NCBI RefSeq assembly: GCF_900170035.1
Contig: NZ_LT828540.1
Coordinates: forward strand, 101,479 to 165,478
Direction: 5' to 3'
DNA from: Desulfamplus magnetovallimortis
GTDB lineage: Bacteria > Desulfobacterota > Desulfobacteria > Desulfobacterales > Desulfobacteraceae
DNA: 64,000 nt
Under the pieces are notes generated by a model that worked only from the letters and a program-made list of their open reading frames with translations, was not told the DNA's origin and made no database searches. Positions 1 through 64,000 of the stretch are shown here, in pieces (within the stretch, counting starts at the first letter, position 1; the number at the start of each line of letters is the position of its first letter). The translations under genes and the position numbers were made by a program.

Positions 1-1990
1 CCTGTCCAGGCATCAGGGTCAGGTAGAAAAGAGAGTTTTCCTTGTCAATATCAGGATGGATAGTTATTTTTTTATTATTATCTTCTGTGTTGCCGGTGTA
101 AAGTCCCCAAAGAAGGTCGAAAAAACTGTTGCCGTACAAGTTGAAATCATCTTTATCCCAGAAAACCTTTGCAGGATTTTCACAATCCAGATTAACCAGA
201 ATCAGCAATTTTTTTTGCAAATCTTTGTGAACACGTAAAAGAGCAAGTGTTTGGAGCTTTTTGTCATCCTGATTGTTGTTTTTATGGATAAAGGTGATTG
301 TGCTGTTATTGAAAAATACAGGATGATTTCTAAGAAGAAGGTTCAATGTACGAATTTGGCTTACTTGATTTGATGGAGAACCCCAGTTAAGGGAAGGAGA
401 TTGATGCACATCAATTTTTTCAGTTGCAAACCACTCCACTCCGGCAGTAAAACCAAATCCCCCTGAAACGGAAAAAAGAGCACAAAGAGCCGTGCGCATC
501 ATGGCATATCTGGAAGAGACAGAGGCAAGCCTTGGATTGTCATGGGTCTCTGCAAAATGGATCATCAATCCATATTTTTGGGAAATATCTGTGGATAGAG
601 GCAGGTATTTTTCAATTTCATCTTTCTGATAATTTTGAAAAAGTTCTGAATATGCCCAGTTCATGTTGGCTTTGTTCAAAAGATCACATGTTGCCTGTAT
701 GCTGCCCCCAAGTCCTTCCAGAAAAAAAAGGGTGTCAGGAAACTCCCGTCGTACCCTTGCAACAATATATTCCCAGGTAGGAACAGGAATCATGTAGGCA
801 GCGTCGCACCGAAATCCATCCACACCACGACGGCACCACACAAGGAACATTTCTCCCATATACTGCCAAAGATCTTTGCACGAATAATCAAGGCGGGTCA
901 AATCTTCCCATTTGACCCCCCATGCCCCGGGAACTTCAATTTTTCCCTCTTTATCTCTGACAAGCCAGTGGGGATGGCTCTGGTGTATGCCCGATGCCCA
1001 TCCTGTATGGTTGATTGCAATATCAAGAATAAGATAGCCACAATGGGAGTGAACTTTATCTGCAAGCTCCATGAACTGCTCCATTGGTGTGGCAGAAGTA
1101 TCAAATATGGCAAGTGCCGGATCCACATCCATGAAATCAAGTGCTGCATAGGGGCTTCCAAAACGCCCCATACGGGCGTAGGTGGTAGGCGTGGGATGAA
1201 TCGGAAGAAGCTGTAGTACCCTGCATCCAAGTTCAGAAAATACAAAATCAACATGTTGAATAAGATCCCTGAATGTACCGGATGGCGGAATAACTGTGTA
1301 GCCAAGGGCATCAAGATTTTCAACCATTTCATTGATATGGCTATTTTTTGAGGAAGTCAGATTTGATGGGGATAGTTTATTACACTTAGCTTCTTTTGGG
1401 GAAGAAGGTGGGGAAGGAGATAAGGTGTTGTTGTTCCCACAAGATTCTTTGTGGGAATCTGCATTAGAAGAGATGTTATTGTAATATTGGTTTGATGCAT
1501 TTTTTTGGGGTGAATCTGCATCAAATAAGATGTTATTGCTCCATTTTGTATTGCCAAACTGTCTTGTAAAAGCATTATATATTATATTGGCGCAGCATGC
1601 TCCGGCTGTATCAACATTTATGACGCAGTTTTCACCTTCCGGCCACATTGGCTGCATACAGGAACCAGGCATACAGTGTGAATCCGTTGCAGAATCTGGT
1701 TCAAAAAAGCATTTTGCCTGGAAATGGCCTGTTTCAAAAATTGGAAGGGTTATGGAAAAAAGAGTGTTGGAGAGGCGTGTCATCTTTATGTCATGCCACG
1801 CCTCATTAAGCTTGATCTCATCCAGCTCAACCCGGTTGATAATCTCCTGCCTTGATATGGATGCCCGTCCAAGATCTGTCCGTATCCAGGCGTTGCCGGC
1901 AATATTTTCAGGAACTGTGAGGGTAAAGGTGATGCAATCCCCGCAGAACATCACCATTGATCGTCCGGGTTCAGGATGCTGGATCACCAT
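1..1990 (-). CDS. GH13 alpha-amylase-family glycoside hydrolase, 3' end outside window
   Basis: Reading leftward from ATG 1990, about 663 codons stay open to the window edge, so the C-terminus is missing. The four GH13 signature regions are visible in order: DIAINH near residue 322, GFRCDAA with the nucleophile Asp near 392, FFLEGLGG with the acid/base Glu near 423, and ETHDN near 482. These support a retaining alpha-glucan hydrolase or transglycosidase; substrate and linkage cannot be told. The first 150 residues look like a separate beta-rich domain. Residues about 150-217 are a Ser/Asn/Pro-rich low-complexity linker that is absent from ordinary amylases. The start lies 4 bases after the stop of the HIT gene, so the two are probably co-transcribed. 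No signal peptide is visible, which suggests a cytoplasmic role such as glycogen turnover (inference). Confidence 0.8.
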   Translation of the reverse strand, partial: MVIQHPEPGRSMVMFCGDCITFTLTVPENIAGNAWIRTDLGRASISRQEIINRVELDEIKLNEAWHDIKMTRLSNTLFSITLPIFETGHFQAKCFFEPDSATDSHCMPGSCMQPMWPEGENCVINVDTAGACCANIIYNAFTRQFGNTKWSNNILFDADSPQKNASNQYYNNISSNADSHKESCGNNNTLSPSPPSSPKEAKCNKLSPSNLTSSKNSHINEMVENLDALGYTVIPPSGTFRDLIQHVDFVFSELGCRVLQLLPIHPTPTTYARMGRFGSPYAALDFMDVDPALAIFDTSATPMEQFMELADKVHSHCGYLILDIAINHTGWASGIHQSHPHWLVRDKEGKIEVPGAWGVKWEDLTRLDYSCKDLWQYMGEMFLVWCRRGVDGFRCDAAYMIPVPTWEYIVARVRREFPDTLFFLEGLGGSIQATCDLLNKANMNWAYSELFQNYQKDEIEKYLPLSTDISQKYGLMIHFAETHDNPRLASVSSRYAMMRTALCALFSVSGGFGFTAGVEWFATEKIDVHQSPSLNWGSPSNQVSQIRTLNLLLRNHPVFFNNSTITFIHKNNNQDDKKLQTLALLRVHKDLQKKLLILVNLDCENPAKVFWDKDDFNLYGNSFFDLLWGLYTGNTEDNNKKITIHPDIDKENSLFYLTLMPGQ

Positions 1991-1994
1991 ATTG

Positions 1995-2330
1995 TTATTT
2001 TTTCTCCCATCCGCCTATCAGATGAAGATGAATATGAAAAATCACCTGGCCACCGCCTTTTTCAACATTGAAAAGCAGTTTGTAGCCTGATTCATTCACG
2101 CCTTCACTCTTTGCCATCTGTTTTGCCACAAGAAAGAGTCTGCCTAAAAGGTCTGTGTCTCCATCTTGCAGATCATTGATGCTCCGGATGTGTCTTTTGG
2201 GAACAATCAAAATATGTACAGGTGCATGGGGGTTGATATCCCTGAATACTACGCAGTCATCATCCTCATAAAGAAATTCAGAAGGGATCTGGCGATTTAC
2301 AATTTTGCAGAACAGACAATCTTCACTCAT
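1995..2330 (-). CDS. HIT family nucleotide-binding protein
   Basis: A 111-residue protein of typical HIT length. It carries the histidine triad as HIHLHLIGG close to the C-terminus and the N-terminal CLFCKI motif with two cysteines, as in Hint/HinT-type purine nucleoside phosphoramidases that hydrolyse AMP-lysine or AMP-amine conjugates. An AAGGAG Shine-Dalgarno sequence sits about 8 bases before ATG 2330. It is the promoter-proximal gene of a two-gene unit with the GH13 enzyme. The family role is known in general, but the physiological substrate here is not. Confidence 0.93.
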   Translation of the reverse strand: MSEDCLFCKIVNRQIPSEFLYEDDDCVVFRDINPHAPVHILIVPKRHIRSINDLQDGDTDLLGRLFLVAKQMAKSEGVNESGYKLLFNVEKGGGQVIFHIHLHLIGGWEKK

Positions 2331-2378
2331 TTAATAAACTCCTTTTTTAAATGTTACAATAGATCTTCATAAAAATAA

Positions 2379-2447
2379 TTTTACAGTGGAAATAGATACA
2401 TTGTTTCCATGTTCGGGGGTGGCTGACTTCCAGCCATGATCGTTTAC
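2379..2447 (-). repeat. REP-like repeat, type B
   Basis: Double-hairpin repeat. One stem is TGGCTG/CAGCCA around a 5-base loop, then a G-run (CGGGGG), then a second stem TGGAAAT...TTTCCA, ending in the shared TTTACnGTGG edge. Close copies lie at 6100, 40549, 46337 and 46400. Confidence 0.8.
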
Positions 2448-2458
2448 CATGAAAATGA

Positions 2459-2564
2459 GGCATCCTTCATATGAACCCAACAGTACTTTACACTTTTTTG
2501 TGAGAGATTCCCACCACTCAGAGCTTTCTCTCAGGAAAGTGTAAACTGGAAAATGAAGCATGCC
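2459..2564 (+). mobile_element. 106-bp miniature inverted-repeat element with 8-bp target duplication
   Basis: Ends are GGCATCCTTCAT and ATGAAGCATGCC, with inner inverted arms TTTACACTTT and AAAGTGTAAA. The perfect direct repeat GAAAATGA flanks it at 2451-2458 and 2565-2572. The insertion splits a type A REP-like repeat. It is nearly identical to the copy at 55129. It has no coding capacity, so it must be moved by a transposase elsewhere. Confidence 0.88.
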
Positions 2565-2645
2565 GAAAATGACTATCATTTTTATATTTGGGGGTGATTA
2601 ATACCTTAAAATCGACACCTATAACATCTTAAGCCTTGTCAATAC

Positions 2646-2735
2646 TGTCTGAATCAGGATTCTCAAGATTAACAAGATAAGGCAGGATTATCTATCCTTA
2701 ACATCCTATCCATCCTGGTTATCCTGATTCAGACA
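2646..2735. repeat. Type D inverted repeat, 90 bp
   Basis: Begins TGTCTGAATCAGGAT and ends with the exact inverse ATCCTGATTCAGACA, with a middle rich in AGGAT/ATCCT words. The whole unit can fold into one long imperfect hairpin. Related units are at 6398 and 57272, with a diverged relative at 16097. No target duplication is visible. Confidence 0.8.
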
Positions 2736-2926
2736 AATGCAATAACTGCTGATAAAGTAGTAAGATGTCGATTTTGAGTAATACGCAATCATGTCCGTTT
2801 AATAGTAGGGTTGGGATCTTTTGATCTATGCAGATTTAGAACTTGTTTCAACTGGCTCAACCCTAAATCTTAGCTTTGACGAAGCACTAACATTCGCACC
2901 GATAAAATTATTAATCTGGAATGTTA

Positions 2927-3661
2927 TTATTCAGAATCAATGGCTTCAACAAGCAGTTCCATCATCTCTGTTGCCTTTCCCTGAAGAAATATATCTGTGA
3001 CACTGCCGGTATAAGATGATTCTGCTATGTTGATTTCAATAATTTTTGCACCATTTCCCTTTGCCATTCGAGGAATCATGTTTGCCGGTGCAACCTCCCC
3101 GGTTGAGCCTATGAGTATAAACAGATTCGACCTTTCAGCTTCCCTGAATGCGCTGGTATAGGGATTTTCAGGAATGCCTTCACCAAAAAAAACCGCATCT
3201 GGTTTTAAAATCCCCTGACATTTTGTGCATCGGGGAGGAAGTATATCAAGAGAAACCTTTTCAACAGGAATTTTTTTGTTGCACTTAATGCAGACAAGTT
3301 TTTTAAGTGAACCGTGGAATTCGTGGACAACTGCACTTCCGGCATCTGTGTGAAGATTGTCAACATTCTGGGTGATAATGCCTTGAAGCATGCCCCTTGC
3401 TTCAAGTTCAGCAAGTGCATAATGGGCAGCATTGGGCTTTACATTGCCAAACAGATCATAAAAGATATCACGCATCACTGTCCATGATTGCTGTGGGTTG
3501 CTCATAAAATAATTTATGTCAAATGTAGCTGGATCATATCGGTTCCACAGGCCGTTTTCACCCCTGAAGGGCGGAATACCGCTTTCTACGGAGATGCCTG
3601 CGCCGGTAAATGCAATTGTTCTTCTGGATGTCCTGATAAGTTTTGCAGCTTCCTCAAACAT
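2927..3661 (-). CDS. cobB: Sir2-family NAD-dependent protein deacylase
   Basis: A 244-residue sirtuin. Sequence shows the NAD-binding GAGIS motif near residue 20, TQNVDNLH near 100, the catalytic His in EFHGSL, four zinc-type cysteines as CIKC and CTKC, and the later IGSTGEVAPA segment. By family knowledge it removes acetyl or other acyl groups from lysine, consuming NAD and releasing nicotinamide and O-acyl-ADP-ribose; it is cytoplasmic. The familiar GTSL-type segment reads GSTGEV, a small variation. A strong GAGGAGG site lies just before ATG 3661. It stands alone between repeat-rich spacers. Confidence 0.93.
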   Translation of the reverse strand: MFEEAAKLIRTSRRTIAFTGAGISVESGIPPFRGENGLWNRYDPATFDINYFMSNPQQSWTVMRDIFYDLFGNVKPNAAHYALAELEARGMLQGIITQNVDNLHTDAGSAVVHEFHGSLKKLVCIKCNKKIPVEKVSLDILPPRCTKCQGILKPDAVFFGEGIPENPYTSAFREAERSNLFILIGSTGEVAPANMIPRMAKGNGAKIIEINIAESSYTGSVTDIFLQGKATEMMELLVEAIDSE

Positions 3662-4150
3662 ATTTTCCTCCTCACGAGTGACGCCTATACTAAATTATCT
3701 TATTTGATGATCTCGTAAAAAGTCCACAACATCAAGATGGCTATTTATAATTTCAGTGGGTTAAGAGTAAAAAAAATCTCGAAATCGGATTTTTTTATAC
3801 TCGATGTTCGAGTTTTTTTATGAGTATATTGGTATGATTATTGCTGAAACACTGAATACTCAAGAAAACCTGAAATAAACTGATCAATTTAAACATTTAA
3901 TCTGTAAAATAATAATGTTTTATGGATTTTTACACTCAAGCTATAAACTTAGATTTTTTTTGATATAAAAATAAAATATGCTTATTTGAATTATAATATC
4001 AGGGTCTTACAAGCCAATAGCAAGTTTTATACCATTTATTGAAACTAAAAACTCGAACATCGAGTTTATATGTTCATCTTATTTCAATTCTGGGCTTTCT
4101 TTTTTTACAGGTTCATCATTATTTCAATTCTGGGCTTTCTTTGGGTATCA
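3662..4150. other. Intergenic region with a pair of inverted 19-bp repeats
   Basis: Very AT-rich, with no supported gene. The sequence ACTCGATGTTCGAGTTTTT near 3799-3817 recurs inverted near 4049-4067, each copy being itself a small palindrome (ACTCGA/TCGAGT), about 250 bp apart. Near 4079-4145 a 24-base word containing CAATTCTGGGCTTTCTTT is repeated directly, twice. The inverted pair could bound a small decayed element or be paired protein-binding sites; neither can be decided from sequence. Confidence 0.55.
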
Positions 4151-4864
4151 CTATTGAAGTGTCATTATATCAAAAGTATTTGTCATAAGATCAGCTATAA
4201 AAAGACGATTTCTGAGGGTATTTCCTCTGTTTAAAATCACTTTGAGAGTTTCCGAAGCCTGAATAGAAGCAATAAAAAGGGCACAGTAAGATAGATTTCC
4301 AAGAAGGCTTTCAATGCCTTTTTCACTATATCTGGTGTCAGTTGTTTTACCATATATAAGCTCAAAACCGCTGTCATCAGGGTAAATTGTGGTTACCTGT
4401 CCCGATGTTCCGGCAATGGCACCGGATACAAGGGGAATTTTTGCCTTTTGGGCTGCTTTCTGAAGCATGAAACGATCATTGATGGAGTCCAGGCAATCCA
4501 CAACAAGATTATTGCCATTAAGAATTTTATTGCAGTTTTCATGTGTCAGGAAAGTTTCGTATATTGTGACATTGACATCGGAATTAATAGCTTTTACACG
4601 TTGAAGTGCAACAGAAGCTTTGGATGCTCCTATTGTGGCCTCTGTGGAAAAAAGCTGCCGGTTAAGGTTGCTTGCTTCAAAGATATCTCCATCAACAAGG
4701 GTTAAATATCCAACCCCCACTCTTGCAAGCATCTCTGTTACAGCTCCCCCAAGTCCGCCAAGACCTGCAATGCACACTTTTGCTTTTAAAAGCAAAGATT
4801 GCTCTTGTTCAGTTAATGTATTGAAATTACGGCTGTATCGTTCAATTAGTTTGTTTTTTTTCAT
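4151..4864 (-). CDS. ThiF/HesA/MoeB-family adenylyltransferase (E1-like)
   Basis: 237 residues from ATG 4864. The nucleotide-binding GLGGLGG loop is near residue 34, followed by LVDGDIFEASNLNRQLF, which contains the conserved Asp and the Arg/Gln of E1-like enzymes, and DCLDSINDR. The family adenylates the C-terminus of a ubiquitin-like sulfur carrier or a small-molecule carboxylate. The CxxC zinc pairs of MoeB and ThiF are absent, so it is closer to the short HesA type. No sulfur-carrier gene is adjacent. A longer frame begins at TTG 4931-4933, but its extra 23 residues do not look like the family and it has no ribosome site. It is divergent from the HDOD gene. Confidence 0.8.
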   Translation of the reverse strand: MKKNKLIERYSRNFNTLTEQEQSLLLKAKVCIAGLGGLGGAVTEMLARVGVGYLTLVDGDIFEASNLNRQLFSTEATIGASKASVALQRVKAINSDVNVTIYETFLTHENCNKILNGNNLVVDCLDSINDRFMLQKAAQKAKIPLVSGAIAGTSGQVTTIYPDDSGFELIYGKTTDTRYSEKGIESLLGNLSYCALFIASIQASETLKVILNRGNTLRNRLFIADLMTNTFDIMTLQ

Positions 4865-5028
4865 TTTATTTTTTCTTGTCCACAAAGTACCATGCAAGGT
4901 GAACCAGTTTGATATTTCATTTTTGAAAATCAATTGCTATTGAAGTAAATATCATGGATATTGGTTGTATGAAATCAAAAAAAACTGTTACTGATGAGTT
5001 AAGAAGTAGTAACCCAGGAGACATTAAT

Positions 5029-6096
5029 ATGCCTTATAAAAATATAATGGCTGATATTATAGCACAGGAGATCATTGATTCAGGAATAAAAATTCCCTCC
5101 CTGCCTTCTTCTGCTGAACATCTTATGAAAATGGTTCAACAACCAGTTGACAAAATTGATATAATTGAGCTTGAAAAACTGGTTGAAAGAGACCCTGTAC
5201 TTTTTGCCCAGATTCTGAACCTTGCCAATTCACCATATTATGGCACTGGTATTGAAATAACAGGTCTTCGCACGGCACTGATGCGTATTGGTCTAAGTGA
5301 AAGCATCTTTGCACTATATATGTACCTTTTTAAAAGTGCATTGCCACCATTTCCTGATTTAAGTGGATTTTCCGACAAGGAGTTCTGGGAAGAGTCCTGG
5401 GCATGTGCAATTGCAAACAGAAGGCTTGGTGACCCAAGGCTTCTTGTTGAATCATTGCCGGGAGAGCTTTACATTTCAGGGTTGCTACAGGGAATAGGCA
5501 AATTGATACTTGCTGTTTATGATCCCGCAGCTTTTAATAAATGTATTGCTGTTGCCAGAAAAACCGGAACACCTCTTCATGAGGCTGAATTCAAGATATT
5601 TAAAACCACAGGAGGTCTTCTTGCAAGTAAAATTCTTGCTTCATGGCATCTTCCGGAAAAGATATGTGCAGCAGTTGCATATTGGCCATCCCCTGAATTC
5701 GCAGACCCTGAATATAGGGAAATAGCAGCTCTTACCCAGTTTGCCTGTTCCATAGTGCGATTATCAGGACTTGTGGAAACCTGCGAAAATACTCCTGGTG
5801 TCTCAACAAGTTCAGCTCTTGCCGATCTTTCAAATACTTATCTTCTTAAAAATGGTTCATCTTCGTTTGCAAGTACTGGTAAACAATACAAGATTGTTCA
5901 GGAGATTGTATCGTTACTGGAAAATCATTTTGATCTGGTCAACAAAGAGAAGTCAGAAAACAGTCCTGATAAAAATAGAAAAGAAAAAAATATAAAAAAT
6001 GAAAAGAAACGTTCATTGAAAAGAGAGACTGAAAAACATCATGGTTTCACTGAAAATAGTGATTTTTTTTCATGGGTACGGGCATTTTTCAAGTAG
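5029..6096 (+). CDS. HDOD domain protein with lysine-rich tail
   Basis: 355 residues from ATG 5029, chosen because AGGAG lies 8 bases upstream; an in-frame ATG at 4954 has no such site. Residues about 20-220 match the HDOD fold (IPSLPSSAEHLMKMV, LVERDPVLFAQILNLANSPYY, GLLQGIGKLIL), a non-catalytic relative of HD phosphohydrolases found in signalling and stress adaptor proteins. The last 50 residues are a charged Lys/Glu/Asn tail ending in an aromatic SWVRAFFK, which could be a binding peptide (inference). A type B repeat starts 4 bases after the stop. Its partner is unknown. Confidence 0.85.
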   Translation: MPYKNIMADIIAQEIIDSGIKIPSLPSSAEHLMKMVQQPVDKIDIIELEKLVERDPVLFAQILNLANSPYYGTGIEITGLRTALMRIGLSESIFALYMYLFKSALPPFPDLSGFSDKEFWEESWACAIANRRLGDPRLLVESLPGELYISGLLQGIGKLILAVYDPAAFNKCIAVARKTGTPLHEAEFKIFKTTGGLLASKILASWHLPEKICAAVAYWPSPEFADPEYREIAALTQFACSIVRLSGLVETCENTPGVSTSSALADLSNTYLLKNGSSSFASTGKQYKIVQEIVSLLENHFDLVNKEKSENSPDKNRKEKNIKNEKKRSLKRETEKHHGFTENSDFFSWVRAFFK

Positions 6097-6099
6097 TAG

Positions 6100-6165
6100 A
6101 AAACGGTCATGGCCGGCATTCAGCCACCCCCGAATATGGAAATTTGTATCTATTTCCACGGTAAA
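6100..6165 (+). repeat. REP-like repeat, type B
   Basis: Starts AAACGGTCATGGCC and ends TTTCCACGGTAAA; carries CACCCCCGAATATGG between its two stems. It directly follows the HDOD stop codon. Near-identical to the copy at 46400. Confidence 0.82.
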
Positions 6166-6397
6166 TAAAAGAACATGGGTTTTAAGTTATCAAGTAATCA
6201 TTTCTAATTATTCCTCGTCAGTTATAACTCCTCTGGATGGCGATCATAAAGTTGCCTCTTTATATTCTTTACAGGCAGGTAAAAATCGGCTTGACAGCGG
6301 AGCTAAAATTCTATACTTGTAAATACAAGTTTATACAACTACCTTTCGTAAGCGATAATTTATCATTTTTTAGTTCTACTTTGTTATCTTCTTATAT

Positions 6398-6489
6398 TGT
6401 CTGAATCAGTATAGTCAGGATTCACAGGATAAAAGTTAATTATGCAAATCTTGTTAATCCTGAACATCCTGGGCATCCTGATTCAGACA
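6398..6489. repeat. Type D inverted repeat, 92 bp
   Basis: TGTCTGAATCAG at the left and CTGATTCAGACA at the right, with the AGGAT/ATCCT-rich middle seen at 2646 and 57272. It may act as a transcript hairpin between the HDOD gene and the following operon. Confidence 0.78.
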
Positions 6490-6565
6490 CCAAAAATAGG
6501 AAGCTAAGATAAGCTAACAAAGTAGTATTAGTAATACCTCAAGAATACAATTTAGGGGATCAAAC

Positions 6566-8020
6566 ATGTACAACCTGTCAAATTTTGAAATTGGATTTGA
6601 ACCAAAGCTTACCTTTTTAAGCGATGGAGACAAGGAAAAGCTCTATACCTCTGCACTGAAAATTATTGAGGAGACCGGAATGCTGGTTCTCCATGAAGAT
6701 GCTGTAAAATTGTTGAAAGCGGCAGGAAGTAAAGTTGAGGATAGAAGTGAGGGAGCCTGGGTTAAAATACCTGCAACTCTGGTGGAAAAGGCAAGAGAGA
6801 CCGTTCCCAACAATATTGCAATGTATGATAGAGAAGGCAACCATGCCATGGATCTTGGAGGACGTCGAGCCTATTTTGGAACCGGCTCTGACCTTATGTG
6901 GTCTGTGGACTCCAGAACCATGGAACGCCATCACACAAAACTTGAGGACATCAAAAGGGCAGCAAAGGTGTGCGATGCTCTTCCCAATATTGATTTTATC
7001 ATGTCCTTTGCTCATCCTCATGATGTAACGCCATCCCGTTCCTATCTTGAAAGTTTTAAAGCCATGTCGGAGAACTGTACCAAACCCATTGTCAATACAG
7101 CAGAAGGGAGAAGGGATCTCAAGGCCATGTGGGAAATCTCCAAAGCCCTACGGGGAGGAGAAAAGGAGTTGAGGGAGAAACCCTACTGGATTCAGTACGA
7201 TGAACCCATAAGCCCCTTAAAACACCCCTTTGACAGCATGGACAAACTTATCTTTTGTGCAGAAACAGGTTCCCCTGTGATTTACTCCCCGGCACCAATT
7301 GCTTGTTCAACTGCCCCCATGACAGTTGCAGGCCATACTGTGCAGGGTCTTGCAGAATCGTTTTTTGGTATGGTTGTGCATCAGCTTGCAGCACCAGGAG
7401 CACCTTTTCTCATGGGAGTGGGCGCAGCAGTTCTTGACATGGCCACAAGTCAGTGTTCCTACAATGCTCCGGAATATATGATGACTTACATGGCAATGGT
7501 GGAGATGAGCAAATGGCTTGATATTCCTAACTGGGGCTATGGCGGAACAAGTGATGCCCAGATTCCTGATATGCAGGCATCCTATGAGGCTGGCCTTGAG
7601 GCTTTCATGTCCGTGTTTGCTGGTTCAAACCTTAATCATGATGTGGGATATCTGGATTTTGGACTTAGCGGAAGCCTTGATATGATCGTCATAGTCAATG
7701 AAATGATTGATCAGATTCGTCGGATGTACAAAGGTATTCCAGTTAATGATGATACCCTTGCTTTAAATGTTATTCCCGAAGGGGCTTCACAGAATCAGTT
7801 TTTGACCCATCCGCATACCTTTAAACATTTGAGGAAGGTACAGTGGAAACCTGAACTTTTTTGTCGTCAAAGCCATGATAAATGGGTGGCGCAGGGCAGA
7901 ACAACACTTCTGGATCGTGCCCGTGCAAGGCTTGATGAGATTCTTAAAAATCACAGACCCATGCCCATTGCTTCTGAAAAGCAAAAGGCCATTGATAAAA
8001 TCGTTAGTCAGTTCGATTAA
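6566..8020 (+). CDS. MttB-superfamily (non-pyrrolysine) methylamine:corrinoid methyltransferase
   Basis: 484 residues, the usual length for the trimethylamine-methyltransferase superfamily (COG5598). The frame has no in-frame TAG, so it is a non-pyrrolysine member. Characterised members of this class (MtgB, MtpB, MtcB) move a methyl group from quaternary amines such as glycine betaine, proline betaine or carnitine to a corrinoid protein. Family-like stretches include GTGSDLMWSVDSRTMERH, GHTVQGLAESFFGMVVHQL and VNDDTLALNVI. No corrinoid-protein gene is adjacent. It is followed at 53 bases by hutH in the same direction, so it probably shares the hut transcript; a methylated histidine derivative is a tempting but untested substrate. 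Confidence 0.85.
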   Translation: MYNLSNFEIGFEPKLTFLSDGDKEKLYTSALKIIEETGMLVLHEDAVKLLKAAGSKVEDRSEGAWVKIPATLVEKARETVPNNIAMYDREGNHAMDLGGRRAYFGTGSDLMWSVDSRTMERHHTKLEDIKRAAKVCDALPNIDFIMSFAHPHDVTPSRSYLESFKAMSENCTKPIVNTAEGRRDLKAMWEISKALRGGEKELREKPYWIQYDEPISPLKHPFDSMDKLIFCAETGSPVIYSPAPIACSTAPMTVAGHTVQGLAESFFGMVVHQLAAPGAPFLMGVGAAVLDMATSQCSYNAPEYMMTYMAMVEMSKWLDIPNWGYGGTSDAQIPDMQASYEAGLEAFMSVFAGSNLNHDVGYLDFGLSGSLDMIVIVNEMIDQIRRMYKGIPVNDDTLALNVIPEGASQNQFLTHPHTFKHLRKVQWKPELFCRQSHDKWVAQGRTTLLDRARARLDEILKNHRPMPIASEKQKAIDKIVSQFD

Positions 8021-8073
8021 ACCTTCATAACGGTTTTTTACGGTAAATTTAAGAAATATCAGGAGTATATAAA

Positions 8074-9618
8074 ATGACAACCATTTTTCTTGATAAAGAG
8101 ATCATCACCAATGATGATCTTGTGGCAGTGGCACGCCATAATGCTGTTGCTGCTTTCTCTTCCAAAGGTGAGGCCAGGGTGGAGAAGACCAGTGCCCTTA
8201 TCCGGCGCTGGATAGCTGAAAAAAAGGTGATTTACGGCATAACAACAGGTTTTGGGGCACTTTGCAATGTAACAATACCTGAAGCTGACACCCATCAGCT
8301 TCAGGAAAATATTATCATGAGCCATGCAGCAGGTGTTGGAAATCCTCTTCCCGAGGAGGTTGTGCGGGCAATAATGGCTTTGCGTATCCATGATCTTTCC
8401 ATGGGATATTCCGGATGCCGCATTGATACCATACGCCACATGCTGACTCTTTTAAACAAAGGAGTTAGCCCCATTATCCCTGAAAAAGGTTCTGTGGGTT
8501 CCAGTGGAGATCTTGCTCCCACAGCTCATCTTGGGCTTGTGCTGATAGGTCAGGGAGAAGCTATCTACAATGGAGAACGCAGGCCAGGAGGTGAAATTCT
8601 CAAAGAGATCTGCCTTGAACCTTTGAGACTGGAAGGGGGGGAAGGGCTTGCTCTTATCAACGGAACACAGGTGATGACTGCAATAGGTGTTCTTGTTGTA
8701 AATGATGCTGTACAGCTTTCCAAAACAGCAGACATTGCATGTGCAATGAGCCTTGAGGTACTCATGGGCAGCAACTCTGAATTTGATCCCAGAATTCACC
8801 AGGTTCGCCCCCACCCGGGTCAGATTGCAACTGCGGATAATATTCTCAAAATGATTCAGGAGAGTGAACTTATTGATTCCCACAGGGGATGTGCAAGGGT
8901 TCAGGATGCCTACACCCTTCGATGTTCTCCCCAGATTCATGGTGCCAGCAAGGATGCTGTTGCCCATGCAAAAAAGGTGATTGATATAGAGATCAACTCC
9001 ACCACCACCAATCCGCTTATCTTTGCTGATACAGAAGAGATTCGTCTTGGAGGTAATTTCCATGGTCAGCCCGTTGCAATGGCTGCCGACTATCTCTCCA
9101 TGGGTATTGCAGAGCTTGGAAGTGTATCTGAAAGAAGGATTGAACGCATGGTCAATCCACAGCTAAGTGATCTTCCGGCCTTTCTTGTCAAAAATGGTGG
9201 TCTTAATTCCGGCTACATGATTGCCCAGTATGCAGCCGCAGCTCTGGTATCGGAAAATAAGGTGCTTGCCCATCCTGCCTGCGTGGACTCCATCCCCACA
9301 TCTGCCAACAAGGAGGATCATGTGAGCATGGGCACCATCGGCATTCGCCAGACCCGAGAGATTCTTGGTAATGTTGAAAATGTTGTGGCCATTGAGCTTT
9401 TGTGTGCAGCCCAGGCATATGATCTGATAACAGAAACTAAACCCATGAAAGGAGGGCTTGGCACCCGTGTGGCCTATGATGTGATCAGAAGACATGTGCC
9501 CTACCTTGAGAAGGACAGGGATCTTTCCAAAGATATTGAAACCATGGTAAAGGTTCTGAAAAGTGGTGAGATTGTTGAAGCGGTTGAAAAGGCTATTGGA
9601 AACATTAAAGGAAGCTGA
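8074..9618 (+). CDS. hutH: Histidine ammonia-lyase
   Basis: 514 residues. It catalyses non-oxidative deamination of histidine to urocanate and ammonia, the first step of the Hut pathway. Seen in sequence: YGITTGFGAL near residue 50, the Ser-His pair in IIMSHAAG that marks histidine rather than tyrosine or phenylalanine specificity, and the cofactor segment GSVGSSGDLAP. The MIO cofactor normally forms from Ala-Ser-Gly; here residues 143-145 are Ser-Ser-Gly. Other conserved parts are NGTQVMTA, QDAYTLRCSPQIHG and NPLIF. An AGGAG site precedes the ATG. Function is strongly supported, and the following genes complete the pathway. Confidence 0.95.
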   Translation: MTTIFLDKEIITNDDLVAVARHNAVAAFSSKGEARVEKTSALIRRWIAEKKVIYGITTGFGALCNVTIPEADTHQLQENIIMSHAAGVGNPLPEEVVRAIMALRIHDLSMGYSGCRIDTIRHMLTLLNKGVSPIIPEKGSVGSSGDLAPTAHLGLVLIGQGEAIYNGERRPGGEILKEICLEPLRLEGGEGLALINGTQVMTAIGVLVVNDAVQLSKTADIACAMSLEVLMGSNSEFDPRIHQVRPHPGQIATADNILKMIQESELIDSHRGCARVQDAYTLRCSPQIHGASKDAVAHAKKVIDIEINSTTTNPLIFADTEEIRLGGNFHGQPVAMAADYLSMGIAELGSVSERRIERMVNPQLSDLPAFLVKNGGLNSGYMIAQYAAAALVSENKVLAHPACVDSIPTSANKEDHVSMGTIGIRQTREILGNVENVVAIELLCAAQAYDLITETKPMKGGLGTRVAYDVIRRHVPYLEKDRDLSKDIETMVKVLKSGEIVEAVEKAIGNIKGS

Positions 9619-9662
9619 ACCTTGAAGCAACAGTACTGACAAAAATAATGGAGTTGATTTAT

Positions 9663-10406
9663 ATGTCACTGAAAGCCCCTAAAGCACTTTACGAGCAGGT
9701 AAAAGACCATATAATGTCCCGTATCCAGTCCGGAGAGTGGCTACCTGACAGCCGTATCCCCTCTGAAAATCAACTGGTAAAGGAGCTTTCCGTTTCAAGA
9801 ATGACCGTAAACCGAGCTTTAAGAGAGCTTTCCAACAGCGGTCATCTTGTCAGAATCCAGGGGGTGGGAACCTATGTGGCACAGCCTAAACCCCTTACAG
9901 CGCTTTTTGAAATTACCAGCATTGACGAGGAGATCCGGAGCAGGGGAGGAGTTCATACCTGTAAGGTGCATCTTCTTCAGGAGGAGGAGGCTAATCCTGA
10001 GCTTGCCGCAGCCATGGAAATTATGCCTGGAACTCCGGTCTATCATTCAATTATTGTGCATCAAAATTGTGGAAAACCTGTTATGCTTGCAGATCGCTAT
10101 GTAAACCCGTTGTCTGCCCCTGATTATCTGAAGCAGGATTTTACCCTTATCACACCATCTAATTATCTTTTGAATGTTGCACCTGTAACTGATGTTGAGC
10201 ACATTGTGGAGGCAGTAGTGCCGGACGCAATGACACGGCAGCTACTCAACATTTCATCCAGTGAGCCTTGTCTGGTGCTGCACCGACAGACCTGGGATGA
10301 TCAGCGGGTGGTAACCCACAGCCGAATGACATATCCTGGTTCCACCTATCGTATTGGTGGAAGATTTAAACCATTGTCTAATGGGTATAACAACAAGATA
10401 AAATAA
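9663..10406 (+). CDS. hutC: HutC-like GntR-family repressor (UTRA domain)
   Basis: 247 residues from ATG 9663, which has GGAG upstream; an in-frame ATG at 9648 has none. The N-terminal winged helix is clear (YEQVKDHIMSRIQSGEW, SENQLVKELSVSRMTVNRAL, VRIQGVGTYVA), followed by a UTRA ligand-binding domain. In HutC proteins this domain senses urocanate and releases the hut promoter. Its place between hutH and hutU supports local control. The ligand is inferred from family and context, and no operator was identified with confidence. Confidence 0.88.
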   Translation: MSLKAPKALYEQVKDHIMSRIQSGEWLPDSRIPSENQLVKELSVSRMTVNRALRELSNSGHLVRIQGVGTYVAQPKPLTALFEITSIDEEIRSRGGVHTCKVHLLQEEEANPELAAAMEIMPGTPVYHSIIVHQNCGKPVMLADRYVNPLSAPDYLKQDFTLITPSNYLLNVAPVTDVEHIVEAVVPDAMTRQLLNISSSEPCLVLHRQTWDDQRVVTHSRMTYPGSTYRIGGRFKPLSNGYNNKIK

Positions 10407-10436
10407 CAATAAGATAAATAATGTTAAGGAATAGTA

Positions 10437-10766
10437 ATGATGAAACAATCTATATGGATAAGTTTTGACCTTGGAGTCAGAGGGGATTATGAAGGTTTGT
10501 ATCAGTGGCTTGATTCAAAAGGGGCGATTGAGTGCGGAGATAATTTTGCATTTTTCAAATATGAAAGTTCAGGAGATATCATTGAAAACCTGAAAAACGA
10601 GATTGAAGAGAGCATTGAAATAAATAAAAAAACCCGCATATACATAATATACCGCAATGGTGTGGACGCAAAAATGAAGGGCAGATTTATCTTCGGTACA
10701 AGGAAAGCAGCTCCATGGACAGGCTACGCAGAGCATCAGGAGTTCATTGAGGAAGAAGAAGGTTGA
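10437..10766 (+). CDS. Small conserved-looking protein of unknown function in the hut cluster
   Basis: 109 residues, starting at ATG 10437 with AGGA 7 bases upstream. I do not recognise the family. It starts SIWISFDLGVRGDYEGLYQW and alternates predicted beta strands with an amphipathic helix (DIIENLKNEIEESIEI), then RIYIIYR and a GRFIFGTRKAAPWTGYA segment, ending in an acidic tail. The pattern suggests a small alpha/beta fold of the ferredoxin-like or Cas2-like kind, but no nearby CRISPR or toxin partner supports such a role. It is 30 bases after hutC and 24 before hutU with matching orientation and good ribosome sites, so it is very likely a real operon member. Confidence 0.75.
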   Translation: MMKQSIWISFDLGVRGDYEGLYQWLDSKGAIECGDNFAFFKYESSGDIIENLKNEIEESIEINKKTRIYIIYRNGVDAKMKGRFIFGTRKAAPWTGYAEHQEFIEEEEG

Positions 10767-10790
10767 TTAATCAAAGGAGATTTAGATATA

Positions 10791-12839
10791 ATGAATATAA
10801 TTAATAATTTTAATAGTAGTGATGTAGCACAGTCCATGAAAATCCGCCTTGATGATGAACTTCCTGAACCTAAAGCATTCAGGGAGGGCATTCGACGTGC
10901 ACCGGACAGGGGGTTTAGGTTAACGGAAAGCCAGACTCGTACCGCCTTGAAGAATGCCTTGCGTTACATTCCGGAACAGCATCATGCCGCTCTAATACCG
11001 GAATTTCTGGAGGAACTCAAAACCCGTGGCCGCATTTACGGATATCGCTTCAGACCCAACGGTGCCGTTAAGGCAAAAGCCATTGATGAGTATAAGGGAA
11101 ATTGCCAAGCCGGCAGGGCATTTCAGTTGATGATGGACAATAACCTTGATTTTGATGTGGCTCTTTACCCTTACGAGCTTGTGACCTATGGCGAGACCGG
11201 CAGTGTCTGCCAGAACTGGATGCAGTATTGCCTTATCAAAAAATATCTTGAAGTTATGACAGAATATCAGACCCTTGTTATGCAGTCCGGCCACCCTTTG
11301 GGGCTTTTCAGATCATCTCCTGACAACCCGAGGGTCATTATCACCAATGGTCTTATGGTGGGGCTTTATGACAATCCGGATGACTGGGAGGTTGCCGCAC
11401 AGATGGGGGTCTCGTCCTATGGCCAGATGACAGCCGGCGGCTGGATGTACATAGGCCCCCAGGGCATTGTTCACGGCACCTACAACACCCTTCTCAATGC
11501 CGGTAGAAAAATGTGCGGTGTGCCAGAAGACGGTGATCTTGCAGGACTTCTTTTTGTTTCATCAGGGCTTGGCGGTATGAGTGGCGCCCAGCCCAAGGCA
11601 GCAATGATTGCCGGTGCTGTCTCCATAACAGCCGAGGTTGATCTATCCCGCATTCTTACCCGACATGAGCAGGGATGGGTGGATCTTGTCTCCTCTGATC
11701 TGGACGAAATCGTCTCCCTTGCGTCAAAAGCCATTGATGAAAAAGCACCCACATCCATTGCCTACCATGGTAATATTGTGGATCTTCTGGAGTATCTAAT
11801 TATAAATGGATCTAAAAAGGGGCTAAAGGTTGATCTTCTTTCTGATCAGACCTCATGCCATGTTGTATATGATGGCGGATACTGTCCCCAGGGAATCACC
11901 TTTGAGGAGCGCACACGTCTTTTGGCAGAGGATCGTTCGACCTTTAAAAAACTTGTGGACAAGAGCCTTCGTCGTCACTATGAACTGATTCAAGAGATTT
12001 CACAGCAGGGCACATTCTTTTTTGATTATGGCAATGCCTTTTTAAAGGCCGTGTTTGATGCCGGTGTCACTGAAGTTGTCAAAAATGGCGTGGATGCCAA
12101 GGATGGTTTTCTCTTTCCATCCTATTTTGAAGATATCATGGGGCCAATTTTTGATTATGGATACGGCCCTTTTCGCTGGGTTTGCCTGAGTGGAAAGCCC
12201 GAAGATCTGAAAAAGACAGATGAGGCTGCCATGTCGTGCATCAATCCTGATCGCAGGCCCGAAGATCGTGACAACTATATCTGGATACGTGATGCCGATG
12301 CAAACAAGCTTGTTGTGGGAAGTCAGGCAAGAATTTTGTATCAGGATGCGGGGGGCAGGGTAGCAATTGCACTTAAATTCAATGATATGGTTAGAAATGG
12401 AGAAGTTGGGCCCATAATGCTTGGGCGGGATCATCATGATCCAGGTGGTACTGATTCGCCTTTCAGGGAGACCGCAAATATCAAGGACGGCAGCAATGTG
12501 TGTGCAGATATGGCAACCCACTGTTTTGCCGGAAATGCCGCACGGGGCATGTCCCTTGTGGCGCTTCATAACGGTGGCGGTACAGGTATTGGCAAGGCAA
12601 TCAATGGTGGCTTTGGCCTGGTGCTGGACGGCAGTGAAAGAGTGGATGAGATCATAAAATCAGCCATGTCATGGGATGTAATGGGAGGCGTTGCCCGTCG
12701 CAACTGGGCAGGAAATCCCAATGCAGTTGAAGTTGCCATTGCCTACAATCGGAATAATGAAAACGGGGATCAGGTTACCATTCCCTTTGTTGCAGATGAT
12801 AAACTTGTTGGCCGGGCAGTGGAAGATATTTTTAAATAA
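10791..12839 (+). CDS. hutU: Urocanate hydratase (urocanase), long form
   Basis: 682 residues. Converts urocanate to 4-imidazolone-5-propionate using tightly bound NAD. Sequence features include GLGGMSGAQPKAA for NAD binding, QMTAGGWMYIGPQGI, and FDYGYGPFRWVCLSGKPEDL with the catalytic-site cysteine. Typical bacterial HutU is about 555 residues; this one has the longer architecture of about 680 residues found in animals and some bacteria, with extra N-terminal and internal sequence. AAAGGAG lies upstream of the ATG. It acts directly after HutH. Confidence 0.95.
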   Translation: MNIINNFNSSDVAQSMKIRLDDELPEPKAFREGIRRAPDRGFRLTESQTRTALKNALRYIPEQHHAALIPEFLEELKTRGRIYGYRFRPNGAVKAKAIDEYKGNCQAGRAFQLMMDNNLDFDVALYPYELVTYGETGSVCQNWMQYCLIKKYLEVMTEYQTLVMQSGHPLGLFRSSPDNPRVIITNGLMVGLYDNPDDWEVAAQMGVSSYGQMTAGGWMYIGPQGIVHGTYNTLLNAGRKMCGVPEDGDLAGLLFVSSGLGGMSGAQPKAAMIAGAVSITAEVDLSRILTRHEQGWVDLVSSDLDEIVSLASKAIDEKAPTSIAYHGNIVDLLEYLIINGSKKGLKVDLLSDQTSCHVVYDGGYCPQGITFEERTRLLAEDRSTFKKLVDKSLRRHYELIQEISQQGTFFFDYGNAFLKAVFDAGVTEVVKNGVDAKDGFLFPSYFEDIMGPIFDYGYGPFRWVCLSGKPEDLKKTDEAAMSCINPDRRPEDRDNYIWIRDADANKLVVGSQARILYQDAGGRVAIALKFNDMVRNGEVGPIMLGRDHHDPGGTDSPFRETANIKDGSNVCADMATHCFAGNAARGMSLVALHNGGGTGIGKAINGGFGLVLDGSERVDEIIKSAMSWDVMGGVARRNWAGNPNAVEVAIAYNRNNENGDQVTIPFVADDKLVGRAVEDIFK

Positions 12840-12957
12840 CGGCCAGGCAGACACTTCTGCGACAACGAACATTGAAACGTACTTGGCGGATTACCGCCAC
12901 AATGGAAAGAATCAAAGTCATTTTTAAACAGTTAGTTATGGACGTTTTTATATGACT
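12838..12957. repeat. Type E repeat, two partial units in tandem
   Basis: Starts at the hutU stop codon. The first unit carries GCAGACACTTCTGC (stem GCAG/CTGC), the second TGGCGGATTACCGCCA (stem TGGCGG/CCGCCA) followed by a diverged GAAAGTC-type arm. Related units lie at 16500, 16858, 37580 and 51202. Confidence 0.65.
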
Positions 12958-12981
12958 TGCATGGCGGCGATGAGGTTTCCC

Positions 12982-14241
12982 ATGATCCGAAAATTATTCA
13001 AGAATGCAAATATATATACACCCGTTGATTACGGCAGACCCGCTGCCGGTGAGGCACAAACTGTGCTGAACCATTTTCCCCATGGTGCCATTATTGTTGA
13101 AGATGGCCTTATTAAGGCTGTGGGAAATGAACCGGAGCTTTTTGCCGGTGTTGAGAAGTCATGCGCAGGTTCCTGTGATGTTCATATGGAAATTGACTGT
13201 GCTGGAAAATGCCTGATTCCTGGATTTGTTGACCCGCACACACATATGTGCTTTGCTGAAAGGCGTGAAGGTGAATTTGAGATGAGAATAGGGGGGACTC
13301 CCTATCTTGAGATCCTTGGAAAAGGCGGAGGCATACTCTCATCTGTCAGAGCGGTTGCAGATTCAGGCGAAGAAAAACTATATGCTGTAACCCTCAAAAA
13401 TGTTTTATCAGCTCTCAAATTCGGCACCACAACCGTTGAGATTAAAAGCGGTTACGGCCTTGATACACAAAATGAACTTAAAATGCTAAATGTGATTGAC
13501 AAAGTTGCAAGAACCACTCCTCTTGATGTGGTTGCAACATTTCTTGGTGCCCACGCTGTTCCGCCAGAATACAGAAATGACAAGGATGGTTTTATTGATC
13601 TTGTGATAAGGGAGATGCTGCCGGCTGTCAAGGCACAGGGTGTTGCAATGTTCTGTGATATTTTCTGTGAAAAGGGCGTTTTTACAATTGAACAGGGAAG
13701 AAGGCTTCTGAAGGCTGCCAGAAAACTTGGGTTCGGAACAAAAATTCATGCAGATGAAGTGCACGATTTGGGTGGTGCAGCTCTTGCCGCTGAAATATCC
13801 TCCATATCTGCTGACCATCTGCTGGCAGCAAGTGATGAAAATATGGAAAAAATGGCAGCAGCCGGTGTGGTGGCAACCCTTTTACCGGCAACTGCATACA
13901 GTTTAAGAAAGCCCTATGCCCGTGCAAGAAAGATGATAGAAACAAATCTTCCGGTGGCACTTGCAACGGATTGCAATCCAGGATCAAGTTTTACCGAGTC
14001 CATGCCTTTCATTATCGGCCTTGCCGTCCTTAATATGGAGATGACTCCGGCTGAGGCTTTGACAGCAGCCACTCTTAATTCAGCATACGCAATTGACATG
14101 GCATCCAGGGTGGGAAGCCTTGATGTTGGAAAACAGGCAGATTTTCTGCTTCTGGATGGGAAATCTCCGGCTGTTCTTGCATATCATGCCGGTGTTTCTC
14201 CTGTAAGTTCGGTGTACAAATTGGGTGAAAAGATTGTTTGA
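12982..14241 (+). CDS. hutI: Imidazolonepropionase
   Basis: 419 residues from ATG 12982, preceded by ATGAGG as a ribosome site; an in-frame ATG at 12952 falls in the edge of a type E repeat and is less likely. A metal-dependent amidohydrolase that opens the imidazolone ring to N-formimino-L-glutamate. Visible are the metal ligands DPHTHMCF, the substrate segment ERREGEFEMR, KSGYGLDTQNELKML, HADEVHD, and the late metal-binding ATDCNPGSS. It lies between hutU and ftcD, which fits the pathway order. Confidence 0.94.
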   Translation: MIRKLFKNANIYTPVDYGRPAAGEAQTVLNHFPHGAIIVEDGLIKAVGNEPELFAGVEKSCAGSCDVHMEIDCAGKCLIPGFVDPHTHMCFAERREGEFEMRIGGTPYLEILGKGGGILSSVRAVADSGEEKLYAVTLKNVLSALKFGTTTVEIKSGYGLDTQNELKMLNVIDKVARTTPLDVVATFLGAHAVPPEYRNDKDGFIDLVIREMLPAVKAQGVAMFCDIFCEKGVFTIEQGRRLLKAARKLGFGTKIHADEVHDLGGAALAAEISSISADHLLAASDENMEKMAAAGVVATLLPATAYSLRKPYARARKMIETNLPVALATDCNPGSSFTESMPFIIGLAVLNMEMTPAEALTAATLNSAYAIDMASRVGSLDVGKQADFLLLDGKSPAVLAYHAGVSPVSSVYKLGEKIV

Positions 14242-14411
14242 TAAATGAAGTATTACGCGGATTTTTTCAATGAGTGTAATCGTTTAATCCGTTTAATCAG
14301 TGATTCAGACAAATAGACCGAGACAGAAAAAGTTTAAAAAATTTCAAAAAGATATCATAATTTCAAAAAATATAAAAAAACAATAAGAAAAAATAGAAAT
14401 AAGGATTAAAA

Positions 14412-16022
14412 ATGAAAAAAATAGTTGAATGCGTCCCTAATTTTTCAGAGGGGCGTGACCGTGATGTGATCAATGCAATTGCCGATGCCATAAGTAAGAC
14501 AGAAGGGTGTACCCTTCTTGATGTTGATCCAGGAAAATCCACACACAGAACTGTATATACCTTTGTGGGAGATCCAGAAAGTGTAATTGAGGGAGCACTT
14601 GCAGCGGCTCGTGTGGCTTTTAAAAGAATTGACATGCGAAAGCACAAGGGAGAACATCCAAGATTTGGTGCCATGGATGTCTGTCCGTTTATTCCGGTGG
14701 CAGGTGTTACAATGGAGGAGTGTGCAAAGATTGCAAAAAAGTTTGCTCAACGGGCAGCAGAAGCCTTGAATGTTCCGTTTTTTCTCTACGAAGAGGCTGC
14801 AGAACATGAATATCGGCGCAAGCTTCCGGATGTACGCAAGGGTGAATACGAAGCCTTAGAGGAGCGCCTCAAAGATCCAAAATGGAAACCTGATTTCGGC
14901 CCTGCCAGTTTTGTTCCCACCTGGGGTGCCACAGCTACAGGTGCCCGCATGTTCCTTATAGCTTATAATGTCAATATTCTTGGCACCTCCAACCAGGCCC
15001 ACCGTATTGCCCTGAATCTCCGTGAAGCCGGCAGGGGAGAGGATGAACCAGGCCGCATGAAGGATGTAAAGGGTATGGGATGGTTTGTGGATGAATACAA
15101 CATGGCCCAGGTAACCGTCAACCTTAATAACTACCATGTGACCGCCATCCATGAACTCTTTGAATCAGTCAAGGAGGAGGCTGCTGCCTTAAATGTTGGT
15201 GTTGCTGGTTCTGAAATTGTGGGAATCGTGCCCCTTGAATCCCTTATCATGGCGGCTGACTACTACATTGAAAAGGAAAATCTATTTATTTATGAAGAGG
15301 ATCAAAAGGTTCGACTGGCAATAGAACGTCTGGGGTTAAATTCTGTTGCCCCTTTTAATCCCAAAGAGAAGGTTATTGAATATATTGTTGCAGAACCACC
15401 GGATGAACCTTTAGCATCCTTGAGTGTCAGAGGATTTATTGAGGAGATTGCCGCTCGCACATCTGCTCCTGGAGGCGGTTCTGCATCGGCTGCAATGGCA
15501 GCCATTGGCACAGGCCTTGGTTCCATGGTGGCTAAGCTTACCTATGGTGTAAGAAAATTCGAGAATGTGGATGCACACATGAGAAAACATATTCCTCTGC
15601 TCCATGATCTGACACAAAAACTGATTCCCATGATCGACGCTGACACCTCTGCCTTTAACGAATATATGGAAGGTCTCAGAATGCCAAGGGGAACAGATGA
15701 AGAGAAGGCCGAACGACATGCCAAGATGCAGGCGGGTCTTAAAACAGCGATTAATGTTCCACTGACGACAATGAGGCTTGCAGATGCTGCATGGGATGCT
15801 CTTTGCGAGGTTGCCAGATATGGGAATCCAGCATCAAAATCAGATGTCCAGGTGGGGGCAAAGGCTCTTGAGACAGGCATCTGGGGTGCTTACCAGAATG
15901 TCCTTATCAATATGGAGGATGTGGAGGATGAGGCTTACAAATCCGAGATACTTAAAGAGTCTGAAGCCATAGAGAAAAGAGCCAGGGAGAAATGCTCTGA
16001 AGTGCTTTCTTTGTTAGGTTGA
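14412..16022 (+). CDS. ftcD: Bifunctional glutamate formimidoyltransferase / formimido-THF cyclodeaminase
   Basis: 536 residues combining two domains. The N-terminal 325 residues are formiminotransferase (ECVPNFSEGRD at the start, HRTVYTFVGDP, HPRFGAMDVCPFIP), and residues about 335-536 are cyclodeaminase (EEIAARTSAPGGGSASAAMA, helical). The fused protein moves the formimino group from formiminoglutamate to tetrahydrofolate and then releases ammonia to give 5,10-methenyl-THF. The fusion is the arrangement of vertebrate FTCD; many bacteria use separate proteins or HutF/HutG/HutE routes. AAGGA precedes the ATG. This closes the Hut route, yielding glutamate and a one-carbon unit. Confidence 0.95.
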   Translation: MKKIVECVPNFSEGRDRDVINAIADAISKTEGCTLLDVDPGKSTHRTVYTFVGDPESVIEGALAAARVAFKRIDMRKHKGEHPRFGAMDVCPFIPVAGVTMEECAKIAKKFAQRAAEALNVPFFLYEEAAEHEYRRKLPDVRKGEYEALEERLKDPKWKPDFGPASFVPTWGATATGARMFLIAYNVNILGTSNQAHRIALNLREAGRGEDEPGRMKDVKGMGWFVDEYNMAQVTVNLNNYHVTAIHELFESVKEEAAALNVGVAGSEIVGIVPLESLIMAADYYIEKENLFIYEEDQKVRLAIERLGLNSVAPFNPKEKVIEYIVAEPPDEPLASLSVRGFIEEIAARTSAPGGGSASAAMAAIGTGLGSMVAKLTYGVRKFENVDAHMRKHIPLLHDLTQKLIPMIDADTSAFNEYMEGLRMPRGTDEEKAERHAKMQAGLKTAINVPLTTMRLADAAWDALCEVARYGNPASKSDVQVGAKALETGIWGAYQNVLINMEDVEDEAYKSEILKESEAIEKRAREKCSEVLSLLG

Positions 16023-16064
16023 ACTTCTCTGAGTCTTAATTAAGTCTAAATCGTTGTATTTTTT

Positions 16065-16096
16065 AGCATCTTTCATTTGTCGGTTTACACTTTTTT
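16065..16096 (+). repeat. Solitary end of the 106-bp inverted-repeat element
   Basis: AGCATCTTTCATTTG followed by GGTTTACACTTTTT matches the short arm of the miniature element. The rest of the element is missing and a different inverted repeat begins at 16097. Confidence 0.6.
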
Positions 16097-16174
16097 TGAA
16101 CCATGATTTTCATGATTAAGGGATTATCTTGATTTTTAATCGTGTTAATCCTTAAATCCTTTAATCATGGTTCA
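16097..16174. repeat. Diverged type D inverted repeat
   Basis: TGAACCATGATT at the left is mirrored exactly by AATCATGGTTCA at the right, with a TTAATCCTTAAATCC-type middle. Its right end supplies the last codons of the transposase remnant at 16161, so it was probably placed there after that gene broke. Confidence 0.65.
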
Positions 16175-16699
16175 GCATAAGATCATAATTTATTGCAGAT
16201 TCACGGCTTATAACTTCAAAGCGACTTTGGCTTATTTCTAAACCCAACAATTTGTTAAGAGAAATTTGGGATTCTTTGAAACTGTCGCGAATATTACAAA
16301 TATTCATCCATTCTTGTAACAAATAAGAATAACATCTATCTGGAAGGTTAGCCATGGCATCTAAGGGCATGACGCCGGCTTCATATTCACTTCGATAACA
16401 ACTCCTGGGAACTTTTAATTTTCCAAAAATTAAAAAATAATCTCGTCCGTAAAGACCTGGCTGTTTTGTCAGCACAGTACCATTTTCCAATAACGTACAT
16501 GGCGGATTACCGCCACAATCGAAGGGATGAAAGTCGTTTTTAAAACAGGCTGTTACGGAGACTTTCATATAAATAATTCTTGCCCCTTATCCCCTGTCCC
16601 TATTGTCGCAAAATAGGCTGTCATAGCAGATAAGCCTATGTTCATTAATCTCGCAAAAATGGCTTTTTCCATTTCATAGGCTTCTAAATTAGAGCTCAT
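16161..16699 (-). pseudogene. Remnant of an ISKra4-like transposase, interrupted and truncated
   Basis: Two fragments in different frames on the minus strand. The first (16699 down to 16565) reads SSNLEAYEMEKAIFARLM, then NIGLSAMTAYFATIGTGDKG, and stops. The second (16568 down to 16161) resumes after a type E repeat as TLLENGTVLTKQPGLYGRD, GKLKVPRSCYRSEYEAGVMPLD and KESQISLNKLLGLEISQS. The order (helical N-terminus, GTGDKG, a GKLKVPR strand, a PLD segment) resembles the N-terminal region of ISKra4-family transposases from memory. No catalytic DDE residues remain, because the remnant ends in a type D repeat. Confidence 0.6.
16500..16570. repeat. Type E REP-like repeat inside the transposase remnant
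   Basis: Stem one is TGGCGG-ATTA-CCGCCA; after ACAATCGAAGGGA, stem two is TGAAAGTC...GACTTTCA. It separates the two transposase fragments and shifts their frame. Confidence 0.72.
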
Positions 16700-17070
16700 G
16701 TTTACAACAAACTCAAAAAGATATAGTACTTGATTTTAACCTTTAATTCTGCTTTGTTCAATTGAAAAAGCTTGCATCGTAATCTCCTTTTTTAAAACGT
16801 TAATGATGGTCATTAATAATGCCACAAATTGGGGGATGAGTGTAAGCTTTTTTTTATAACGGCCATGGCAGACACACCTGCCACAACGAAGCATGAAAGT
16901 CCTTAGAACCTTAAAAGACAGGGACTTTCTTATAAAACAGAATATTATCTAATAGTTATGTGTTGATCGAAAAAGGGTACACTCAATTTAGAATTGCTGC
17001 ATCATTGACAAAGATTATTGTTGTATTACTTTTCATTGAAACAACTAAAAACTCATGAAGGGAGAAGAGT
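16571..17070. other. Decayed DNA upstream of clpB
   Basis: Holds the N-terminal transposase fragment (to 16699), AT-rich sequence, and a type E repeat (16858-16934). No heat-shock operator (CIRCE) or convincing sigma-32 promoter was seen in the 130 bases before clpB. GGGAG lies about 10 bases before the clpB ATG. Confidence 0.5.
16858..16934. repeat. Type E REP-like repeat
   Basis: Stem one is TGGCAG/CTGCCA around ACACAC; stem two is GAAAGTCC...GGGACTTTC. Same plan as the 16500 copy with a different stem sequence. Confidence 0.68.
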
Positions 17071-19677
17071 ATGCAATTTGATAAACTGACCATAAAATCA
17101 CAACAGATGATCCAGAGTGCCCAGTCCATTGCATTGAGGAAAAACAACCAGGCCATTGAGACAATCCACCTTTTGAAGGCAATGCTGGAGGACAAAGATG
17201 GTATCGCTGTATCCATAATAAGGAAAGCCGGAGCAACACTTGAGCAGATTTCAGCTCTTCTGGATAATGCTATTAATAAGCTTGTTCAGGTGACAGGAGC
17301 CGGAGAGATTTATCTTTCAACATCATTGAAAAAAGTTATTGACAGAGCTTTTATTGAAGCTGACAAGATGAAGGATCAATATGTAAGCCTTGAACATCTG
17401 CTTCTGGCAATGCTTCATGTTCCTGGGATTCATCAGGATATACTTAAACAAAGTGGTGTATCCCTTGATATTGTGCTTACAGTTCTCAAGGAAATCCGAG
17501 GTAACCAGACCATCACTGACCAGAATCCTGAAGAGACATACCAGGCCCTTGAAAAATACGGTCGAAACCTTACAGAACTTGCAAGAACCGGAAAGCTTGA
17601 TCCTGTAATTGGAAGGGACGAGGAGATAAGGCGTATTGTTCAGGTTCTATCAAGACGCAGAAAGAACAACCCTGTACTTATTGGAGAACCAGGAGTTGGC
17701 AAGACAGCAATTGTTGAGGGGCTTGCCCAGAGAATAGTGGCAGGAGATGTATCTGAAAGCCTTAAAAATCGTAAAGTGATTGAACTGAACATGGGCGCAC
17801 TTGTAGCAGGAGCAAAGTATCGGGGGGAGTTTGAAGAGCGCCTAAAGGCAGTTTTAAAGGAGGTAGAAGCTTCCCAGGGCGAGATAGTTCTATTTATTGA
17901 TGAACTTCATACAGTGGTTGGTGCCGGTGCCGCAGAAGGGTCAATGGATGCTTCAAACATGCTTAAGCCTGCCCTTGCAAGGGGTACTTTAAGGTGCGTT
18001 GGAGCAACAACCCTTGACGAGTACCGCAAATATATTGAAAAAGATGCTGCCCTTGAGCGCCGTTTTCAGCCTGTATATGCTTCAGAACCCTCTGTGGAGG
18101 ATACTATATCAATATTGAGGGGGCTTAAGGAGAAATATGAGGTTCATCACGGAGTGAGGATTAAGGATTCAGCCATTGTTGCTGCAGCAGCCCTTTCAAA
18201 TCGCTATATTGCCGATCGCTTTTTGCCTGACAAGGCAATTGATCTTGTCGATGAATCTGCTTCTCGCTTGAGAATTGAGATCGACAGCATGCCACTTGTG
18301 ATTGATGAGGTGCAAAGAAGGATTACCCAGGCCGAAATTGAGAGACAGGCACTGAAAAAAGAGAAAGATCCTGCATCAATGGAGAGGCTTCATAAGCTTG
18401 AAAAGAAACTTGCAGAGATGCATGAAGAGATTGGCCCTATGAAACTGCACTGGGACAATGAAAAACGTTTGATTCAGGAGATAAGTAGCATAAGGGAGCG
18501 CATGGATCAGGCACAGACAGAAGCTCAGATTGCAGAGAGGGAAGGGGATCTTGCAAAGGTAGCTCAGATCAAATACGGCACCATTCAAGGATATCAGCGG
18601 GAACTTAACGAGAAAAAAAGCGAGCTTGACAAGGTACAATCTGAACGCAGAATGCTAAAAGAGGATGTTGAAGAGTCAGACATTGCTGATGTTGTCTCTT
18701 CCTGGACAGGCATTCCTGTTTCAAGGATGCTCAAAGGCGAGCAGGAGAAACTGATTCAGATGGAATCACATATCAGGAAGAGGGTGATTGGACAGACAAA
18801 GGCCATTGACGCTGTTTCCAATGCTGTCAGGCGTGCACGTTCAGGTTTGCAGTCTGCTGATCGTCCCATTGGAACATTTATTTTCATGGGACCGACTGGT
18901 GTTGGAAAAACCGAGCTTGCCAAGGCGCTTGCTGAGTTTATCTTTGACAGTGAACAGGCAATGGTAAGAATTGACATGTCAGAGTATATGGAAAAGCACT
19001 CTGTTGCCCGTCTTATTGGTGCGCCTCCAGGATATGTTGGCTATGAAGAGGGTGGTGCTCTTACCGAAGCTGTGAGAAGACGTCCCTATGCTGTTCTTCT
19101 TTTTGACGAAATTGAAAAAGCCCACCCTGATGTATTTAATATTCTGCTTCAGGTGTTAGATGATGGCAGAATGACCGATGGACATGGAAGAACTGTTGAT
19201 TTTACAAACACCATAATCATAATGACATCCAATGTAGGCAGCCGTTTTATACAGGAAGCAGGAGTCTTGGGAAAAATTTCAGAGTCTTCAGATCAGGCTC
19301 TCTATGCCACAGGAATTGCTCAGGCTTTGAAAGACTCTTTTAAACCTGAGTTTCTTAACAGGATAGATGAGATAATCACCTTTGAAAATCTCTCAAGGGA
19401 AGATATAAAAGCAATCGCAATGATACAGATAAATGGATTAAACAGACGTCTTGCTTCAAAAAAGATTGAGGTGGAACTTACTGAAAGCGCCATGGATTTC
19501 ATTGTTGATAAAGGGTATGACCCTGCATTTGGTGCAAGGCCATTAAAGCGGGTTATTCAGCAGCATATGGAAAATAGACTTGCCATGACCCTTTTGAAGG
19601 GAGATGTTAAAGATGGTGAGAAGATCGTTTTTGATGTTGAGCCCGAAGGGAACAGTCTGGTAACAATGAGGCTATAA
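17071..19677 (+). CDS. clpB: ClpB disaggregase chaperone
   Basis: 868 residues, the usual full length. An AAA+ hexamer that, with DnaK, extracts polypeptides from aggregates. Order of parts: N-domain ([17 protein letters not shown]), first AAA+ module with GEPGVGKT near residue 206 and VLFIDELHT, a coiled-coil middle domain about residues 410-530 that separates ClpB from ClpA/ClpC, and a second AAA+ module with GPTGVGKT near 607, the pore loop GYVGYEEGG and [13 protein letters not shown]. It stands alone after a transposon graveyard. Nothing unusual was seen in the protein. Confidence 0.97.
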
Positions 19678-20149
19678 AACGGCATTATTATAGACTTCCA
19701 GAAAAATATTTTTCCATCTCTACTTTGAAGGGCAACCACATAGGGTTGCCCCTACGTTGTGCTTGCAAATTTAATTATCTGGAAAACTATATAAGCTATG
19801 TTTTCCTGCCTTGATGTGAATATAACGTCTTATACTGTTCCAGATAATTAGAGCCTGTTTAAATATTACTGGCTCTTAACCTTTAATCCCGGGTATCATG
19901 CTTCAGACCAAACATGATCTTGCAACAAAAATATGCACAAACAGTTAAGTCACCTTTATTCAATAAGTATCGAAAAGACCATCAAGGTGTCGCTTTTGAG
20001 AAGGCAAATTCAGGCATTGAGACAGTTTGCTGGCAATAATACTGAATTTGCTGAAATTATGCGTGGTCTTGCACTGCTTTAATGAAAAACGGGAGAATTA
20101 TTTTATTTATAGATGCTTCTAAATTACATTATTCTGACTCTGCTAACTA
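19678..20149. other. Intergenic region with two hairpin repeats and a doubtful small ORF
   Basis: GGGCAACC/GGTTGCCC (19730-19751) forms a tight hairpin of a kind widespread in bacterial genomes. AATTATCTGGAA (19773-19784) is mirrored by TTCCAGATAATT (19838-19849), bounding a 77-bp unit that also appears in diverged form near 38850. A 49-codon frame from ATG 19933 to TAA 20082 (begins MHKQLSHLYS) has no ribosome site or recognisable family and may be a transposase scrap. Confidence 0.5.
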
Positions 20150-20905
20150 CTATCTTTCAAAGTGAACAAAATCAATAAGAAAAACCGCTCCCATAAGCAT
20201 CGCCTTTTGGCTTATGTCAGCATCATGTGGAAATTCAACTCCGAAATCATCAGCTTTACTGAAAGTTTCCTTAAAAAAGCCGCTCCATTTCTTTGTGATT
20301 TTTCCAACCTCCATTCCGTTTTTAATGATTTTAAATGTCCAGGGATGGAGAATAGGGCCAAAAAGCCTAAAGATTTCTCTTTCAAGAGCATTGTAGATAA
20401 TATATTCCCTTCTTAATATTCCGAATTGCCGCCTGATGGTTCCAAGCAGTTCTCCATTGGAATTGAAAACATCGAGTTCGTGGAAAAAAAAACGGAAAGG
20501 TCTTTCAAGGCTTAGGGCAAGAGAGCCATCACGATTAAAAACTTCAAGTATAAATGGCCGCCAGTTTCCCATAAACAGTCTTGATAAAATTGCACTTATG
20601 GCAGTACTCGTTTCAACAGCTTCAAAAAGGTTGAAATTTACAGTGTAACGGTTACGGTTCTCAATCCCTAACCACACTTCTGATTTTTCCATATGTTGCT
20701 GAATAAACAATTTGCGGCTATCTTTTAGCCCTGCCAGTTCATGACCCTGGTTTGTATTACCCATAAGAGCCTGTCTTTCTAACTCTTTCGTTTTTCTTGC
20801 AATAAATTTTGAGACTATTATTCCACATTCTGGGCATTCAAAAAAATTTTCTTCCCCTGTGAAATTACATTTGGGACATTTATTGGTTGATTGTAAACTC
20901 TCCAT
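20150..20905 (-). CDS. Phospholipid scramblase-like (LURP-one-related) protein with zinc ribbon
   Basis: 251 residues. The first 35 hold two cysteine pairs, CPKC and CPEC, forming a zinc ribbon. The rest fits the scramblase-like beta-barrel fold: FILEVFNRDGSLALSLERPF, LGTIRRQFGI and the terminal KKWSGFFKETFSKADDFGVEFP, which is the most characteristic segment of the family. Bacterial members are poorly characterised and scramblase activity should not be assumed. AGAGGA precedes ATG 20905. No operon partner is evident; the next gene upstream on this strand (cmoA) is 131 bases away. Confidence 0.8.
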   Translation of the reverse strand: MESLQSTNKCPKCNFTGEENFFECPECGIIVSKFIARKTKELERQALMGNTNQGHELAGLKDSRKLFIQQHMEKSEVWLGIENRNRYTVNFNLFEAVETSTAISAILSRLFMGNWRPFILEVFNRDGSLALSLERPFRFFFHELDVFNSNGELLGTIRRQFGILRREYIIYNALEREIFRLFGPILHPWTFKIIKNGMEVGKITKKWSGFFKETFSKADDFGVEFPHDADISQKAMLMGAVFLIDFVHFER

Positions 20906-21036
20906 CTTGATAATCCTCTATTGCTGGGCAAAATGGTTTTATGTTAGATCAATTGGATTATTAGATTCTTATCTCTAATTTTTAGCTGGGATGCAGCTAT
21001 TTACATACAGTTAAACCTTGAAAGAGGATTAAGTGA

Positions 21037-21927
21037 CTATCTAATTGCTATAAATGAGACAAAATTAAACCATTTTAGCCAAATATCTATTTTTTTGAAT
21101 CCTGCCCGTCCAAGGCGTTCCATATGGGATTTTGTTGTTTCAGGAATCAGTATATTTTCAAGAGCCTCTCTTTTCCTGCTTATTTCAAGTTCTGAATATC
21201 CGTTATCCAGCTTGAAATTCTTGTAAAAATCCTGCTGAAGCCCGCAAATATCTCTATCTTCATGGGATATTTTTTCCGATAAAATAAGAATCCCGCCAGG
21301 AACCATGCCATCATGAATTCCCTTTATGAATTGATCTCTTTTGGAAAGCTTTATGAACTGCATGGTGAGGTTGACGATAACAGCAGATGCCCTGGAAATG
21401 ACAATATCTTCTGCAAGAGAACATACCAGACATATTTTATTGTCGCTTTTCTTATTGCTATATCCGCCTTTATGAAGTCTGTTTTTGTATTTTGCAATCA
21501 TGGGAAAAGAGCTGTCAACGGCAATCATTGTGAATGGGTGGCTATTTTGCATTGAAGGACGTGGATAAAGACCATTATTAATGCCGGAAAAGAAGTTCAT
21601 CATCATTATCCCAAGATTGCCATGGGAGCAGCCAAGATCATACATAAAAGTACCTGGCTTGTAAAATCTTTGTGCCATCTGGCACTGACGCTGAATACTT
21701 TCCATATACAGGGGAACAGATCTTTTAATCATGTCATCAAATACTGCTGTTACCTCCTCATTGAATGCAAAGGGTGAAACCGGAGCCAGGTTATTTGCAA
21801 ATATTGTATCTTTCCCAGAAGGGAAATCACTTTCCGCAGCTTTATTCTCGTCAGAAGCAGAATAAAATTGGGATTTAGTAATATTTGAAGGTGAAAAATT
21901 TTTATGATTTGTCATTTTATTTGCCAT
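21037..21927 (-). CDS. cmoA: Carboxy-S-adenosyl-L-methionine synthase
   Basis: 296 residues from ATG 21927 (a TTG one codon earlier is also in frame). CmoA converts SAM and prephenate to carboxy-SAM, used by CmoB to modify wobble uridine 34 of tRNAs. Family-specific stretches are FAFNEEVTAVFDDMIKRSVP, YDLGCSHGNLG, VNLTMQFIKLSKRDQFIKGI and YSELEISRKREALENILIPE. It is about 50 residues longer than E. coli CmoA because of a polar N-terminal extension and two short insertions near residues 115 and 140. It lies 12-15 bases downstream of tcdA, so both are probably co-transcribed; CmoB is not in the window. Confidence 0.92.
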   Translation of the reverse strand: MANKMTNHKNFSPSNITKSQFYSASDENKAAESDFPSGKDTIFANNLAPVSPFAFNEEVTAVFDDMIKRSVPLYMESIQRQCQMAQRFYKPGTFMYDLGCSHGNLGIMMMNFFSGINNGLYPRPSMQNSHPFTMIAVDSSFPMIAKYKNRLHKGGYSNKKSDNKICLVCSLAEDIVISRASAVIVNLTMQFIKLSKRDQFIKGIHDGMVPGGILILSEKISHEDRDICGLQQDFYKNFKLDNGYSELEISRKREALENILIPETTKSHMERLGRAGFKKIDIWLKWFNFVSFIAIR

Positions 21928-21942
21928 CAAAATTATTTGCCG

Positions 21943-22860
21943 TCAGATCATGTCACCAAGAATAATTTTCAGTGCTTCAAGGGCTGCAATATAACCAAAA
22001 ATTCCGCTTATCATAGAGAGGCTTCCCATGGGATTTCTCTGTCTGCCGCTTTTAAGGAAATTCTCTTCAAGGGATTGGGAGACACTTTCCCTTGAAGCAA
22101 TTTCTGTGGAATAGACACAGTGTATTCCCGACTCAATTCCTCTTCGTTTTAATCTTTTTCTCACGGATCTTGCAAGTGGACATCCCATTGTTTCAGAAAT
22201 ATCTCCGGTCTTTATGGCTCCAGGATCCTTACGTCGTGCAGCACCCATGCTTGAAACAACCGGAATCTCTCTTTTTACCATCTCAAATAGAATCGAAACT
22301 TTGGGATTAAGACTGTCTATTGCATCTATGACAACATGGCTGGGATGTGAAGGTTGTAAAGATTGGCAAGGGGGTGATGGTTTTTTGCAATTGCCATGAT
22401 TGCCCGGGATATTATTGCCTGTGATATGAGGGGCTCTGCTATGATTACATTGGATATGATTGTCTTGGATACGATTGTGTGCAAGATGATTAGATGAATC
22501 GCGATTACAGGAGACATTACTGAATACCAGATCAAAGGTCTCCTCATGGCAAAGGGTGTTGAATATTTCAACCTTGATGTCGGGGTTGATCTGCTTCAGA
22601 CGGTCAAAGGCGGCATCGGTTTTTTTGCGACCTATATTATTTTCAACAGCAAGAAGTTGACGGTTGAAATTACTTGTGCTGATTTCATCAAAGTCAACAA
22701 TTCTAATGGTTCCTATGCCGCTTCTTGCAAGTGCTTCAATGGCGTGTGAACCTACTGCTCCAAGTCCTATGACTGTGACAGATGAATTCTCAAGTCTATC
22801 CATGGCAGAAGCGCCGAGCATAAGCTCTGTGCGTTTAAATTTATCTCTATTGAATGGCAT
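21943..22860 (-). CDS. tcdA: tRNA threonylcarbamoyladenosine dehydratase
   Basis: 305 residues. An E1-like enzyme that cyclises t6A37 of tRNA to ct6A. Visible: RTELMLGASAMDRLENSSV, the nucleotide loop GLGAVGSHA, IVDFDEISTSNFNRQL, DAIDSLNPKVSI and SSMGAARRKDPGAIKTGDIS, all typical of TcdA/CsdL. Residues about 117-170 are a low-complexity insertion rich in Asn, His and Ile encoded by degenerate 15-21-bp repeats; the core motifs resume in frame afterwards. No strong ribosome site. It probably shares a transcript with cmoA, a second tRNA-modification gene, and tsaD at 27126 supplies the t6A substrate. Confidence 0.92.
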   Translation of the reverse strand: MPFNRDKFKRTELMLGASAMDRLENSSVTVIGLGAVGSHAIEALARSGIGTIRIVDFDEISTSNFNRQLLAVENNIGRKKTDAAFDRLKQINPDIKVEIFNTLCHEETFDLVFSNVSCNRDSSNHLAHNRIQDNHIQCNHSRAPHITGNNIPGNHGNCKKPSPPCQSLQPSHPSHVVIDAIDSLNPKVSILFEMVKREIPVVSSMGAARRKDPGAIKTGDISETMGCPLARSVRKRLKRRGIESGIHCVYSTEIASRESVSQSLEENFLKSGRQRNPMGSLSMISGIFGYIAALEALKIILGDMI

Positions 22861-23161
22861 ATCTGAAAGTTAGGGTTACAAAATAAAAATTCCATTTTAT
22901 CTCCTGCAAAAGCAGATAGTTATGGAAAAATCCGCCTAAAAAGTGCTTATGAAAGAATCCACCTAAAAAGTGCTTATGAAAGAATCCACCTAAACGGGCA
23001 TGATTGATTACGTATTAATCATCCCCAAATACAAAAATGATAGTCATTTTCACGGTAAACGGGCATGATTGATTACGTATCAATCACCCCCAAATATAAA
23101 AATGATAGTCATTTTCACGGTAAAGTACTTATGAAAAATTCCGACCAGAAGAGTAGTCAAT
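22861..23161. other. Repeat-filled spacer between crcB and tcdA
   Basis: A 27-bp unit containing AATCCACCTAAAAAGTGC is repeated about 2.4 times at 22929-22994, followed by two head-to-tail type A REP-like repeats (22991-23059 and 23056-23124). No gene and no clear terminator were seen. Confidence 0.65.
22991..23124 (+). repeat. Two tandem REP-like repeats, type A
   Basis: Each unit has the palindrome TGATTGATTACGTATCAATC (slightly varied), then CCCCAAATA, then the hairpin AAAATGATAGTCATTTT, and ends CACGGTAAA. The edge TAAACGGGCATGA is shared with other copies. Confidence 0.82.
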
Positions 23162-23545
23162 TTATTTCCAAAAAAAATTGACCATATATCTGCCTGTAAG
23201 TACTGCAAAAAGCCCGAGACAAAGGTGTGTTGTCACATTCAGTATGGCAAAATCAAGTTTTCGGTCATTTAAAAGCTGCACAGTTTCATTCCCGAATGTT
23301 GAAAATGTGGTAAAAGCTCCAAGCACTCCCATAAAAACAAGAAGCCTCAATTCAGGAGAAAATATATTTTTGAGTTCATCCCACCTTGAGAGCACCCCTA
23401 TAATGATGCAGCCTGTTACATTGACAGCAAGTGTGCCAACAGGGAAGCCCCAGGAATATGTTGATTTATGGATATAACTGTTCAGGGCATATCTGAGAAC
23501 TGCACCGGTAAAGCCACCTATTCCCACCAGCAGAATTTTTACCAT
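23162..23545 (-). CDS. crcB: Fluoride ion channel CrcB (Fluc)
   Basis: 127 residues with four hydrophobic segments. Conserved parts are GIGGFTGAVLRY at the start, GTLAVNVTGC in the second segment and GVLGAFTTFSTF with the fluoride-coordinating phenylalanines. Homodimers export fluoride through the inner membrane. AAGGA precedes ATG 23545. It lies behind the terminator of the initiator tRNA gene; no fluoride riboswitch is recognisable in the 40-base leader. Confidence 0.94.
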   Translation of the reverse strand: MVKILLVGIGGFTGAVLRYALNSYIHKSTYSWGFPVGTLAVNVTGCIIIGVLSRWDELKNIFSPELRLLVFMGVLGAFTTFSTFGNETVQLLNDRKLDFAILNVTTHLCLGLFAVLTGRYMVNFFWK

Positions 23546-23584
23546 GTGAAATATCCTTCTTTAAGAACAGTTCATAAACTAAAA

Positions 23585-23614
23585 AAGGGGATTGGCACTT
23601 TGCCAAACCCCCTT
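23585..23614 (-). terminator. Intrinsic terminator of the initiator tRNA gene
   Basis: On the minus strand GGGGTTTGGCA pairs with TGCCAATCCCC around a 3-base loop and is followed by six T. It sits 16 bases after the tRNA 3' end. Confidence 0.85.
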
Positions 23615-23630
23615 TAGTAAAATCAAATTT

Positions 23631-23707
<77 letters not shown>

Positions 23708-23811
23708 ACAACTCGGCTAATATAGGGGAAACTCTTTTTGAAGTCAAGAGGTTTTCTGAAAATTTTTTAACAACACATTTCTGATACCCCATTAATGAGT
23801 TTAATTCGTTT

Positions 23812-24417
23812 TCACCCTTTAAGGAAGGTATTCAGCTTTGCCTTAAGTTCATCATATGTCCGCGTTACATCAAATTGCGGAAACTCCTTGATCACGTTGT
23901 CAGGGGGTCGGAAGAAAAATGCATCATCAGCCTCTTTGAGCATGGCTGTATCATTATATGAATCCCCAAAAGCAACTGTTCGGTAATTAAGCCCCTTAAA
24001 TGCCCTTACAGCATGTTTTTTCTGGCTGGCCTGCCTCAGTTTATAATCTGAAATTCGTCCCGAAGGATCAATTTCAAGGCTGTGGCACAGTAGAGCCGGG
24101 TAGTTGAGTTTTTTCATCAAAGGCCTTGCAAACTCCTCAAATGTGTCTGAAAGGATAATGATCTGAGAACGTTCCCTTATCCAGTTGAGAGTTTCAAATG
24201 CCCCTTCAAGTGGCTCCATTGTTTCAATGACCTCTGTAATATCCTTAAGCTTAAGGCCATGCTGATCCAGCACAGAGAGGCGTTTAGTCATAAGTACATC
24301 ATAGTCACTGATCTCTCTTGTGGTGAGTTTTAGTTCATCAATACCTGTTTTTTTCGCAACATTAATCCAGATTTCAGGTACCCATACACCTTCAAGATCA
24401 CAACAAATAAGATTCAT
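23812..24417 (-). CDS. thrH: ThrH: phosphoserine phosphatase / homoserine phosphotransferase
   Basis: 201 residues, HAD superfamily. The nucleophile motif is CCDLEGVWVPEIW, characteristic of ThrH; later motifs are ILSDTFEEF and AFGDSYNDTAML. The family can dephosphorylate phosphoserine and transfer the phosphate to homoserine, giving phosphohomoserine for threonine synthesis. It follows hom by 3 bases, with the ribosome site GAGGAAG lying in the end of hom, so the two are translationally close and together bypass a separate homoserine kinase (inference from context). Confidence 0.93.
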   Translation of the reverse strand: MNLICCDLEGVWVPEIWINVAKKTGIDELKLTTREISDYDVLMTKRLSVLDQHGLKLKDITEVIETMEPLEGAFETLNWIRERSQIIILSDTFEEFARPLMKKLNYPALLCHSLEIDPSGRISDYKLRQASQKKHAVRAFKGLNYRTVAFGDSYNDTAMLKEADDAFFFRPPDNVIKEFPQFDVTRTYDELKAKLNTFLKG

Positions 24418-24420
24418 TTT

Positions 24421-25731
24421 TTATTCTTCCTCAATTCTGATGACAACTGGTTTCTCGGGTATTGCGTCAAGGGAGGCAATTTCCGCTAAGGATTTCTGTA
24501 TCTCTTTTTCCATGGCCTTGTGGGTGATCATTACCACCGGTACTGTACCGTTGGTTCTCCTGCCTTTCTGATGAACAGATTTTATGCTTATGCCCTGATC
24601 TCCCAGAATACCAGATATTTTTGACAGCACACCCGGGTGATCAGAAGCTTCAAGCCTTATGTAGTAACATGTACTGGTCTCCGTGAATGGCATAATCGGA
24701 ATCTTTTTGATATTTTTTTGAGGGCTGCCAAGGATCGGCATCCGTTTTTTGCTTCCGGTCATTATATTTCTGGCAATGTCGGCAATATCGCTTACAACTG
24801 CGCTTGCAGTTGGCATCATGCCGGCACCGGCTCCGTAAAGCATTGTCCTACCTGTGGCATCACCATCAATTGTAACAGCATTCATGGAGCCGTTGACATG
24901 TGCAAGAGGGTGGCTTTCCGGTATCATGGTAGGATGTACCCTTGCTTCCACTGAATCTGAATGGTTTTTGCTTATGGCAAGCAGTTTGATGCTGTATCCA
25001 AACTCACGGGCATTCTGTATATCCATAGGCGTGATGCTGCTGATACCTTCAACATATATGTCATCAAGGTTTATCTCCATACCATAGGCAAGGGATGTAA
25101 GAATTGCCAGTTTGTGGGCAGAGTCATGGCCCTCAATATCAAGAAAAGGATCAGCTTCAGCATATCCTTTTTCCTGGGCCTCCTTTAGTGCTTCATCAAA
25201 AGGGCATCCTTCGCTGGTTATCTTGGTAAGAATATAGTTGCACGTACCATTTAGGATCCCTGTCATGGAGTCAATCCGGTTTGCAACAAGGGACTCTCTT
25301 ATGCTTTTTATTACGGGCATACAGCCGCCAACACTTGCTTCAAAGGCAAAATCAAGCTCTTTTTCCCTTGCTGTCTGCACAATAATATTTCCAAAGGATG
25401 CAATAAGAGCCTTGTTGGCAGTGACAACGTGCTTTCCATTTTCAAGGGCCTTTAGTGTAAAGTCCTTGGCAACCTTTGTGCCGCCTATAAGCTCCACTAT
25501 AATGTTGATATCCGGATCATTGATAACTGTTCCTGCATCTGATATAAATACACCTTCCGGAAATGAAATACCCCTGTCTGTTGTTGTGTCAAGATCCGCA
25601 ACATATTTCAGGTTGACAGGTACTCCAATCCTTGACTCAAGCAACTCTGCCTTTTCCATCAAAAGCTTTGCCACTCCCGTTCCAACGACACCACATCCCA
25701 ATATGCCGATATTGATCTTTTTTGTTTTCAT
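24421..25731 (-). CDS. hom: Homoserine dehydrogenase with ACT domain
   Basis: 436 residues, the normal length for the monofunctional enzyme. It reduces aspartate semialdehyde to homoserine. Seen: the Rossmann start GILGCGVVGTGVAKLL, NGTCNYILTKI, the substrate region YAEADPFLDIEGHDSAHKLAIL, and a C-terminal ACT domain (YYIRLEASDHPGVLSKISGI), which usually mediates threonine feedback inhibition. GGAG precedes ATG 25731. First gene of a hom-thrH unit. Confidence 0.96.
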   Translation of the reverse strand: MKTKKINIGILGCGVVGTGVAKLLMEKAELLESRIGVPVNLKYVADLDTTTDRGISFPEGVFISDAGTVINDPDINIIVELIGGTKVAKDFTLKALENGKHVVTANKALIASFGNIIVQTAREKELDFAFEASVGGCMPVIKSIRESLVANRIDSMTGILNGTCNYILTKITSEGCPFDEALKEAQEKGYAEADPFLDIEGHDSAHKLAILTSLAYGMEINLDDIYVEGISSITPMDIQNAREFGYSIKLLAISKNHSDSVEARVHPTMIPESHPLAHVNGSMNAVTIDGDATGRTMLYGAGAGMMPTASAVVSDIADIARNIMTGSKKRMPILGSPQKNIKKIPIMPFTETSTCYYIRLEASDHPGVLSKISGILGDQGISIKSVHQKGRRTNGTVPVVMITHKAMEKEIQKSLAEIASLDAIPEKPVVIRIEEE

Positions 25732-25768
25732 ACATATTTCTCCGGCTTTACCTTAAAAATGCATCTGA

Positions 25769-25889
25769 TTTTTATATTTGGGGATGATTGAGACGTAACC
25801 ATGCCCTTTTAGTTTTTTCTTCTACCGTGAAAATGACTATCATTTTTATATTTGGGGGTGATTGATACGTAATCAATCATGCCTGTTTA
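25769..25889 (-). repeat. One partial and one complete type A REP-like repeat
   Basis: The complete copy (25823-25889) runs TACCGTGAAAATGACTATCA, then ATTTGGGGGTG, then the palindrome TTGATACGTAATCAATCA; the partial one lacks its first hairpin. Confidence 0.78.
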
Positions 25890-25931
25890 AACAAACAGAG
25901 TGTCTGCTTTAAATACAGTATAGCTTCGTTG

Positions 25932-25952
25932 ATGTCAAAAAGGTTTTGACAT
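25932..25952. promoter_or_regulatory. Perfect 9-bp inverted repeat upstream of purM
   Basis: ATGTCAAAA and TTTTGACAT separated by AGG. The right arm contains TTGACA at 25946, which could be a -35 box with a weak -10 (TACTCT, 17 bases on). An operator overlapping a promoter is possible, but so is a simple hairpin; no regulator can be named. Confidence 0.3.
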
Positions 25953-26055
25953 TTCAGAATAATAAGACTACTCTTTTTTACTTAAAATTTTCGATTAAAT
26001 TTAGTTTAAGTGAACGTCTTCATATATAGCTGATTTCTGAATAGAGGAGTATTTA

Positions 26056-27099
26056 ATGGTTGAAGCATTGACATATGCTGATGCAGGGGTTGATATCAAC
26101 AAGGCAAATGATCTTGTACAGAGGATCAAGCAAATTGCGAAAACAACCCCGAGAACAGGTGTTATGGGAGAGATTGGTGGCTTTGGCGGTCTCTTCTCCC
26201 TGAATTTATCTCATTACAAAAATCCTGTGCTGGTAAGCTCTACAGATGGCGTCGGTACCAAACTTAAAATTGCCTTTGCCATGGACAGACATAACACAAT
26301 TGGAATTGATCTTGTAGCCATGTGTGTTAATGACATTATAGTCCAGGGTGCAAAACCTTTGTTTTTCCTTGACTATCTGGCAATGGGTAAGCTGGATACA
26401 GATGTGGCTGCCCAGATCATTGAGGGTATTGCAAGGGGATGCAGTGAGTCCCAATGCGCCCTTATTGGTGGAGAAACCGCTGAAATGCCAGGTATCTATA
26501 ATGATGCTGAATATGACCTTTCAGGTTTTTCAGTAGGTATTGTGGATAACACAAGGATTATAGATGGCTCGGAAATCCGTAATGGACACAAGCTTATAGG
26601 ACTTGCATCAAGCGGTGTCCACAGCAATGGTTTCTCCCTTGTAAGAAAAATCTGTTTTGACAAGTGCGGCTACAATGTTGAAACTCATATCCCAGACCTT
26701 GGAAAAACCCTTGGTGAAGAGCTGATTACTCCAACACGTATCTATACACAGACAATGCTTGGTCTTATTCGGGATCTTCCCATTCACGGTATTGCACATA
26801 TCACCGGCGGCGGCATTGACGAAAACATTATTCGCATTATACCGGATGCATGTAAAGTGATAGTGGATAGGTCAAGCTGGGAGGTTCCGGCAGTTTTCAG
26901 GTTCCTTCAGGAGGCAGGCGGAGTCTCTGACCACGAAATGCACCGTACATTCAACAATGGTATAGGAATGATTGTGGTAGTTCCGGAAAACATTGCCCAG
27001 GATCTTATGGATCGTCTATCTGCCATGGAAGAAAAGGCATACCTCATAGGCGAAATTGCCTCAAGAACAGATTCTGAACCCCAGGTTGAGTGGGTGTGA
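26056..27099 (+). CDS. purM: Phosphoribosylformylglycinamidine cyclo-ligase (AIR synthetase)
   Basis: 347 residues. Fifth step of purine synthesis: ATP-dependent closure of FGAM to AIR. Typical segments are GIDLVAMCVNDIIVQGAKPL, LIGGETAEMPG, GLASSGVHSNGFSLVRK, PTRIYTQTM and HITGGGIDENI. An AGAGGAG site precedes ATG 26056. It begins a plus-strand run continuing to recB; the 26-base gap to tsaD makes co-transcription likely. Confidence 0.97.
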   Translation: MVEALTYADAGVDINKANDLVQRIKQIAKTTPRTGVMGEIGGFGGLFSLNLSHYKNPVLVSSTDGVGTKLKIAFAMDRHNTIGIDLVAMCVNDIIVQGAKPLFFLDYLAMGKLDTDVAAQIIEGIARGCSESQCALIGGETAEMPGIYNDAEYDLSGFSVGIVDNTRIIDGSEIRNGHKLIGLASSGVHSNGFSLVRKICFDKCGYNVETHIPDLGKTLGEELITPTRIYTQTMLGLIRDLPIHGIAHITGGGIDENIIRIIPDACKVIVDRSSWEVPAVFRFLQEAGGVSDHEMHRTFNNGIGMIVVVPENIAQDLMDRLSAMEEKAYLIGEIASRTDSEPQVEWV

Positions 27100-27125
27100 T
27101 AAAAAAATAAAGTTGGAGTTGTATT

Positions 27126-28253
27126 GTGATAATCCTTGGAGTTGAGTCCTCCTGTGATGAAACCGCTGCCGCAGTAATTGAAAATGGAACTGTCATAAGA
27201 TCTTCTGTGGTATCTTCCCAGGTTGCTACACACCATAAATATGGTGGCGTTGTGCCTGAACTTGCCTCCAGAATGCACGTTGAATCTATTCTTCCTGTTG
27301 TAACAGAAGCCATATCATCTGCAGGAGTTAAAATGGATGATATTGAAGGTGTTGCAGTAACCCGTGGCCCAGGCCTTATTGGAGCTCTTCTTGTTGGTTT
27401 CTCTTTTGCAAAGGCATTTGCCTGGGCAAGGGGTATCCCATGGACAGGGGTAAATCACCTTGAAGGTCACATATACTCTGTGCTTCTTTCAGACGATCCA
27501 CCACCATTTCCTTTTGTTGTTCTTCTTGCTTCAGGCGGTCATACAAATTTGTATCATGTGACATCATTTAATGATTTTGAGTTGATGGGACAAACCAGGG
27601 ATGATGCTGCAGGCGAAGCCTTTGACAAGGTGGCAAAAATGCTTGGACTTGGCTATCCAGGGGGAGCTGTTATTGAAAAACTTGCTCAAACAGGAGAACC
27701 ATCAGCAATAGCCTTTCCAAGATCCTTCCTTGAAAAGGAGAGCTTTGACTTCAGTTTCAGCGGTCTAAAATCTGCTGTTTTAAGATATATTCATGAAAAC
27801 AACGTAGATATAGACAGCCCGGATGATAAAGAGGGGATAAAGGCAGATATTGCAGCATCTTTTCAGGACTCTGTGGTTGATGTTTTGTCCCACAAGCTTA
27901 TCCATGCCGCCGTCAGCAGAGGAGTTGCCCATATTGCAGTAGCAGGTGGAGTTGCAGCCAATGGAGTTCTAAGGAAAAGGCTTGATGAATTGATTTCATC
28001 ACAACCATCTTCTGATGGGAATGGAAATAAATCTTTATGGTCAAATTCACCGGCCACCCCAGGCCATGAAAACAAGGGAATTTTTCGTGGTAATTGTTCT
28101 TTCAAATATGAATCCATGAAACTGCATACACCGTCCATAGAGCTTTGTGGTGATAATGCCGCAATGATTGCCGCAAGGGGATACAGAATGATTCTTGACG
28201 GAAACCTTTGCAACCTTGACCACGATGTCTTTTCCAGAACCAGGATAAAATGA
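27126..28253 (+). CDS. tsaD: tRNA N6-threonylcarbamoyladenosine transferase subunit TsaD
   Basis: 375 residues with a GTG start behind GGAG. TsaD, with TsaB and TsaE, transfers the threonylcarbamoyl group to A37 of ANN-reading tRNAs. Metal-binding His111 and His115 are seen in NHLEGH, at the numbering I recall for E. coli. Other motifs are GVESSCDETAAAV, LLASGGHTNL, VAGGVAANGVLRKRL and CGDNAAMIAARG. Between the last two, residues about 290-330 are a Ser/Asn/Gly-rich insertion absent from common TsaD proteins, which explains the extra 35-40 residues. TsaB and TsaE are not in this window. Confidence 0.96.
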   Translation: MIILGVESSCDETAAAVIENGTVIRSSVVSSQVATHHKYGGVVPELASRMHVESILPVVTEAISSAGVKMDDIEGVAVTRGPGLIGALLVGFSFAKAFAWARGIPWTGVNHLEGHIYSVLLSDDPPPFPFVVLLASGGHTNLYHVTSFNDFELMGQTRDDAAGEAFDKVAKMLGLGYPGGAVIEKLAQTGEPSAIAFPRSFLEKESFDFSFSGLKSAVLRYIHENNVDIDSPDDKEGIKADIAASFQDSVVDVLSHKLIHAAVSRGVAHIAVAGGVAANGVLRKRLDELISSQPSSDGNGNKSLWSNSPATPGHENKGIFRGNCSFKYESMKLHTPSIELCGDNAAMIAARGYRMILDGNLCNLDHDVFSRTRIK

Positions 28254-28259
28254 GAAAAA

Positions 28260-29516
28260 ATGAAGTTTGAAAAATATCATATATCACAGGAAATAAAGAA
28301 TAACTTGAATCTTATGGGCTTTTTAAGGCCTACAGATATTCAGTTCAAGGCCATACCTCCCATAATGAACGGTGAAGATGTGCTTGCCATTGCCCAAACA
28401 GGAACAGGTAAGACAGCAGCCTTTGCCATCCCTGTAATTGACAGGATTCATAGAAACAAGAGCAGTAAACGCACATCCGGAATAAAGTGCCTTGTAATGG
28501 TTCCAACCCGTGAACTTGCTATGCAGATAGGAGATGTCTTTGAATCCATAGCAGGCCATACAAGGACAAAAATTTTTACCCTGTTCGGCGGTGTAGAGCA
28601 GGATGCCCAGATTAGAAAGCTTCAAAAAGGCATTGATATTTTAATTGCAACTCCTGGCAGAATGTTTGATCTTATTAGCCAAAACTACCTGAACCTTGAT
28701 TTCATTGATACCCTTGTCCTTGACGAAGCAGATCACATGCTTGACCTTGGCTTCATTAACGATATCCGCTCTGTAAAAAGAAAATTAAGAAACAGGCACC
28801 AGACACTTTTCTTTTCCGCAACCATTAACAGTGAAATAAAGAAACTTGCCTACTCACAAGTAAACACATCGGCCATTCGTATTGAGATATCCCCTGAAGA
28901 TCCGGTTTCTAAAAATGTTTCCCATGCAGTCATGTTTGTGGAGATGGATGACAAGCGTTTTTTTCTATCCCGTTTCATCAAAGAGCACCCTGAAAGCAGA
29001 ATTATTGTTTTTGTCAGAACAAGGGTCAGGGCAGAACGGGTTGAAAAAGCCATGTCGAGAGCAGAGATTCCATCATTTAATCTGCACGGTGGAAAGGAGC
29101 AAAAAGATCGTACAGATGTTATGAACCGATTCAAGAGCGGAGATTTCAATATTCTCATTGCCACAGATGTTAGTGCCAGGGGGATTGATGTCGCCGATGT
29201 TGATTATGTAATAAATTATGATCTTCCTGAAAAAGCAGAAAATTATGTGCACAGGGTGGGCAGAACCGGCAGGGGAACCAAAAAGGGAATTGCATTATCT
29301 TTTTGCAGCCCTGAAGAACAATCCCGCCTTGAGGCAATAGAGAAGTTCATTACAAAAAAAATTGAAGTGTTTCCAATAACTAAAGAAGAGTATTCCTTCA
29401 CACTTGCTTATCAGTATGATGAAGACAAAAGCCCCAAAGAGCTAATTGACGAAAACGAAGATTGGCTGAAGCAGAAGCGAAGAAAAAAGAACAAAAAGAA
29501 TAAACGCCCCAGATAG
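28260..29516 (+). CDS. DEAD-box RNA helicase (RhlE-like)
   Basis: 418 residues. Motifs in order: PTDIQFKAIP (Q motif), AQTGTGKTAAFAIP (I), PTRELAMQ (Ia), ATPGRMFDL, DEADHML (II), SAT (III), ATDVSARGIDVADVDYVINY (V) and HRVGRTGR (VI). The C-terminus is a short Lys/Arg tail typical of RhlE/CsdA-type helicases that remodel rRNA or mRNA; the exact subgroup is uncertain. It starts 6 bases after tsaD. Confidence 0.93.
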   Translation: MKFEKYHISQEIKNNLNLMGFLRPTDIQFKAIPPIMNGEDVLAIAQTGTGKTAAFAIPVIDRIHRNKSSKRTSGIKCLVMVPTRELAMQIGDVFESIAGHTRTKIFTLFGGVEQDAQIRKLQKGIDILIATPGRMFDLISQNYLNLDFIDTLVLDEADHMLDLGFINDIRSVKRKLRNRHQTLFFSATINSEIKKLAYSQVNTSAIRIEISPEDPVSKNVSHAVMFVEMDDKRFFLSRFIKEHPESRIIVFVRTRVRAERVEKAMSRAEIPSFNLHGGKEQKDRTDVMNRFKSGDFNILIATDVSARGIDVADVDYVINYDLPEKAENYVHRVGRTGRGTKKGIALSFCSPEEQSRLEAIEKFITKKIEVFPITKEEYSFTLAYQYDEDKSPKELIDENEDWLKQKRRKKNKKNKRPR

Positions 29517-29543
29517 TGCTGCCGTAAAAATGGAACATGAAAT

Positions 29544-30431
29544 ATGAAAAAAATACCTTATTATCCACAGTCTGTTGATATTGAGCTTGAACTGAGAGAA
29601 TATCTTCATCCCATGTTTCAGGCACTTTCAGAAGGGATTTCCGAGTTCACATTTGCCAATATTTACCTTTTCAGGAAGGATCATTTATACGAGATTTCAA
29701 AAATTAAAGTTGATGGTTCAGAAAATAATGGGGATATCGTAGTCATTACAGGCAATGACAGCGGTGAAAAATTTTTTATGCTTCCCTTTGGCATTCCGCC
29801 GATTAAATATCTTCGCACTCTTTTTGAAAACCATCGTACATTAAAATGTGCATCCCGATCCCAGGTGGAGCTTCTTCTTGATATGGGATATACAGTATTT
29901 GAAGATCGTGATAATTTTGATTATCTTTACCATCGACAGCATCTCGCTGACCTTCCTGGAAGGAAATTCCATAAAAAAAGAAACCTTATAAAGGCATTTA
30001 TCAATAATCACAGTTATGAAGGACGTCCTCTGCTTGATGAATATATTCCACATGCACTTGAGATACTTGAAAAGTGGCGGCGAAATCGTGACAATGACGG
30101 AGATTACTATCCTGCAAGGGAAGCGCTGGAAAAATGCCATCCTCTTCAGTTGTGCGGCGGCATATACTATGTTGACAGCAAGCCTGTGGCCTACTCTCTT
30201 GGAGAAGAGAATGCCTGTGGAAAAAGCTTTGTAATTCACTTTGAAAAAGCTGTGACAGGTTATAAGGGGCTGTGGCAGTTTGTAAATCAGGCGTTTGCCT
30301 CTATTATAACAGAATACTATGAGACAATTAATCGGGAACAGGATCTTGGTGATGAGGGCCTGAGAAAGGCAAAATTGAGTTATCAGCCATCTGGGTTTGT
30401 TAAAAAATATCGGATATGTCACAAATTGTAA
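29544..30431 (+). CDS. DUF2156 (lysylphosphatidylglycerol synthase C-terminal-like) protein
   Basis: 295 residues, soluble, no membrane segment. The pattern DNFDYLYHRQHLADLPGRKF, HKKRNLIKAF, followed by GGIYYVDSKPVAYSLGEE, FVIHFEKA and a C-terminal NREQDLGDEGLRKAKLSYQP, matches stand-alone DUF2156 proteins, a GNAT-like acyl or aminoacyl transferase fold related to the catalytic domain of MprF. Substrate is not known; MprF-like membrane helices are absent. It follows the helicase by 27 bases, and its end overlaps rapA by 16 bases, indicating one transcript. Confidence 0.85.
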   Translation: MKKIPYYPQSVDIELELREYLHPMFQALSEGISEFTFANIYLFRKDHLYEISKIKVDGSENNGDIVVITGNDSGEKFFMLPFGIPPIKYLRTLFENHRTLKCASRSQVELLLDMGYTVFEDRDNFDYLYHRQHLADLPGRKFHKKRNLIKAFINNHSYEGRPLLDEYIPHALEILEKWRRNRDNDGDYYPAREALEKCHPLQLCGGIYYVDSKPVAYSLGEENACGKSFVIHFEKAVTGYKGLWQFVNQAFASIITEYYETINREQDLGDEGLRKAKLSYQPSGFVKKYRICHKL

Positions 30432-33337
30432 AAGGTCAGCGCTGGATGAGCGAAATGGAGCCTGAGCTTGGGCTTGGTATTGTAACTGAAGTTGATAAAA
30501 GGGTACTTTCCCTCCTTTTTAAAACAAGTCAGTGTCTGAGGCAATACTCCGTTTTCAACGCACCTTTGAAAAGAATACGCTTTTCTCCTTCTGACCGCAT
30601 TCATTTAACAAATAAAACAAGTTTGACTGTTGATTCTGTGTCTGAGCAGAACCAACTCTATTACTATCATGGAGATGGAAGGGTTATCTGTGAAACAGAG
30701 CTTTCAGATACCATGGTTTTTAATACCCCCCTTGATCGCCTTAATGCAGGCATTTCAGACTCTTCTCAACTTTTTGATTTAAGATATGAAGCCCTTGTTG
30801 CAAGGCATCGCTATCTCACATCCGATGTAATGGGCTTTACAGGTGCAAGAATTGACCTGATACCCCATCAGTTTTATATTGCACAAGAGGTTGCCTCACG
30901 CCATACTCCAAGGGTGATGCTTGCAGATGAAACAGGACTTGGTAAAACCATTGAGGCATCCCTTATTCTGAACCGCATGCTTTTGAGTGACCAGATACAC
31001 CGTGTTCTGATCCTTGTCCCTCACTCACTTGTCCACCAGTGGTTTGTTGAGCTTTACCGCAGATTCCATCTGACATTCAGAATTATTGATGAAGATTACT
31101 GCGACTCCTTTGAGAAAAAAGAGCCTTTAATCAATCCGTTTGTTGAAGACCAGCTTGTTCTGTGCCATATAAATGATGTTGTTCTTAACAGAAAAAGAGC
31201 GCAACAGTGTATTGATGCCGGCTGGGATATGGTGGTGGTTGACGAGGCTCATCATGTTGACGAAAATTCCCCTGCTTACTCATTTCTTGCAGATCCTTCA
31301 TTTTCAGACACGGCTCTTCTGCTGATTACTGCAACTCCGGAACAGCTTGGCATTGAGCGTCATTTTGCCCATCTTAAGCTTATTGATCCGGTACGCTATA
31401 CAACACTTGAAAATTATCTTAAGGAGAGCAGGGATTACGCAAAAATTGCTGAATCCATTGAAGAAAGGATAAAAAATTATAACCAGAAGAAGAATTGCGA
31501 TTGTTCAAAAAACGGTGATAATATAAGCGATCAATCCATTCATGCTCATAAACTCCAGGAGATAAACAAGTTACTGGATTGTTATGGCCCCGGAAGGGCT
31601 GTTTTCAGAAATACCAGAGCTTCCATAAAGGGTTTTCCCCAAAGAAAAGGTTTTTTGTATCCGATTGATGAAACATGCCGAGTTGATGAGTTCTATGGTA
31701 ATATATTGTCTGAAACATTTCCGTTGTCTGAAACATTGATGTTTAATAACACCCTTTCGGTTGATAACACCCTGCCGGTTAATAACACCCTTTCGGTTGA
31801 TAACACCCTGTCGGTTGATAACACCCTTTCGGTTGATAACACCCTGTCAGTTGATGGCATTTTACAGTCAAGGATTACGGAACAGAGGATTCAATGGCTT
31901 ATTGATCTTATCAAAAAAAATCCTGAAGAGAAATTTCTTCTGATATGTCATCACCCTGAGAATGTCCTTGAGATTTTTGAGGCGCTGCAGCAGAAAATAA
32001 CCCTTGATGTTGCACTGTTTCATGAAAGAATGACACTTATTCAAAGGGACAGAAATGCTGCATGGTTTTCCCATAAAAAGGGTGCAAGGCTTATGATTTG
32101 CTCTGAAATCGGCAGCGAAGGGCGAAATTTTCAGTTTGCAAGTCATCTTATTATGTTTGACCTGCCCCTTAATCCTGAGCTTATAGAACAGCGCATCGGA
32201 CGGCTGGACAGAATAGGGCAAAAAGGCAATATTATGATTCATCTGCCTTATGCCGGAAATACAGCCCAGGAGGTTCTTGTCAGATGGTACAACGAAGGAA
32301 CCGGAATTTTTGAGCATTATAACAGTGGCATTCTCTCTGTTTACGAAAAGTTTTCGTCAAGGCTTTGTGATCTTTTTGCAGATTTTCTACCTGATGCCCT
32401 TGAAAATCTTATCAAGGATACAAAAGTATTTTCAAAAAAAGTCATGGAGACTCTTACAAAAGGGAAGGATAAGCTTCTGGAGCTTAACTCATTTAACCCT
32501 GATGCGGCAAAAGAGTTGATCGACACTGTCCATGCCCTTGATGAGGATACCTGCTTTGACATGTTTGCCTTAAAACTTTTTGGTTACTTTGGCATTCAGG
32601 CTGAAGATACAATGAAAAGATCATATCGCCTTCACTTTACTGATCCTGATAATATTGATATCCCTATACCAGTATTAAAAAAAAACGGCATGGAGATAAC
32701 ATTTGATCGAAAAATTGCAGTATCGCGGGATGATATTGAGTTTATTACATGGGATCATCCAATGGTATCCGGGAGTATGGATATGCTCTTTGGTTCCGGA
32801 GCAGGCAATTCCTGTGTCGCAGAAGTTGAAGGTTATGGTGAATTTGCAATTATTCTTGAGGCTATTCACGTAATTGAGTGTATAGCTCCTGTATCTCTGA
32901 ATCTTAACCGTTTTTTGCCATCTATTCCTGTAAGAACGGTTGTTTCTCATGAAATGAAAGATGTAAACAGGGTATTTACTACGGAATTTATAAAAAAACA
33001 TACCTGTAAAGATAAAGTTATAGGTATAGGTATAGGTAATGATACTACCTGGATTAATGCCTTTCCTGAGATCAAAGAGACTCTTTTGCCCAAAATGGTT
33101 GAAACATCCCGTGAACATGCCATGAAAAAAGCATCTGAAATTATCAAAAATGCAAAACAGAGTGTGATCGAAAGGATGGGGGCTGAAATGGCAAGGCTCA
33201 AAGAGCTGAAAATGAAAAATCCTGCGATCAGGGATGATGAAATAATCTGGACCGAAAAAGAGAAAGATCGTTATCTTGAATATATCGCAAAAGCGTCTAT
33301 CCGTCTTGATTCATTACGATTGTTGAAGGTTCAATAG
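30416..33337 (+). CDS. rapA: RapA-like RNA polymerase-associated SWI2/SNF2 ATPase
   Basis: 973 residues, close to E. coli RapA (968). RapA recycles RNA polymerase after transcription. N-terminal Tudor-like region (GQRWMSEMEPELGLGIVTEV), Walker A DETGLGKTIEAS near residue 170, VVVDEAHHVDENS near 275, TATPEQLG, and a helicase C-half with SEIGSEGRNFQFASHLIMFD and PELIEQRIGRLDRIGQ. Residues about 430-481 hold an insertion of six-residue repeats (DNTLSV and relatives, plus LSET) just before the second helicase lobe. It overlaps the DUF2156 gene. Confidence 0.94.
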   Translation: MSQIVKGQRWMSEMEPELGLGIVTEVDKRVLSLLFKTSQCLRQYSVFNAPLKRIRFSPSDRIHLTNKTSLTVDSVSEQNQLYYYHGDGRVICETELSDTMVFNTPLDRLNAGISDSSQLFDLRYEALVARHRYLTSDVMGFTGARIDLIPHQFYIAQEVASRHTPRVMLADETGLGKTIEASLILNRMLLSDQIHRVLILVPHSLVHQWFVELYRRFHLTFRIIDEDYCDSFEKKEPLINPFVEDQLVLCHINDVVLNRKRAQQCIDAGWDMVVVDEAHHVDENSPAYSFLADPSFSDTALLLITATPEQLGIERHFAHLKLIDPVRYTTLENYLKESRDYAKIAESIEERIKNYNQKKNCDCSKNGDNISDQSIHAHKLQEINKLLDCYGPGRAVFRNTRASIKGFPQRKGFLYPIDETCRVDEFYGNILSETFPLSETLMFNNTLSVDNTLPVNNTLSVDNTLSVDNTLSVDNTLSVDGILQSRITEQRIQWLIDLIKKNPEEKFLLICHHPENVLEIFEALQQKITLDVALFHERMTLIQRDRNAAWFSHKKGARLMICSEIGSEGRNFQFASHLIMFDLPLNPELIEQRIGRLDRIGQKGNIMIHLPYAGNTAQEVLVRWYNEGTGIFEHYNSGILSVYEKFSSRLCDLFADFLPDALENLIKDTKVFSKKVMETLTKGKDKLLELNSFNPDAAKELIDTVHALDEDTCFDMFALKLFGYFGIQAEDTMKRSYRLHFTDPDNIDIPIPVLKKNGMEITFDRKIAVSRDDIEFITWDHPMVSGSMDMLFGSGAGNSCVAEVEGYGEFAIILEAIHVIECIAPVSLNLNRFLPSIPVRTVVSHEMKDVNRVFTTEFIKKHTCKDKVIGIGIGNDTTWINAFPEIKETLLPKMVETSREHAMKKASEIIKNAKQSVIERMGAEMARLKELKMKNPAIRDDEIIWTEKEKDRYLEYIAKASIRLDSLRLLKVQ
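31704..31858 (+). repeat. 18-bp tandem repeats inside rapA
   Basis: About six copies of ACACCCTTTCGGTTGATA with T/G changes encode DNTLSV, preceded by a two-copy 18-bp repeat TTGTCTGAAACATTTCCG encoding LSETFP. The period is a multiple of three, so copy-number change would keep the frame. Confidence 0.92.
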
Positions 33338-33373
33338 AAAATTAGATTTTTTTAAATTGCCAAAATAAATATC

Positions 33374-33442
33374 TTTACCGTGAAAATGACTATCATTTTT
33401 ATATTTGGGGGCGATTGATACGTAATCAATCATGCCTGTTTA
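33374..33442 (-). repeat. REP-like repeat, type A, between rapA and recB
   Basis: TTTACCGTGAAAATGACT, then the ATCATTTTTATATTTGGGGG segment, then the palindrome TTGATACGTAATCAATCA. It occupies most of the 125-base gap, ending 20 bases before the recB start. Confidence 0.82.
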
Positions 33443-33462
33443 ATCTGCTGAATATCTGAGGA

Positions 33463-36400
33463 ATGATTTTGGAAAGGCCAATTGAAACACAGCATCTGGA
33501 TTCAATAAAACTGCCACTTTACGGCACCAGAATGATTGAAGCAAGTGCAGGAACCGGCAAAACATACACCATTGCAGCACTTTACCTGCGGCTGATTCTC
33601 GGTCATGGCGGTGAAAATGCTTTTTCAAGACCTTTGACACCACCGGAAATTTTAGTTGTAACCTTTACCAATGCTGCAACTGAAGAACTCCGTGATCGTA
33701 TTCGCTCCCGTCTTGTTGAGGCTGCTTCTTTTTTTCGCAATGAAGTAGAAGGTGACCCCTTTCTTGAGCGGTTAAAAGCAGACTATTCCGATGATGCACT
33801 TTTAGGCAAAGCAAGACTTCTTGACAATGCAGCAAGATGGATGGATGAATCTGCCATACATACAATCCATGCATGGTGCCGTAGAATGTTGCAGCAGCAC
33901 GCCTTTGACAGTGGAAGCCTGTTTGATATGAAACTTGAGAATAATGATCAAGGGATTTTGCATACAGCTTCCTGTGATTACTGGCGCACATTTTTTTATG
34001 ATCTTGACGTTGAAGAATTAAATGAAATACTATCCCAGACAGGAATCAAGACCCCTACTGAGCTTCTAAACAAGGTTCTTCCTTTTATTTATCATACATC
34101 TTCAGGAAAAAAATCTGCCTCATTACAAGGTACAGTACCCACTCAGGATGAAACAGCTCCCCTTAATGGAGAAATGGAGCCCCTTCAGACAGAGTTGAAA
34201 CATGAATTTGATACAATGACTCCCTTTGCAATGGCAAAATATCGCCTTGAAGCCATCAAAAGGGCAAAAGATTGCTTGGCTTCAGATTTTTCAGGTGCAG
34301 TATCAGCGATTTATGGTGTTTTGGAAAATAAAACGATTAATGGTAATAAATATAGAAAAGCATCTTTAGAAAAATGGATCAGAGAGATAAGAAACTGGGT
34401 TGAGGATGACGGTCCGCTTCCTCAAGAGACATCTCTTTTGAAATTTTCTGCATCCGGCATTGCTGATGGAATGAAAAAGGGCGCTTTGCCACCAGAGCAC
34501 CCTGCATTTAATGCAATGGAAGAGCTCCTTGAAACCTTTAAAGCAACAGATATTAAAAGCTCTCTGTTTTTACATGCATCTGAATTCATCAGAGCAAGGG
34601 TAAGGTATGAAAAAGAGCGCCTTGCAATGATGGGCTTTGATGATCTTTTAACCCGTTTTGGAAGTGCATTGAAAAGAGATGGCGCAGATACACTTGCATC
34701 TCTTGTCCGCCAGCAGTTTCCGGTTGCAATGATTGATGAATTTCAGGACACTGATCCTGTGCAGTATGAATCATTTCGCCGTATTTATGGAAAAAGCAAA
34801 TCTGAAAAAGAGAACTTTTTTTTAATGATAGGTGACCCCAAGCAGGCTATATATGCATTTCGGGGCGCTGACATTCATACATACCTTGAGGCTAGGAAGG
34901 AGAGTCAGGGAGCTGTTTACACTCTTGATACAAATTATAGATCCACCAGAGGTGTTGTGGATGCCGTTAATCGTATCTTTGGTGTGGCTTCCGCCTATCC
35001 GGAAGATTATCCTGAAGGTGCCTTTCTTTTAAAAGATAAAATTGTTTTTGAGCCTGTTTCAGCAAAGGGACGGGATAATATCTTTTTTGTTAAGGCTAAT
35101 CCTGTCAAAAGCATTACATTCTGGCAGATGCAGCAGAGCATCCCTGTGAATAAAAAAGATTATATTGCTGCAATGGCTGAGGGAGCTGCAGATGAGATTG
35201 CAAAAATCTTGAACCTTGCATCTTTGGATCCGCCAATGGCAGGATTTGGAACATCTTCAGATGATCTGGTTCCACTTTATCAGTCTGATATTGCAATTCT
35301 TGTTAGAAACGGTGAGGAAGCCAAATACATAAGGGATGCACTTTCCAAAAGAGGCCTTCGATCTGTATATCTTTCTGACAGGGATTTTGTATTTGATACA
35401 CAGGAGGCTTCTGATCTGCTTTATCTCATACGGGCATGTGCGGAACCTTCCAATGCAGCTTTTATCAGAACTGCTCTTTCAGCTTCAGTACTTGACTGCT
35501 CCTTTGAATGGCTTGAAACTCTTAATCATGACGAATCTGCCTGGGAATATGAACTTGATCGTTTCAGGGAATATCAGCATATATGGCAGAATCAGGGCAT
35601 TTTGCCAATGATCCGCCGTATTCTGCTCGACTTTAAGGTACCATCCAGACTTTTGTCGCGTATTGATGGTGAAAGGTTGTTGTACTCTGATGGAGAACGC
35701 ACTCTTACCAATTTACTTCATCTTTCAGAGATACTTCAGTCTGAATCATCCCGTGTTGAGGGTGAAAAAGCACTTGTGAGGTGGTTTTCAGGGGAACTTG
35801 CTAACGCAAACGGCAAAGGAGATTCCGAGGAGCTTGTTCTGAGGCTGGAAAGTGATGAAAAGCTTATTAAGGTCATAACTGTTCATAAATCAAAAGGACT
35901 GGAATATCCTCTGGTATTTTTGCCATTTATATGCACATATCGTGAAGTGACAGGAAGAAACGCCTCTGTTATTAAATACCGTGATGAAGAGGGAATTGTA
36001 CATCTATCCCATAATCCTGATGATGAGATGTTGCAAAAAGCTGACAGAGAGAGGCTTGAAGAGGATATGAGAATGCTGTATGTGGCTTTAACCCGTGCAT
36101 GTCACGCATCTTTCCTTGGTATTGGGGTGATTGGAAAAGTGAGCGACAAACATGGTGAAACCAGCTATCTTCATCTTTCAGGGATTGGCACTCTTCTGTC
36201 AGGTGGAAAAATTCTCCCCCTTGCAGGGGTTACTGAAGCTCTTGAAAAGGTTGCCGGAGACTCCGTTGATATCAGGATTGAAAAACTTCCGGAAATCAAG
36301 AATCACTTTTACAACCAACGTGATATTTCTTCTGATGATCTGTCACCTGCCGAGGTTTTTAAGGGAGCCATATCAAGGCAGTGGTGGGTATCAAGTTATA

Positions 36401-37431
36401 CTGGGATCCTTAGAAATTCTATAGTGAGAGAAAGCGGGCAGACTCAAAGGAAGAGTGTGCCTGATATCATGGAATATGAAATGCCGTTCTCCCCGGCAGA
36501 GGATCAATTGCTTGAATCAGAAACAGAAGCTTACGAAACTGTTGATATACAATTTCATGAAAACCCAGATGTTTTTTATACTCAAGTCTCCGCAAGTGAC
36601 CGTTTTTGTGAAAACGTGCACCTTTTCGAATGTGACTGTGAACAGCCATGTACGTTAATAAAAAATTCCCCCCCTTTTAAGGACATTAAGGAATATGATC
36701 TTCCCGACTTTCCATCAATATGCGATTTTCCACGTGGACCTGAGCCAGGTATTTTTTTGCATGATCTTCTGGAATGGGCAGCCAGAGAAGGTTTTGACAT
36801 AGTTGCCAGTGATAAGGAGAAGCTTTCTGAAAAAATTAGGGATATGAGCGGTCGCAGAGGATTGGAGGCCTGGACTGATACACTTATAATATGGATTACA
36901 TCTGTTATGAATGCACCGCTTATGAAAAATATGAAACTTGGAGATTTAAACACCACTGTTTGTCAGGCCGAGATGGAGTTCATGTTTGCAGCAAAACATG
37001 TTAATACTAATATGATGGATCAATTGATTAATATGGGGCTTTTTCCTGGTTTTAAACGCCCTGCCTTAAGAGACAATGATATTCATGGTATGTTGAAAGG
37101 GTTCATTGATCTTGTGTTTTTTTACCATGGAAAATACTATATAATGGATTACAAGTCCAACTATCTTGGTGAACACCTTGATGCCTATGGAATGGACTCC
37201 ATGCTGACAGCCATGTTGGCGCATCGCTATGATCTTCAATATACTATTTATACCATAGCTCTCCATCGTCTTCTGAAAGCAAGACTTAAAGGTTATGACT
37301 ATGACTCCCATGCAGGGGGCGTTATATATCTTTTTCTCAGAGGTTTTAATGGAAGGGGCCAGGGTGTTTTTTTTGATCGTCCCCCCAAAGATCTGGTTGA
37401 AAAGCTGAGTGACTCTTTTGCAGGAAAATAG
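33463..37431 (+). CDS. recB: Exodeoxyribonuclease V beta subunit RecB
   Basis: 1322 residues against 1180 in E. coli. RecB is the 3'-5' helicase and only nuclease of RecBCD. Motifs: Walker A ASAGTGKTYT near residue 29, TFTNAATEELRDRI, AMIDEFQDTDPVQYESF near 421, GDPKQAIYAFRGAD, VHKSKGLEYPLVF near 807, LYVALTRA, and the C-terminal nuclease active site GFIDLVFF...YIMDYKSNYLG near 1216. Polar stretches (for example residues about 215-250) account for extra length. GAGGA directly abuts ATG 33463, so TTG 33469 is an alternative start. RecC and RecD are not in the window. The stop codon lies in the target duplication of a mobile element. Confidence 0.95.
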   Translation: MILERPIETQHLDSIKLPLYGTRMIEASAGTGKTYTIAALYLRLILGHGGENAFSRPLTPPEILVVTFTNAATEELRDRIRSRLVEAASFFRNEVEGDPFLERLKADYSDDALLGKARLLDNAARWMDESAIHTIHAWCRRMLQQHAFDSGSLFDMKLENNDQGILHTASCDYWRTFFYDLDVEELNEILSQTGIKTPTELLNKVLPFIYHTSSGKKSASLQGTVPTQDETAPLNGEMEPLQTELKHEFDTMTPFAMAKYRLEAIKRAKDCLASDFSGAVSAIYGVLENKTINGNKYRKASLEKWIREIRNWVEDDGPLPQETSLLKFSASGIADGMKKGALPPEHPAFNAMEELLETFKATDIKSSLFLHASEFIRARVRYEKERLAMMGFDDLLTRFGSALKRDGADTLASLVRQQFPVAMIDEFQDTDPVQYESFRRIYGKSKSEKENFFLMIGDPKQAIYAFRGADIHTYLEARKESQGAVYTLDTNYRSTRGVVDAVNRIFGVASAYPEDYPEGAFLLKDKIVFEPVSAKGRDNIFFVKANPVKSITFWQMQQSIPVNKKDYIAAMAEGAADEIAKILNLASLDPPMAGFGTSSDDLVPLYQSDIAILVRNGEEAKYIRDALSKRGLRSVYLSDRDFVFDTQEASDLLYLIRACAEPSNAAFIRTALSASVLDCSFEWLETLNHDESAWEYELDRFREYQHIWQNQGILPMIRRILLDFKVPSRLLSRIDGERLLYSDGERTLTNLLHLSEILQSESSRVEGEKALVRWFSGELANANGKGDSEELVLRLESDEKLIKVITVHKSKGLEYPLVFLPFICTYREVTGRNASVIKYRDEEGIVHLSHNPDDEMLQKADRERLEEDMRMLYVALTRACHASFLGIGVIGKVSDKHGETSYLHLSGIGTLLSGGKILPLAGVTEALEKVAGDSVDIRIEKLPEIKNHFYNQRDISSDDLSPAEVFKGAISRQWWVSSYTGILRNSIVRESGQTQRKSVPDIMEYEMPFSPAEDQLLESETEAYETVDIQFHENPDVFYTQVSASDRFCENVHLFECDCEQPCTLIKNSPPFKDIKEYDLPDFPSICDFPRGPEPGIFLHDLLEWAAREGFDIVASDKEKLSEKIRDMSGRRGLEAWTDTLIIWITSVMNAPLMKNMKLGDLNTTVCQAEMEFMFAAKHVNTNMMDQLINMGLFPGFKRPALRDNDIHGMLKGFIDLVFFYHGKYYIMDYKSNYLGEHLDAYGMDSMLTAMLAHRYDLQYTIYTIALHRLLKARLKGYDYDSHAGGVIYLFLRGFNGRGQGVFFDRPPKDLVEKLSDSFAGK

Positions 37432-37433
37432 TG

Positions 37434-37559
37434 GGCATCCTTCATTTGCCGGTTTACACTTTTCCAATGGCAAAACAACCCAACGGTAGAGACGCAATGC
37501 ATTGCGCCTCTACTCCAGACAAGAAGTGTAAACTACTTTAACCTGATATGAAGGATGCC
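37434..37559 (-). mobile_element. 126-bp miniature inverted-repeat element at the recB stop codon
   Basis: Ends GGCATCCTTCAT and ATGAAGGATGCC; the perfect direct repeat AAATAGTG flanks it (37426-37433 and 37560-37567), and the recB TAG is part of this duplication. The middle is 20 bp longer than in the other copies and contains GTAGAG...CTCTAC around GCAATGCATTGC, a second palindrome. Confidence 0.87.
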
Positions 37560-37579
37560 AAATAGTGGCATCATAATTA

Positions 37580-37636
37580 AAATCAAAGAGATGAAAGTTG
37601 TTTTAAAAATAGGTTGTTACAACTGCTTTCATACAA
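37580..37636. repeat. Type E REP-like repeat, partial
   Basis: AATCAAAGAGATGAAAGTTG ... CTTTCATACAA matches the second hairpin of the type E family; the first hairpin is missing. Confidence 0.55.
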
Positions 37637-37706
37637 AATTCACACTCATAAAACAAAATTCCACAAGACATTTTGAAATAGTTACATTTTTTTGAATAGT
37701 TTTTTG

Positions 37707-37735
37707 TTGACACGAACTTAAAAAGCCTATATGTA
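37707..37735 (+). promoter_or_regulatory. Possible sigma-70 promoter for the liv operon
   Basis: TTGACA at 37707-37712 with TATATG 15 bases or TATGTA 17 bases downstream. The -35 is perfect but the -10 is weak, and the leader to livG would be over 220 bases. Confidence 0.35.
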
Positions 37736-37960
37736 AATTGTCTAAAGGTTTAACCATTTCACTGATATGTGAAACTCTTCAATTTTCATTTTAACATTTT
37801 CGCATTCAAAAACAGAATTCAGGGTTTTTAAGTACCTTTGCAAATAAGTTATTTTTTTGCAAATCAGTTTTTTACAGATTCATTTATGATTGATTCTGCC
37901 TGGATACTTGTTACCCTTTTTTCTGTCCTGCTGCGACAAATCACTTATGGTTGAAAAAAC

Positions 37961-38725
37961 ATGGCACATTTAGAACTAAAGAATATCACAGTTAGGTTTG
38001 GCGGGCTTTACGCCCTTACTGATTTGAGTTTTGCCATCAATTCAGGAGAAATTGTGGGATTAATCGGCCCCAACGGAGCAGGGAAAACCACCATTTTCAA
38101 TGTTCTGACAGGTGTTTACAAGGCAACGGAAGGAGATGTTCTTTTTGAAGGGAACTCTATTCTTGGAAGCAGGCCATACCATATATTTTCAATGGGTATT
38201 GCCAGAACTTTCCAGAATATTCGCCTGTTTGCCAATATGACCGCAGTTGAAAATACCATGGTGGGTCGGCATTGCCGGTCAAATGCCGGCGTCATAGGCT
38301 CCCTGCTCAGAACAAAATCACAGAGAGCTGAAGAGGAGTATATACATGAAAAGGGAATGGAAGCCTTGAGATTCATGAAGATTGACAAATTTGCCGATAC
38401 TGTATCGTCAAATCTTGCATATGGAATCCAGAGGCGTCTTGAAATTGCAAGGGCTTTAGCATCAGAGCCGAAAGTTCTGCTTCTTGATGAACCTGCGGCC
38501 GGCATGAATCCCTCTGAAAGTTCTGAACTTATGAAAGATATTGCGCGCATATCACAGCTTGGCATTGATGTTCTGCTTGTTGAGCATGATATGAAGGTTG
38601 TGATGGGAGTATGCAGTCGAATTGTCTGTGTTGACCACGGCGTTAAAATTGCAGAAGGAACCCCTGAAGAGATTCAGAAGGATCCCAATGTTATTGAGGC
38701 TTATCTGGGGCAGCCTGCTGATTAA
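37961..38725 (+). CDS. livG: Branched-chain amino-acid-type ABC transporter ATPase LivG
   Basis: 254 residues. Walker A GPNGAGKTT near residue 36, the LivG-specific GIARTFQNIRLF, a signature region reading LAYGIQRRLEIARAL rather than LSGGQ, as is usual for LivG, and Walker B VLLLDEPAAGMNP. One of two ATPases powering a Liv/HAAT importer at the inner membrane. It comes first in the cluster with a weak ribosome site, separated from livK by 288 bases. Confidence 0.94.
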   Translation: MAHLELKNITVRFGGLYALTDLSFAINSGEIVGLIGPNGAGKTTIFNVLTGVYKATEGDVLFEGNSILGSRPYHIFSMGIARTFQNIRLFANMTAVENTMVGRHCRSNAGVIGSLLRTKSQRAEEEYIHEKGMEALRFMKIDKFADTVSSNLAYGIQRRLEIARALASEPKVLLLDEPAAGMNPSESSELMKDIARISQLGIDVLLVEHDMKVVMGVCSRIVCVDHGVKIAEGTPEEIQKDPNVIEAYLGQPAD

Positions 38726-39013
38726 TTTCCAATATCATATTTAAGGGAATTGCAACGCAGGTGATGAAATATGCCACAAGCGTTTGATTTTAGTTGATTT
38801 TACCAAAACAACGGGACGTTGTTTCGTGGTGCCGGTGTAGTATAGTATTCCAGATAATTAAATTGATAATGGAAAAGTCTAACTATCTGTTATCTGGATT
38901 AATTTTTTTGACGAAAAAATAAAATATTTTTCTGGAAAGCTATGGTTTTATCGGAGATCGCCTGATCTGTCGTCCAGTGAACTTCAATTATCTATTAATT
39001 TAAGGAGAAAAAA
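38726..39013. other. livG-livK spacer with a diverged hairpin repeat
   Basis: CCAGATAA (about 38851) is mirrored by TTATCTGG (about 38898), a relative of the unit at 19773. The remaining sequence is AT-rich; a strong AAGGAG site ends it just before livK. A separate promoter for livK is possible but not identified. Confidence 0.5.
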
Positions 39014-40153
39014 ATGAGTAAAAAAAGTTTTTCCATGCTGGTAGTGGGTATGCTGGTTATCCCTTTTATCTTTTCAACAGCTTATGCCAAAACACTTAAA
39101 ATCGGTTCCATGAGTCCATTGACAGGCCCATATGCTTCTGACGGAACAGATATCAAAAATGGTGTTCAGACAGCCATTGACGTATTTGAAGAAGCAGGCG
39201 GCATGCCAGGTTACGATAAAATTGAATTATTTCCCCAGGATACAGCGTGCGATCCAAGACAGGCTGTGGCTGCTGCAAATAAGCTTATAAATCTTGAGGT
39301 TGTAGGGGTTATCGGAGCATATTGCTCATCTTCAACCATTCCTTCTTCAGAAACCCTTGCTGAAGAGGATATTATAATGATTACCCCTGCATCCACAAAT
39401 GAAAAGGTAACTGACAGAGGTCTTCCTTATATGTTCAGAATGTGCGGCCGTGATGATGATCAGGCCCCAGCTGCTGCAAAATTCATGAAAGAAGCCCTTA
39501 ATGCAAAGACCATTTTTATTGTGGATGACAAGACCACATATTCCCAGGGACTTGCTGACGGTGTATCTAAAAGCTGCAAGGAGCTTGGCATTGAAGTTCT
39601 TTCACATGACCATGTAAATCAGGGAGACAAGGATTTCTCAGCAGTTATTACAAAAGCAAAAACCATGAATCCCGATATTTTCTATATGTCTCTTCAGGGT
39701 TACTCTCCTGCTGCTATGATGACTATACAGGCCAAACGTTTTGGTCTTGCTGCACAGATTGTCACCCAGGATGCTGTTTTTCAGCCCAAATATATGGAAG
39801 TTGCCAAAGATGCAGCAGAAGGCGTTTATCTGACATACGGATATACCGATCCTACAACTCCTGAATATAAGGCATTTGAAGATATCTATGTTCCAAAGTA
39901 TGGAAAAATAGCTGCATATGCCACATACGCCTATGATTCAGCAACTGCCCTTCTTAAAGCCATCAAAGCTGCCGGAACAACCGACTCTGCCAAAGTAAAA
40001 GAAGAGTTGATGAAACTTGATTTCAACGGTGTTTCCAAACATGTTAAATTTAAGGCTAACGGTGATTCAGGATCATCCTATATCGCTTTTAAGGTTACAG
40101 GAAACGAATTTGTACCTTACTGGGAACCTGTAATGGGGCTGATTAAAAAATAA
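39014..40153 (+). CDS. livK: Periplasmic amino-acid-binding protein (LivK-like)
   Basis: 379 residues with a classic signal peptide (hydrophobic FSMLVVGMLVIPFIFSTAYA, cleavage before KTLKIG). The mature part is a type I periplasmic binding protein: IGSMSPLTGPYASDGTDIKNG, LINLEVVGVIGAYCSSSTIP and VTDRGLPYMFRMCGRDDDQ. The ligand is probably an amino acid (Leu/Ile/Val or another aliphatic or amide), which sequence alone cannot fix. Binding protein for the livHMGF complex around it. Confidence 0.92.
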   Translation: MSKKSFSMLVVGMLVIPFIFSTAYAKTLKIGSMSPLTGPYASDGTDIKNGVQTAIDVFEEAGGMPGYDKIELFPQDTACDPRQAVAAANKLINLEVVGVIGAYCSSSTIPSSETLAEEDIIMITPASTNEKVTDRGLPYMFRMCGRDDDQAPAAAKFMKEALNAKTIFIVDDKTTYSQGLADGVSKSCKELGIEVLSHDHVNQGDKDFSAVITKAKTMNPDIFYMSLQGYSPAAMMTIQAKRFGLAAQIVTQDAVFQPKYMEVAKDAAEGVYLTYGYTDPTTPEYKAFEDIYVPKYGKIAAYATYAYDSATALLKAIKAAGTTDSAKVKEELMKLDFNGVSKHVKFKANGDSGSSYIAFKVTGNEFVPYWEPVMGLIKK

Positions 40154-40212
40154 TTAATCAGGATAAAAGATTCATCGTTTTTAAATGAGTGTACCCTTTT
40201 TGCAGTATTCTT

Positions 40213-40236
40213 CCCCTCTTCAGTCATGGAGAGGGG
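40213..40236. terminator. Hairpin after livK
   Basis: CCCCTCT pairs with AGAGGGG around a 10-base loop. There is no T run after it, so it may be an mRNA 3'-protecting hairpin rather than a true terminator; a similar hairpin follows the glycyl radical enzyme at 49049. Confidence 0.45.
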
Positions 40237-40286
40237 GCCTGGAGCATTTTCATGGTCTGGGATGGCAGTTGAATTCGGCCATGACG

Positions 40287-40491
40287 GTTTAGATTCATAT
40301 CTTCTGATTATCGTTTTATTTAGGACAGTTCAGATTCATATCTTCTGATTATCGTCTTATTTAGGACAGTTCAGATTCATATCTTCTGATTATCGTCTTA
40401 TTTAGGACAGTTTAGATTCATATCTTCTGATTATCGTCTTATTTAGGACGGTTCAGATTCAGATCTTCTGATTATCGTTTTATTTAGGAAT
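40287..40491 (+). repeat. Five tandem copies of a 41-bp repeat
   Basis: Unit GTTCAGATTCATATCTTCTG followed by ATTATCGTCTTATTTAGGACA, repeated five times without spacers and with only a few substitutions, ending in TTTAGGAAT. Located between livK and livH. Not coding. Confidence 0.95.
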
Positions 40492-40548
40492 GTGGGTTAA
40501 ATAACGTGCCCATTTAAACCCCGGTGCCCCGTGCATCCCGACCGTTTC

Positions 40549-40614
40549 TTTACCGTGGAAATAGATACAAATTTCCATATTCGGGGGTGGCTGAATGCCG
40601 GCCATGACCGTTTA
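40549..40614 (-). repeat. REP-like repeat, type B
   Basis: TTTACCGTGGAAATAGATAC, a second arm ATTTCCA, then TTCGGGGGTGGCTG...GGCCATGACCG. A reading frame extends through it into livH, but it is not part of that gene. Confidence 0.8.
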
Positions 40615-40704
40615 ATCAAAATGGGAAAGTTATTTCGTGTTCATTCCTTAGTCTTGAGAATCAGAAAAAACTATTATGATCACCAAAATGTGAAAAAAGA
40701 CAAT

Positions 40705-41616
40705 ATGGACTATTTTATTCAGCAATTAATAAATGGTATTACCCTTGGCGGCATCTATGCTTTGATAGCCCTTGGCTATACCATGGTATATGGCGTCATA
40801 CAGTTGATTAACTTTGCCCACGGTGAATTTTTTGCTGCCGGAGGGTACGTTGGTGTTATCTTCTTGAGTTTTTTTACAGGCCTTGGATATATGGAGACAT
40901 ATCCTGTGGTATGCCTTACAGCATCATTTGGTCTTGCAATGGCATATTGTGCCTACCTTGCCATTGGTGTCGAGAAGATTGCATATAAACCTTTAAGAAA
41001 AGAGTCAAGGCTTGCGGCACTTCTCTCTGCACTGGGAATGTCCATATTTCTGTCCAACGGTCTTATGCTGACCCAAGGGGTATATGACAAGGCCTATCCC
41101 AGTGAGCTGTTCCAGGGTGGAATGCATTTTGGAATGGTGACAGTAAGTTATCTGCAGGTTTTGATTCTGGTACTTACAGGAGTGCTTCTTGTTGCACTCA
41201 ACTTTCTTGTTTTCAAGACAAAAATGGGTATGGCCATGCGTGCCACAGCCCAGGATAAGACCATGTCAGCGCTTGTTGCCATAAGCAGCAACAGAATTAT
41301 CTCCCTGACATTTGCCATTGGAGCAGGGCTTGCTGCTGCTGCCGGTATCATGGTGGGACTCTATTATGGTTCAGTAAGATATGACATGGGATTTATCCCT
41401 GGTATAAAAGCGTTCTCTGCTGCTGTTCTTGGAGGTATCGGAAACATAACAGGTGCAATGGTTGGTGGCTTGATCATTGGCATGGTTGAAGTGTTTGGAG
41501 CCGGGTATATTTCCGGAGAGTATAAGGACGTATTTGCTTTTATTATTTTGATTTCGGTTCTCTATTTTAAACCGACAGGAATTATGGGCGAGAATATCGA
41601 TGATACAAGAGTTTAA
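40705..41616 (+). CDS. livH: Liv-type ABC transporter permease LivH
   Basis: 303 residues from ATG 40705. The open frame extends upstream to 40531, but those codons come from a type B repeat; MDYFIQQLINGITLGGIYAL is the normal LivH beginning. About eight hydrophobic segments; characteristic are YTMVYGVIQLINFAHGEFFA, MRATAQDKTMSALVAIS and GGIGNITGAMVGGLIIG. Forms the membrane channel with LivM. Its last bases overlap livM by 17. Confidence 0.93.
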   Translation: MDYFIQQLINGITLGGIYALIALGYTMVYGVIQLINFAHGEFFAAGGYVGVIFLSFFTGLGYMETYPVVCLTASFGLAMAYCAYLAIGVEKIAYKPLRKESRLAALLSALGMSIFLSNGLMLTQGVYDKAYPSELFQGGMHFGMVTVSYLQVLILVLTGVLLVALNFLVFKTKMGMAMRATAQDKTMSALVAISSNRIISLTFAIGAGLAAAAGIMVGLYYGSVRYDMGFIPGIKAFSAAVLGGIGNITGAMVGGLIIGMVEVFGAGYISGEYKDVFAFIILISVLYFKPTGIMGENIDDTRV

Positions 41617-42823
41617 GAAAGTCTGGAAAAATTATACAATTGGTATGCTGTGGCTGCTGGGAGTGCTGTGGCCCCTTCTTGGGATACATCCAGATGGCAC
41701 AATCACATTTCAGAAAACAGTCAGTGTCTGGCTCTATATTTTGGCAGGGACTTTTGTCTGTCTCATTCTCTATGTGATCAACACCAGTGGAAATCTTAAA
41801 CCTGTTACAACCCCTGTTGCAGGAGCTGCCCGTAAAATCGGTTCAATGATAGAGGTTATGCCTTCCTGGATATGGATATCGGCACTGCTGATCTGTGCGT
41901 TCATATATCCCCTTGTAACAGGGCGATATGCAACAGATGTAGCCATTACTGTGCTTTTCTATATCTGCCTCGGGCTGGGGTTGAACGTGGTTGTCGGCCT
42001 TGCAGGAATGCTGGATCTTGGATACATTGCATTTTACGGTGTCGGTGCTTACACCTATGCACTTTTAAATGTCAATTTCGGACTTGGTTTCTGGGTTTGT
42101 CTTCCTGTGTCCGGTTTTTTGGCATGTATTGCAGGATGTATTGTTGGATACCCAACCCTTAGAATGCGTGGAGATTATCTTGCCATTGTAACCCTTGGTT
42201 TTGGGGAGATCATCAGAATTATTCTGAACAACTGGATGGAACTGACCAACGGTCCCAACGGAATTTTAGGGGTTAAAACCATTGGTATTTTAATGCCGTT
42301 TTTTGAAAACGGCATGACCCTTGAGACCTTATGGGTCAAAAAACTTCAGTGGTTCTACTATTTTGTTCTGGGTCTTGCAATTGTTGCCATCATTGCTGTA
42401 AGGCGCCTCAACTATTCAAGGGTTGGCAGGGCATGGGAGTCCATCCGTGAGGATGAAACCGCAGCAGAGCTTATGGGTGTCAATACATTTAACTATAAAC
42501 TTCTGGCTTATGCAATGGGGGCGATTTTTGCCGGACTTGCCGGTGCCTTTTTTGCTGCCAGGATGAAATTCGTAAGTCCTGAAAGTTTTACATTCCTTGA
42601 ATCGGCCATGGTTCTCTGTATGGTTGTACTTGGGGGTATGGGTTCCATTCCTGGAATCATACTTGGAGTTGTTGCGCTGATAGCTTTGCCCGAGGCATTC
42701 CGTGAGTTTGAATCATACAGGATGCTGGTTTTTGGTGCCACCATGATAATCATGATGCTGTTCAGGCCTGCCGGACTGATTCCAGCCAAACGCGTTGGAA
42801 AACGATCCGAAGATAAGGAGTAA
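41600..42823 (+). CDS. livM: Liv-type ABC transporter permease LivM
   Basis: 407 residues. After an N-terminal extension with two hydrophobic segments and a polar stretch, the LivM core appears: LGLNVVVGLAGMLDLGYIAFYGVGAY, MRGDYLAIVTLGFGEIIRI, NGPNGILGV, SRVGRAWESIREDETAAELMGVN and MVVLGGMGSIPG. The start overlaps livH, indicating coupled translation. Confidence 0.94.
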   Translation: MIQEFKKVWKNYTIGMLWLLGVLWPLLGIHPDGTITFQKTVSVWLYILAGTFVCLILYVINTSGNLKPVTTPVAGAARKIGSMIEVMPSWIWISALLICAFIYPLVTGRYATDVAITVLFYICLGLGLNVVVGLAGMLDLGYIAFYGVGAYTYALLNVNFGLGFWVCLPVSGFLACIAGCIVGYPTLRMRGDYLAIVTLGFGEIIRIILNNWMELTNGPNGILGVKTIGILMPFFENGMTLETLWVKKLQWFYYFVLGLAIVAIIAVRRLNYSRVGRAWESIREDETAAELMGVNTFNYKLLAYAMGAIFAGLAGAFFAARMKFVSPESFTFLESAMVLCMVVLGGMGSIPGIILGVVALIALPEAFREFESYRMLVFGATMIIMMLFRPAGLIPAKRVGKRSEDKE

Positions 42824-42826
42824 TCA

Positions 42827-43549
42827 ATGTCTGATCAACCGATTCTTGAATTAAAAAATATTCACTCAGGCTATGGGAGCATCAAGGCTCTCAGGGATGT
42901 CTCCCTTAAAGTATATCCAGGAGAAGTTGTTGCAATTATCGGAGCCAATGGTGCAGGAAAATCCACTACACTTATGACCATCTGCGGTATTGTTTCCCCT
43001 GAAAAGGGAGAAGTCTATTACCAGGGAGAGCCAATTACCAAGATTAACCCTGAAAATCTGCCGCCAATGGGATTGTGTCAGGTTCCGGAAGGACGCAGGA
43101 TTTTTCCAAGGCTTACAGTTGAAGAAAATCTTATCCTTGGAGCTTTTTACAGGGATGACCAGGAGGGCATACTAAAGGATATAAAGCATGTTTATGAGCT
43201 TTTTCCTGTTCTTGGAGAGCGAAGCAAACAGCATGGTGGAACCCTATCTGGGGGAGAGCAGCAGATGCTTGCCATAGGAAGGGCACTTATGACAAAACCG
43301 AAAGTGCTTCTTCTGGATGAGCCTTCATTGGGACTTGCTCCCATTATTATCCATCAGATTTTTGATATTATTGCAGATATCAACAAAAATGATGGAACAA
43401 CAATTCTTCTTGTTGAGCAAAATGCAAATCTTGCATTAAAAGCTGCAACAAGGGGTTATGTTCTTGAAACTGGCGAGATCACCCTGGAAGACAAGGCAGA
43501 TGCGCTGCTGCACAATCCTGAAATACGGAAGGCATATCTTGGAGAATAG
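42827..43549 (+). CDS. livF: Liv-type ABC transporter ATPase LivF
   Basis: 240 residues. Walker A GANGAGKST near residue 39, VPEGRRIFPRLTVEENL (a LivF hallmark), signature LSGGEQQMLAIGRAL, Walker B LLLDEPSLGLAP. Second ATPase of the importer. AAGGAG lies before ATG 42827, 3 bases after livM. The operon ends at a terminator 45 bases downstream. Confidence 0.96.
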   Translation: MSDQPILELKNIHSGYGSIKALRDVSLKVYPGEVVAIIGANGAGKSTTLMTICGIVSPEKGEVYYQGEPITKINPENLPPMGLCQVPEGRRIFPRLTVEENLILGAFYRDDQEGILKDIKHVYELFPVLGERSKQHGGTLSGGEQQMLAIGRALMTKPKVLLLDEPSLGLAPIIIHQIFDIIADINKNDGTTILLVEQNANLALKAATRGYVLETGEITLEDKADALLHNPEIRKAYLGE

Positions 43550-43594
43550 GCCTTAATTTTTGGGCATTTATCACTTTATCCTTTTTATTATTTT

Positions 43595-43637
43595 AGCAAA
43601 AAAGACCACTTCCTTACGGGATTGGTCTTTTTTTGCT
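43595..43637 (+). terminator. Intrinsic terminator of the liv operon
   Basis: AGCAAAAAAGACCA pairs with TGGTCTTTTTTTGCT around a 14-base loop; the stem itself supplies the T run and can work in both directions. Confidence 0.82.
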
Positions 43638-43694
43638 TAAAAAACATGATTAATAAAAAATGTAAACCGATAAATAAAATATGCTGATAAAATC

Positions 43695-43800
43695 TGCATG
43701 CTTCATTTACCGTTTTACACTCTCCAGGGAAGCAACCTTAAGTTTAAGGATTCTTTCTCAAAAAAGTGTAAAGTACTTTTGATGCGATATGAAGGACGCC
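43695..43800 (-). mobile_element. 106-bp miniature inverted-repeat element
   Basis: Left end TGCATGCTTCAT (first base changed from G), right end ATGAAGGACGCC, inner arms TTTTACACTC and AAAGTGTAAA. Same interior subtype as 46218. The flanks (ATAAAATC and AAAAAAAC) do not match, so the target duplication is lost. Confidence 0.78.
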
Positions 43801-43823
43801 AAAAAAACATCGGAAAAAAATAG

Positions 43824-44858
43824 ATGGCTGAAAATGTTAAATGTACAATCTTTGATATTAAAAAATATGCTATACATGATGGGCCAGGAATTCGTACCAC
43901 CTTGTTTTTCAAGGGGTGTCCCATGTCTTGTATCTGGTGTCATAACCCTGAGGGTATCTCAATGTTGCCGGAAGTTGTGTATGATTCTTCCAGATGCATA
44001 GGGTGCGGTGAGTGTGTGGCAATATGCCCGGAAAAGGCACTGACCATCCATTCAGCTTTTGCCATGGAAAATTCAGGTAATGACACTGAAGATTTAACTT
44101 TTTTTAATGAGACTTCGGACTCTGTCACGGAAGCTTCAGCTTTTGTAATGAAGCATTCGGGTTCTGTCACTGAAGGTTCTGTCTCTGTTGTAAAAAATAA
44201 AATACTTTGTGCTTTTTGTGGTGAATGTGTGAAAAGATGCCCTTCAACAGCACAGGAGAGAGTCGGAAAAGTATTTCGTGTGGCCGAACTTTTGCAGTTG
44301 ATTGAAAATGATCTTCCGTTTTATGAAACATCAGGTGGTGGAGTTACCTTTTCAGGAGGTGAGCCTCTGATGCAATGGAAAGCCCTTCTTGCTCTTTTGA
44401 AAGGTTGTAAAGATCTTGACATTCACACTGCGGTGGATACAAGCGGGTTTGCATCCAGAGATGTTATAAGAAGAGTTGCCCCATATACTGATCTGTTTTT
44501 GTTTGATTTGAAAATCATGGATGATAATCTGCATCGGAAATATACAGGTGTCTCCAATGAAATGATTTTGTCCAATCTTGAGCTTCTTGCTCTACTTGGT
44601 GCTTCAGTAATTATTCGTATTCCCCTTATCCATAAGGTAAATGACGATGATAAAAATCTGAATGCATGTGGTTCTTTTTTAGCTTCTTTGACTGGAATAA
44701 AGGATGTTAATCTGCTTCCCTTTCATGATTTTCAAAAATCCAAATATAAAAAATTTGGCATTACATACAGAGCAGAAAACTTATCATCACCCACGGAATC
44801 AGGGATTGCAGATGCAATTAAAAAATTATCTTCTTTTGGCTTGAATGTTAATTGTTAA
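43824..44858 (+). CDS. Glycyl-radical enzyme activating enzyme (radical SAM)
   Basis: 344 residues. Starts CTIFDIKKYAIHDGPGIRTT and has the radical-SAM cysteine motif CPMSCIWC near residue 31. A ferredoxin-like insert follows with CIGCGECVAICP and CAFCGECVKRCP, as in activases of dehydratase-type glycyl radical enzymes. The two cluster motifs, usually about 15-20 residues apart, are separated by about 60, with a Ser/Thr/Glu-rich insertion containing an internal duplication (SAFAMENSG, SAFVMKHSG). Further parts are GGGVTFSGGEPLMQW and HTAVDTSGF. It should activate the enzyme at 46516 by abstracting H from its glycine, although a cyclophilin gene lies between them. Confidence 0.92.
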   Translation: MAENVKCTIFDIKKYAIHDGPGIRTTLFFKGCPMSCIWCHNPEGISMLPEVVYDSSRCIGCGECVAICPEKALTIHSAFAMENSGNDTEDLTFFNETSDSVTEASAFVMKHSGSVTEGSVSVVKNKILCAFCGECVKRCPSTAQERVGKVFRVAELLQLIENDLPFYETSGGGVTFSGGEPLMQWKALLALLKGCKDLDIHTAVDTSGFASRDVIRRVAPYTDLFLFDLKIMDDNLHRKYTGVSNEMILSNLELLALLGASVIIRIPLIHKVNDDDKNLNACGSFLASLTGIKDVNLLPFHDFQKSKYKKFGITYRAENLSSPTESGIADAIKKLSSFGLNVNC

Positions 44859-44881
44859 AAATAAAAATTCATCAGCAAAAA

Positions 44882-44987
44882 GGCATGCTTCATATCATCC
44901 CAAAATTACCTTACACTTTACAGATGTCAAGACTATGAAAAAGGCAATGTCAATCTTGAAAGTGTAAAATGGGAAATTAAAAATGCC
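44882..44987 (+). mobile_element. 106-bp miniature inverted-repeat element with 8-bp target duplication
   Basis: GGCATGCTTCAT at the left, AAAAATGCC at the right, inner arms TTACACTTTA and AAAGTGTAAA. The perfect direct repeat AGCAAAAA flanks it (44874-44881 and 44988-44995). The interior differs from all other copies. It ends 23 bases before the cyclophilin start. Confidence 0.86.
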
Positions 44988-45010
44988 AGCAAAAATAAGG
45001 AAAATCAACA

Positions 45011-46156
45011 ATGAAAATTAAATTTTATCCAGCTTTTATTATCACCCTTTTTCTTTACCTTTGTTCACCATTTTGCTTATTTTCTTCAGATACTTTGATG
45101 ATTCCTGACTCTTTTACCCTTTCCACTGCCTTTGCAGAAGAAAACTTGCATGATGAACACCTTAAAACATCAATGCGGAGCAGCAGCACAACCCCTCGTG
45201 TAAGGCTTAAAACAGACTCTGCTGTTTATGAAAAAAATAGTGATGTCAAATTTCAGGTTGAACTTGGCGGTACTGGAAATGCAGATATCTACTCAATAGT
45301 TGTATATCCTGATGGAACATTCAGAGGCGTTGTGTTTGGAAGCTCGGGTATAGGCTTGTCAGGTATCAAAACCCTTGGTGTGGACACTATCCCCCTTTTT
45401 GTTTCAGGTCTCTCTCTTTTTGAACTTCCAATGTCTGACCTTTTTTCAGCCGACAGTTCCATGTTTGACAAGAAAAACGGAGGGGAGTATGCATGGTATA
45501 TGGCGCTGGTTGAACCTGGAAGCAATCCTTTTGATCTTAACAACTGGCTTGCCTTTGACATCTGCTTTTTTTATCACAACGGCAGCTCTTCATCATTATC
45601 TGTAAAAACTACAAATGAGATTGAAGCAGAATTTGGAGATGGTCTATATGCCCAGATTGTAACTGCAAAAGGTGTGATTATCTGTCAGCTTGAATTTGAA
45701 AAAACACCACTTACTGTAACAAGCTTTGTGGGACTTGCAGAAGGCACAATAAATCATATACTTGGTGAGGGTGTGCCTTTCTATGACGGACTTACCTTTC
45801 ACAGGGTAATAAAGGATTTCATGATTCAGGGAGGATGCCCCTGGGGAACAGGAACCGGCAATCCTGGTTACACATTTATAGATGAATTTCATACTGATCT
45901 TACCCATTCAGGCCCGGGTATTCTATCCATGGCAAATTCCGGAAGCAATACCAACGGCAGCCAGTTTTTCATAACCCATGTAGCAACCCCGTGGCTTGAC
46001 CAAAAACACACCGTGTTTGGTCATGTGGTTGATGGTCAGGAGACTGTTGACGCCATTGAAGTTAATGACAGGATATTTACTATTGTGATAAGTCGTGTGG
46101 GGCAAAAGGCTCTATCCTTTAAATCAGATCAGGCAGCTCTGGAAGCATTTAATTAA
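45011..46156 (+). CDS. Exported cyclophilin-type peptidyl-prolyl isomerase
   Basis: 381 residues. The N-terminal hydrophobic stretch [17 protein letters not shown] and the later STAFAEE suggest a signal peptide. Residues 60-190 are an uncharacterised beta-rich domain ([35 protein letters not shown]). Residues about 210-370 are cyclophilin: [60 protein letters not shown] and [10 protein letters not shown], with the catalytic Arg in FHRV. It likely folds or surveys proteins in the periplasm. AAGGA precedes the ATG. It does not obviously relate to the glycyl-radical genes on each side. Confidence 0.88.
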
Positions 46157-46510
46157 TAAACAGGCATGAATGATTACGTATCAATCATCCCCAAATATAA
46201 AAATGATAGTCATTTTCGGCATGCTTCATTTACCGTTTTACACTCTCCAGGGAAGCAACCTTATTTTTAAGGATTATTTCTCAAAAAAGTGTAAAGTACT
46301 TTTGATTCGATATGAAGGACGCCTCATTTTCACGGTAAACTGGCATGGCTGCCATCCAGCAACCCCCGAATAAGGAAAATTGTATCCATTTCTACGGTAA
46401 ACGGTCATGGCCGGCATTCAGCCACCCCCGAATATGGAAATTTGTATCTATTTCCACGGTAAATAAAAATATGTTTTCACGGTAAAAATGTGTTTTCACG
46501 GTAAAGGTAA
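46157..46510. repeat. Array of REP-like repeats upstream of the glycyl radical enzyme
   Basis: In order: a type A unit (46160-46217 and 46324-46340) split by a 106-bp element, then two type B units (46337-46400 and 46400-46463), then two stubs of TTTTCACGGTAAA (46473-46506). The array runs to within 10 bases of the next start, so the promoter and ribosome site of that gene (AAGGT) are derived from or abut repeat DNA. Confidence 0.8.
46218..46323 (-). mobile_element. 106-bp miniature inverted-repeat element with 8-bp target duplication
   Basis: Ends GGCATGCTTCAT and ATGAAGGACGCC. The perfect direct repeat TCATTTTC flanks it (46210-46217 and 46324-46331), inside a type A REP-like repeat. This target is the reverse complement of that of the copy at 2459: the same site in the same repeat family. 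Confidence 0.88.
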
Positions 46511-46515
46511 AAGTT

Positions 46516-49017
46516 ATGATTAAAGGTCGTATTGACAGTTTAAGGCGGCAAAGCTTTGAAGCAGCTCCAACCATCTCCATTGAAAGGGCGCTTCTTACTA
46601 CCAGATTTTATAAAGAAAATTTTGGAAAATATTCCATACCTGTGATGCGTGCCCTAAATTTTAGGTATCTTTGTGAACACAAGAGCATCTATATTGGTGA
46701 AAATGAGCTGATTGTGGGCGAAAGAGGCCCTTTCCCCAAGGCTGTCTCCACGTTTCCGGAGCTTAACTGCCACTCTGTAAAGGATCTTGAAACCCTTAAC
46801 ACACGTTCAATGACTCCTTTCAAGGTATCTGCCGAAGATATAAAAGTTTACGCAGATGAGGTTATACCTTACTGGCAAGGTCGCTCCATGCGGGACAGAG
46901 TATTTGACCATGTTCCTGATGAATGGAAAAAAGCATACAGGGCAGGACTTTTTACAGAGTTCATGGAGCAGCGTGCCCCAGGCCATACAGCTCTTGACGG
47001 TATTATCTATGAAAAAGGGATGCTTGATTTTAAGGCTGACATTGATAAAGCACTTGCAAAGCTTGATTACCTCAATGACCCTGAGGCCCTTGATAAGGCA
47101 GAAGAGCTTAAAGCCATGTCAATTTCCTGCGATGCTGTGATACTTTTTGCAGAACGTCATGCAGAACTTGCAGAAAAAATGGCGGAGGAAGTTCTTCTTG
47201 ATGAAAGTGCAGGAAAAAAACCTGAAGAACTTCATCTTAATAAAGAGAAGGGAAAACAATTTTGTAAATCAGCAAAAAAGAGGAAGAAGGATGCAATTGA
47301 TGAGAGAAAAAAGCGGCGTGATGAACTTTTGAAAATCGCTGCTGTGTGTCGCCGTGTACCTGCCCACAGACCTGAAACTCTATGGGAAGCAATCCAGATG
47401 TACTGGTTTGTCCATCTGGGAACAATTACAGAACTTAATGGCTGGGATGCCATGAGCCCAGGCCACCTTGATCAGCACCTATATCCTTTTTATAAAAAAG
47501 AGATTGATAAGACCTGTGACTCTTCAGAATTTGCTGATGATGTAGAATCCAGTCAGAATAGTGCAAAAGAGCTAATAAGCTGCCTTTGGATAAAGTTCAA
47601 TAACCATCCAGCCCCCCCAAAGGTTGGGGTAACTGCAAAAGAGAGCGGAACCTACAATGATTTTACCAACATAAATCTTGGAGGATTAAAAGCAGATGGC
47701 TCCGATGGAACCAACCCGCTGTCATACCTTATGCTTGAAATAGTTGACGAACTTAAGCTCCTTCAGCCACAGAGCAACGTGCAGATCAGCCAGAAGACAC
47801 CACAACGTTTTCTTAAAGCCGCATGTAATGTTATAAAAAAAGGGTATGGATATCCATCTGTGTTCAATGCTGATACAGTTATAATGGAGCAGGTAAGGGC
47901 AGGAAAGAGTATTGAAGATGCCAGGGAAGGCGGATGCTCAGGCTGTATTGAGACAGGTGCCTTTGGCAAGGAGGCATATATTCTTACAGGTTATCTCAAT
48001 GTTCCAAAGATACTGGAGCTTGCCCTTAACAATGGATATGACCCGGTAAGCAGAAAACAGATATCTCTTGAAACAGGAGATCCTGAAGATTTTAATACCT
48101 TTGAGGATCTCTATGATGCCTTTGTCAGGCAGCTTGAATATATTGTGGAGCTTAAGATCAGGGTCAACAACTACATTGAGCGCATGTTTGCAACGTTGTC
48201 GCCTGCACCATTTCTCTCTGTTGTTATCAGGGACTGCATTGAAAAGGGAAAGGATTACTACAATGGCGGGCCACGCTACAACACCAATTATATACAGTGC
48301 TGCGGTATCGGAACCGTCACAGACAGCCTTTCGGCCATAAAAAAGCATATATATGAAGAGGAAAATGTGAGCATGGAGACTCTGCTCAAGGCCCTTGACA
48401 GCAATTTTCAGGGTTATGAGGCTCTAAGGGGGAGACTCTGGAACCACACTCCTTTTTTTGGAAATGACGATGATGCAGCCGATGATATCATGAAGATGGT
48501 CTATGCATCTCTTCTTAAGTCCATTGACGGAAAACCCAACACCAAGGGGACAATATATCACCTTAATATGCTCTCCACCACATGTCATGTCTATTTCGGG
48601 AAAATGCTTGGAGCAACGCCAAATGGGCGTTTTGCCGGAAAACCTGAATCTGATGGAACATCCCCTTCCCACGGAGCAGACAGAAACGGTCCTACAGCAG
48701 TAATAAAGTCCCTTGCCAAGATGGATCAGTCAATGTCGGGGGGAACACTTCTCAATCAACGTTTTCTGCCGGATGTTCTTAAAACATCAGAGGATCTTGA
48801 CAAACTTGCTGGTCTTATAAGAACTTACTTTAAACTTCAGGGTCACCATATACAGTTTAATGTTGTGGATACAGAGACTCTTAAAAAAGCAAGAGAGTTT
48901 CCGGATGACTACAGAAATCTTCTTGTAAGGGTTGCAGGCTACAGTGACTACTTTGTGGATCTGGATCTGGATCATCAGGAAGAGATTATAAATCGGAGGG
49001 AACATCAGGGTTTTTAG
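46516..49017 (+). CDS. hypD: Glycyl radical enzyme, trans-4-hydroxyproline dehydratase-like
   Basis: 833 residues. The radical site RVAGYSDYF places the glycine at 808 and the catalytic cysteine is Cys477 in GGCSGCIETGAFGKEAY. From memory, the clostridial hydroxyproline dehydratase HypD has Cys434 and Gly765; both here are 43 residues later, so the difference is upstream, matching Lys/Glu-rich insertions around residues 230-270 and 335-350. Long stretches resemble HypD (FTEFMEQRAPGHT, KFNNHPAPPKVGVT, GPTAVIKS, LRTTCHVYFGK-type region). Predicted reaction: dehydration of trans-4-hydroxyproline to pyrroline-5-carboxylate; a related hydroxylated substrate is possible. No P5C reductase is adjacent. 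The activase is at 43824. Confidence 0.85.
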   Translation: MIKGRIDSLRRQSFEAAPTISIERALLTTRFYKENFGKYSIPVMRALNFRYLCEHKSIYIGENELIVGERGPFPKAVSTFPELNCHSVKDLETLNTRSMTPFKVSAEDIKVYADEVIPYWQGRSMRDRVFDHVPDEWKKAYRAGLFTEFMEQRAPGHTALDGIIYEKGMLDFKADIDKALAKLDYLNDPEALDKAEELKAMSISCDAVILFAERHAELAEKMAEEVLLDESAGKKPEELHLNKEKGKQFCKSAKKRKKDAIDERKKRRDELLKIAAVCRRVPAHRPETLWEAIQMYWFVHLGTITELNGWDAMSPGHLDQHLYPFYKKEIDKTCDSSEFADDVESSQNSAKELISCLWIKFNNHPAPPKVGVTAKESGTYNDFTNINLGGLKADGSDGTNPLSYLMLEIVDELKLLQPQSNVQISQKTPQRFLKAACNVIKKGYGYPSVFNADTVIMEQVRAGKSIEDAREGGCSGCIETGAFGKEAYILTGYLNVPKILELALNNGYDPVSRKQISLETGDPEDFNTFEDLYDAFVRQLEYIVELKIRVNNYIERMFATLSPAPFLSVVIRDCIEKGKDYYNGGPRYNTNYIQCCGIGTVTDSLSAIKKHIYEEENVSMETLLKALDSNFQGYEALRGRLWNHTPFFGNDDDAADDIMKMVYASLLKSIDGKPNTKGTIYHLNMLSTTCHVYFGKMLGATPNGRFAGKPESDGTSPSHGADRNGPTAVIKSLAKMDQSMSGGTLLNQRFLPDVLKTSEDLDKLAGLIRTYFKLQGHHIQFNVVDTETLKKAREFPDDYRNLLVRVAGYSDYFVDLDLDHQEEIINRREHQGF

Positions 49018-49048
49018 CTCCAATATTTTTCCCCCGGGTATCATTATC

Positions 49049-49080
49049 ACTCCCCCTATCCATTCCTGGAGAGGGGGAGT
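49049..49080. terminator. Hairpin between convergent genes
   Basis: ACTCCCCCT pairs with AGGGGGAGT around a 14-base loop, between the glycyl radical enzyme and the convergent CoA-transferase. No T run; similar to the hairpin at 40213. Confidence 0.5.
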
Positions 49081-49158
49081 TAATAGTTTCAGGGGGCAGT
49101 CTTTTGTGATCGAAAACAAGCCGGCAAATTAAATTCTGCTGACTCCCCATGCGACTTT

Positions 49159-51168
49159 CTAAACAAACTTTTTCAATGCATGGTCTGCCTCTTCCCTTGT
49201 GGCATAGATGTGAGGATCAACATTCTGCTGCTGAAGAGCATCCCCTATCTTCATGCGGTGAAAGGCGCTTGATGTATAACGTGTGACTCCTGAGTAGAAT
49301 TCATCCACAAGTCCCTTGACCATTGATGTGTATTTATATAGAAGTTCAGGATGAATGGAAAAATTATCATAGTTAACAATGGTATAAACTTTTTTATTCA
49401 AAGGTTTCAGGATATCTTCCACAATTTTTTTGATCTTCTTTATCTCTTCATTGCTTCTGACAGAAAATCCCTCAAAATTGACAAAAAAGAGATTCTCTTC
49501 CTTATTATATGTAAGTCTCTCTTCAAGGGGCATTTTCACAATATCATCCACAAGCCCCATTGGCTCCTGCCTAAAAATCCTTGCATCCATCAGAGGCAGT
49601 GGTTCTGTAATTATTGGGGTAAAGTCCATATGGGAGAGGATATCCTTTTCCAGATCTATACCTGGTGCTATTTCCGCAAGAACCATTCCATCTGGAGTTA
49701 GGCGGAATACACAGCGTTCAGTGATGTAAAGCACAGTCTGTCCCTTTTCCACAGCATATTTGCCGCTGAAGGTCACATGTTCAACATGTTCGATGAATTT
49801 TTTTGCCTTTCCTTCTTCTGTAATGGAAAGTTTTTCGTCATTTATGGCAACCTTAAGCCCCCCAGCGGTAAAGGTACCTGTAAAAACAACCTTTCTTGCA
49901 TTTTGACTTATGTTTATAAATCCGCCTGCTCCCGCAAGTTTTGGCCCGAATTTGCTGACATTAAGATTTCCCTCTTTATCTGACTGGGCAAGTCCGAGAA
50001 ATGCAATATCAAGTCCGCCGCCATCATAAAAATCAAACTGGGAGGGTTGGTCAATCAAGGCTTCTGTATTAATGGCAGCACCAAAATTAAGCCCGCCGGC
50101 AGGAAGGCCGCCTATAACACCTGGTTCTGCGGTAAGGGTCAGATAGTCAAGTATTTTTTCTTCATTGGCGACATTTGAAACTCCTTCCGGCATACCTATA
50201 CCAAGGTTTACAATATCATTGGCATTGAGTTCAAGGGCAGCTCTTCTGGCAATGATTTTTCTTTCTCCCATTTTCATGGGTTCAAGGGATTGTACAGGAA
50301 CCTTCAGCTCTCCGCTGTATGATGGATTATATATTTCTGCAAATGTCTGCCAGTGGTTTTCTTGTCTTGAAACAACAACGCAATCCACCATTATCCCAGG
50401 GATTTTCACATCTCTGGAGTTAAGGGTGCCTTTTTCAGCAATCCTTTCAACCTGAACTATCACAACACCTCCAGAGTTTCTGGCTGCAGTTGCAATTGCA
50501 AGGGACTCAAGAACAAGAGCCTCCTTTTCCATTGTGATATTTCCTTCGGTATCGGAAGTTGTACCCCTTAAAAGGGCTACATTTATGGGGATAGTCTTGT
50601 ATGCAAGATATGTTTTTCCATCAAATTCAATAAGTTCTACAATATCCTCTGTTGTAATGGCATTAATTTTACCTCCGCCATTTCTTGGATCCACAAAGGT
50701 TCCAATACCCACTGTTGTAATTGTCCTTGGCTTTCCTGCTGCAATGTCTCTGTACATGTGGGAGATAACCCCCTGTGGGAGATTGTAGGATATTATCTTG
50801 TTTTCCACAGCAAGTTTCTGAAGTTTTGGAACAAGCCCCCAGTGTCCGCCAATTACCCTTTTTACAAGCCCTTCGTGCCCAAGGTGATTAAGACCTCTGG
50901 AGACACCGTCGCCCTGGCCTGCTGCATATAGAAGGGTAAGATTTTTTGGATTACCGCTGTTTTTGTAGTAATTTTCAAGGGCAATGGCAAGTTCTTCCGG
51001 AAATCCGATACCCACAAAACCGCCTGTGGCAACAGTATCACCTGATCGAATCAACTGCACAGCTTCCTGGCTTGATACTATTTTGCTCTTTTTGGCCCTG
51101 GCTGAAGAGTGGTAGGAAAGCAGTGGATGACCGCTTTTTGAGGTGTCAGTGGAATGTTGTTCTGCCAT
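49159..51168 (-). CDS. Fused family I CoA-transferase (acetate/propionate/acetoacetate type) with C-terminal extension
   Basis: 669 residues. Both alpha and beta halves are in one chain, as in propionate CoA-transferase and YdiF. Alpha half: [42 protein letters not shown]. Beta half: [17 protein letters not shown] and the catalytic-glutamate region [20 protein letters not shown]. Known fused enzymes are about 520-530 residues; the last 130-140 here (from about [22 protein letters not shown] to [18 protein letters not shown]) are an extra domain that I do not recognise. GGGAG precedes ATG 51168. Transfers CoA between short-chain acids in the cytoplasm; exact acids unknown. Confidence 0.9.
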
Positions 51169-51201
51169 GTTAATGCTCCCGTGAATGATTTTTGCTTTTT
51201 T

Positions 51202-51270
51202 TAAATTACCGCCACAATCGAAGAGATGAAAGTCGTTTTAAAAACAGCCACTTACTGAGACTTTCATATA
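51202..51270. repeat. Type E REP-like repeat
   Basis: AAATTACCGCCACAATCGAA, then GATGAAAGTCG...GAGACTTTCATATAA, closely matching the copy within the transposase remnant. Lies just before the CoA-transferase promoter region and after the DUF3108 gene. Confidence 0.75.
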
Positions 51271-51277
51271 AAAAATC

Positions 51278-52078
51278 CTACATTTCTGAAGAGACAAGTT
51301 CTCCTGTAATACTGCCCACTATTACCTTGCATTCAATTCTGACCGGCAGCTTCCTCTCATCAGCAGTCATCCAGATTTTGAGTTCTGGATCTTTGCTTTT
51401 TTTGAAAACTCCGTCAAAATGTTCTAATTCCGGTTCAATAAGATACGTATCATATGTGGTGCCGTTAAGTTCAATCAGCTCCTTTTTTACAATATGGGCT
51501 TTTCCGATGAAACACCGTTTTCCGTCGGTAATGGGGAAGGTAATTTCTGATGCAACTGCAAACTCCTTGTTCCGTATGCCGAAAAGCGCTGAAAGTGGGT
51601 CAAATGAACCGGATTGAATGTCAATCGAATCTCTGGGGTTACCAAAATTTGAATATGATGCCTTCTGTTTTTCCCAGTCAAAGTTTATTACAATATCCTT
51701 TTTATCCTTGCCTGTGGCCTTTTTTCTGTAAAAAAGAGAGCGGCTGATGTCAACATCTGTGTAGGACTCTATCCTCTCCCTGATTTTGTAGAAAATATCT
51801 ACGGTTGAAGATGTTTTAAGTTTAAGGACAAAATGGTGGGACTGGATTCCGTTGAGATATTGAAAGGGAAGGGACTCCAGAACGGCTTCACCTGCTTCAA
51901 TAACTCCCCATCGGAGTTGAAATATCAGCTTCTCTCCGATGGATATGGGGAGAGAATTTTTTAAGGCACCGGAATTTGTAAATGCACCAACATTTGCAGA
52001 TGTTCCAGAAAAAAAAATGCACCCAGATGCCATGATCATTACAATGAGGGACTTGATGCTAAGCATTGCTTTCTTCAT
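51278..52078 (-). CDS. DUF3108 family exported (lipo)protein
   Basis: 266 residues. The N-terminus KKAMLSIKSLIVMIMASGC has a hydrophobic core and a lipobox-like ASGC, so it may be a lipoprotein. The body matches DUF3108: IGEKLIFQLRWGVIEAGEAVLE, FYKIRERIESYTDVD, ELKIWMTADERKLPVRIECKV and VGSITGELV. Members sit in the periplasm or outer membrane of Proteobacteria with unproven function. AAGG precedes ATG 52078. No clear operon partner. Confidence 0.86.
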   Translation of the reverse strand: MKKAMLSIKSLIVMIMASGCIFFSGTSANVGAFTNSGALKNSLPISIGEKLIFQLRWGVIEAGEAVLESLPFQYLNGIQSHHFVLKLKTSSTVDIFYKIRERIESYTDVDISRSLFYRKKATGKDKKDIVINFDWEKQKASYSNFGNPRDSIDIQSGSFDPLSALFGIRNKEFAVASEITFPITDGKRCFIGKAHIVKKELIELNGTTYDTYLIEPELEHFDGVFKKSKDPELKIWMTADERKLPVRIECKVIVGSITGELVSSEM

Positions 52079-52268
52079 TGGGATTTTACCTTTTTCATAC
52101 TGTATGTGGTTTTAAAAACTCCAGTGTAACGCAATATTTGTTAGACAAGCAAATTAGGCTTCAATATCAGCCGTTTTTATCATAATATCAAGCATAAGGT
52201 AAAGTTTTTTTGGGTTTCTTTCAACATCCTCTCTCTGATGTTCAAAAATGAAATCAGCATTCAGGGTG

Positions 52269-54602
52269 TCATTTTTTTCTATCCAGAACATCTCGAATTG
52301 TTTTGGCAATCTCTTTGACCACAATGGGTTTCATTGTGTAGCCGTCAATACCAATTGATTTTGCTTTTTCTTCATCAATGAGGCTGTTGTAACCAGTACA
52401 AAGGATAACTGGAATATTTGGGTTAATCTCCTTAAGGCTTGCAGCAAGTTTGATACCGTTTATCTTGGGCATGGTCATATCAGTGAGTACAACATCGAAA
52501 GCGTAAGGTCTTGACCGAAATTTCTCCAGAGCTTTGATCGGGTTTGTTTCAGATTCTACATGGTAGCCCAGGCGCTTCAATATCTTTACAGCCATATCCA
52601 CAATGGAAGCCTCATCATCGACAAACAGAATCTTTTCACCATTTCCAAAGGAAATATCCTCAGATCTTGTAACATTAGGCATATTTTTTTCAGCAACCAC
52701 AGGAAAAAAGATGTTAAATGTTGCCCCTTGTTCAGGAGAAGTGTCAACATAGATGGCACCATGATGACTTTTGACAATGCCATGAACAACTGACAACCCC
52801 ATACCGGAACCTTTGCCCACAGGTTTTGTTGTAAAATAAGGATCAAAGATGCGTTCAATTATATCATTGCTGATTCCCGGTCCTGAATCACTTATTGTTA
52901 TTTTTAGCCATTGCCCAGGGGAGATATCTGGATAAATATGATCAATGCATTTGATTTGCATTTTGTCAACAGTAACATTCAGGGTTCCACCGTTTTCCTC
53001 CATGGCCTGTGCAGCATTTATGCAGATGTTCATCATTACCTGGTTAATCTGGGCAGAATCTGCATTGATAATTATTTCTTCATCTGGAAAATTATGTGTG
53101 ATCTCAATGGTGGTGGGAATGGTTGATCGTATTAATTTAAGGGCATCTTTGATGACAGAGACAGCTCCCACAGGTTTTAACTCTTCATCAGTTCTGCGGC
53201 TGAAGTTAAGAAGTTGTCTGACAATGGCAGCCCCCCGGAACCCGGCGGTTTTGATCTCTTTAAGGGAGTCGTAAGCTGGGTTCCATTCAGGAATATCTGC
53301 CATGGCAAGCTCTGCATTTCCCGTAATAATATAAATAATATTGTTAAAATCGTGTGCGATTCCTCCTGCAATTGTGCCAATGGATTCCATTTTACTTGCA
53401 TGGCGAAGCTGTGCTTCCATTGTTTTTATTCTGGTAATATCATGAAATATGGTTAGTTTTGAGACTTTTCCGGAGGGGTTGTAAATGGGAGAGTTTGTGA
53501 CAGAATAATAGCAATCATTTACTGTTTTTGACAGTTCATAGTCAATATGTTCACCTTTCAGAATGTTGTCCAATACGCACCATGAGCATTTTTTATCATT
53601 TTCATATATTGCTTTATAGCATGGCTCTCCTGTTGCATCTCGTCCCACTCTGTCTATCATTTGGGGGTTCATGTATTCAATGACAAGCTCTGAAGAACAG
53701 ATATACGCCGGATTTTTCATGGATTCCATCATGGAACGGTATTTTTCTTCACTTGATTTTAAGGCTTTTTCCACCTGTTTGCGCTCAGTGATGTCAAGGA
53801 CGCTTCCGAGACAATAGAGAGGTCTGCCTGTGGAATCCCTTACAAGATTGGCATCAAGAATGCCGTGAATAAGGTTGCCGCTTTTGTGGATGAACTTTTT
53901 ATCCATGCGGTAATGATCAATTTCCCCTGAAGCAAGTTGCGCCTGTTTTTCAAGATTTTCTTTAATAATTTCCGGATGGGTGATCTCCTTAAGATGTTTG
54001 CCAACAAGTTCTTTTTCACTGTATCCAAGCATTTGGCAATAGGCTTCGTTGGCATGTTCAATAAAAAAATCCATTGAAATCTGTGCAATACCCACCGACA
54101 TGTGGGTGTAAATTTTTCGGAAACGCTCTTCGCTTTCTTTCAGGTTTTTTTCATAGTGTTTGAGTTCTGTTATATCATTGTAGGTAACAACAACCCCAAG
54201 TCCTTCAATGGGAAGAGGAGCTGCTGTAACGTTTATCCAGACCACCTCGTTCCCTGGTTTGACAATTCCCATTTCACAGTTTGTCACCAGCCGGTTTTCT
54301 TTTAAAGCAATAATACCTGCCCATTCCTCTTTTGGCATCTCAGAGCCATCAGGGCGAAGAATCCACCATTCATCTCCATCAATCATTCTTTTTTCATGTT
54401 GCTCTTTGCCCACACCCAGCAGCTTTTCTGCAACAGCGTTTGTTTCAATAATACCCCCGTTTTTATCCGAGACAGTTATTCCATACGGGAAAGAATCAAA
54501 AAGTGTCCTGTACTTAATTGCTTCAGAGTGGCACTTATCGGCACGTTCTTGAAGTTCGGCTATCTGCTTTTCCAGCTCTTCATATGTAGGCTTTTCAGAC
54601 AT
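52269..54602 (-). CDS. PAS-containing hybrid sensor histidine kinase
   Basis: 777 residues from ATG 54602. A frame to 54635 exists, but it starts inside a mobile element. A short coiled coil (YEELEKQIAELQERAD) leads three PAS domains: YRTLFDSFPYGITVSDKNG, FRKIYTHMSVGIAQISMDFF, YRSMMESMKNPAYICSSELV. The third contains CYKAIYENDKKCSWC, a cysteine cluster that could bind a metal or sense redox (inference). Then HATS-type dimerisation with the phospho-His in AGGIAHDFNNI near residue 417, HATPase motifs (GPGISNDIIERIFDPYFTTK, GSGMGLSVVHGIV), and a receiver with Asp near 706 in VVLTDMTMPKINGI. No transmembrane segment, so it is a cytosolic sensor. No dedicated response regulator is adjacent. Confidence 0.93.
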   Translation of the reverse strand: MSEKPTYEELEKQIAELQERADKCHSEAIKYRTLFDSFPYGITVSDKNGGIIETNAVAEKLLGVGKEQHEKRMIDGDEWWILRPDGSEMPKEEWAGIIALKENRLVTNCEMGIVKPGNEVVWINVTAAPLPIEGLGVVVTYNDITELKHYEKNLKESEERFRKIYTHMSVGIAQISMDFFIEHANEAYCQMLGYSEKELVGKHLKEITHPEIIKENLEKQAQLASGEIDHYRMDKKFIHKSGNLIHGILDANLVRDSTGRPLYCLGSVLDITERKQVEKALKSSEEKYRSMMESMKNPAYICSSELVIEYMNPQMIDRVGRDATGEPCYKAIYENDKKCSWCVLDNILKGEHIDYELSKTVNDCYYSVTNSPIYNPSGKVSKLTIFHDITRIKTMEAQLRHASKMESIGTIAGGIAHDFNNIIYIITGNAELAMADIPEWNPAYDSLKEIKTAGFRGAAIVRQLLNFSRRTDEELKPVGAVSVIKDALKLIRSTIPTTIEITHNFPDEEIIINADSAQINQVMMNICINAAQAMEENGGTLNVTVDKMQIKCIDHIYPDISPGQWLKITISDSGPGISNDIIERIFDPYFTTKPVGKGSGMGLSVVHGIVKSHHGAIYVDTSPEQGATFNIFFPVVAEKNMPNVTRSEDISFGNGEKILFVDDEASIVDMAVKILKRLGYHVESETNPIKALEKFRSRPYAFDVVLTDMTMPKINGIKLAASLKEINPNIPVILCTGYNSLIDEEKAKSIGIDGYTMKPIVVKEIAKTIRDVLDRKK

Positions 54603-54628
54603 GGTTTCTGCCTTTATATATTTTGTTA

Positions 54629-54734
54629 GTGACACTTCATCTCATACCAAAAGTACTTTACTTTTTCTGGATTGACGTTCCCGAAAAACGGTCATGCTAT
54701 TCCGGAAAGTGTAAAGCAAAGAATGAAAGATGCC
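54629..54734 (+). mobile_element. 106-bp miniature inverted-repeat element with 8-bp target duplication
   Basis: Diverged left end GTGACACTTCAT, right end ATGAAAGATGCC, inner arms AAGTACTTTACTTT and AAAGTGTAAA. The perfect direct repeat TTTTGTTA flanks it (54621-54628 and 54735-54742). Inserted 20 bases upstream of the kinase start, probably in its promoter or leader. Confidence 0.82.
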
Positions 54735-54925
54735 TTTTGTTAAAGGTTGATAGGTTGAGTCTCTGTATTGTTAAGTATTTTTGCTTTTTCATGTTGCGTT
54801 GTGTAAAAGCTTGATTTCATCTAAGCCATAGCATAAAATTCACAAAATATCATTTATTATCCATTGTGCTATGGAAAATAAATGATGCTGGATAAGAATG
54901 GAATAGATATAAGGAGAAAAATAGC

Positions 54926-55111
54926 ATGGAGTTGATCAAAATTATACTTGCAGTACTTTTACCGCCATTAGGAGTTCTTTTGGAAGTTGGCTTTGGAATG
55001 CAGTTCTGGATTAACATCCTTCTGACACTTTTGGGCTATCTGCCGGGTGTTGTTCATGCTGTGTGGGTAATTGCAAAATCAAATGCCCCTGAGAAAAAGG
55101 AGATAGAGTAA
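54926..55111 (+). CDS. Pmp3/YqaE-family small membrane protein
   Basis: 61 residues with two hydrophobic helices: IIILAVLLPPLGVLLEVGF-like first helix and FWINILLTLLGYLPGVVHAVWVI second helix, the hallmark of the UPF0057/Pmp3 family, with a polar tail ending EKKEIE. In yeast and plants the family affects membrane potential and salt tolerance; the bacterial role is poorly known, usually stress related. AAGGAG precedes ATG 54926. Confidence 0.93.
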   Translation: MELIKIILAVLLPPLGVLLEVGFGMQFWINILLTLLGYLPGVVHAVWVIAKSNAPEKKEIE

Positions 55112-55128
55112 CTCTACTCTTAAAAACA

Positions 55129-55234
55129 GGCATCCTTCATATGAACCCAACAGTACTTTACACTTTGTTGTGAGAGATTCCCACCAATCAGAGCTTTCTC
55201 TCAAGAAAGTGTAAACTGGGAAATGAAGCATGCC
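55129..55234 (+). mobile_element. 106-bp miniature inverted-repeat element with 8-bp target duplication
   Basis: GGCATCCTTCAT ... ATGAAGCATGCC, nearly identical to the copy at 2459. The perfect direct repeat TAAAAACA flanks it (55121-55128 and 55235-55242). It ends 24 bases before the ferredoxin gene. Confidence 0.9.
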
Positions 55235-55258
55235 TAAAAACAATAAGGATTTATATAA

Positions 55259-56529
55259 TTGACTCCAGATATTAAAAAATTTATCTCACTTTTTGAAATC
55301 CCGCCTGCAATTCAACCCTATGTGGAAGTGTTTGCTGAACCTTTGGAAATTGAGCTTATAGTTACAATGAACGGCACTGTAATGAAACCGGAAGAGGTTG
55401 CAGAACGTTTGAGCATGGATTTGCAGCAGGCATCGGATTTCCTTGAGAAATGCTATTACAAGCATTTTGTGCATCGTGTGGTGGATGGTAAAAAAGTGGG
55501 TTATGTTTTTGATCATGTTGATACAGCCGGAAAATCCGTTGCCTATATGCCGGCTCGTTTTACTGATCGCCTTGATGAGCTTACCATGTATGGAAACTGG
55601 GACGATATCCCGGAGGATGTCCGGCAGGAAATTACAGACTGGTGGCTTGATGACTACGTGAAAAAAGTCTCTCCTGTTGTTGAAAATATCAAAAAAGATC
55701 CCGATGCATACCAGCAGATAAAGCAAAAGGATTTTCTGCTTCTTGAAGAGGCTCTTGAGCAGGTAGAAAAGGCAGAGGTTCATGCAGTGGTCAACTGCGA
55801 CTGTCGATCCAGTACACAAGGATGCAATCGTATGGTTGAGGCATGCATTCGCCTTGATGATGGGGCAAGATACACCCTGGAAAGAGGGCTTGGCAGAAAA
55901 CTTACGCGTGAAGAGTGCAAAAGCGTGGTTCTTAAAACCGATCGTGAAGGCCTAATGCACATTGGAACACTTCCCCATGAAGGAAAGGGGCTTTTTGGTT
56001 TTTGCAACTGCTGTACCTGCTGCTGTTTTCCAGTAAGGGCTTCCGAAAGACTTGACAGTGACAGGATTTATCCAAGGGTGCATTATGTGGCGTCAAGGAA
56101 TGATGATACCTGCATCCATTGCGGCATATGCGTAAAGCGATGTCAGTACAATGCTTTTTATCATGATGGAAGTGATGTTATTGTAAAACTTGAAAAAAAT
56201 TCAAAAAAATGCACGGAAAACACTGAAACAAAAAGCACGGAAAACACTGAAACAAAAAGCAGGGGAAACACTGTAACAAAAAGCAGGGGAAACACTGTAA
56301 CAAAAAGCAGGGAAAACGCTGAAACAAAAAGAAGAGAAAAAGTAGAGATAAAAAGTAAAGATAGCTCTGAAAGCAGCATTATCATTAATAAAAAAGCCAC
56401 CAAAGATAACAAGGACTTTAAGTTAAAAAAAGAAAAGCTGTGCTTTTTGATCCGTCAAGATGCTATGGATGCGGTTTGTGTCGTACCGGATGCCCCAATG
56501 ACTGCATTGAGATGATATCAGTACATTAA
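55259..56529 (+). CDS. 4Fe-4S ferredoxin-type protein whose second cluster lies in the -1 frame
   Basis: TTG start with AAGGA upstream. Residues 1-170 are helical (winged-helix-like, AEPLEIELIVTMNGTVMKPEEVAERL). A cysteine-rich region follows (NCDCRSSTQGCNRM, FCNCCTCCCFPV), then a ferredoxin motif CIHCGICVKRCQYNAF. A 24-bp tandem-repeat insertion (56199-56345) comes next. The frame itself ends at 56515 without a second cluster, but in the -1 frame the last codons read CYGCGLCRTGC then PNDCIEMISVH and stop at 56527-56529. The switch is near seven A at 56425-56431. This is either -1 ribosomal frameshifting, a recent mutation or a sequencing error. Next to hypB/hypA; possible electron carrier. 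Confidence 0.75.
56199..56345 (+). repeat. 24-bp tandem repeats inside the ferredoxin gene
   Basis: About six units like ACGGAAAACACTGAAACAAA+AAGC encode TENTETKS, RGNTVTKS, RENAETKR and REKVEIKS. Adjacent pairs are identical (units 1-2 and 3-4), suggesting recent slippage. They lie between the two ferredoxin cluster motifs. Confidence 0.92.
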
Positions 56530-56568
56530 CCATTGTACAAAACAAAGAACAGATAAGAGGCACAATCA

Positions 56569-57267
56569 TTGACAAAAAAAATAATAGAGGTAAGGCAGTC
56601 AGTAACCGCTGCCAATGACTCTGTTGCAGAAAAAATCAGAAAGTGCTTTGATCGTTACGGCATCTGGGTGCTAAACCTTATATCCTCTCCTGGTGCCGGA
56701 AAGACATCCCTGATTGAAAAAACCATTGAAGCTTTAAGCCCGAATATTGCAATAACTGTTATTGAAGGCGACCCATACACCAGCATGGACAGTGATCGAA
56801 TCAATGCCGCAGGAGCACGGGGGATCCAGATCAATACCCATGGCGGATGCCACCTTGATGCCAGGATGATAGAAAATGCACTTTGTGAAACATCTGAAAA
56901 AATAATTGATTTTGGCACTGTAGATATGATCATAATTGAGAATGTCGGAAATCTTCTTTGTCCCGCGGTTTGGGATTTGGGTCAGGATAACACAACAGTT
57001 GTAACGAGCTTGACAGAAGGAAGCGATAAACCCTTTAAATATCCAGAAACCTTTATAAGGGCTGACACTCTTGTGATCAACAAAATGGATCTTAAACCCT
57101 ATCTGCCTCCACCTTCTGCTGAACTCAAACCAAATGCCATGAGCATTAACCCAGCACTGAAGATTTTTGAACTAAGCTGTACAAACGGGGATGGCCTCTC
57201 TGACTGGTATGAATGGGTTAAAATGAACATCAGGAAAAAGAAAACAGGGATTCATGCTAAGGCTTGA
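56569..57267 (+). CDS. hypB: Hydrogenase nickel-incorporation GTPase HypB
   Basis: 232 residues from TTG 56569 (AGAGG upstream). P-loop SSPGAGKTSLIEK near residue 40, VIEGDPYTSMDSDRI, THGGCHLDARMIENAL (metal-binding Cys-His pair), IIENVGNLLCPAVWDLG, and the guanine-specificity INKMDLKPYL. Delivers nickel to [NiFe]-hydrogenase with HypA, hydrolysing GTP. It lacks an N-terminal His-rich or CxxCGC nickel store. hypA follows after 204 bases holding a type D repeat. Confidence 0.96.
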   Translation: MTKKIIEVRQSVTAANDSVAEKIRKCFDRYGIWVLNLISSPGAGKTSLIEKTIEALSPNIAITVIEGDPYTSMDSDRINAAGARGIQINTHGGCHLDARMIENALCETSEKIIDFGTVDMIIIENVGNLLCPAVWDLGQDNTTVVTSLTEGSDKPFKYPETFIRADTLVINKMDLKPYLPPPSAELKPNAMSINPALKIFELSCTNGDGLSDWYEWVKMNIRKKKTGIHAKA

Positions 57268-57271
57268 TATT

Positions 57272-57361
57272 TGTCTGAATCAGGACAACCATGATAAAGA
57301 GAATGCTCAGGATACTTAATCCTGCCTTATCCTGTTAATCTCGGGTATCCTGATTCAGACA
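57272..57361. repeat. Type D inverted repeat between hypB and hypA
   Basis: TGTCTGAATCAGGA mirrored by TCCTGATTCAGACA, 90 bp, with AGGAT/ATCCT-rich middle. Begins 5 bases after the hypB stop. Confidence 0.8.
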
Positions 57362-57471
57362 ACCGCAAAAAAGTTCATTAATGTACACAATGAACACAAA
57401 ATGCAAAAAAAATTGATATCACTCCCAAAACTCAATCCTCAATCTTTTGGGAACAAAAAAAGGAAGTTACA

Positions 57472-57840
57472 ATGCATGAAGAACCCTATGCCCAGTCAAT
57501 TCTGGATATGGCCATTGAAAAAGCCGGCGATAGGTCAATAACCGAAATTGTTTTGGAAGTAGGGCGATTTAGTGCAATTGACCCCAAATCACTTGAGATG
57601 TTTTTTGTCTGTTTGAGCAAGGGGACAGTGGCTCAGAAAGCATCTCTTATTTTTGAAATTGTACCTGTAACCCTTGAATGTAAGATGTGCCATAAAACTA
57701 AAACCATTGATATCCCGCAGGATCGACCTGTTCAGCCTTTTCTTGCCTCCCACTTTAGAGATGGTTGCTCCTGCGGTTCCAAGAAATTGACGGTAACTCA
57801 GGGGCTTGGTATTGAAATTGCGACCCTTAAGATTGAATAA
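57472..57840 (+). CDS. hypA: Hydrogenase nickel-incorporation protein HypA
   Basis: 122 residues. The N-terminal MHEEPYAQSILD gives the nickel ligands Met1-His2-Glu3, and the zinc site is CKMC plus CSC separated by about 30 residues (only the CGSK half of the second pair is offset). Works with HypB to load nickel. It follows hypB, whereas hypA usually precedes hypB. AGGAAG lies before ATG 57472. No hydrogenase structural genes are in the window. Confidence 0.93.
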   Translation: MHEEPYAQSILDMAIEKAGDRSITEIVLEVGRFSAIDPKSLEMFFVCLSKGTVAQKASLIFEIVPVTLECKMCHKTKTIDIPQDRPVQPFLASHFRDGCSCGSKKLTVTQGLGIEIATLKIE

Positions 57841-57889
57841 TGACCAAATCATAAGTGCATAGACAAATATTTCTTGGGGTTGGGTCTAA

Positions 57890-59614
57890 TTAGTCTCCCA
57901 TTCCGAGTATTCCTCCAGGATTCATAATATTATTTGGATCAAAATGCTTTTTTATAGCCTTTAAAACATCAAGCTGCACTTCTCCTATATGGGATTTCAT
58001 AAAAGGCCCCATCATGCGGCCAACACCATGATGGTGACTTAACGAGCCTTTACCTGCAATAATTTCTTTTATTATTCCCCTCTGAAATATCTGGAAATCA
58101 TCAGGATGTTCAGCACGGGTTATAAATATGAAATAGAGATTGGTTCCCTGTGAATAGAAATGAGACGCATGGGTCATGCAGATGGTATCGGGACGATTTT
58201 TTATGTATCTTCTCACCCTTGAATGAAGTTCATGAAGGTTTTTCCATGTCACAGACGCCTCCAAAGTATCTATCAGGACGCCATAATCGTTAAGGCTGTC
58301 CCTCATGTATGGGTCACTGAAACGTCCATGACGCCATTTTATCAAAGGGTATCCTGTTAGATATAGACCTTGTTCTTTTTTGCAGATTTTTTTTACCTGT
58401 TTTTTTATGTTATCTGTAAACTCCTTTTCTCCATCCGCCTGTCCCATGAGAATACAGCGTTTGCCTGGTTTGTATTGTTTTATTTTCATGAACTTGTCCA
58501 GAAAGGAGCCTTCCAGGTTGTACATTTTCATGGCAACATCACTCTCTTCTGCATCAGATATTCTCAGAATTGAAGGCATTCCAAACTCTCCCTGACTAAT
58601 ATTTCTTGCAGCCTTTACTGTGGAATCCCAGTCAGGAAACATGAATGCAAAGGTTTTGCTGTTTTCAGGGAAATATCTAAAAATTTTCATGGTCACAGCC
58701 ACAAGAACACCAAAAACGCCTTCCGAGCCTTTCATTATGTCATTTACCTTAGGGCCGGTTGCTGTGGCAGGATACTCAAGGGTCTTGAAGCTTCCGGCAG
58801 GCGTTATATATTCCTGACTGATAACAAGATCATATGCATCACCATAATAGGAGGATGCCTGGCCTGCTCCAAGTGTTACAACCCACCCTCCAACAGAGGA
58901 GAATTCAAAGGATTGTGGAAAATGCCCTCCTGTATAGCGATGTGATGCTCCAAGAAGTTCAGGTGCCTCATTTAAAAGTTTTTCGTAAGCGGGGCCCATC
59001 ATGCCTGCTTCCACAGTGATTGTCTGATTTTTTTCATTGAACTCAACAAGTCTGTTCATATGGGTATTCATGACAAGTGTGATTCCACCTTTAAGACAAT
59101 CAAGGCCAAGGGTCACTGAACTTCCACCACCGTAAACATGAAGGGGTATCCTCTTTTCATTACAGTATTCAACAATCTCTCTTATCTGTTCACGATTTTC
59201 TGGATGCACCACAAGATCAGGTATATTTTCCACAATTCCGTGCCTGAGTTTCAGAATATCCTCCATTGATTTTCCCTTGGAAAATTTCACACGGCTATAT
59301 CTGTCTAAAGATATATTTTCAACACCCACAATTTTTTTTATGCCATCAATGTCATCAGGTTTTATGATTTTACTCTTCTCTTCCTCTCCTTTAGGCTTTT
59401 CCACTTTAATATTGCCAATCAGGTCATGGTTTTCAAAATCATCATGCTTTAAGTTCAATCTTTCTCTGATTATGTCAAGAAAGCCTGAAGATGGATTTTT
59501 ATATCTATCAGGCGCTCCCCATTTGAAGATGGCACGAAATGTTCCTTCAAGTGGTGGATCATTTATCCATTCTGGTGTTTGCTGATTATTTGCTTTTCTG
59601 TTTTTAATGAGCAT
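57890..59614 (-). CDS. FAD-linked oxidase, alkyl-DHAP-synthase-like
   Basis: 574 residues. VAO/GlcD-type FAD domain: DLVVHPENREQIREIVEYCNEKRIP, HVYGGGSSVTLG, SVGGWVVTLGAGQASSYYGD, and a C-terminal ending HFDPNNIMNPG. Near the end is SLSHHHGVGRMMGPF, the histidine triad with Gly characteristic of alkyldihydroxyacetonephosphate synthase (AGPS), the flavoenzyme that replaces an acyl chain with an alkyl chain to start ether lipids. Other members of this branch oxidise hydroxy acids, so the substrate is not certain. GGAG precedes ATG 59614. Last gene of a unit with an FGGY kinase, a GlpD-like enzyme and a FadR-like regulator, which favours glycerol or ether-lipid metabolism. Confidence 0.85.
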   Translation of the reverse strand: MLIKNRKANNQQTPEWINDPPLEGTFRAIFKWGAPDRYKNPSSGFLDIIRERLNLKHDDFENHDLIGNIKVEKPKGEEEKSKIIKPDDIDGIKKIVGVENISLDRYSRVKFSKGKSMEDILKLRHGIVENIPDLVVHPENREQIREIVEYCNEKRIPLHVYGGGSSVTLGLDCLKGGITLVMNTHMNRLVEFNEKNQTITVEAGMMGPAYEKLLNEAPELLGASHRYTGGHFPQSFEFSSVGGWVVTLGAGQASSYYGDAYDLVISQEYITPAGSFKTLEYPATATGPKVNDIMKGSEGVFGVLVAVTMKIFRYFPENSKTFAFMFPDWDSTVKAARNISQGEFGMPSILRISDAEESDVAMKMYNLEGSFLDKFMKIKQYKPGKRCILMGQADGEKEFTDNIKKQVKKICKKEQGLYLTGYPLIKWRHGRFSDPYMRDSLNDYGVLIDTLEASVTWKNLHELHSRVRRYIKNRPDTICMTHASHFYSQGTNLYFIFITRAEHPDDFQIFQRGIIKEIIAGKGSLSHHHGVGRMMGPFMKSHIGEVQLDVLKAIKKHFDPNNIMNPGGILGMGD

Positions 59615-59659
59615 GTTTACTCCGTTATATTTTTTTACACAAAGGTTCTGGAATCTCCA

Positions 59660-61228
59660 TTATTCGGGATATCCCGTAATCTTTTGAATTTCTAAGTACA
59701 ATGGTTGAAGTTGCCTGTACATTTTTTTATAAACTTTATTGTATAATTGATCGTACAATTGCACATTTTCCGGACGTGGATAGTATTTTTCTTCAATGGA
59801 TACCATCTGCGCAACCGCCTCTTCAAATGTGCTGTAAAGTCCAAGCCCCTTTGCTGTTATTATGGCAGCTCCAAGTCCTGATGTTTCATGGGTTTTTCCC
59901 CTTGCCATTGGCAGGTTGAAAATGTCCGCTGTTATTCTGCAAATTTCATCACTTTGTGATGCGCCTCCTGATACAACTGCAAATCTTGCCCTAAATTTTC
60001 CTTTATGCTCTATCTTTTCAAGTCCTTCCCGCAGGCCATAGGCAAGCCCTTCAATAACTGCCCGATATACATGGGCTTTTTTGTGAATATCTCCAAAACC
60101 TATCATTGCACCTTTGGCAAATGGCTGATCAAGCCCTGGCCCCCAGTATGGCTGAACAACAAGGCCCATTGAACCTGGAGATGTATTTTGAAGGTGAGAG
60201 TTCAGAATCTCTTCTGCCGGAACATCCCTCTTTATAGCTTCAACGACCTCCTTGTGGGCAAATTCGTTCTTAAACCATGTGATCATCCAGTATCCCCTGA
60301 AAATTTCAATTTCAGGGTTGTATCTGTCTGGAATAGATGCAGGGTAGGGCGGCATGAAAGGGAGAGGCTCAAAATATAGTTTTGATGTTGTCTGAATAGT
60401 TGCAGTTGTACCAAAACTTAAGCTTACACTTTTACAATCCAGAACTCCGGCACCAACGGTTTCACATCCCTTGTCAGAGCCGCATGCCACCACAGGCAGC
60501 CCCTTTGGCAGACCAGTTTCAATTGAAGCTTTTTCAGTTATCTTGCCAACTGTTTCACCAGGTTTTACAAGGGATGGGAGTTTACTGTTTTCTATGGGGA
60601 AAAAAGCCCTTGAAAGGCCATATTTTCCAGACCATTTCAAGGTTTTGTAGTTAAATGGGAGATGTCCTATCTGGGACGCTGTTGAATCAATATAATTGCC
60701 TGTGAGGCGGTGGTTCAGAAATCCGGAAATGAGAAGATACTTATGGGTTTTTTCCCATATATCCGGCTGATTTTCCATGATCCAGTTGCATTTCCCCTGT
60801 GATTTTATATCTGCAACTTTTTTATCCATGTCTGTTCCTTTGAGCATGGCATTTATTACTGCATTCAAAAGAGTATTTTTGCCAAAAGTAGGGCTTGCCT
60901 TTCTCTGATCAAGCCAGAGGATAGCCGGCCGAAGAGGATCGCCATGTGCATCAATGTTTATTACACTGTTTCTCTGTGTAGTAACTCCAACCCCTGCAAC
61001 TTTTTTGAAAAAATCAGGATTTTTTGCCTTTAGTTCCAAAGTGGCACTGCATAGACTTTCCCAATAGAGCATTGGCTCCTGCTCTGCCCAGCCCGGATGA
61101 GGCGAAATACATGTATCATAGTGTCGCTGTGTTTTTGCCATAAGTTCGCCTTTTGCTGAAAAGATCATGGCACGAAGGCTTTGGGTTCCGCAATCAATGG
61201 ATAGTATGTTTTTCTCTTTCAATATCAT
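59660..61228 (-). CDS. FGGY-family carbohydrate/polyol kinase
   Basis: 522 residues. ATP-dependent kinase of the hexokinase-like fold: DCGTQSLRAMIFS near residue 12 (phosphate loop), GVTTQRNSVINID, SFGTTATIQTT, and VVSGGASQSDEICRITADIF near residue 400 for adenosine. The general fold is certain. The substrate is not: the DCGTQ start differs from typical glycerol kinase (DQGTT), and glycerol, an alkylglycerol or a sugar could be used. Neighbouring GlpD- and AGPS-like genes favour a glycerol-type substrate. GAGGA directly abuts ATG 61228; TTG two codons later (61222) has better spacing. Confidence 0.85.
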   Translation of the reverse strand: MILKEKNILSIDCGTQSLRAMIFSAKGELMAKTQRHYDTCISPHPGWAEQEPMLYWESLCSATLELKAKNPDFFKKVAGVGVTTQRNSVINIDAHGDPLRPAILWLDQRKASPTFGKNTLLNAVINAMLKGTDMDKKVADIKSQGKCNWIMENQPDIWEKTHKYLLISGFLNHRLTGNYIDSTASQIGHLPFNYKTLKWSGKYGLSRAFFPIENSKLPSLVKPGETVGKITEKASIETGLPKGLPVVACGSDKGCETVGAGVLDCKSVSLSFGTTATIQTTSKLYFEPLPFMPPYPASIPDRYNPEIEIFRGYWMITWFKNEFAHKEVVEAIKRDVPAEEILNSHLQNTSPGSMGLVVQPYWGPGLDQPFAKGAMIGFGDIHKKAHVYRAVIEGLAYGLREGLEKIEHKGKFRARFAVVSGGASQSDEICRITADIFNLPMARGKTHETSGLGAAIITAKGLGLYSTFEEAVAQMVSIEEKYYPRPENVQLYDQLYNKVYKKMYRQLQPLYLEIQKITGYPE

Positions 61229-61297
61229 TCCTCGTCAGTCATAAATTCTCTGGATTATCACTGAAAAATCATCTAAACAGTACTTTTTAAAGCTTCA

Positions 61298-63058
61298 TCA
61301 AGAAGAAAACGGTGATGAGTAGTAACGCTTCCATGTCTCAATGTAACTTTTTTTCTCCTGTTCCCATCTTTCAGTACTCCATGGCAGATAAGGTTCGCAA
61401 ATGCTCTGGATTTTATTAAGATGGGCTTTTCCCCCTTCAGGGAGCAAAAGGCCGATTCTGACCCTTCTTAATAAAAGGTCGGAAAGATGCATAACCTTTT
61501 CATGTGATGCGGCATGGGGCAGTTCAGCCCATAATGTCTCTGTGTTATCAATGGGGTGAAGAAGCTCTTTGTGATCATTTGTGATTTCAACGGCCAGTGT
61601 TCCGTATCTTCCTGACAGACGCCTTCCTGCATGAAGCTTTGCAAAACCTGAAAGATCAGCCATAGGGGGATTCATATTGAAAACCCTGTCCGAAGTTTTA
61701 CTTTTACGACTCACTTCTTCTGCATTTACAGGTCTATTGGAGGTTGATATGAACTGCTTTGCAGCTTTAAGGGCATCCAGTGCCAGAAGTCTGAATGTGG
61801 TTAATTTTCCGCCTGTTACTGTTACAAGCCCTTTATCTGCCCAGACCACATGTTCCCTTGATTCACAGGAAGGATCAGTTGTGTTATTGCCTTTGCTGAG
61901 TACCGGCCTTACACCTGCAATGGAGCCTGTGCAGTCTGATTCCGATATTTTAAGCCCGGGCAGAATAAAGTTTAGCCCCTCCATCAGATACTCTGCCTCT
62001 TCAATGCTTGCAACAGGTTCCATATTTGGGTTTTTTGGATGATCAACATCGGTTGTTCCCAGGACAGCGCACCCCTCCCATGGAAAAATAAATACAGGGC
62101 GTTTGTCCTTAGGATGGATAAAACTTATAACCCTGTCATGGGGGAAAAGTTCTCCAGGAAAAATAAGGTGACTTCCCCTGAGAGGCCTTAAAAAATAGCC
62201 ATGCCTTGGACAGCTATGGAGTGATTCTGCCCAGATTCCGGTGGCGTTTATGACAAAAGTGGCGTCAAATTCGTGTGATATAGAAGTTGCATAAAGCTTT
62301 TCTGATAAATTAAGTTTTTCTGATAAATTCATTACACTATTATTCTGTAGCTTTTTATCTTTTGTCGGGGCATCAAGTTTATCTGATAAATCCATGAAAG
62401 TCTTAATCTGAAATTTGTTATCCGTTGGGGCGGCTCTGTTAAAATCCTTCTCATCTGCATAAACCCCGACAACTTCTCCTCTTGAGTTTCTTTTTATATT
62501 TTGAACCTTTGTGTAGTTCAATGCTACCCCACCGCCTTCACATCCCTCCTGGATAAGCCTTAAAACAAGCCTTGCATCATCTACCTGGGCATCCATGAAA
62601 TCAAAACCAGTCATAAGTGACTCTCTTTTCAGTTCCGGCATCATTTTTTTTATCTCAGATGCATTATATCTTGAATGCTGTTTTTTCATGGCCATAAGGC
62701 TGTAAATATTTAAGCCAGCTTCCATGAGAAAAGCAGAAGGGCCAAATGATTTGTAAACCGGCATGAAAAAATTGAGTGGTTCCACAAGTCCAGGCAATTC
62801 CCTGAGAAGTCGCTGCCTCTCTGTTACGGAGTCGCGTGTGAGAAAGATTTTTCCCTGCTTAAGGTAACGAAGCCCGCCATGTACCATTTTAGATGATCTG
62901 CCTGATGTTCCGGATGCAAAGTCATTTTTTTCAAGAAGCAGGGTGGAGTAGCCCATTTTTATCGCCTGATGAAATACAGCAGCACCTGTAATTCCTCCTC
63001 CAATTACAATGATATCCCATTTTTTTTTGATATTATTAAGTTCCATTATCAGTTCCAT
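61298..63058 (-). CDS. glpD: FAD-dependent glycerol-3-phosphate dehydrogenase-like
   Basis: 586 residues. FAD-binding IIVIGGGITGAAVFHQA near residue 17, the GlpD hallmark NDFASGTSGRSSKMVHGGLRYL, LNFFMPVYKS, FVINATGIWAESL, FIFPWEGCAVLGTTDVDH, and TVTGGKLTTFR, followed by a helical C-terminal domain. Oxidises sn-glycerol 3-phosphate to DHAP at the membrane. Residues about 210-255 contain an insertion with repeated NLSEKLNLSEKLY and NNSVM-type words, not seen in ordinary GlpD. AAGGG precedes ATG 63058. It follows the fadR-like gene by 19 bases. Confidence 0.92.
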   Translation of the reverse strand: MELIMELNNIKKKWDIIVIGGGITGAAVFHQAIKMGYSTLLLEKNDFASGTSGRSSKMVHGGLRYLKQGKIFLTRDSVTERQRLLRELPGLVEPLNFFMPVYKSFGPSAFLMEAGLNIYSLMAMKKQHSRYNASEIKKMMPELKRESLMTGFDFMDAQVDDARLVLRLIQEGCEGGGVALNYTKVQNIKRNSRGEVVGVYADEKDFNRAAPTDNKFQIKTFMDLSDKLDAPTKDKKLQNNSVMNLSEKLNLSEKLYATSISHEFDATFVINATGIWAESLHSCPRHGYFLRPLRGSHLIFPGELFPHDRVISFIHPKDKRPVFIFPWEGCAVLGTTDVDHPKNPNMEPVASIEEAEYLMEGLNFILPGLKISESDCTGSIAGVRPVLSKGNNTTDPSCESREHVVWADKGLVTVTGGKLTTFRLLALDALKAAKQFISTSNRPVNAEEVSRKSKTSDRVFNMNPPMADLSGFAKLHAGRRLSGRYGTLAVEITNDHKELLHPIDNTETLWAELPHAASHEKVMHLSDLLLRRVRIGLLLPEGGKAHLNKIQSICEPYLPWSTERWEQEKKSYIETWKRYYSSPFSS

Positions 63059-63077
63059 TAACTACCCTTGCATTTTT

Positions 63078-63779
63078 TCAATAATTAAGTTTCCAAAACT
63101 CCATGGCATGTTTCATGGCTTCTTTAACTATTATTGCACTTTCAGAAAGATTTAGATTCATTTCATCATTATCTTGTTTATCAATGGAGTTTAGAAGCAT
63201 ATCGTAATAACCGGAAGAGTGTTTTCGGCTCTCCTCATGTTGGAAATAGTGGTAAGCCAATGTTTCAAAAAGAGGTGAAAAATCGTTTAGTATCATACGA
63301 AAAACAGGATTCTCTGTAAGATTCACAATAAGAAGCTGCAACTCCCAGTCAAAATCTGCAAATGATTTTGCTCTGTTATCAAGATCTTTGGCCTTAACAA
63401 GCTTTTTTATTAGTTCATCAGGGGCTTTTGCCACGGCAATTTCTGTAATGCCTGGAAACAAAACCACCCTGATCTCCATGAGATTGAGAATCATCTCCTT
63501 TGAAAGGGTTTTACCGTTCCGTACCATGGCACCAAGTAGGCCAAGTCCTCCATCCTTTAAATAGTCGTTGATTCTGGTGGGTTTTCCCTGCTGTATGGTA
63601 AGCCATCCCTGTGCTGAAAGATGCTTGAGGGTTTCACGAAGTGTTGGTCTTGTGATATTAAGTTGCTCTGCAAGTTCCCTTTCCCCCGGCAAATGATCGC
63701 CTGGCTTGTATTTTTTTTCCATTATTGCTGCAATGAGCTTCTTTTCAGCATGTTCTGACGGTTTTAAGGGTTTGTCCAT
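63078..63779 (-). CDS. fadR: FadR-type GntR regulator (acyl-CoA-responsive family)
   Basis: 233 residues, near the 239 of E. coli FadR. Besides the winged helix (PGERELAEQLNITRPTLRETL), the linker and effector domain resemble FadR itself: GWLTIQQGKPTRINDYLKDG, AFADFDWE-type segment and LAYHYFQHEESRKHSSGYYD, parts I recall as matching E. coli FadR. FadR binds long-chain acyl-CoA and leaves DNA. AAGGA precedes ATG 63779. First gene of a unit with glpD-like, FGGY and AGPS-like genes, so it probably senses acyl-CoA to set glycerol or ether-lipid enzymes. A matching palindrome lies upstream. Confidence 0.86.
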   Translation of the reverse strand: MDKPLKPSEHAEKKLIAAIMEKKYKPGDHLPGERELAEQLNITRPTLRETLKHLSAQGWLTIQQGKPTRINDYLKDGGLGLLGAMVRNGKTLSKEMILNLMEIRVVLFPGITEIAVAKAPDELIKKLVKAKDLDNRAKSFADFDWELQLLIVNLTENPVFRMILNDFSPLFETLAYHYFQHEESRKHSSGYYDMLLNSIDKQDNDEMNLNLSESAIIVKEAMKHAMEFWKLNY

Positions 63780-63874
63780 TTAGTGTTTCCTTTTTGTGAG
63801 GCTTTTTTGTTTTCTTTTTGTGAAGCTCTCAGTTCAGCTTTAAATCCTTTGAGAAGAATTGATATTCAACTGGT

Positions 63875-63891
63875 AAGTGGTCATACCAGTT
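63875..63891. promoter_or_regulatory. FadR-like operator
   Basis: AAGTGGTCATACCAGTT is a near-perfect palindrome (TGGT...ACCA core, AA...TT edges) of 17 bp, the size and core of FadR sites such as ATCTGGTACGACCAGAT (recalled). It overlaps a wider repeat AACTGGT...ACCAGTT beginning at 63868. Located 96 bases before the fadR-like start. Confidence 0.55.
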
Positions 63892-63923
63892 CTGAAATTT
63901 AAAATCAATGATAAAATTAATTT

Positions 63924-63941
63924 AGTGAAAAGCTTTTCACT
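63924..63941. promoter_or_regulatory. Perfect 18-bp palindrome
   Basis: AGTGAAAAGCTTTTCACT. Perfect twofold symmetry about 33 bases beyond the FadR-like site; it may be an operator for another gene to the right or a second control site. No regulator can be assigned. Confidence 0.35.
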
Positions 63942-64000
63942 TCAATTATTGCCTTAGCATTTCGCTGCTCACAGGTAGAAGAAGCTTGATGTATTTTTAT

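Follow-up and report, generated by a model that had tools for sequence, protein, structure and literature searches.

The gene at positions 55259-56515 of the window, the whole 64,000-nucleotide stretch of Desulfamplus magnetovallimortis DNA that was analysed, is probably a two-motif ferredoxin gene that carries a lineage-specific repeat insert together with a recent indel or a base-call or assembly error, and not the site of a programmed event. The two CxxCxxCxxxC motifs do not occur in one polypeptide in this gene, as they are split over two frames. A sequence-only reading of the DNA had described one motif in the zero frame and a perfect second motif in the -1 frame with its own stop at 56527, and had pointed to a run of seven A residues (A7) read TTA AAA AAA in the zero frame. 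These descriptions hold, and the -1-frame stretch is recognized by the Pfam family Fer4. The features of the region are as follows.

55259-56515, + strand: zero-frame ORF with a TTG start, 418 amino acids, C-terminal end ...DAVCVVPDAPMTALR
56111-56143, + strand: first 4Fe-4S motif, CIHCGICVKRC, in the zero frame; Pfam Fer4 match obtained from the whole ORF
56189-56424, + strand: long A-rich linker, 236 nt versus 3 nt in Desulfospira joergensenii
56206-56340, + strand: 24-bp tandem array (TRF: 5.6 copies, 91% matches), coding for about ETKSxENT per unit
56411-56415, + strand: AAGGA, a Shine-Dalgarno-like sequence 9 nt upstream of A7
56422-56529, + strand: -1-frame open stretch, with the second motif CYGCGLCRTGC from 56461 and a TAA stop at 56527-56529
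56425-56431, + strand: A7 run, which forms an A_AAA_AAA slippery site when read in the zero frame (TTA AAA AAA GAA)
56569-57267, + strand: hypB (CobW/HypB/UreG family), Pfam PF02492
57472-57840, + strand: hypA, Pfam PF01155

The zero-frame ORF consists of an N-terminal domain, a Cys-rich domain (CDCRS, FCNCCTCCC), the first CxxCxxCxxxC motif, a tandem-repeat linker and an out-of-frame tail, which follows a stretch rich in Lys, Glu, Asn and Thr and reads ...VCVVPDAPMTALR. In the -1 frame there are stops at 56407 and 56419, followed from 56422 by an open stretch whose translation, KKRKAVLFDPSRCYGCGLCRTGCPNDCIEMISVH, holds the second motif. Fer4 is matched at 9.9e-06 by the zero-frame protein and at 9.7e-07 by the 35-amino-acid -1-frame stretch at 56422-56526.

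Orthologs and the second motif

Six close orthologs of this gene were found, and in every one of them both motifs lie in a single frame, spaced 28-32 residues apart. They come from Desulfospira joergensenii (L036 = G017), Desulfosarcina widdelii (L040 = G345), genome G219 (L041) and three Desulfobacterales/Desulfobacteraceae MAGs (L037; L038 = G367; L039 = G142). The ortholog search gave five distinct loci in named genomes, and the sixth ortholog, that of G219, was taken from an order-wide set. Six of the 389 genomes in the order-wide search match at E <= 1e-45, the source genome included; among the other five, four are named-genome orthologs and the fifth is G219. The six orthologs share the same Cys motifs and are about 69-72% identical to the window protein over its first 307 residues (for those in named genomes, in the best segment). 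No ortholog was found in nine congeners, several of whose genomes are incomplete (52-98%): the best listed matches for eight of them are 28-34% identical, and the ninth, G002, gave a match at E 1.4e-8 outside the listed matches.

The second motif is also in frame in all 12 of the more distant homologs that were hand-picked from the homology matches and aligned. Thus, both motifs share one polypeptide, as is characteristic of bacterial-type 2[4Fe-4S] ferredoxins, in all 18 homologs examined (6 orthologs and 12 others). Because orthologs and further homologs encode both motifs in one frame, the -1-frame motif is a genuine, conserved ferredoxin motif and supplies the second half of the 2[4Fe-4S] ferredoxin encoded by the gene at 55259-56515. 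This second half shows no decay, with 17-20 of its 26 amino acids identical to those of five orthologs, compared with 16-21 among those orthologs themselves. Relative to D. joergensenii, 20 of 26 amino acids are identical and the nucleotide changes number 5, 3 and 19 at codon positions 1, 2 and 3, a distribution that, together with the presence of the same motif in orthologs, rules out a chance origin.

Production of a free second motif from an internal start is unlikely. The -1-frame start codons are GTG at 56440, TTG at 56476 and ATG at 56512, and only the GTG precedes the second motif; it lies 24 nt from AAGGA.

Homologs of hypB and hypA are located directly downstream of the ferredoxin gene in all six orthologs, as in the window. 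The window gene is an ortholog of a two-motif ferredoxin-like protein that is encoded just upstream of hypB-hypA in several genera of sulfate reducers. This neighbourhood suggests that the protein may act in or near hydrogenase maturation. A confident AlphaFold model of the D. joergensenii protein (mean pLDDT 90.1) joins the two motifs by a predicted beta-hairpin, formed by strands 305-314 and 317-324. The closest solved structures to this model are two-cluster ferredoxin domains such as 9bt4_H (TM 0.66 by target length, 70 columns), in a search that gave no match at E <= 0.001.

The repeat insert and the break in the frame

The linker at 56189-56424 spans the sequence from VIVK to A7 and represents a net gain of 233 nt over D. 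joergensenii. The nearest cysteines of the two motifs are separated by 317 nt in the window and by 84-96 nt in the orthologs, and the A content over 56180-56450 is 53%. The long insert is found only in the window gene, is absent from all six orthologs, and maps to the hairpin tip at K315-G316 of the D. joergensenii model. Neither the 24-bp array nor the 233-nt longer linker had been mentioned in the sequence-only reading. When up to two mismatches are allowed, the 24-bp unit has five matches in the source genome, on one strand and all inside the array at 56206-56340. A mobile repeat element was considered as the source of the insert and rejected, since no copies of the unit were found outside this array at that level of mismatch.

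The zero frame is open through the array and the -1 frame has many stops there, which indicates that the array grew in the zero frame. The added 233 nt equal 78 codons minus one base, and therefore the ferredoxin frame is lost. With the array in the zero frame, the change of frame is confined to the interval from about 56420 to the conserved KKRK codons, and the earlier claim that the frame has to change at or just after A7 is borne out.

These observations can be accommodated by the following series of events. The hairpin between the two motifs gained a hydrophilic insert in this lineage, which expanded by in-frame duplication of the 24-bp unit, with slippage or unequal exchange as a plausible cause. 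The assembled sequence is one base short of holding the second motif in frame, and the break is best placed in the A-rich junction at about 56420-56437, where single-base indels are likeliest. The one-base change is probably a recent indel in the strain, or a base-call or assembly error beside the array. Should the indel be genuine, translation would mainly give a protein without the second motif, with slippage at a background rate on A7 supplying little full-length protein at best.

The break appears in one genome only and is flanked on each side by homologous sequence under codon constraint, which is the pattern that marks a recent indel or assembly error. In PMC3711429, single unclustered frame transitions are treated as likely indels or sequencing errors, and for unclustered transitions validated by BLASTp, sequencing errors are expected over indels. 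The window break resembles these singleton transitions in that it occurs in one genome among those searched and is flanked by homology on both sides. No feature that sets it apart from the singleton class was found.

Frame breaks are few in the conserved stretches examined. A survey of 121 conserved source-genome stretches (129 kb), drawn from 864 kb examined of 6.68 Mb and containing 139 A/T runs of at least 7 and 20 G/C runs of at least 6, yielded two breaks, one in the ferredoxin gene and one outside the window, in an ABC-transporter-type ATPase near C1:205511. When D. joergensenii was surveyed in the reverse direction, none of 83 stretches was broken. A stricter earlier survey, with 89 HSPs within its identity and coverage limits, had returned one candidate and missed the ferredoxin gene, whose second segment fell below the length cut-off; relaxing the cut-offs and adding other relatives as queries recovered it. 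The ATPase break is not at a homopolymer, and the homologs of that gene are uninterrupted in the congener G007 and in D. joergensenii.

An assembly ridden with homopolymer errors is not supported by a survey in which the one other break lies away from homopolymers. A sequencing error at A7 is individually unlikely, because homopolymer breaks are few in this assembly, a count in which homopolymers within aligned stretches are in frame by construction. A homopolymer error at the ferredoxin A7 is nevertheless possible, especially beside a 135-bp array. The scarcity of homopolymer breaks and the presence of AAGGA at 9 nt, which is unusual at such sites, both count against attributing the break to an indel or error.

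In-frame tandem arrays in the genome and its relatives

In-frame tandem arrays within conserved proteins are abundant in the source genome and, more weakly, in its genus. The 864 kb sampled (C1:1-100000 and 101479-865000) contain 230 merged tandem arrays, 138 of them inside open frames of 150 amino acids or more, and the period is divisible by three in 132 of these 138. This corresponds to 16.0 in-ORF arrays per 100 kb. The density is 6.0-12.5 in the three congeners sampled, G003, G004 and G007, and 1.7-3.3 in nine further family members from seven genera. The samples are small (40-100 kb) except for the source genome and D. joergensenii, and the source genome and congeners are AT-richer than the others. 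An order-5 Markov imitation of 200 kb produced 2 arrays, versus 49 in the real sequence. Arguing against a family-specific excess, 40 kb of G042, from another family of the same order, held 4 in-ORF arrays (10.0 per 100 kb), although no array there scored 80 or above. The congener G003 has only one in-ORF array of score 80 or more in 100 kb. Insertions of 12 amino acids or more number 43 in the source genome and 21 in D. joergensenii (53 of 58 pairs kept, pairs being best hits at 35% identity or more), a ratio on which we do not rely because several come from paralogous or multidomain pairs.

Several individual genes carry repeats of this type. In a RapA-family ATPase of the window (ORF 30416-33337), an 18/36-bp array at 31746-31855 codes for (VDNTLS)n between the SNF2 and helicase-C domains. 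A GlpD-like FAD oxidase, also in the window (ORF 61298-63058, - strand), has a short array at 62294-62329 within a repeat-containing insert of about 50 amino acids. In place of residues 209-262 of this oxidase G034 has about 2 residues, and in place of residues 204-264 the congener G007 has about 9; the congener G003, however, keeps about 58 residues in this region. A ClpB-like chaperone (L108:9986-12856; G000:C1:534986-537856, - strand) has a 27-bp array in its mid-region with QHNDQQEDN-type repeats, which is an insertion relative to its best hit in D. joergensenii. There is also a 41-bp tandem array at 40283-40489 (5 copies, 95% matches) that is not among the arrays in open frames of 150 amino acids or more.

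By eye, the MutL linkers of the source genome and of G001 (L147, L155) contain unrelated tandem repeats, and the MutS proteins of G002 and G008 (L149, L150) have a repeat-like insert. These differences suggest that the genus gained repeats more than once, independently. Simple loss of mismatch repair was rejected as the cause of the repeats, since mutS and mutL are both present and over cut-offs in the source genome.

Low-complexity inserts occur in conserved proteins of Plasmodium, and inserts derived from palindromic elements occur in proteins of Rickettsia. The inserts described here are likewise hydrophilic, in frame and located in loops and linkers of conserved proteins, but they are tandem arrays, and the one unit examined, the 24-bp repeat, occurs at a single place. 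Among the matches listed in a limited set of open-licence papers, there are no reports of repeat inserts of this kind in sulfate reducers.

The A7 run and other readings of the break

The A7 run together with the following GA codes for Lys-Lys-Arg in the -1 frame. D. joergensenii also has an A7 run at the homologous place, in GGG AAA AAA AGA AAA, where it is read AAA AAA AGA within an uninterrupted frame. The junction is therefore A-rich because it encodes KKRK, and the A7 run itself is inherited Lys-Lys-Arg coding. There are three A7 runs between the two motifs. Simulating the 53%-A linker with an order-1 Markov model gives a 44% chance of an A7 in any given 50 nt, and the presence of the run is thus no more than chance would produce. 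Across the genome, an in-phase A_AAA_AAA or A_AAA_AAG is present in 249 of 526 sampled ORFs, and thus the heptamer alone says little. There is no sign that ORFs avoid slippery sites, as in-phase A_AAA_AAA was observed 269 times and expected 169 times from codon shuffles.

The best of the alternatives is that -1 frameshifting is programmed or otherwise utilised, wherein ribosomes slip on A_AAA_AAA with the help of AAGGA, as in dnaX, to give both a short protein and the full two-motif protein. The Shine-Dalgarno-like sequence of E. coli dnaX has a spacing of about 10 nt. Like dnaX, the window site combines an A-rich slippery sequence in phase with a Shine-Dalgarno-like sequence upstream at similar spacing; unlike dnaX, it is without a downstream hairpin and without conservation across relatives, and any trans-frame product is putative. 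PMC3711429 describes the A-rich slippery site, upstream Shine-Dalgarno-like stimulator and downstream hairpin of dnaX, and names A_AAA_AAA among the heptamers implicated in bacterial frameshifting. The correct phase and place of A7, the undecayed second motif and the small number of other homopolymer breaks are all consistent with recoding. AAGGA at a spacing of exactly 9 nt occurs at only 1 of 387 in-phase heptamers, and Shine-Dalgarno-like 5-mers and 4-mers lie 6-13 nt upstream of 11 and 38 of these, respectively, although this search was made post hoc, after the site had been seen.

Unfortunately for this proposal, no RNA hairpin stands out downstream of the site (z -0.58, with 54 of 200 shuffles folding at least as well), and the fold of a wider stretch is not unusual (z +0.78). 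The heptamer is common in ORFs, and the frameshift is conserved in none of the six close orthologs. The sequence-only reading, which held that the shift might be programmed, had itself named relatives with an uninterrupted frame and without a slippery run as grounds for refutation, and an uninterrupted frame is present in all six orthologs and all 12 further homologs. It had also proposed that, if the shift is programmed, the cell makes one- and two-cluster forms. In bacterial 2[4Fe-4S] ferredoxins, each cluster is coordinated by three cysteines from one motif plus the fourth cysteine of its partner. The short form would thus have an incomplete set of ligands even for cluster 1, because its fourth cysteine binds the other cluster, and a clean one-cluster protein is doubtful. 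Taken together, these findings cause us to regard programmed frameshifting as unlikely.

A more elaborate proposal is that in-frame minisatellites repeatedly invade the loops and linkers of conserved proteins in this genus, and that the A-rich edge of the ferredoxin insert, with A7 and AAGGA, has become a frameshift switch that sets the dose of the second motif. We consider this combined scenario improbable.

Phase variation, in which gain or loss of an A in the run at the DNA level would turn the second motif on or off, is very unlikely. The junction is repeat-rich, with three A7 runs between the motifs, and a change in the length of the run at 56425-56431 could shift the frame. However, because 24 bp is divisible by three, gain or loss of array copies cannot switch the frame. 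In addition, A7 would be short for a contingency tract, and the genome has mutS and mutL, each with an open frame. Transcriptional slippage, in which RNA polymerase adds an A within the run and restores the frame in some mRNAs, is known at bacterial poly-A/T tracts such as the 9-runs in dnaX and those of Buchnera and Blochmannia (PMC5009743), but it is extremely unlikely here, as there are only 7 A residues, runs longer than 7 are those named as involved in PMC3711429, and coding-strand A7 runs are common inside intact ORFs (371 in 718 kb).

On the preferred reading of a recent indel or error in a two-motif ferredoxin gene, the frameshift as such is most likely nothing unusual, having been seen in one genome only. 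The larger point concerns the insert: a conserved iron-sulphur protein has been lengthened by some 78 residues at the turn that joins its two motifs, and this insert belongs to a genome-wide excess of in-frame arrays inside ORFs. If the frameshift were functional, it would represent a bacterial recoding site born from repeat expansion.
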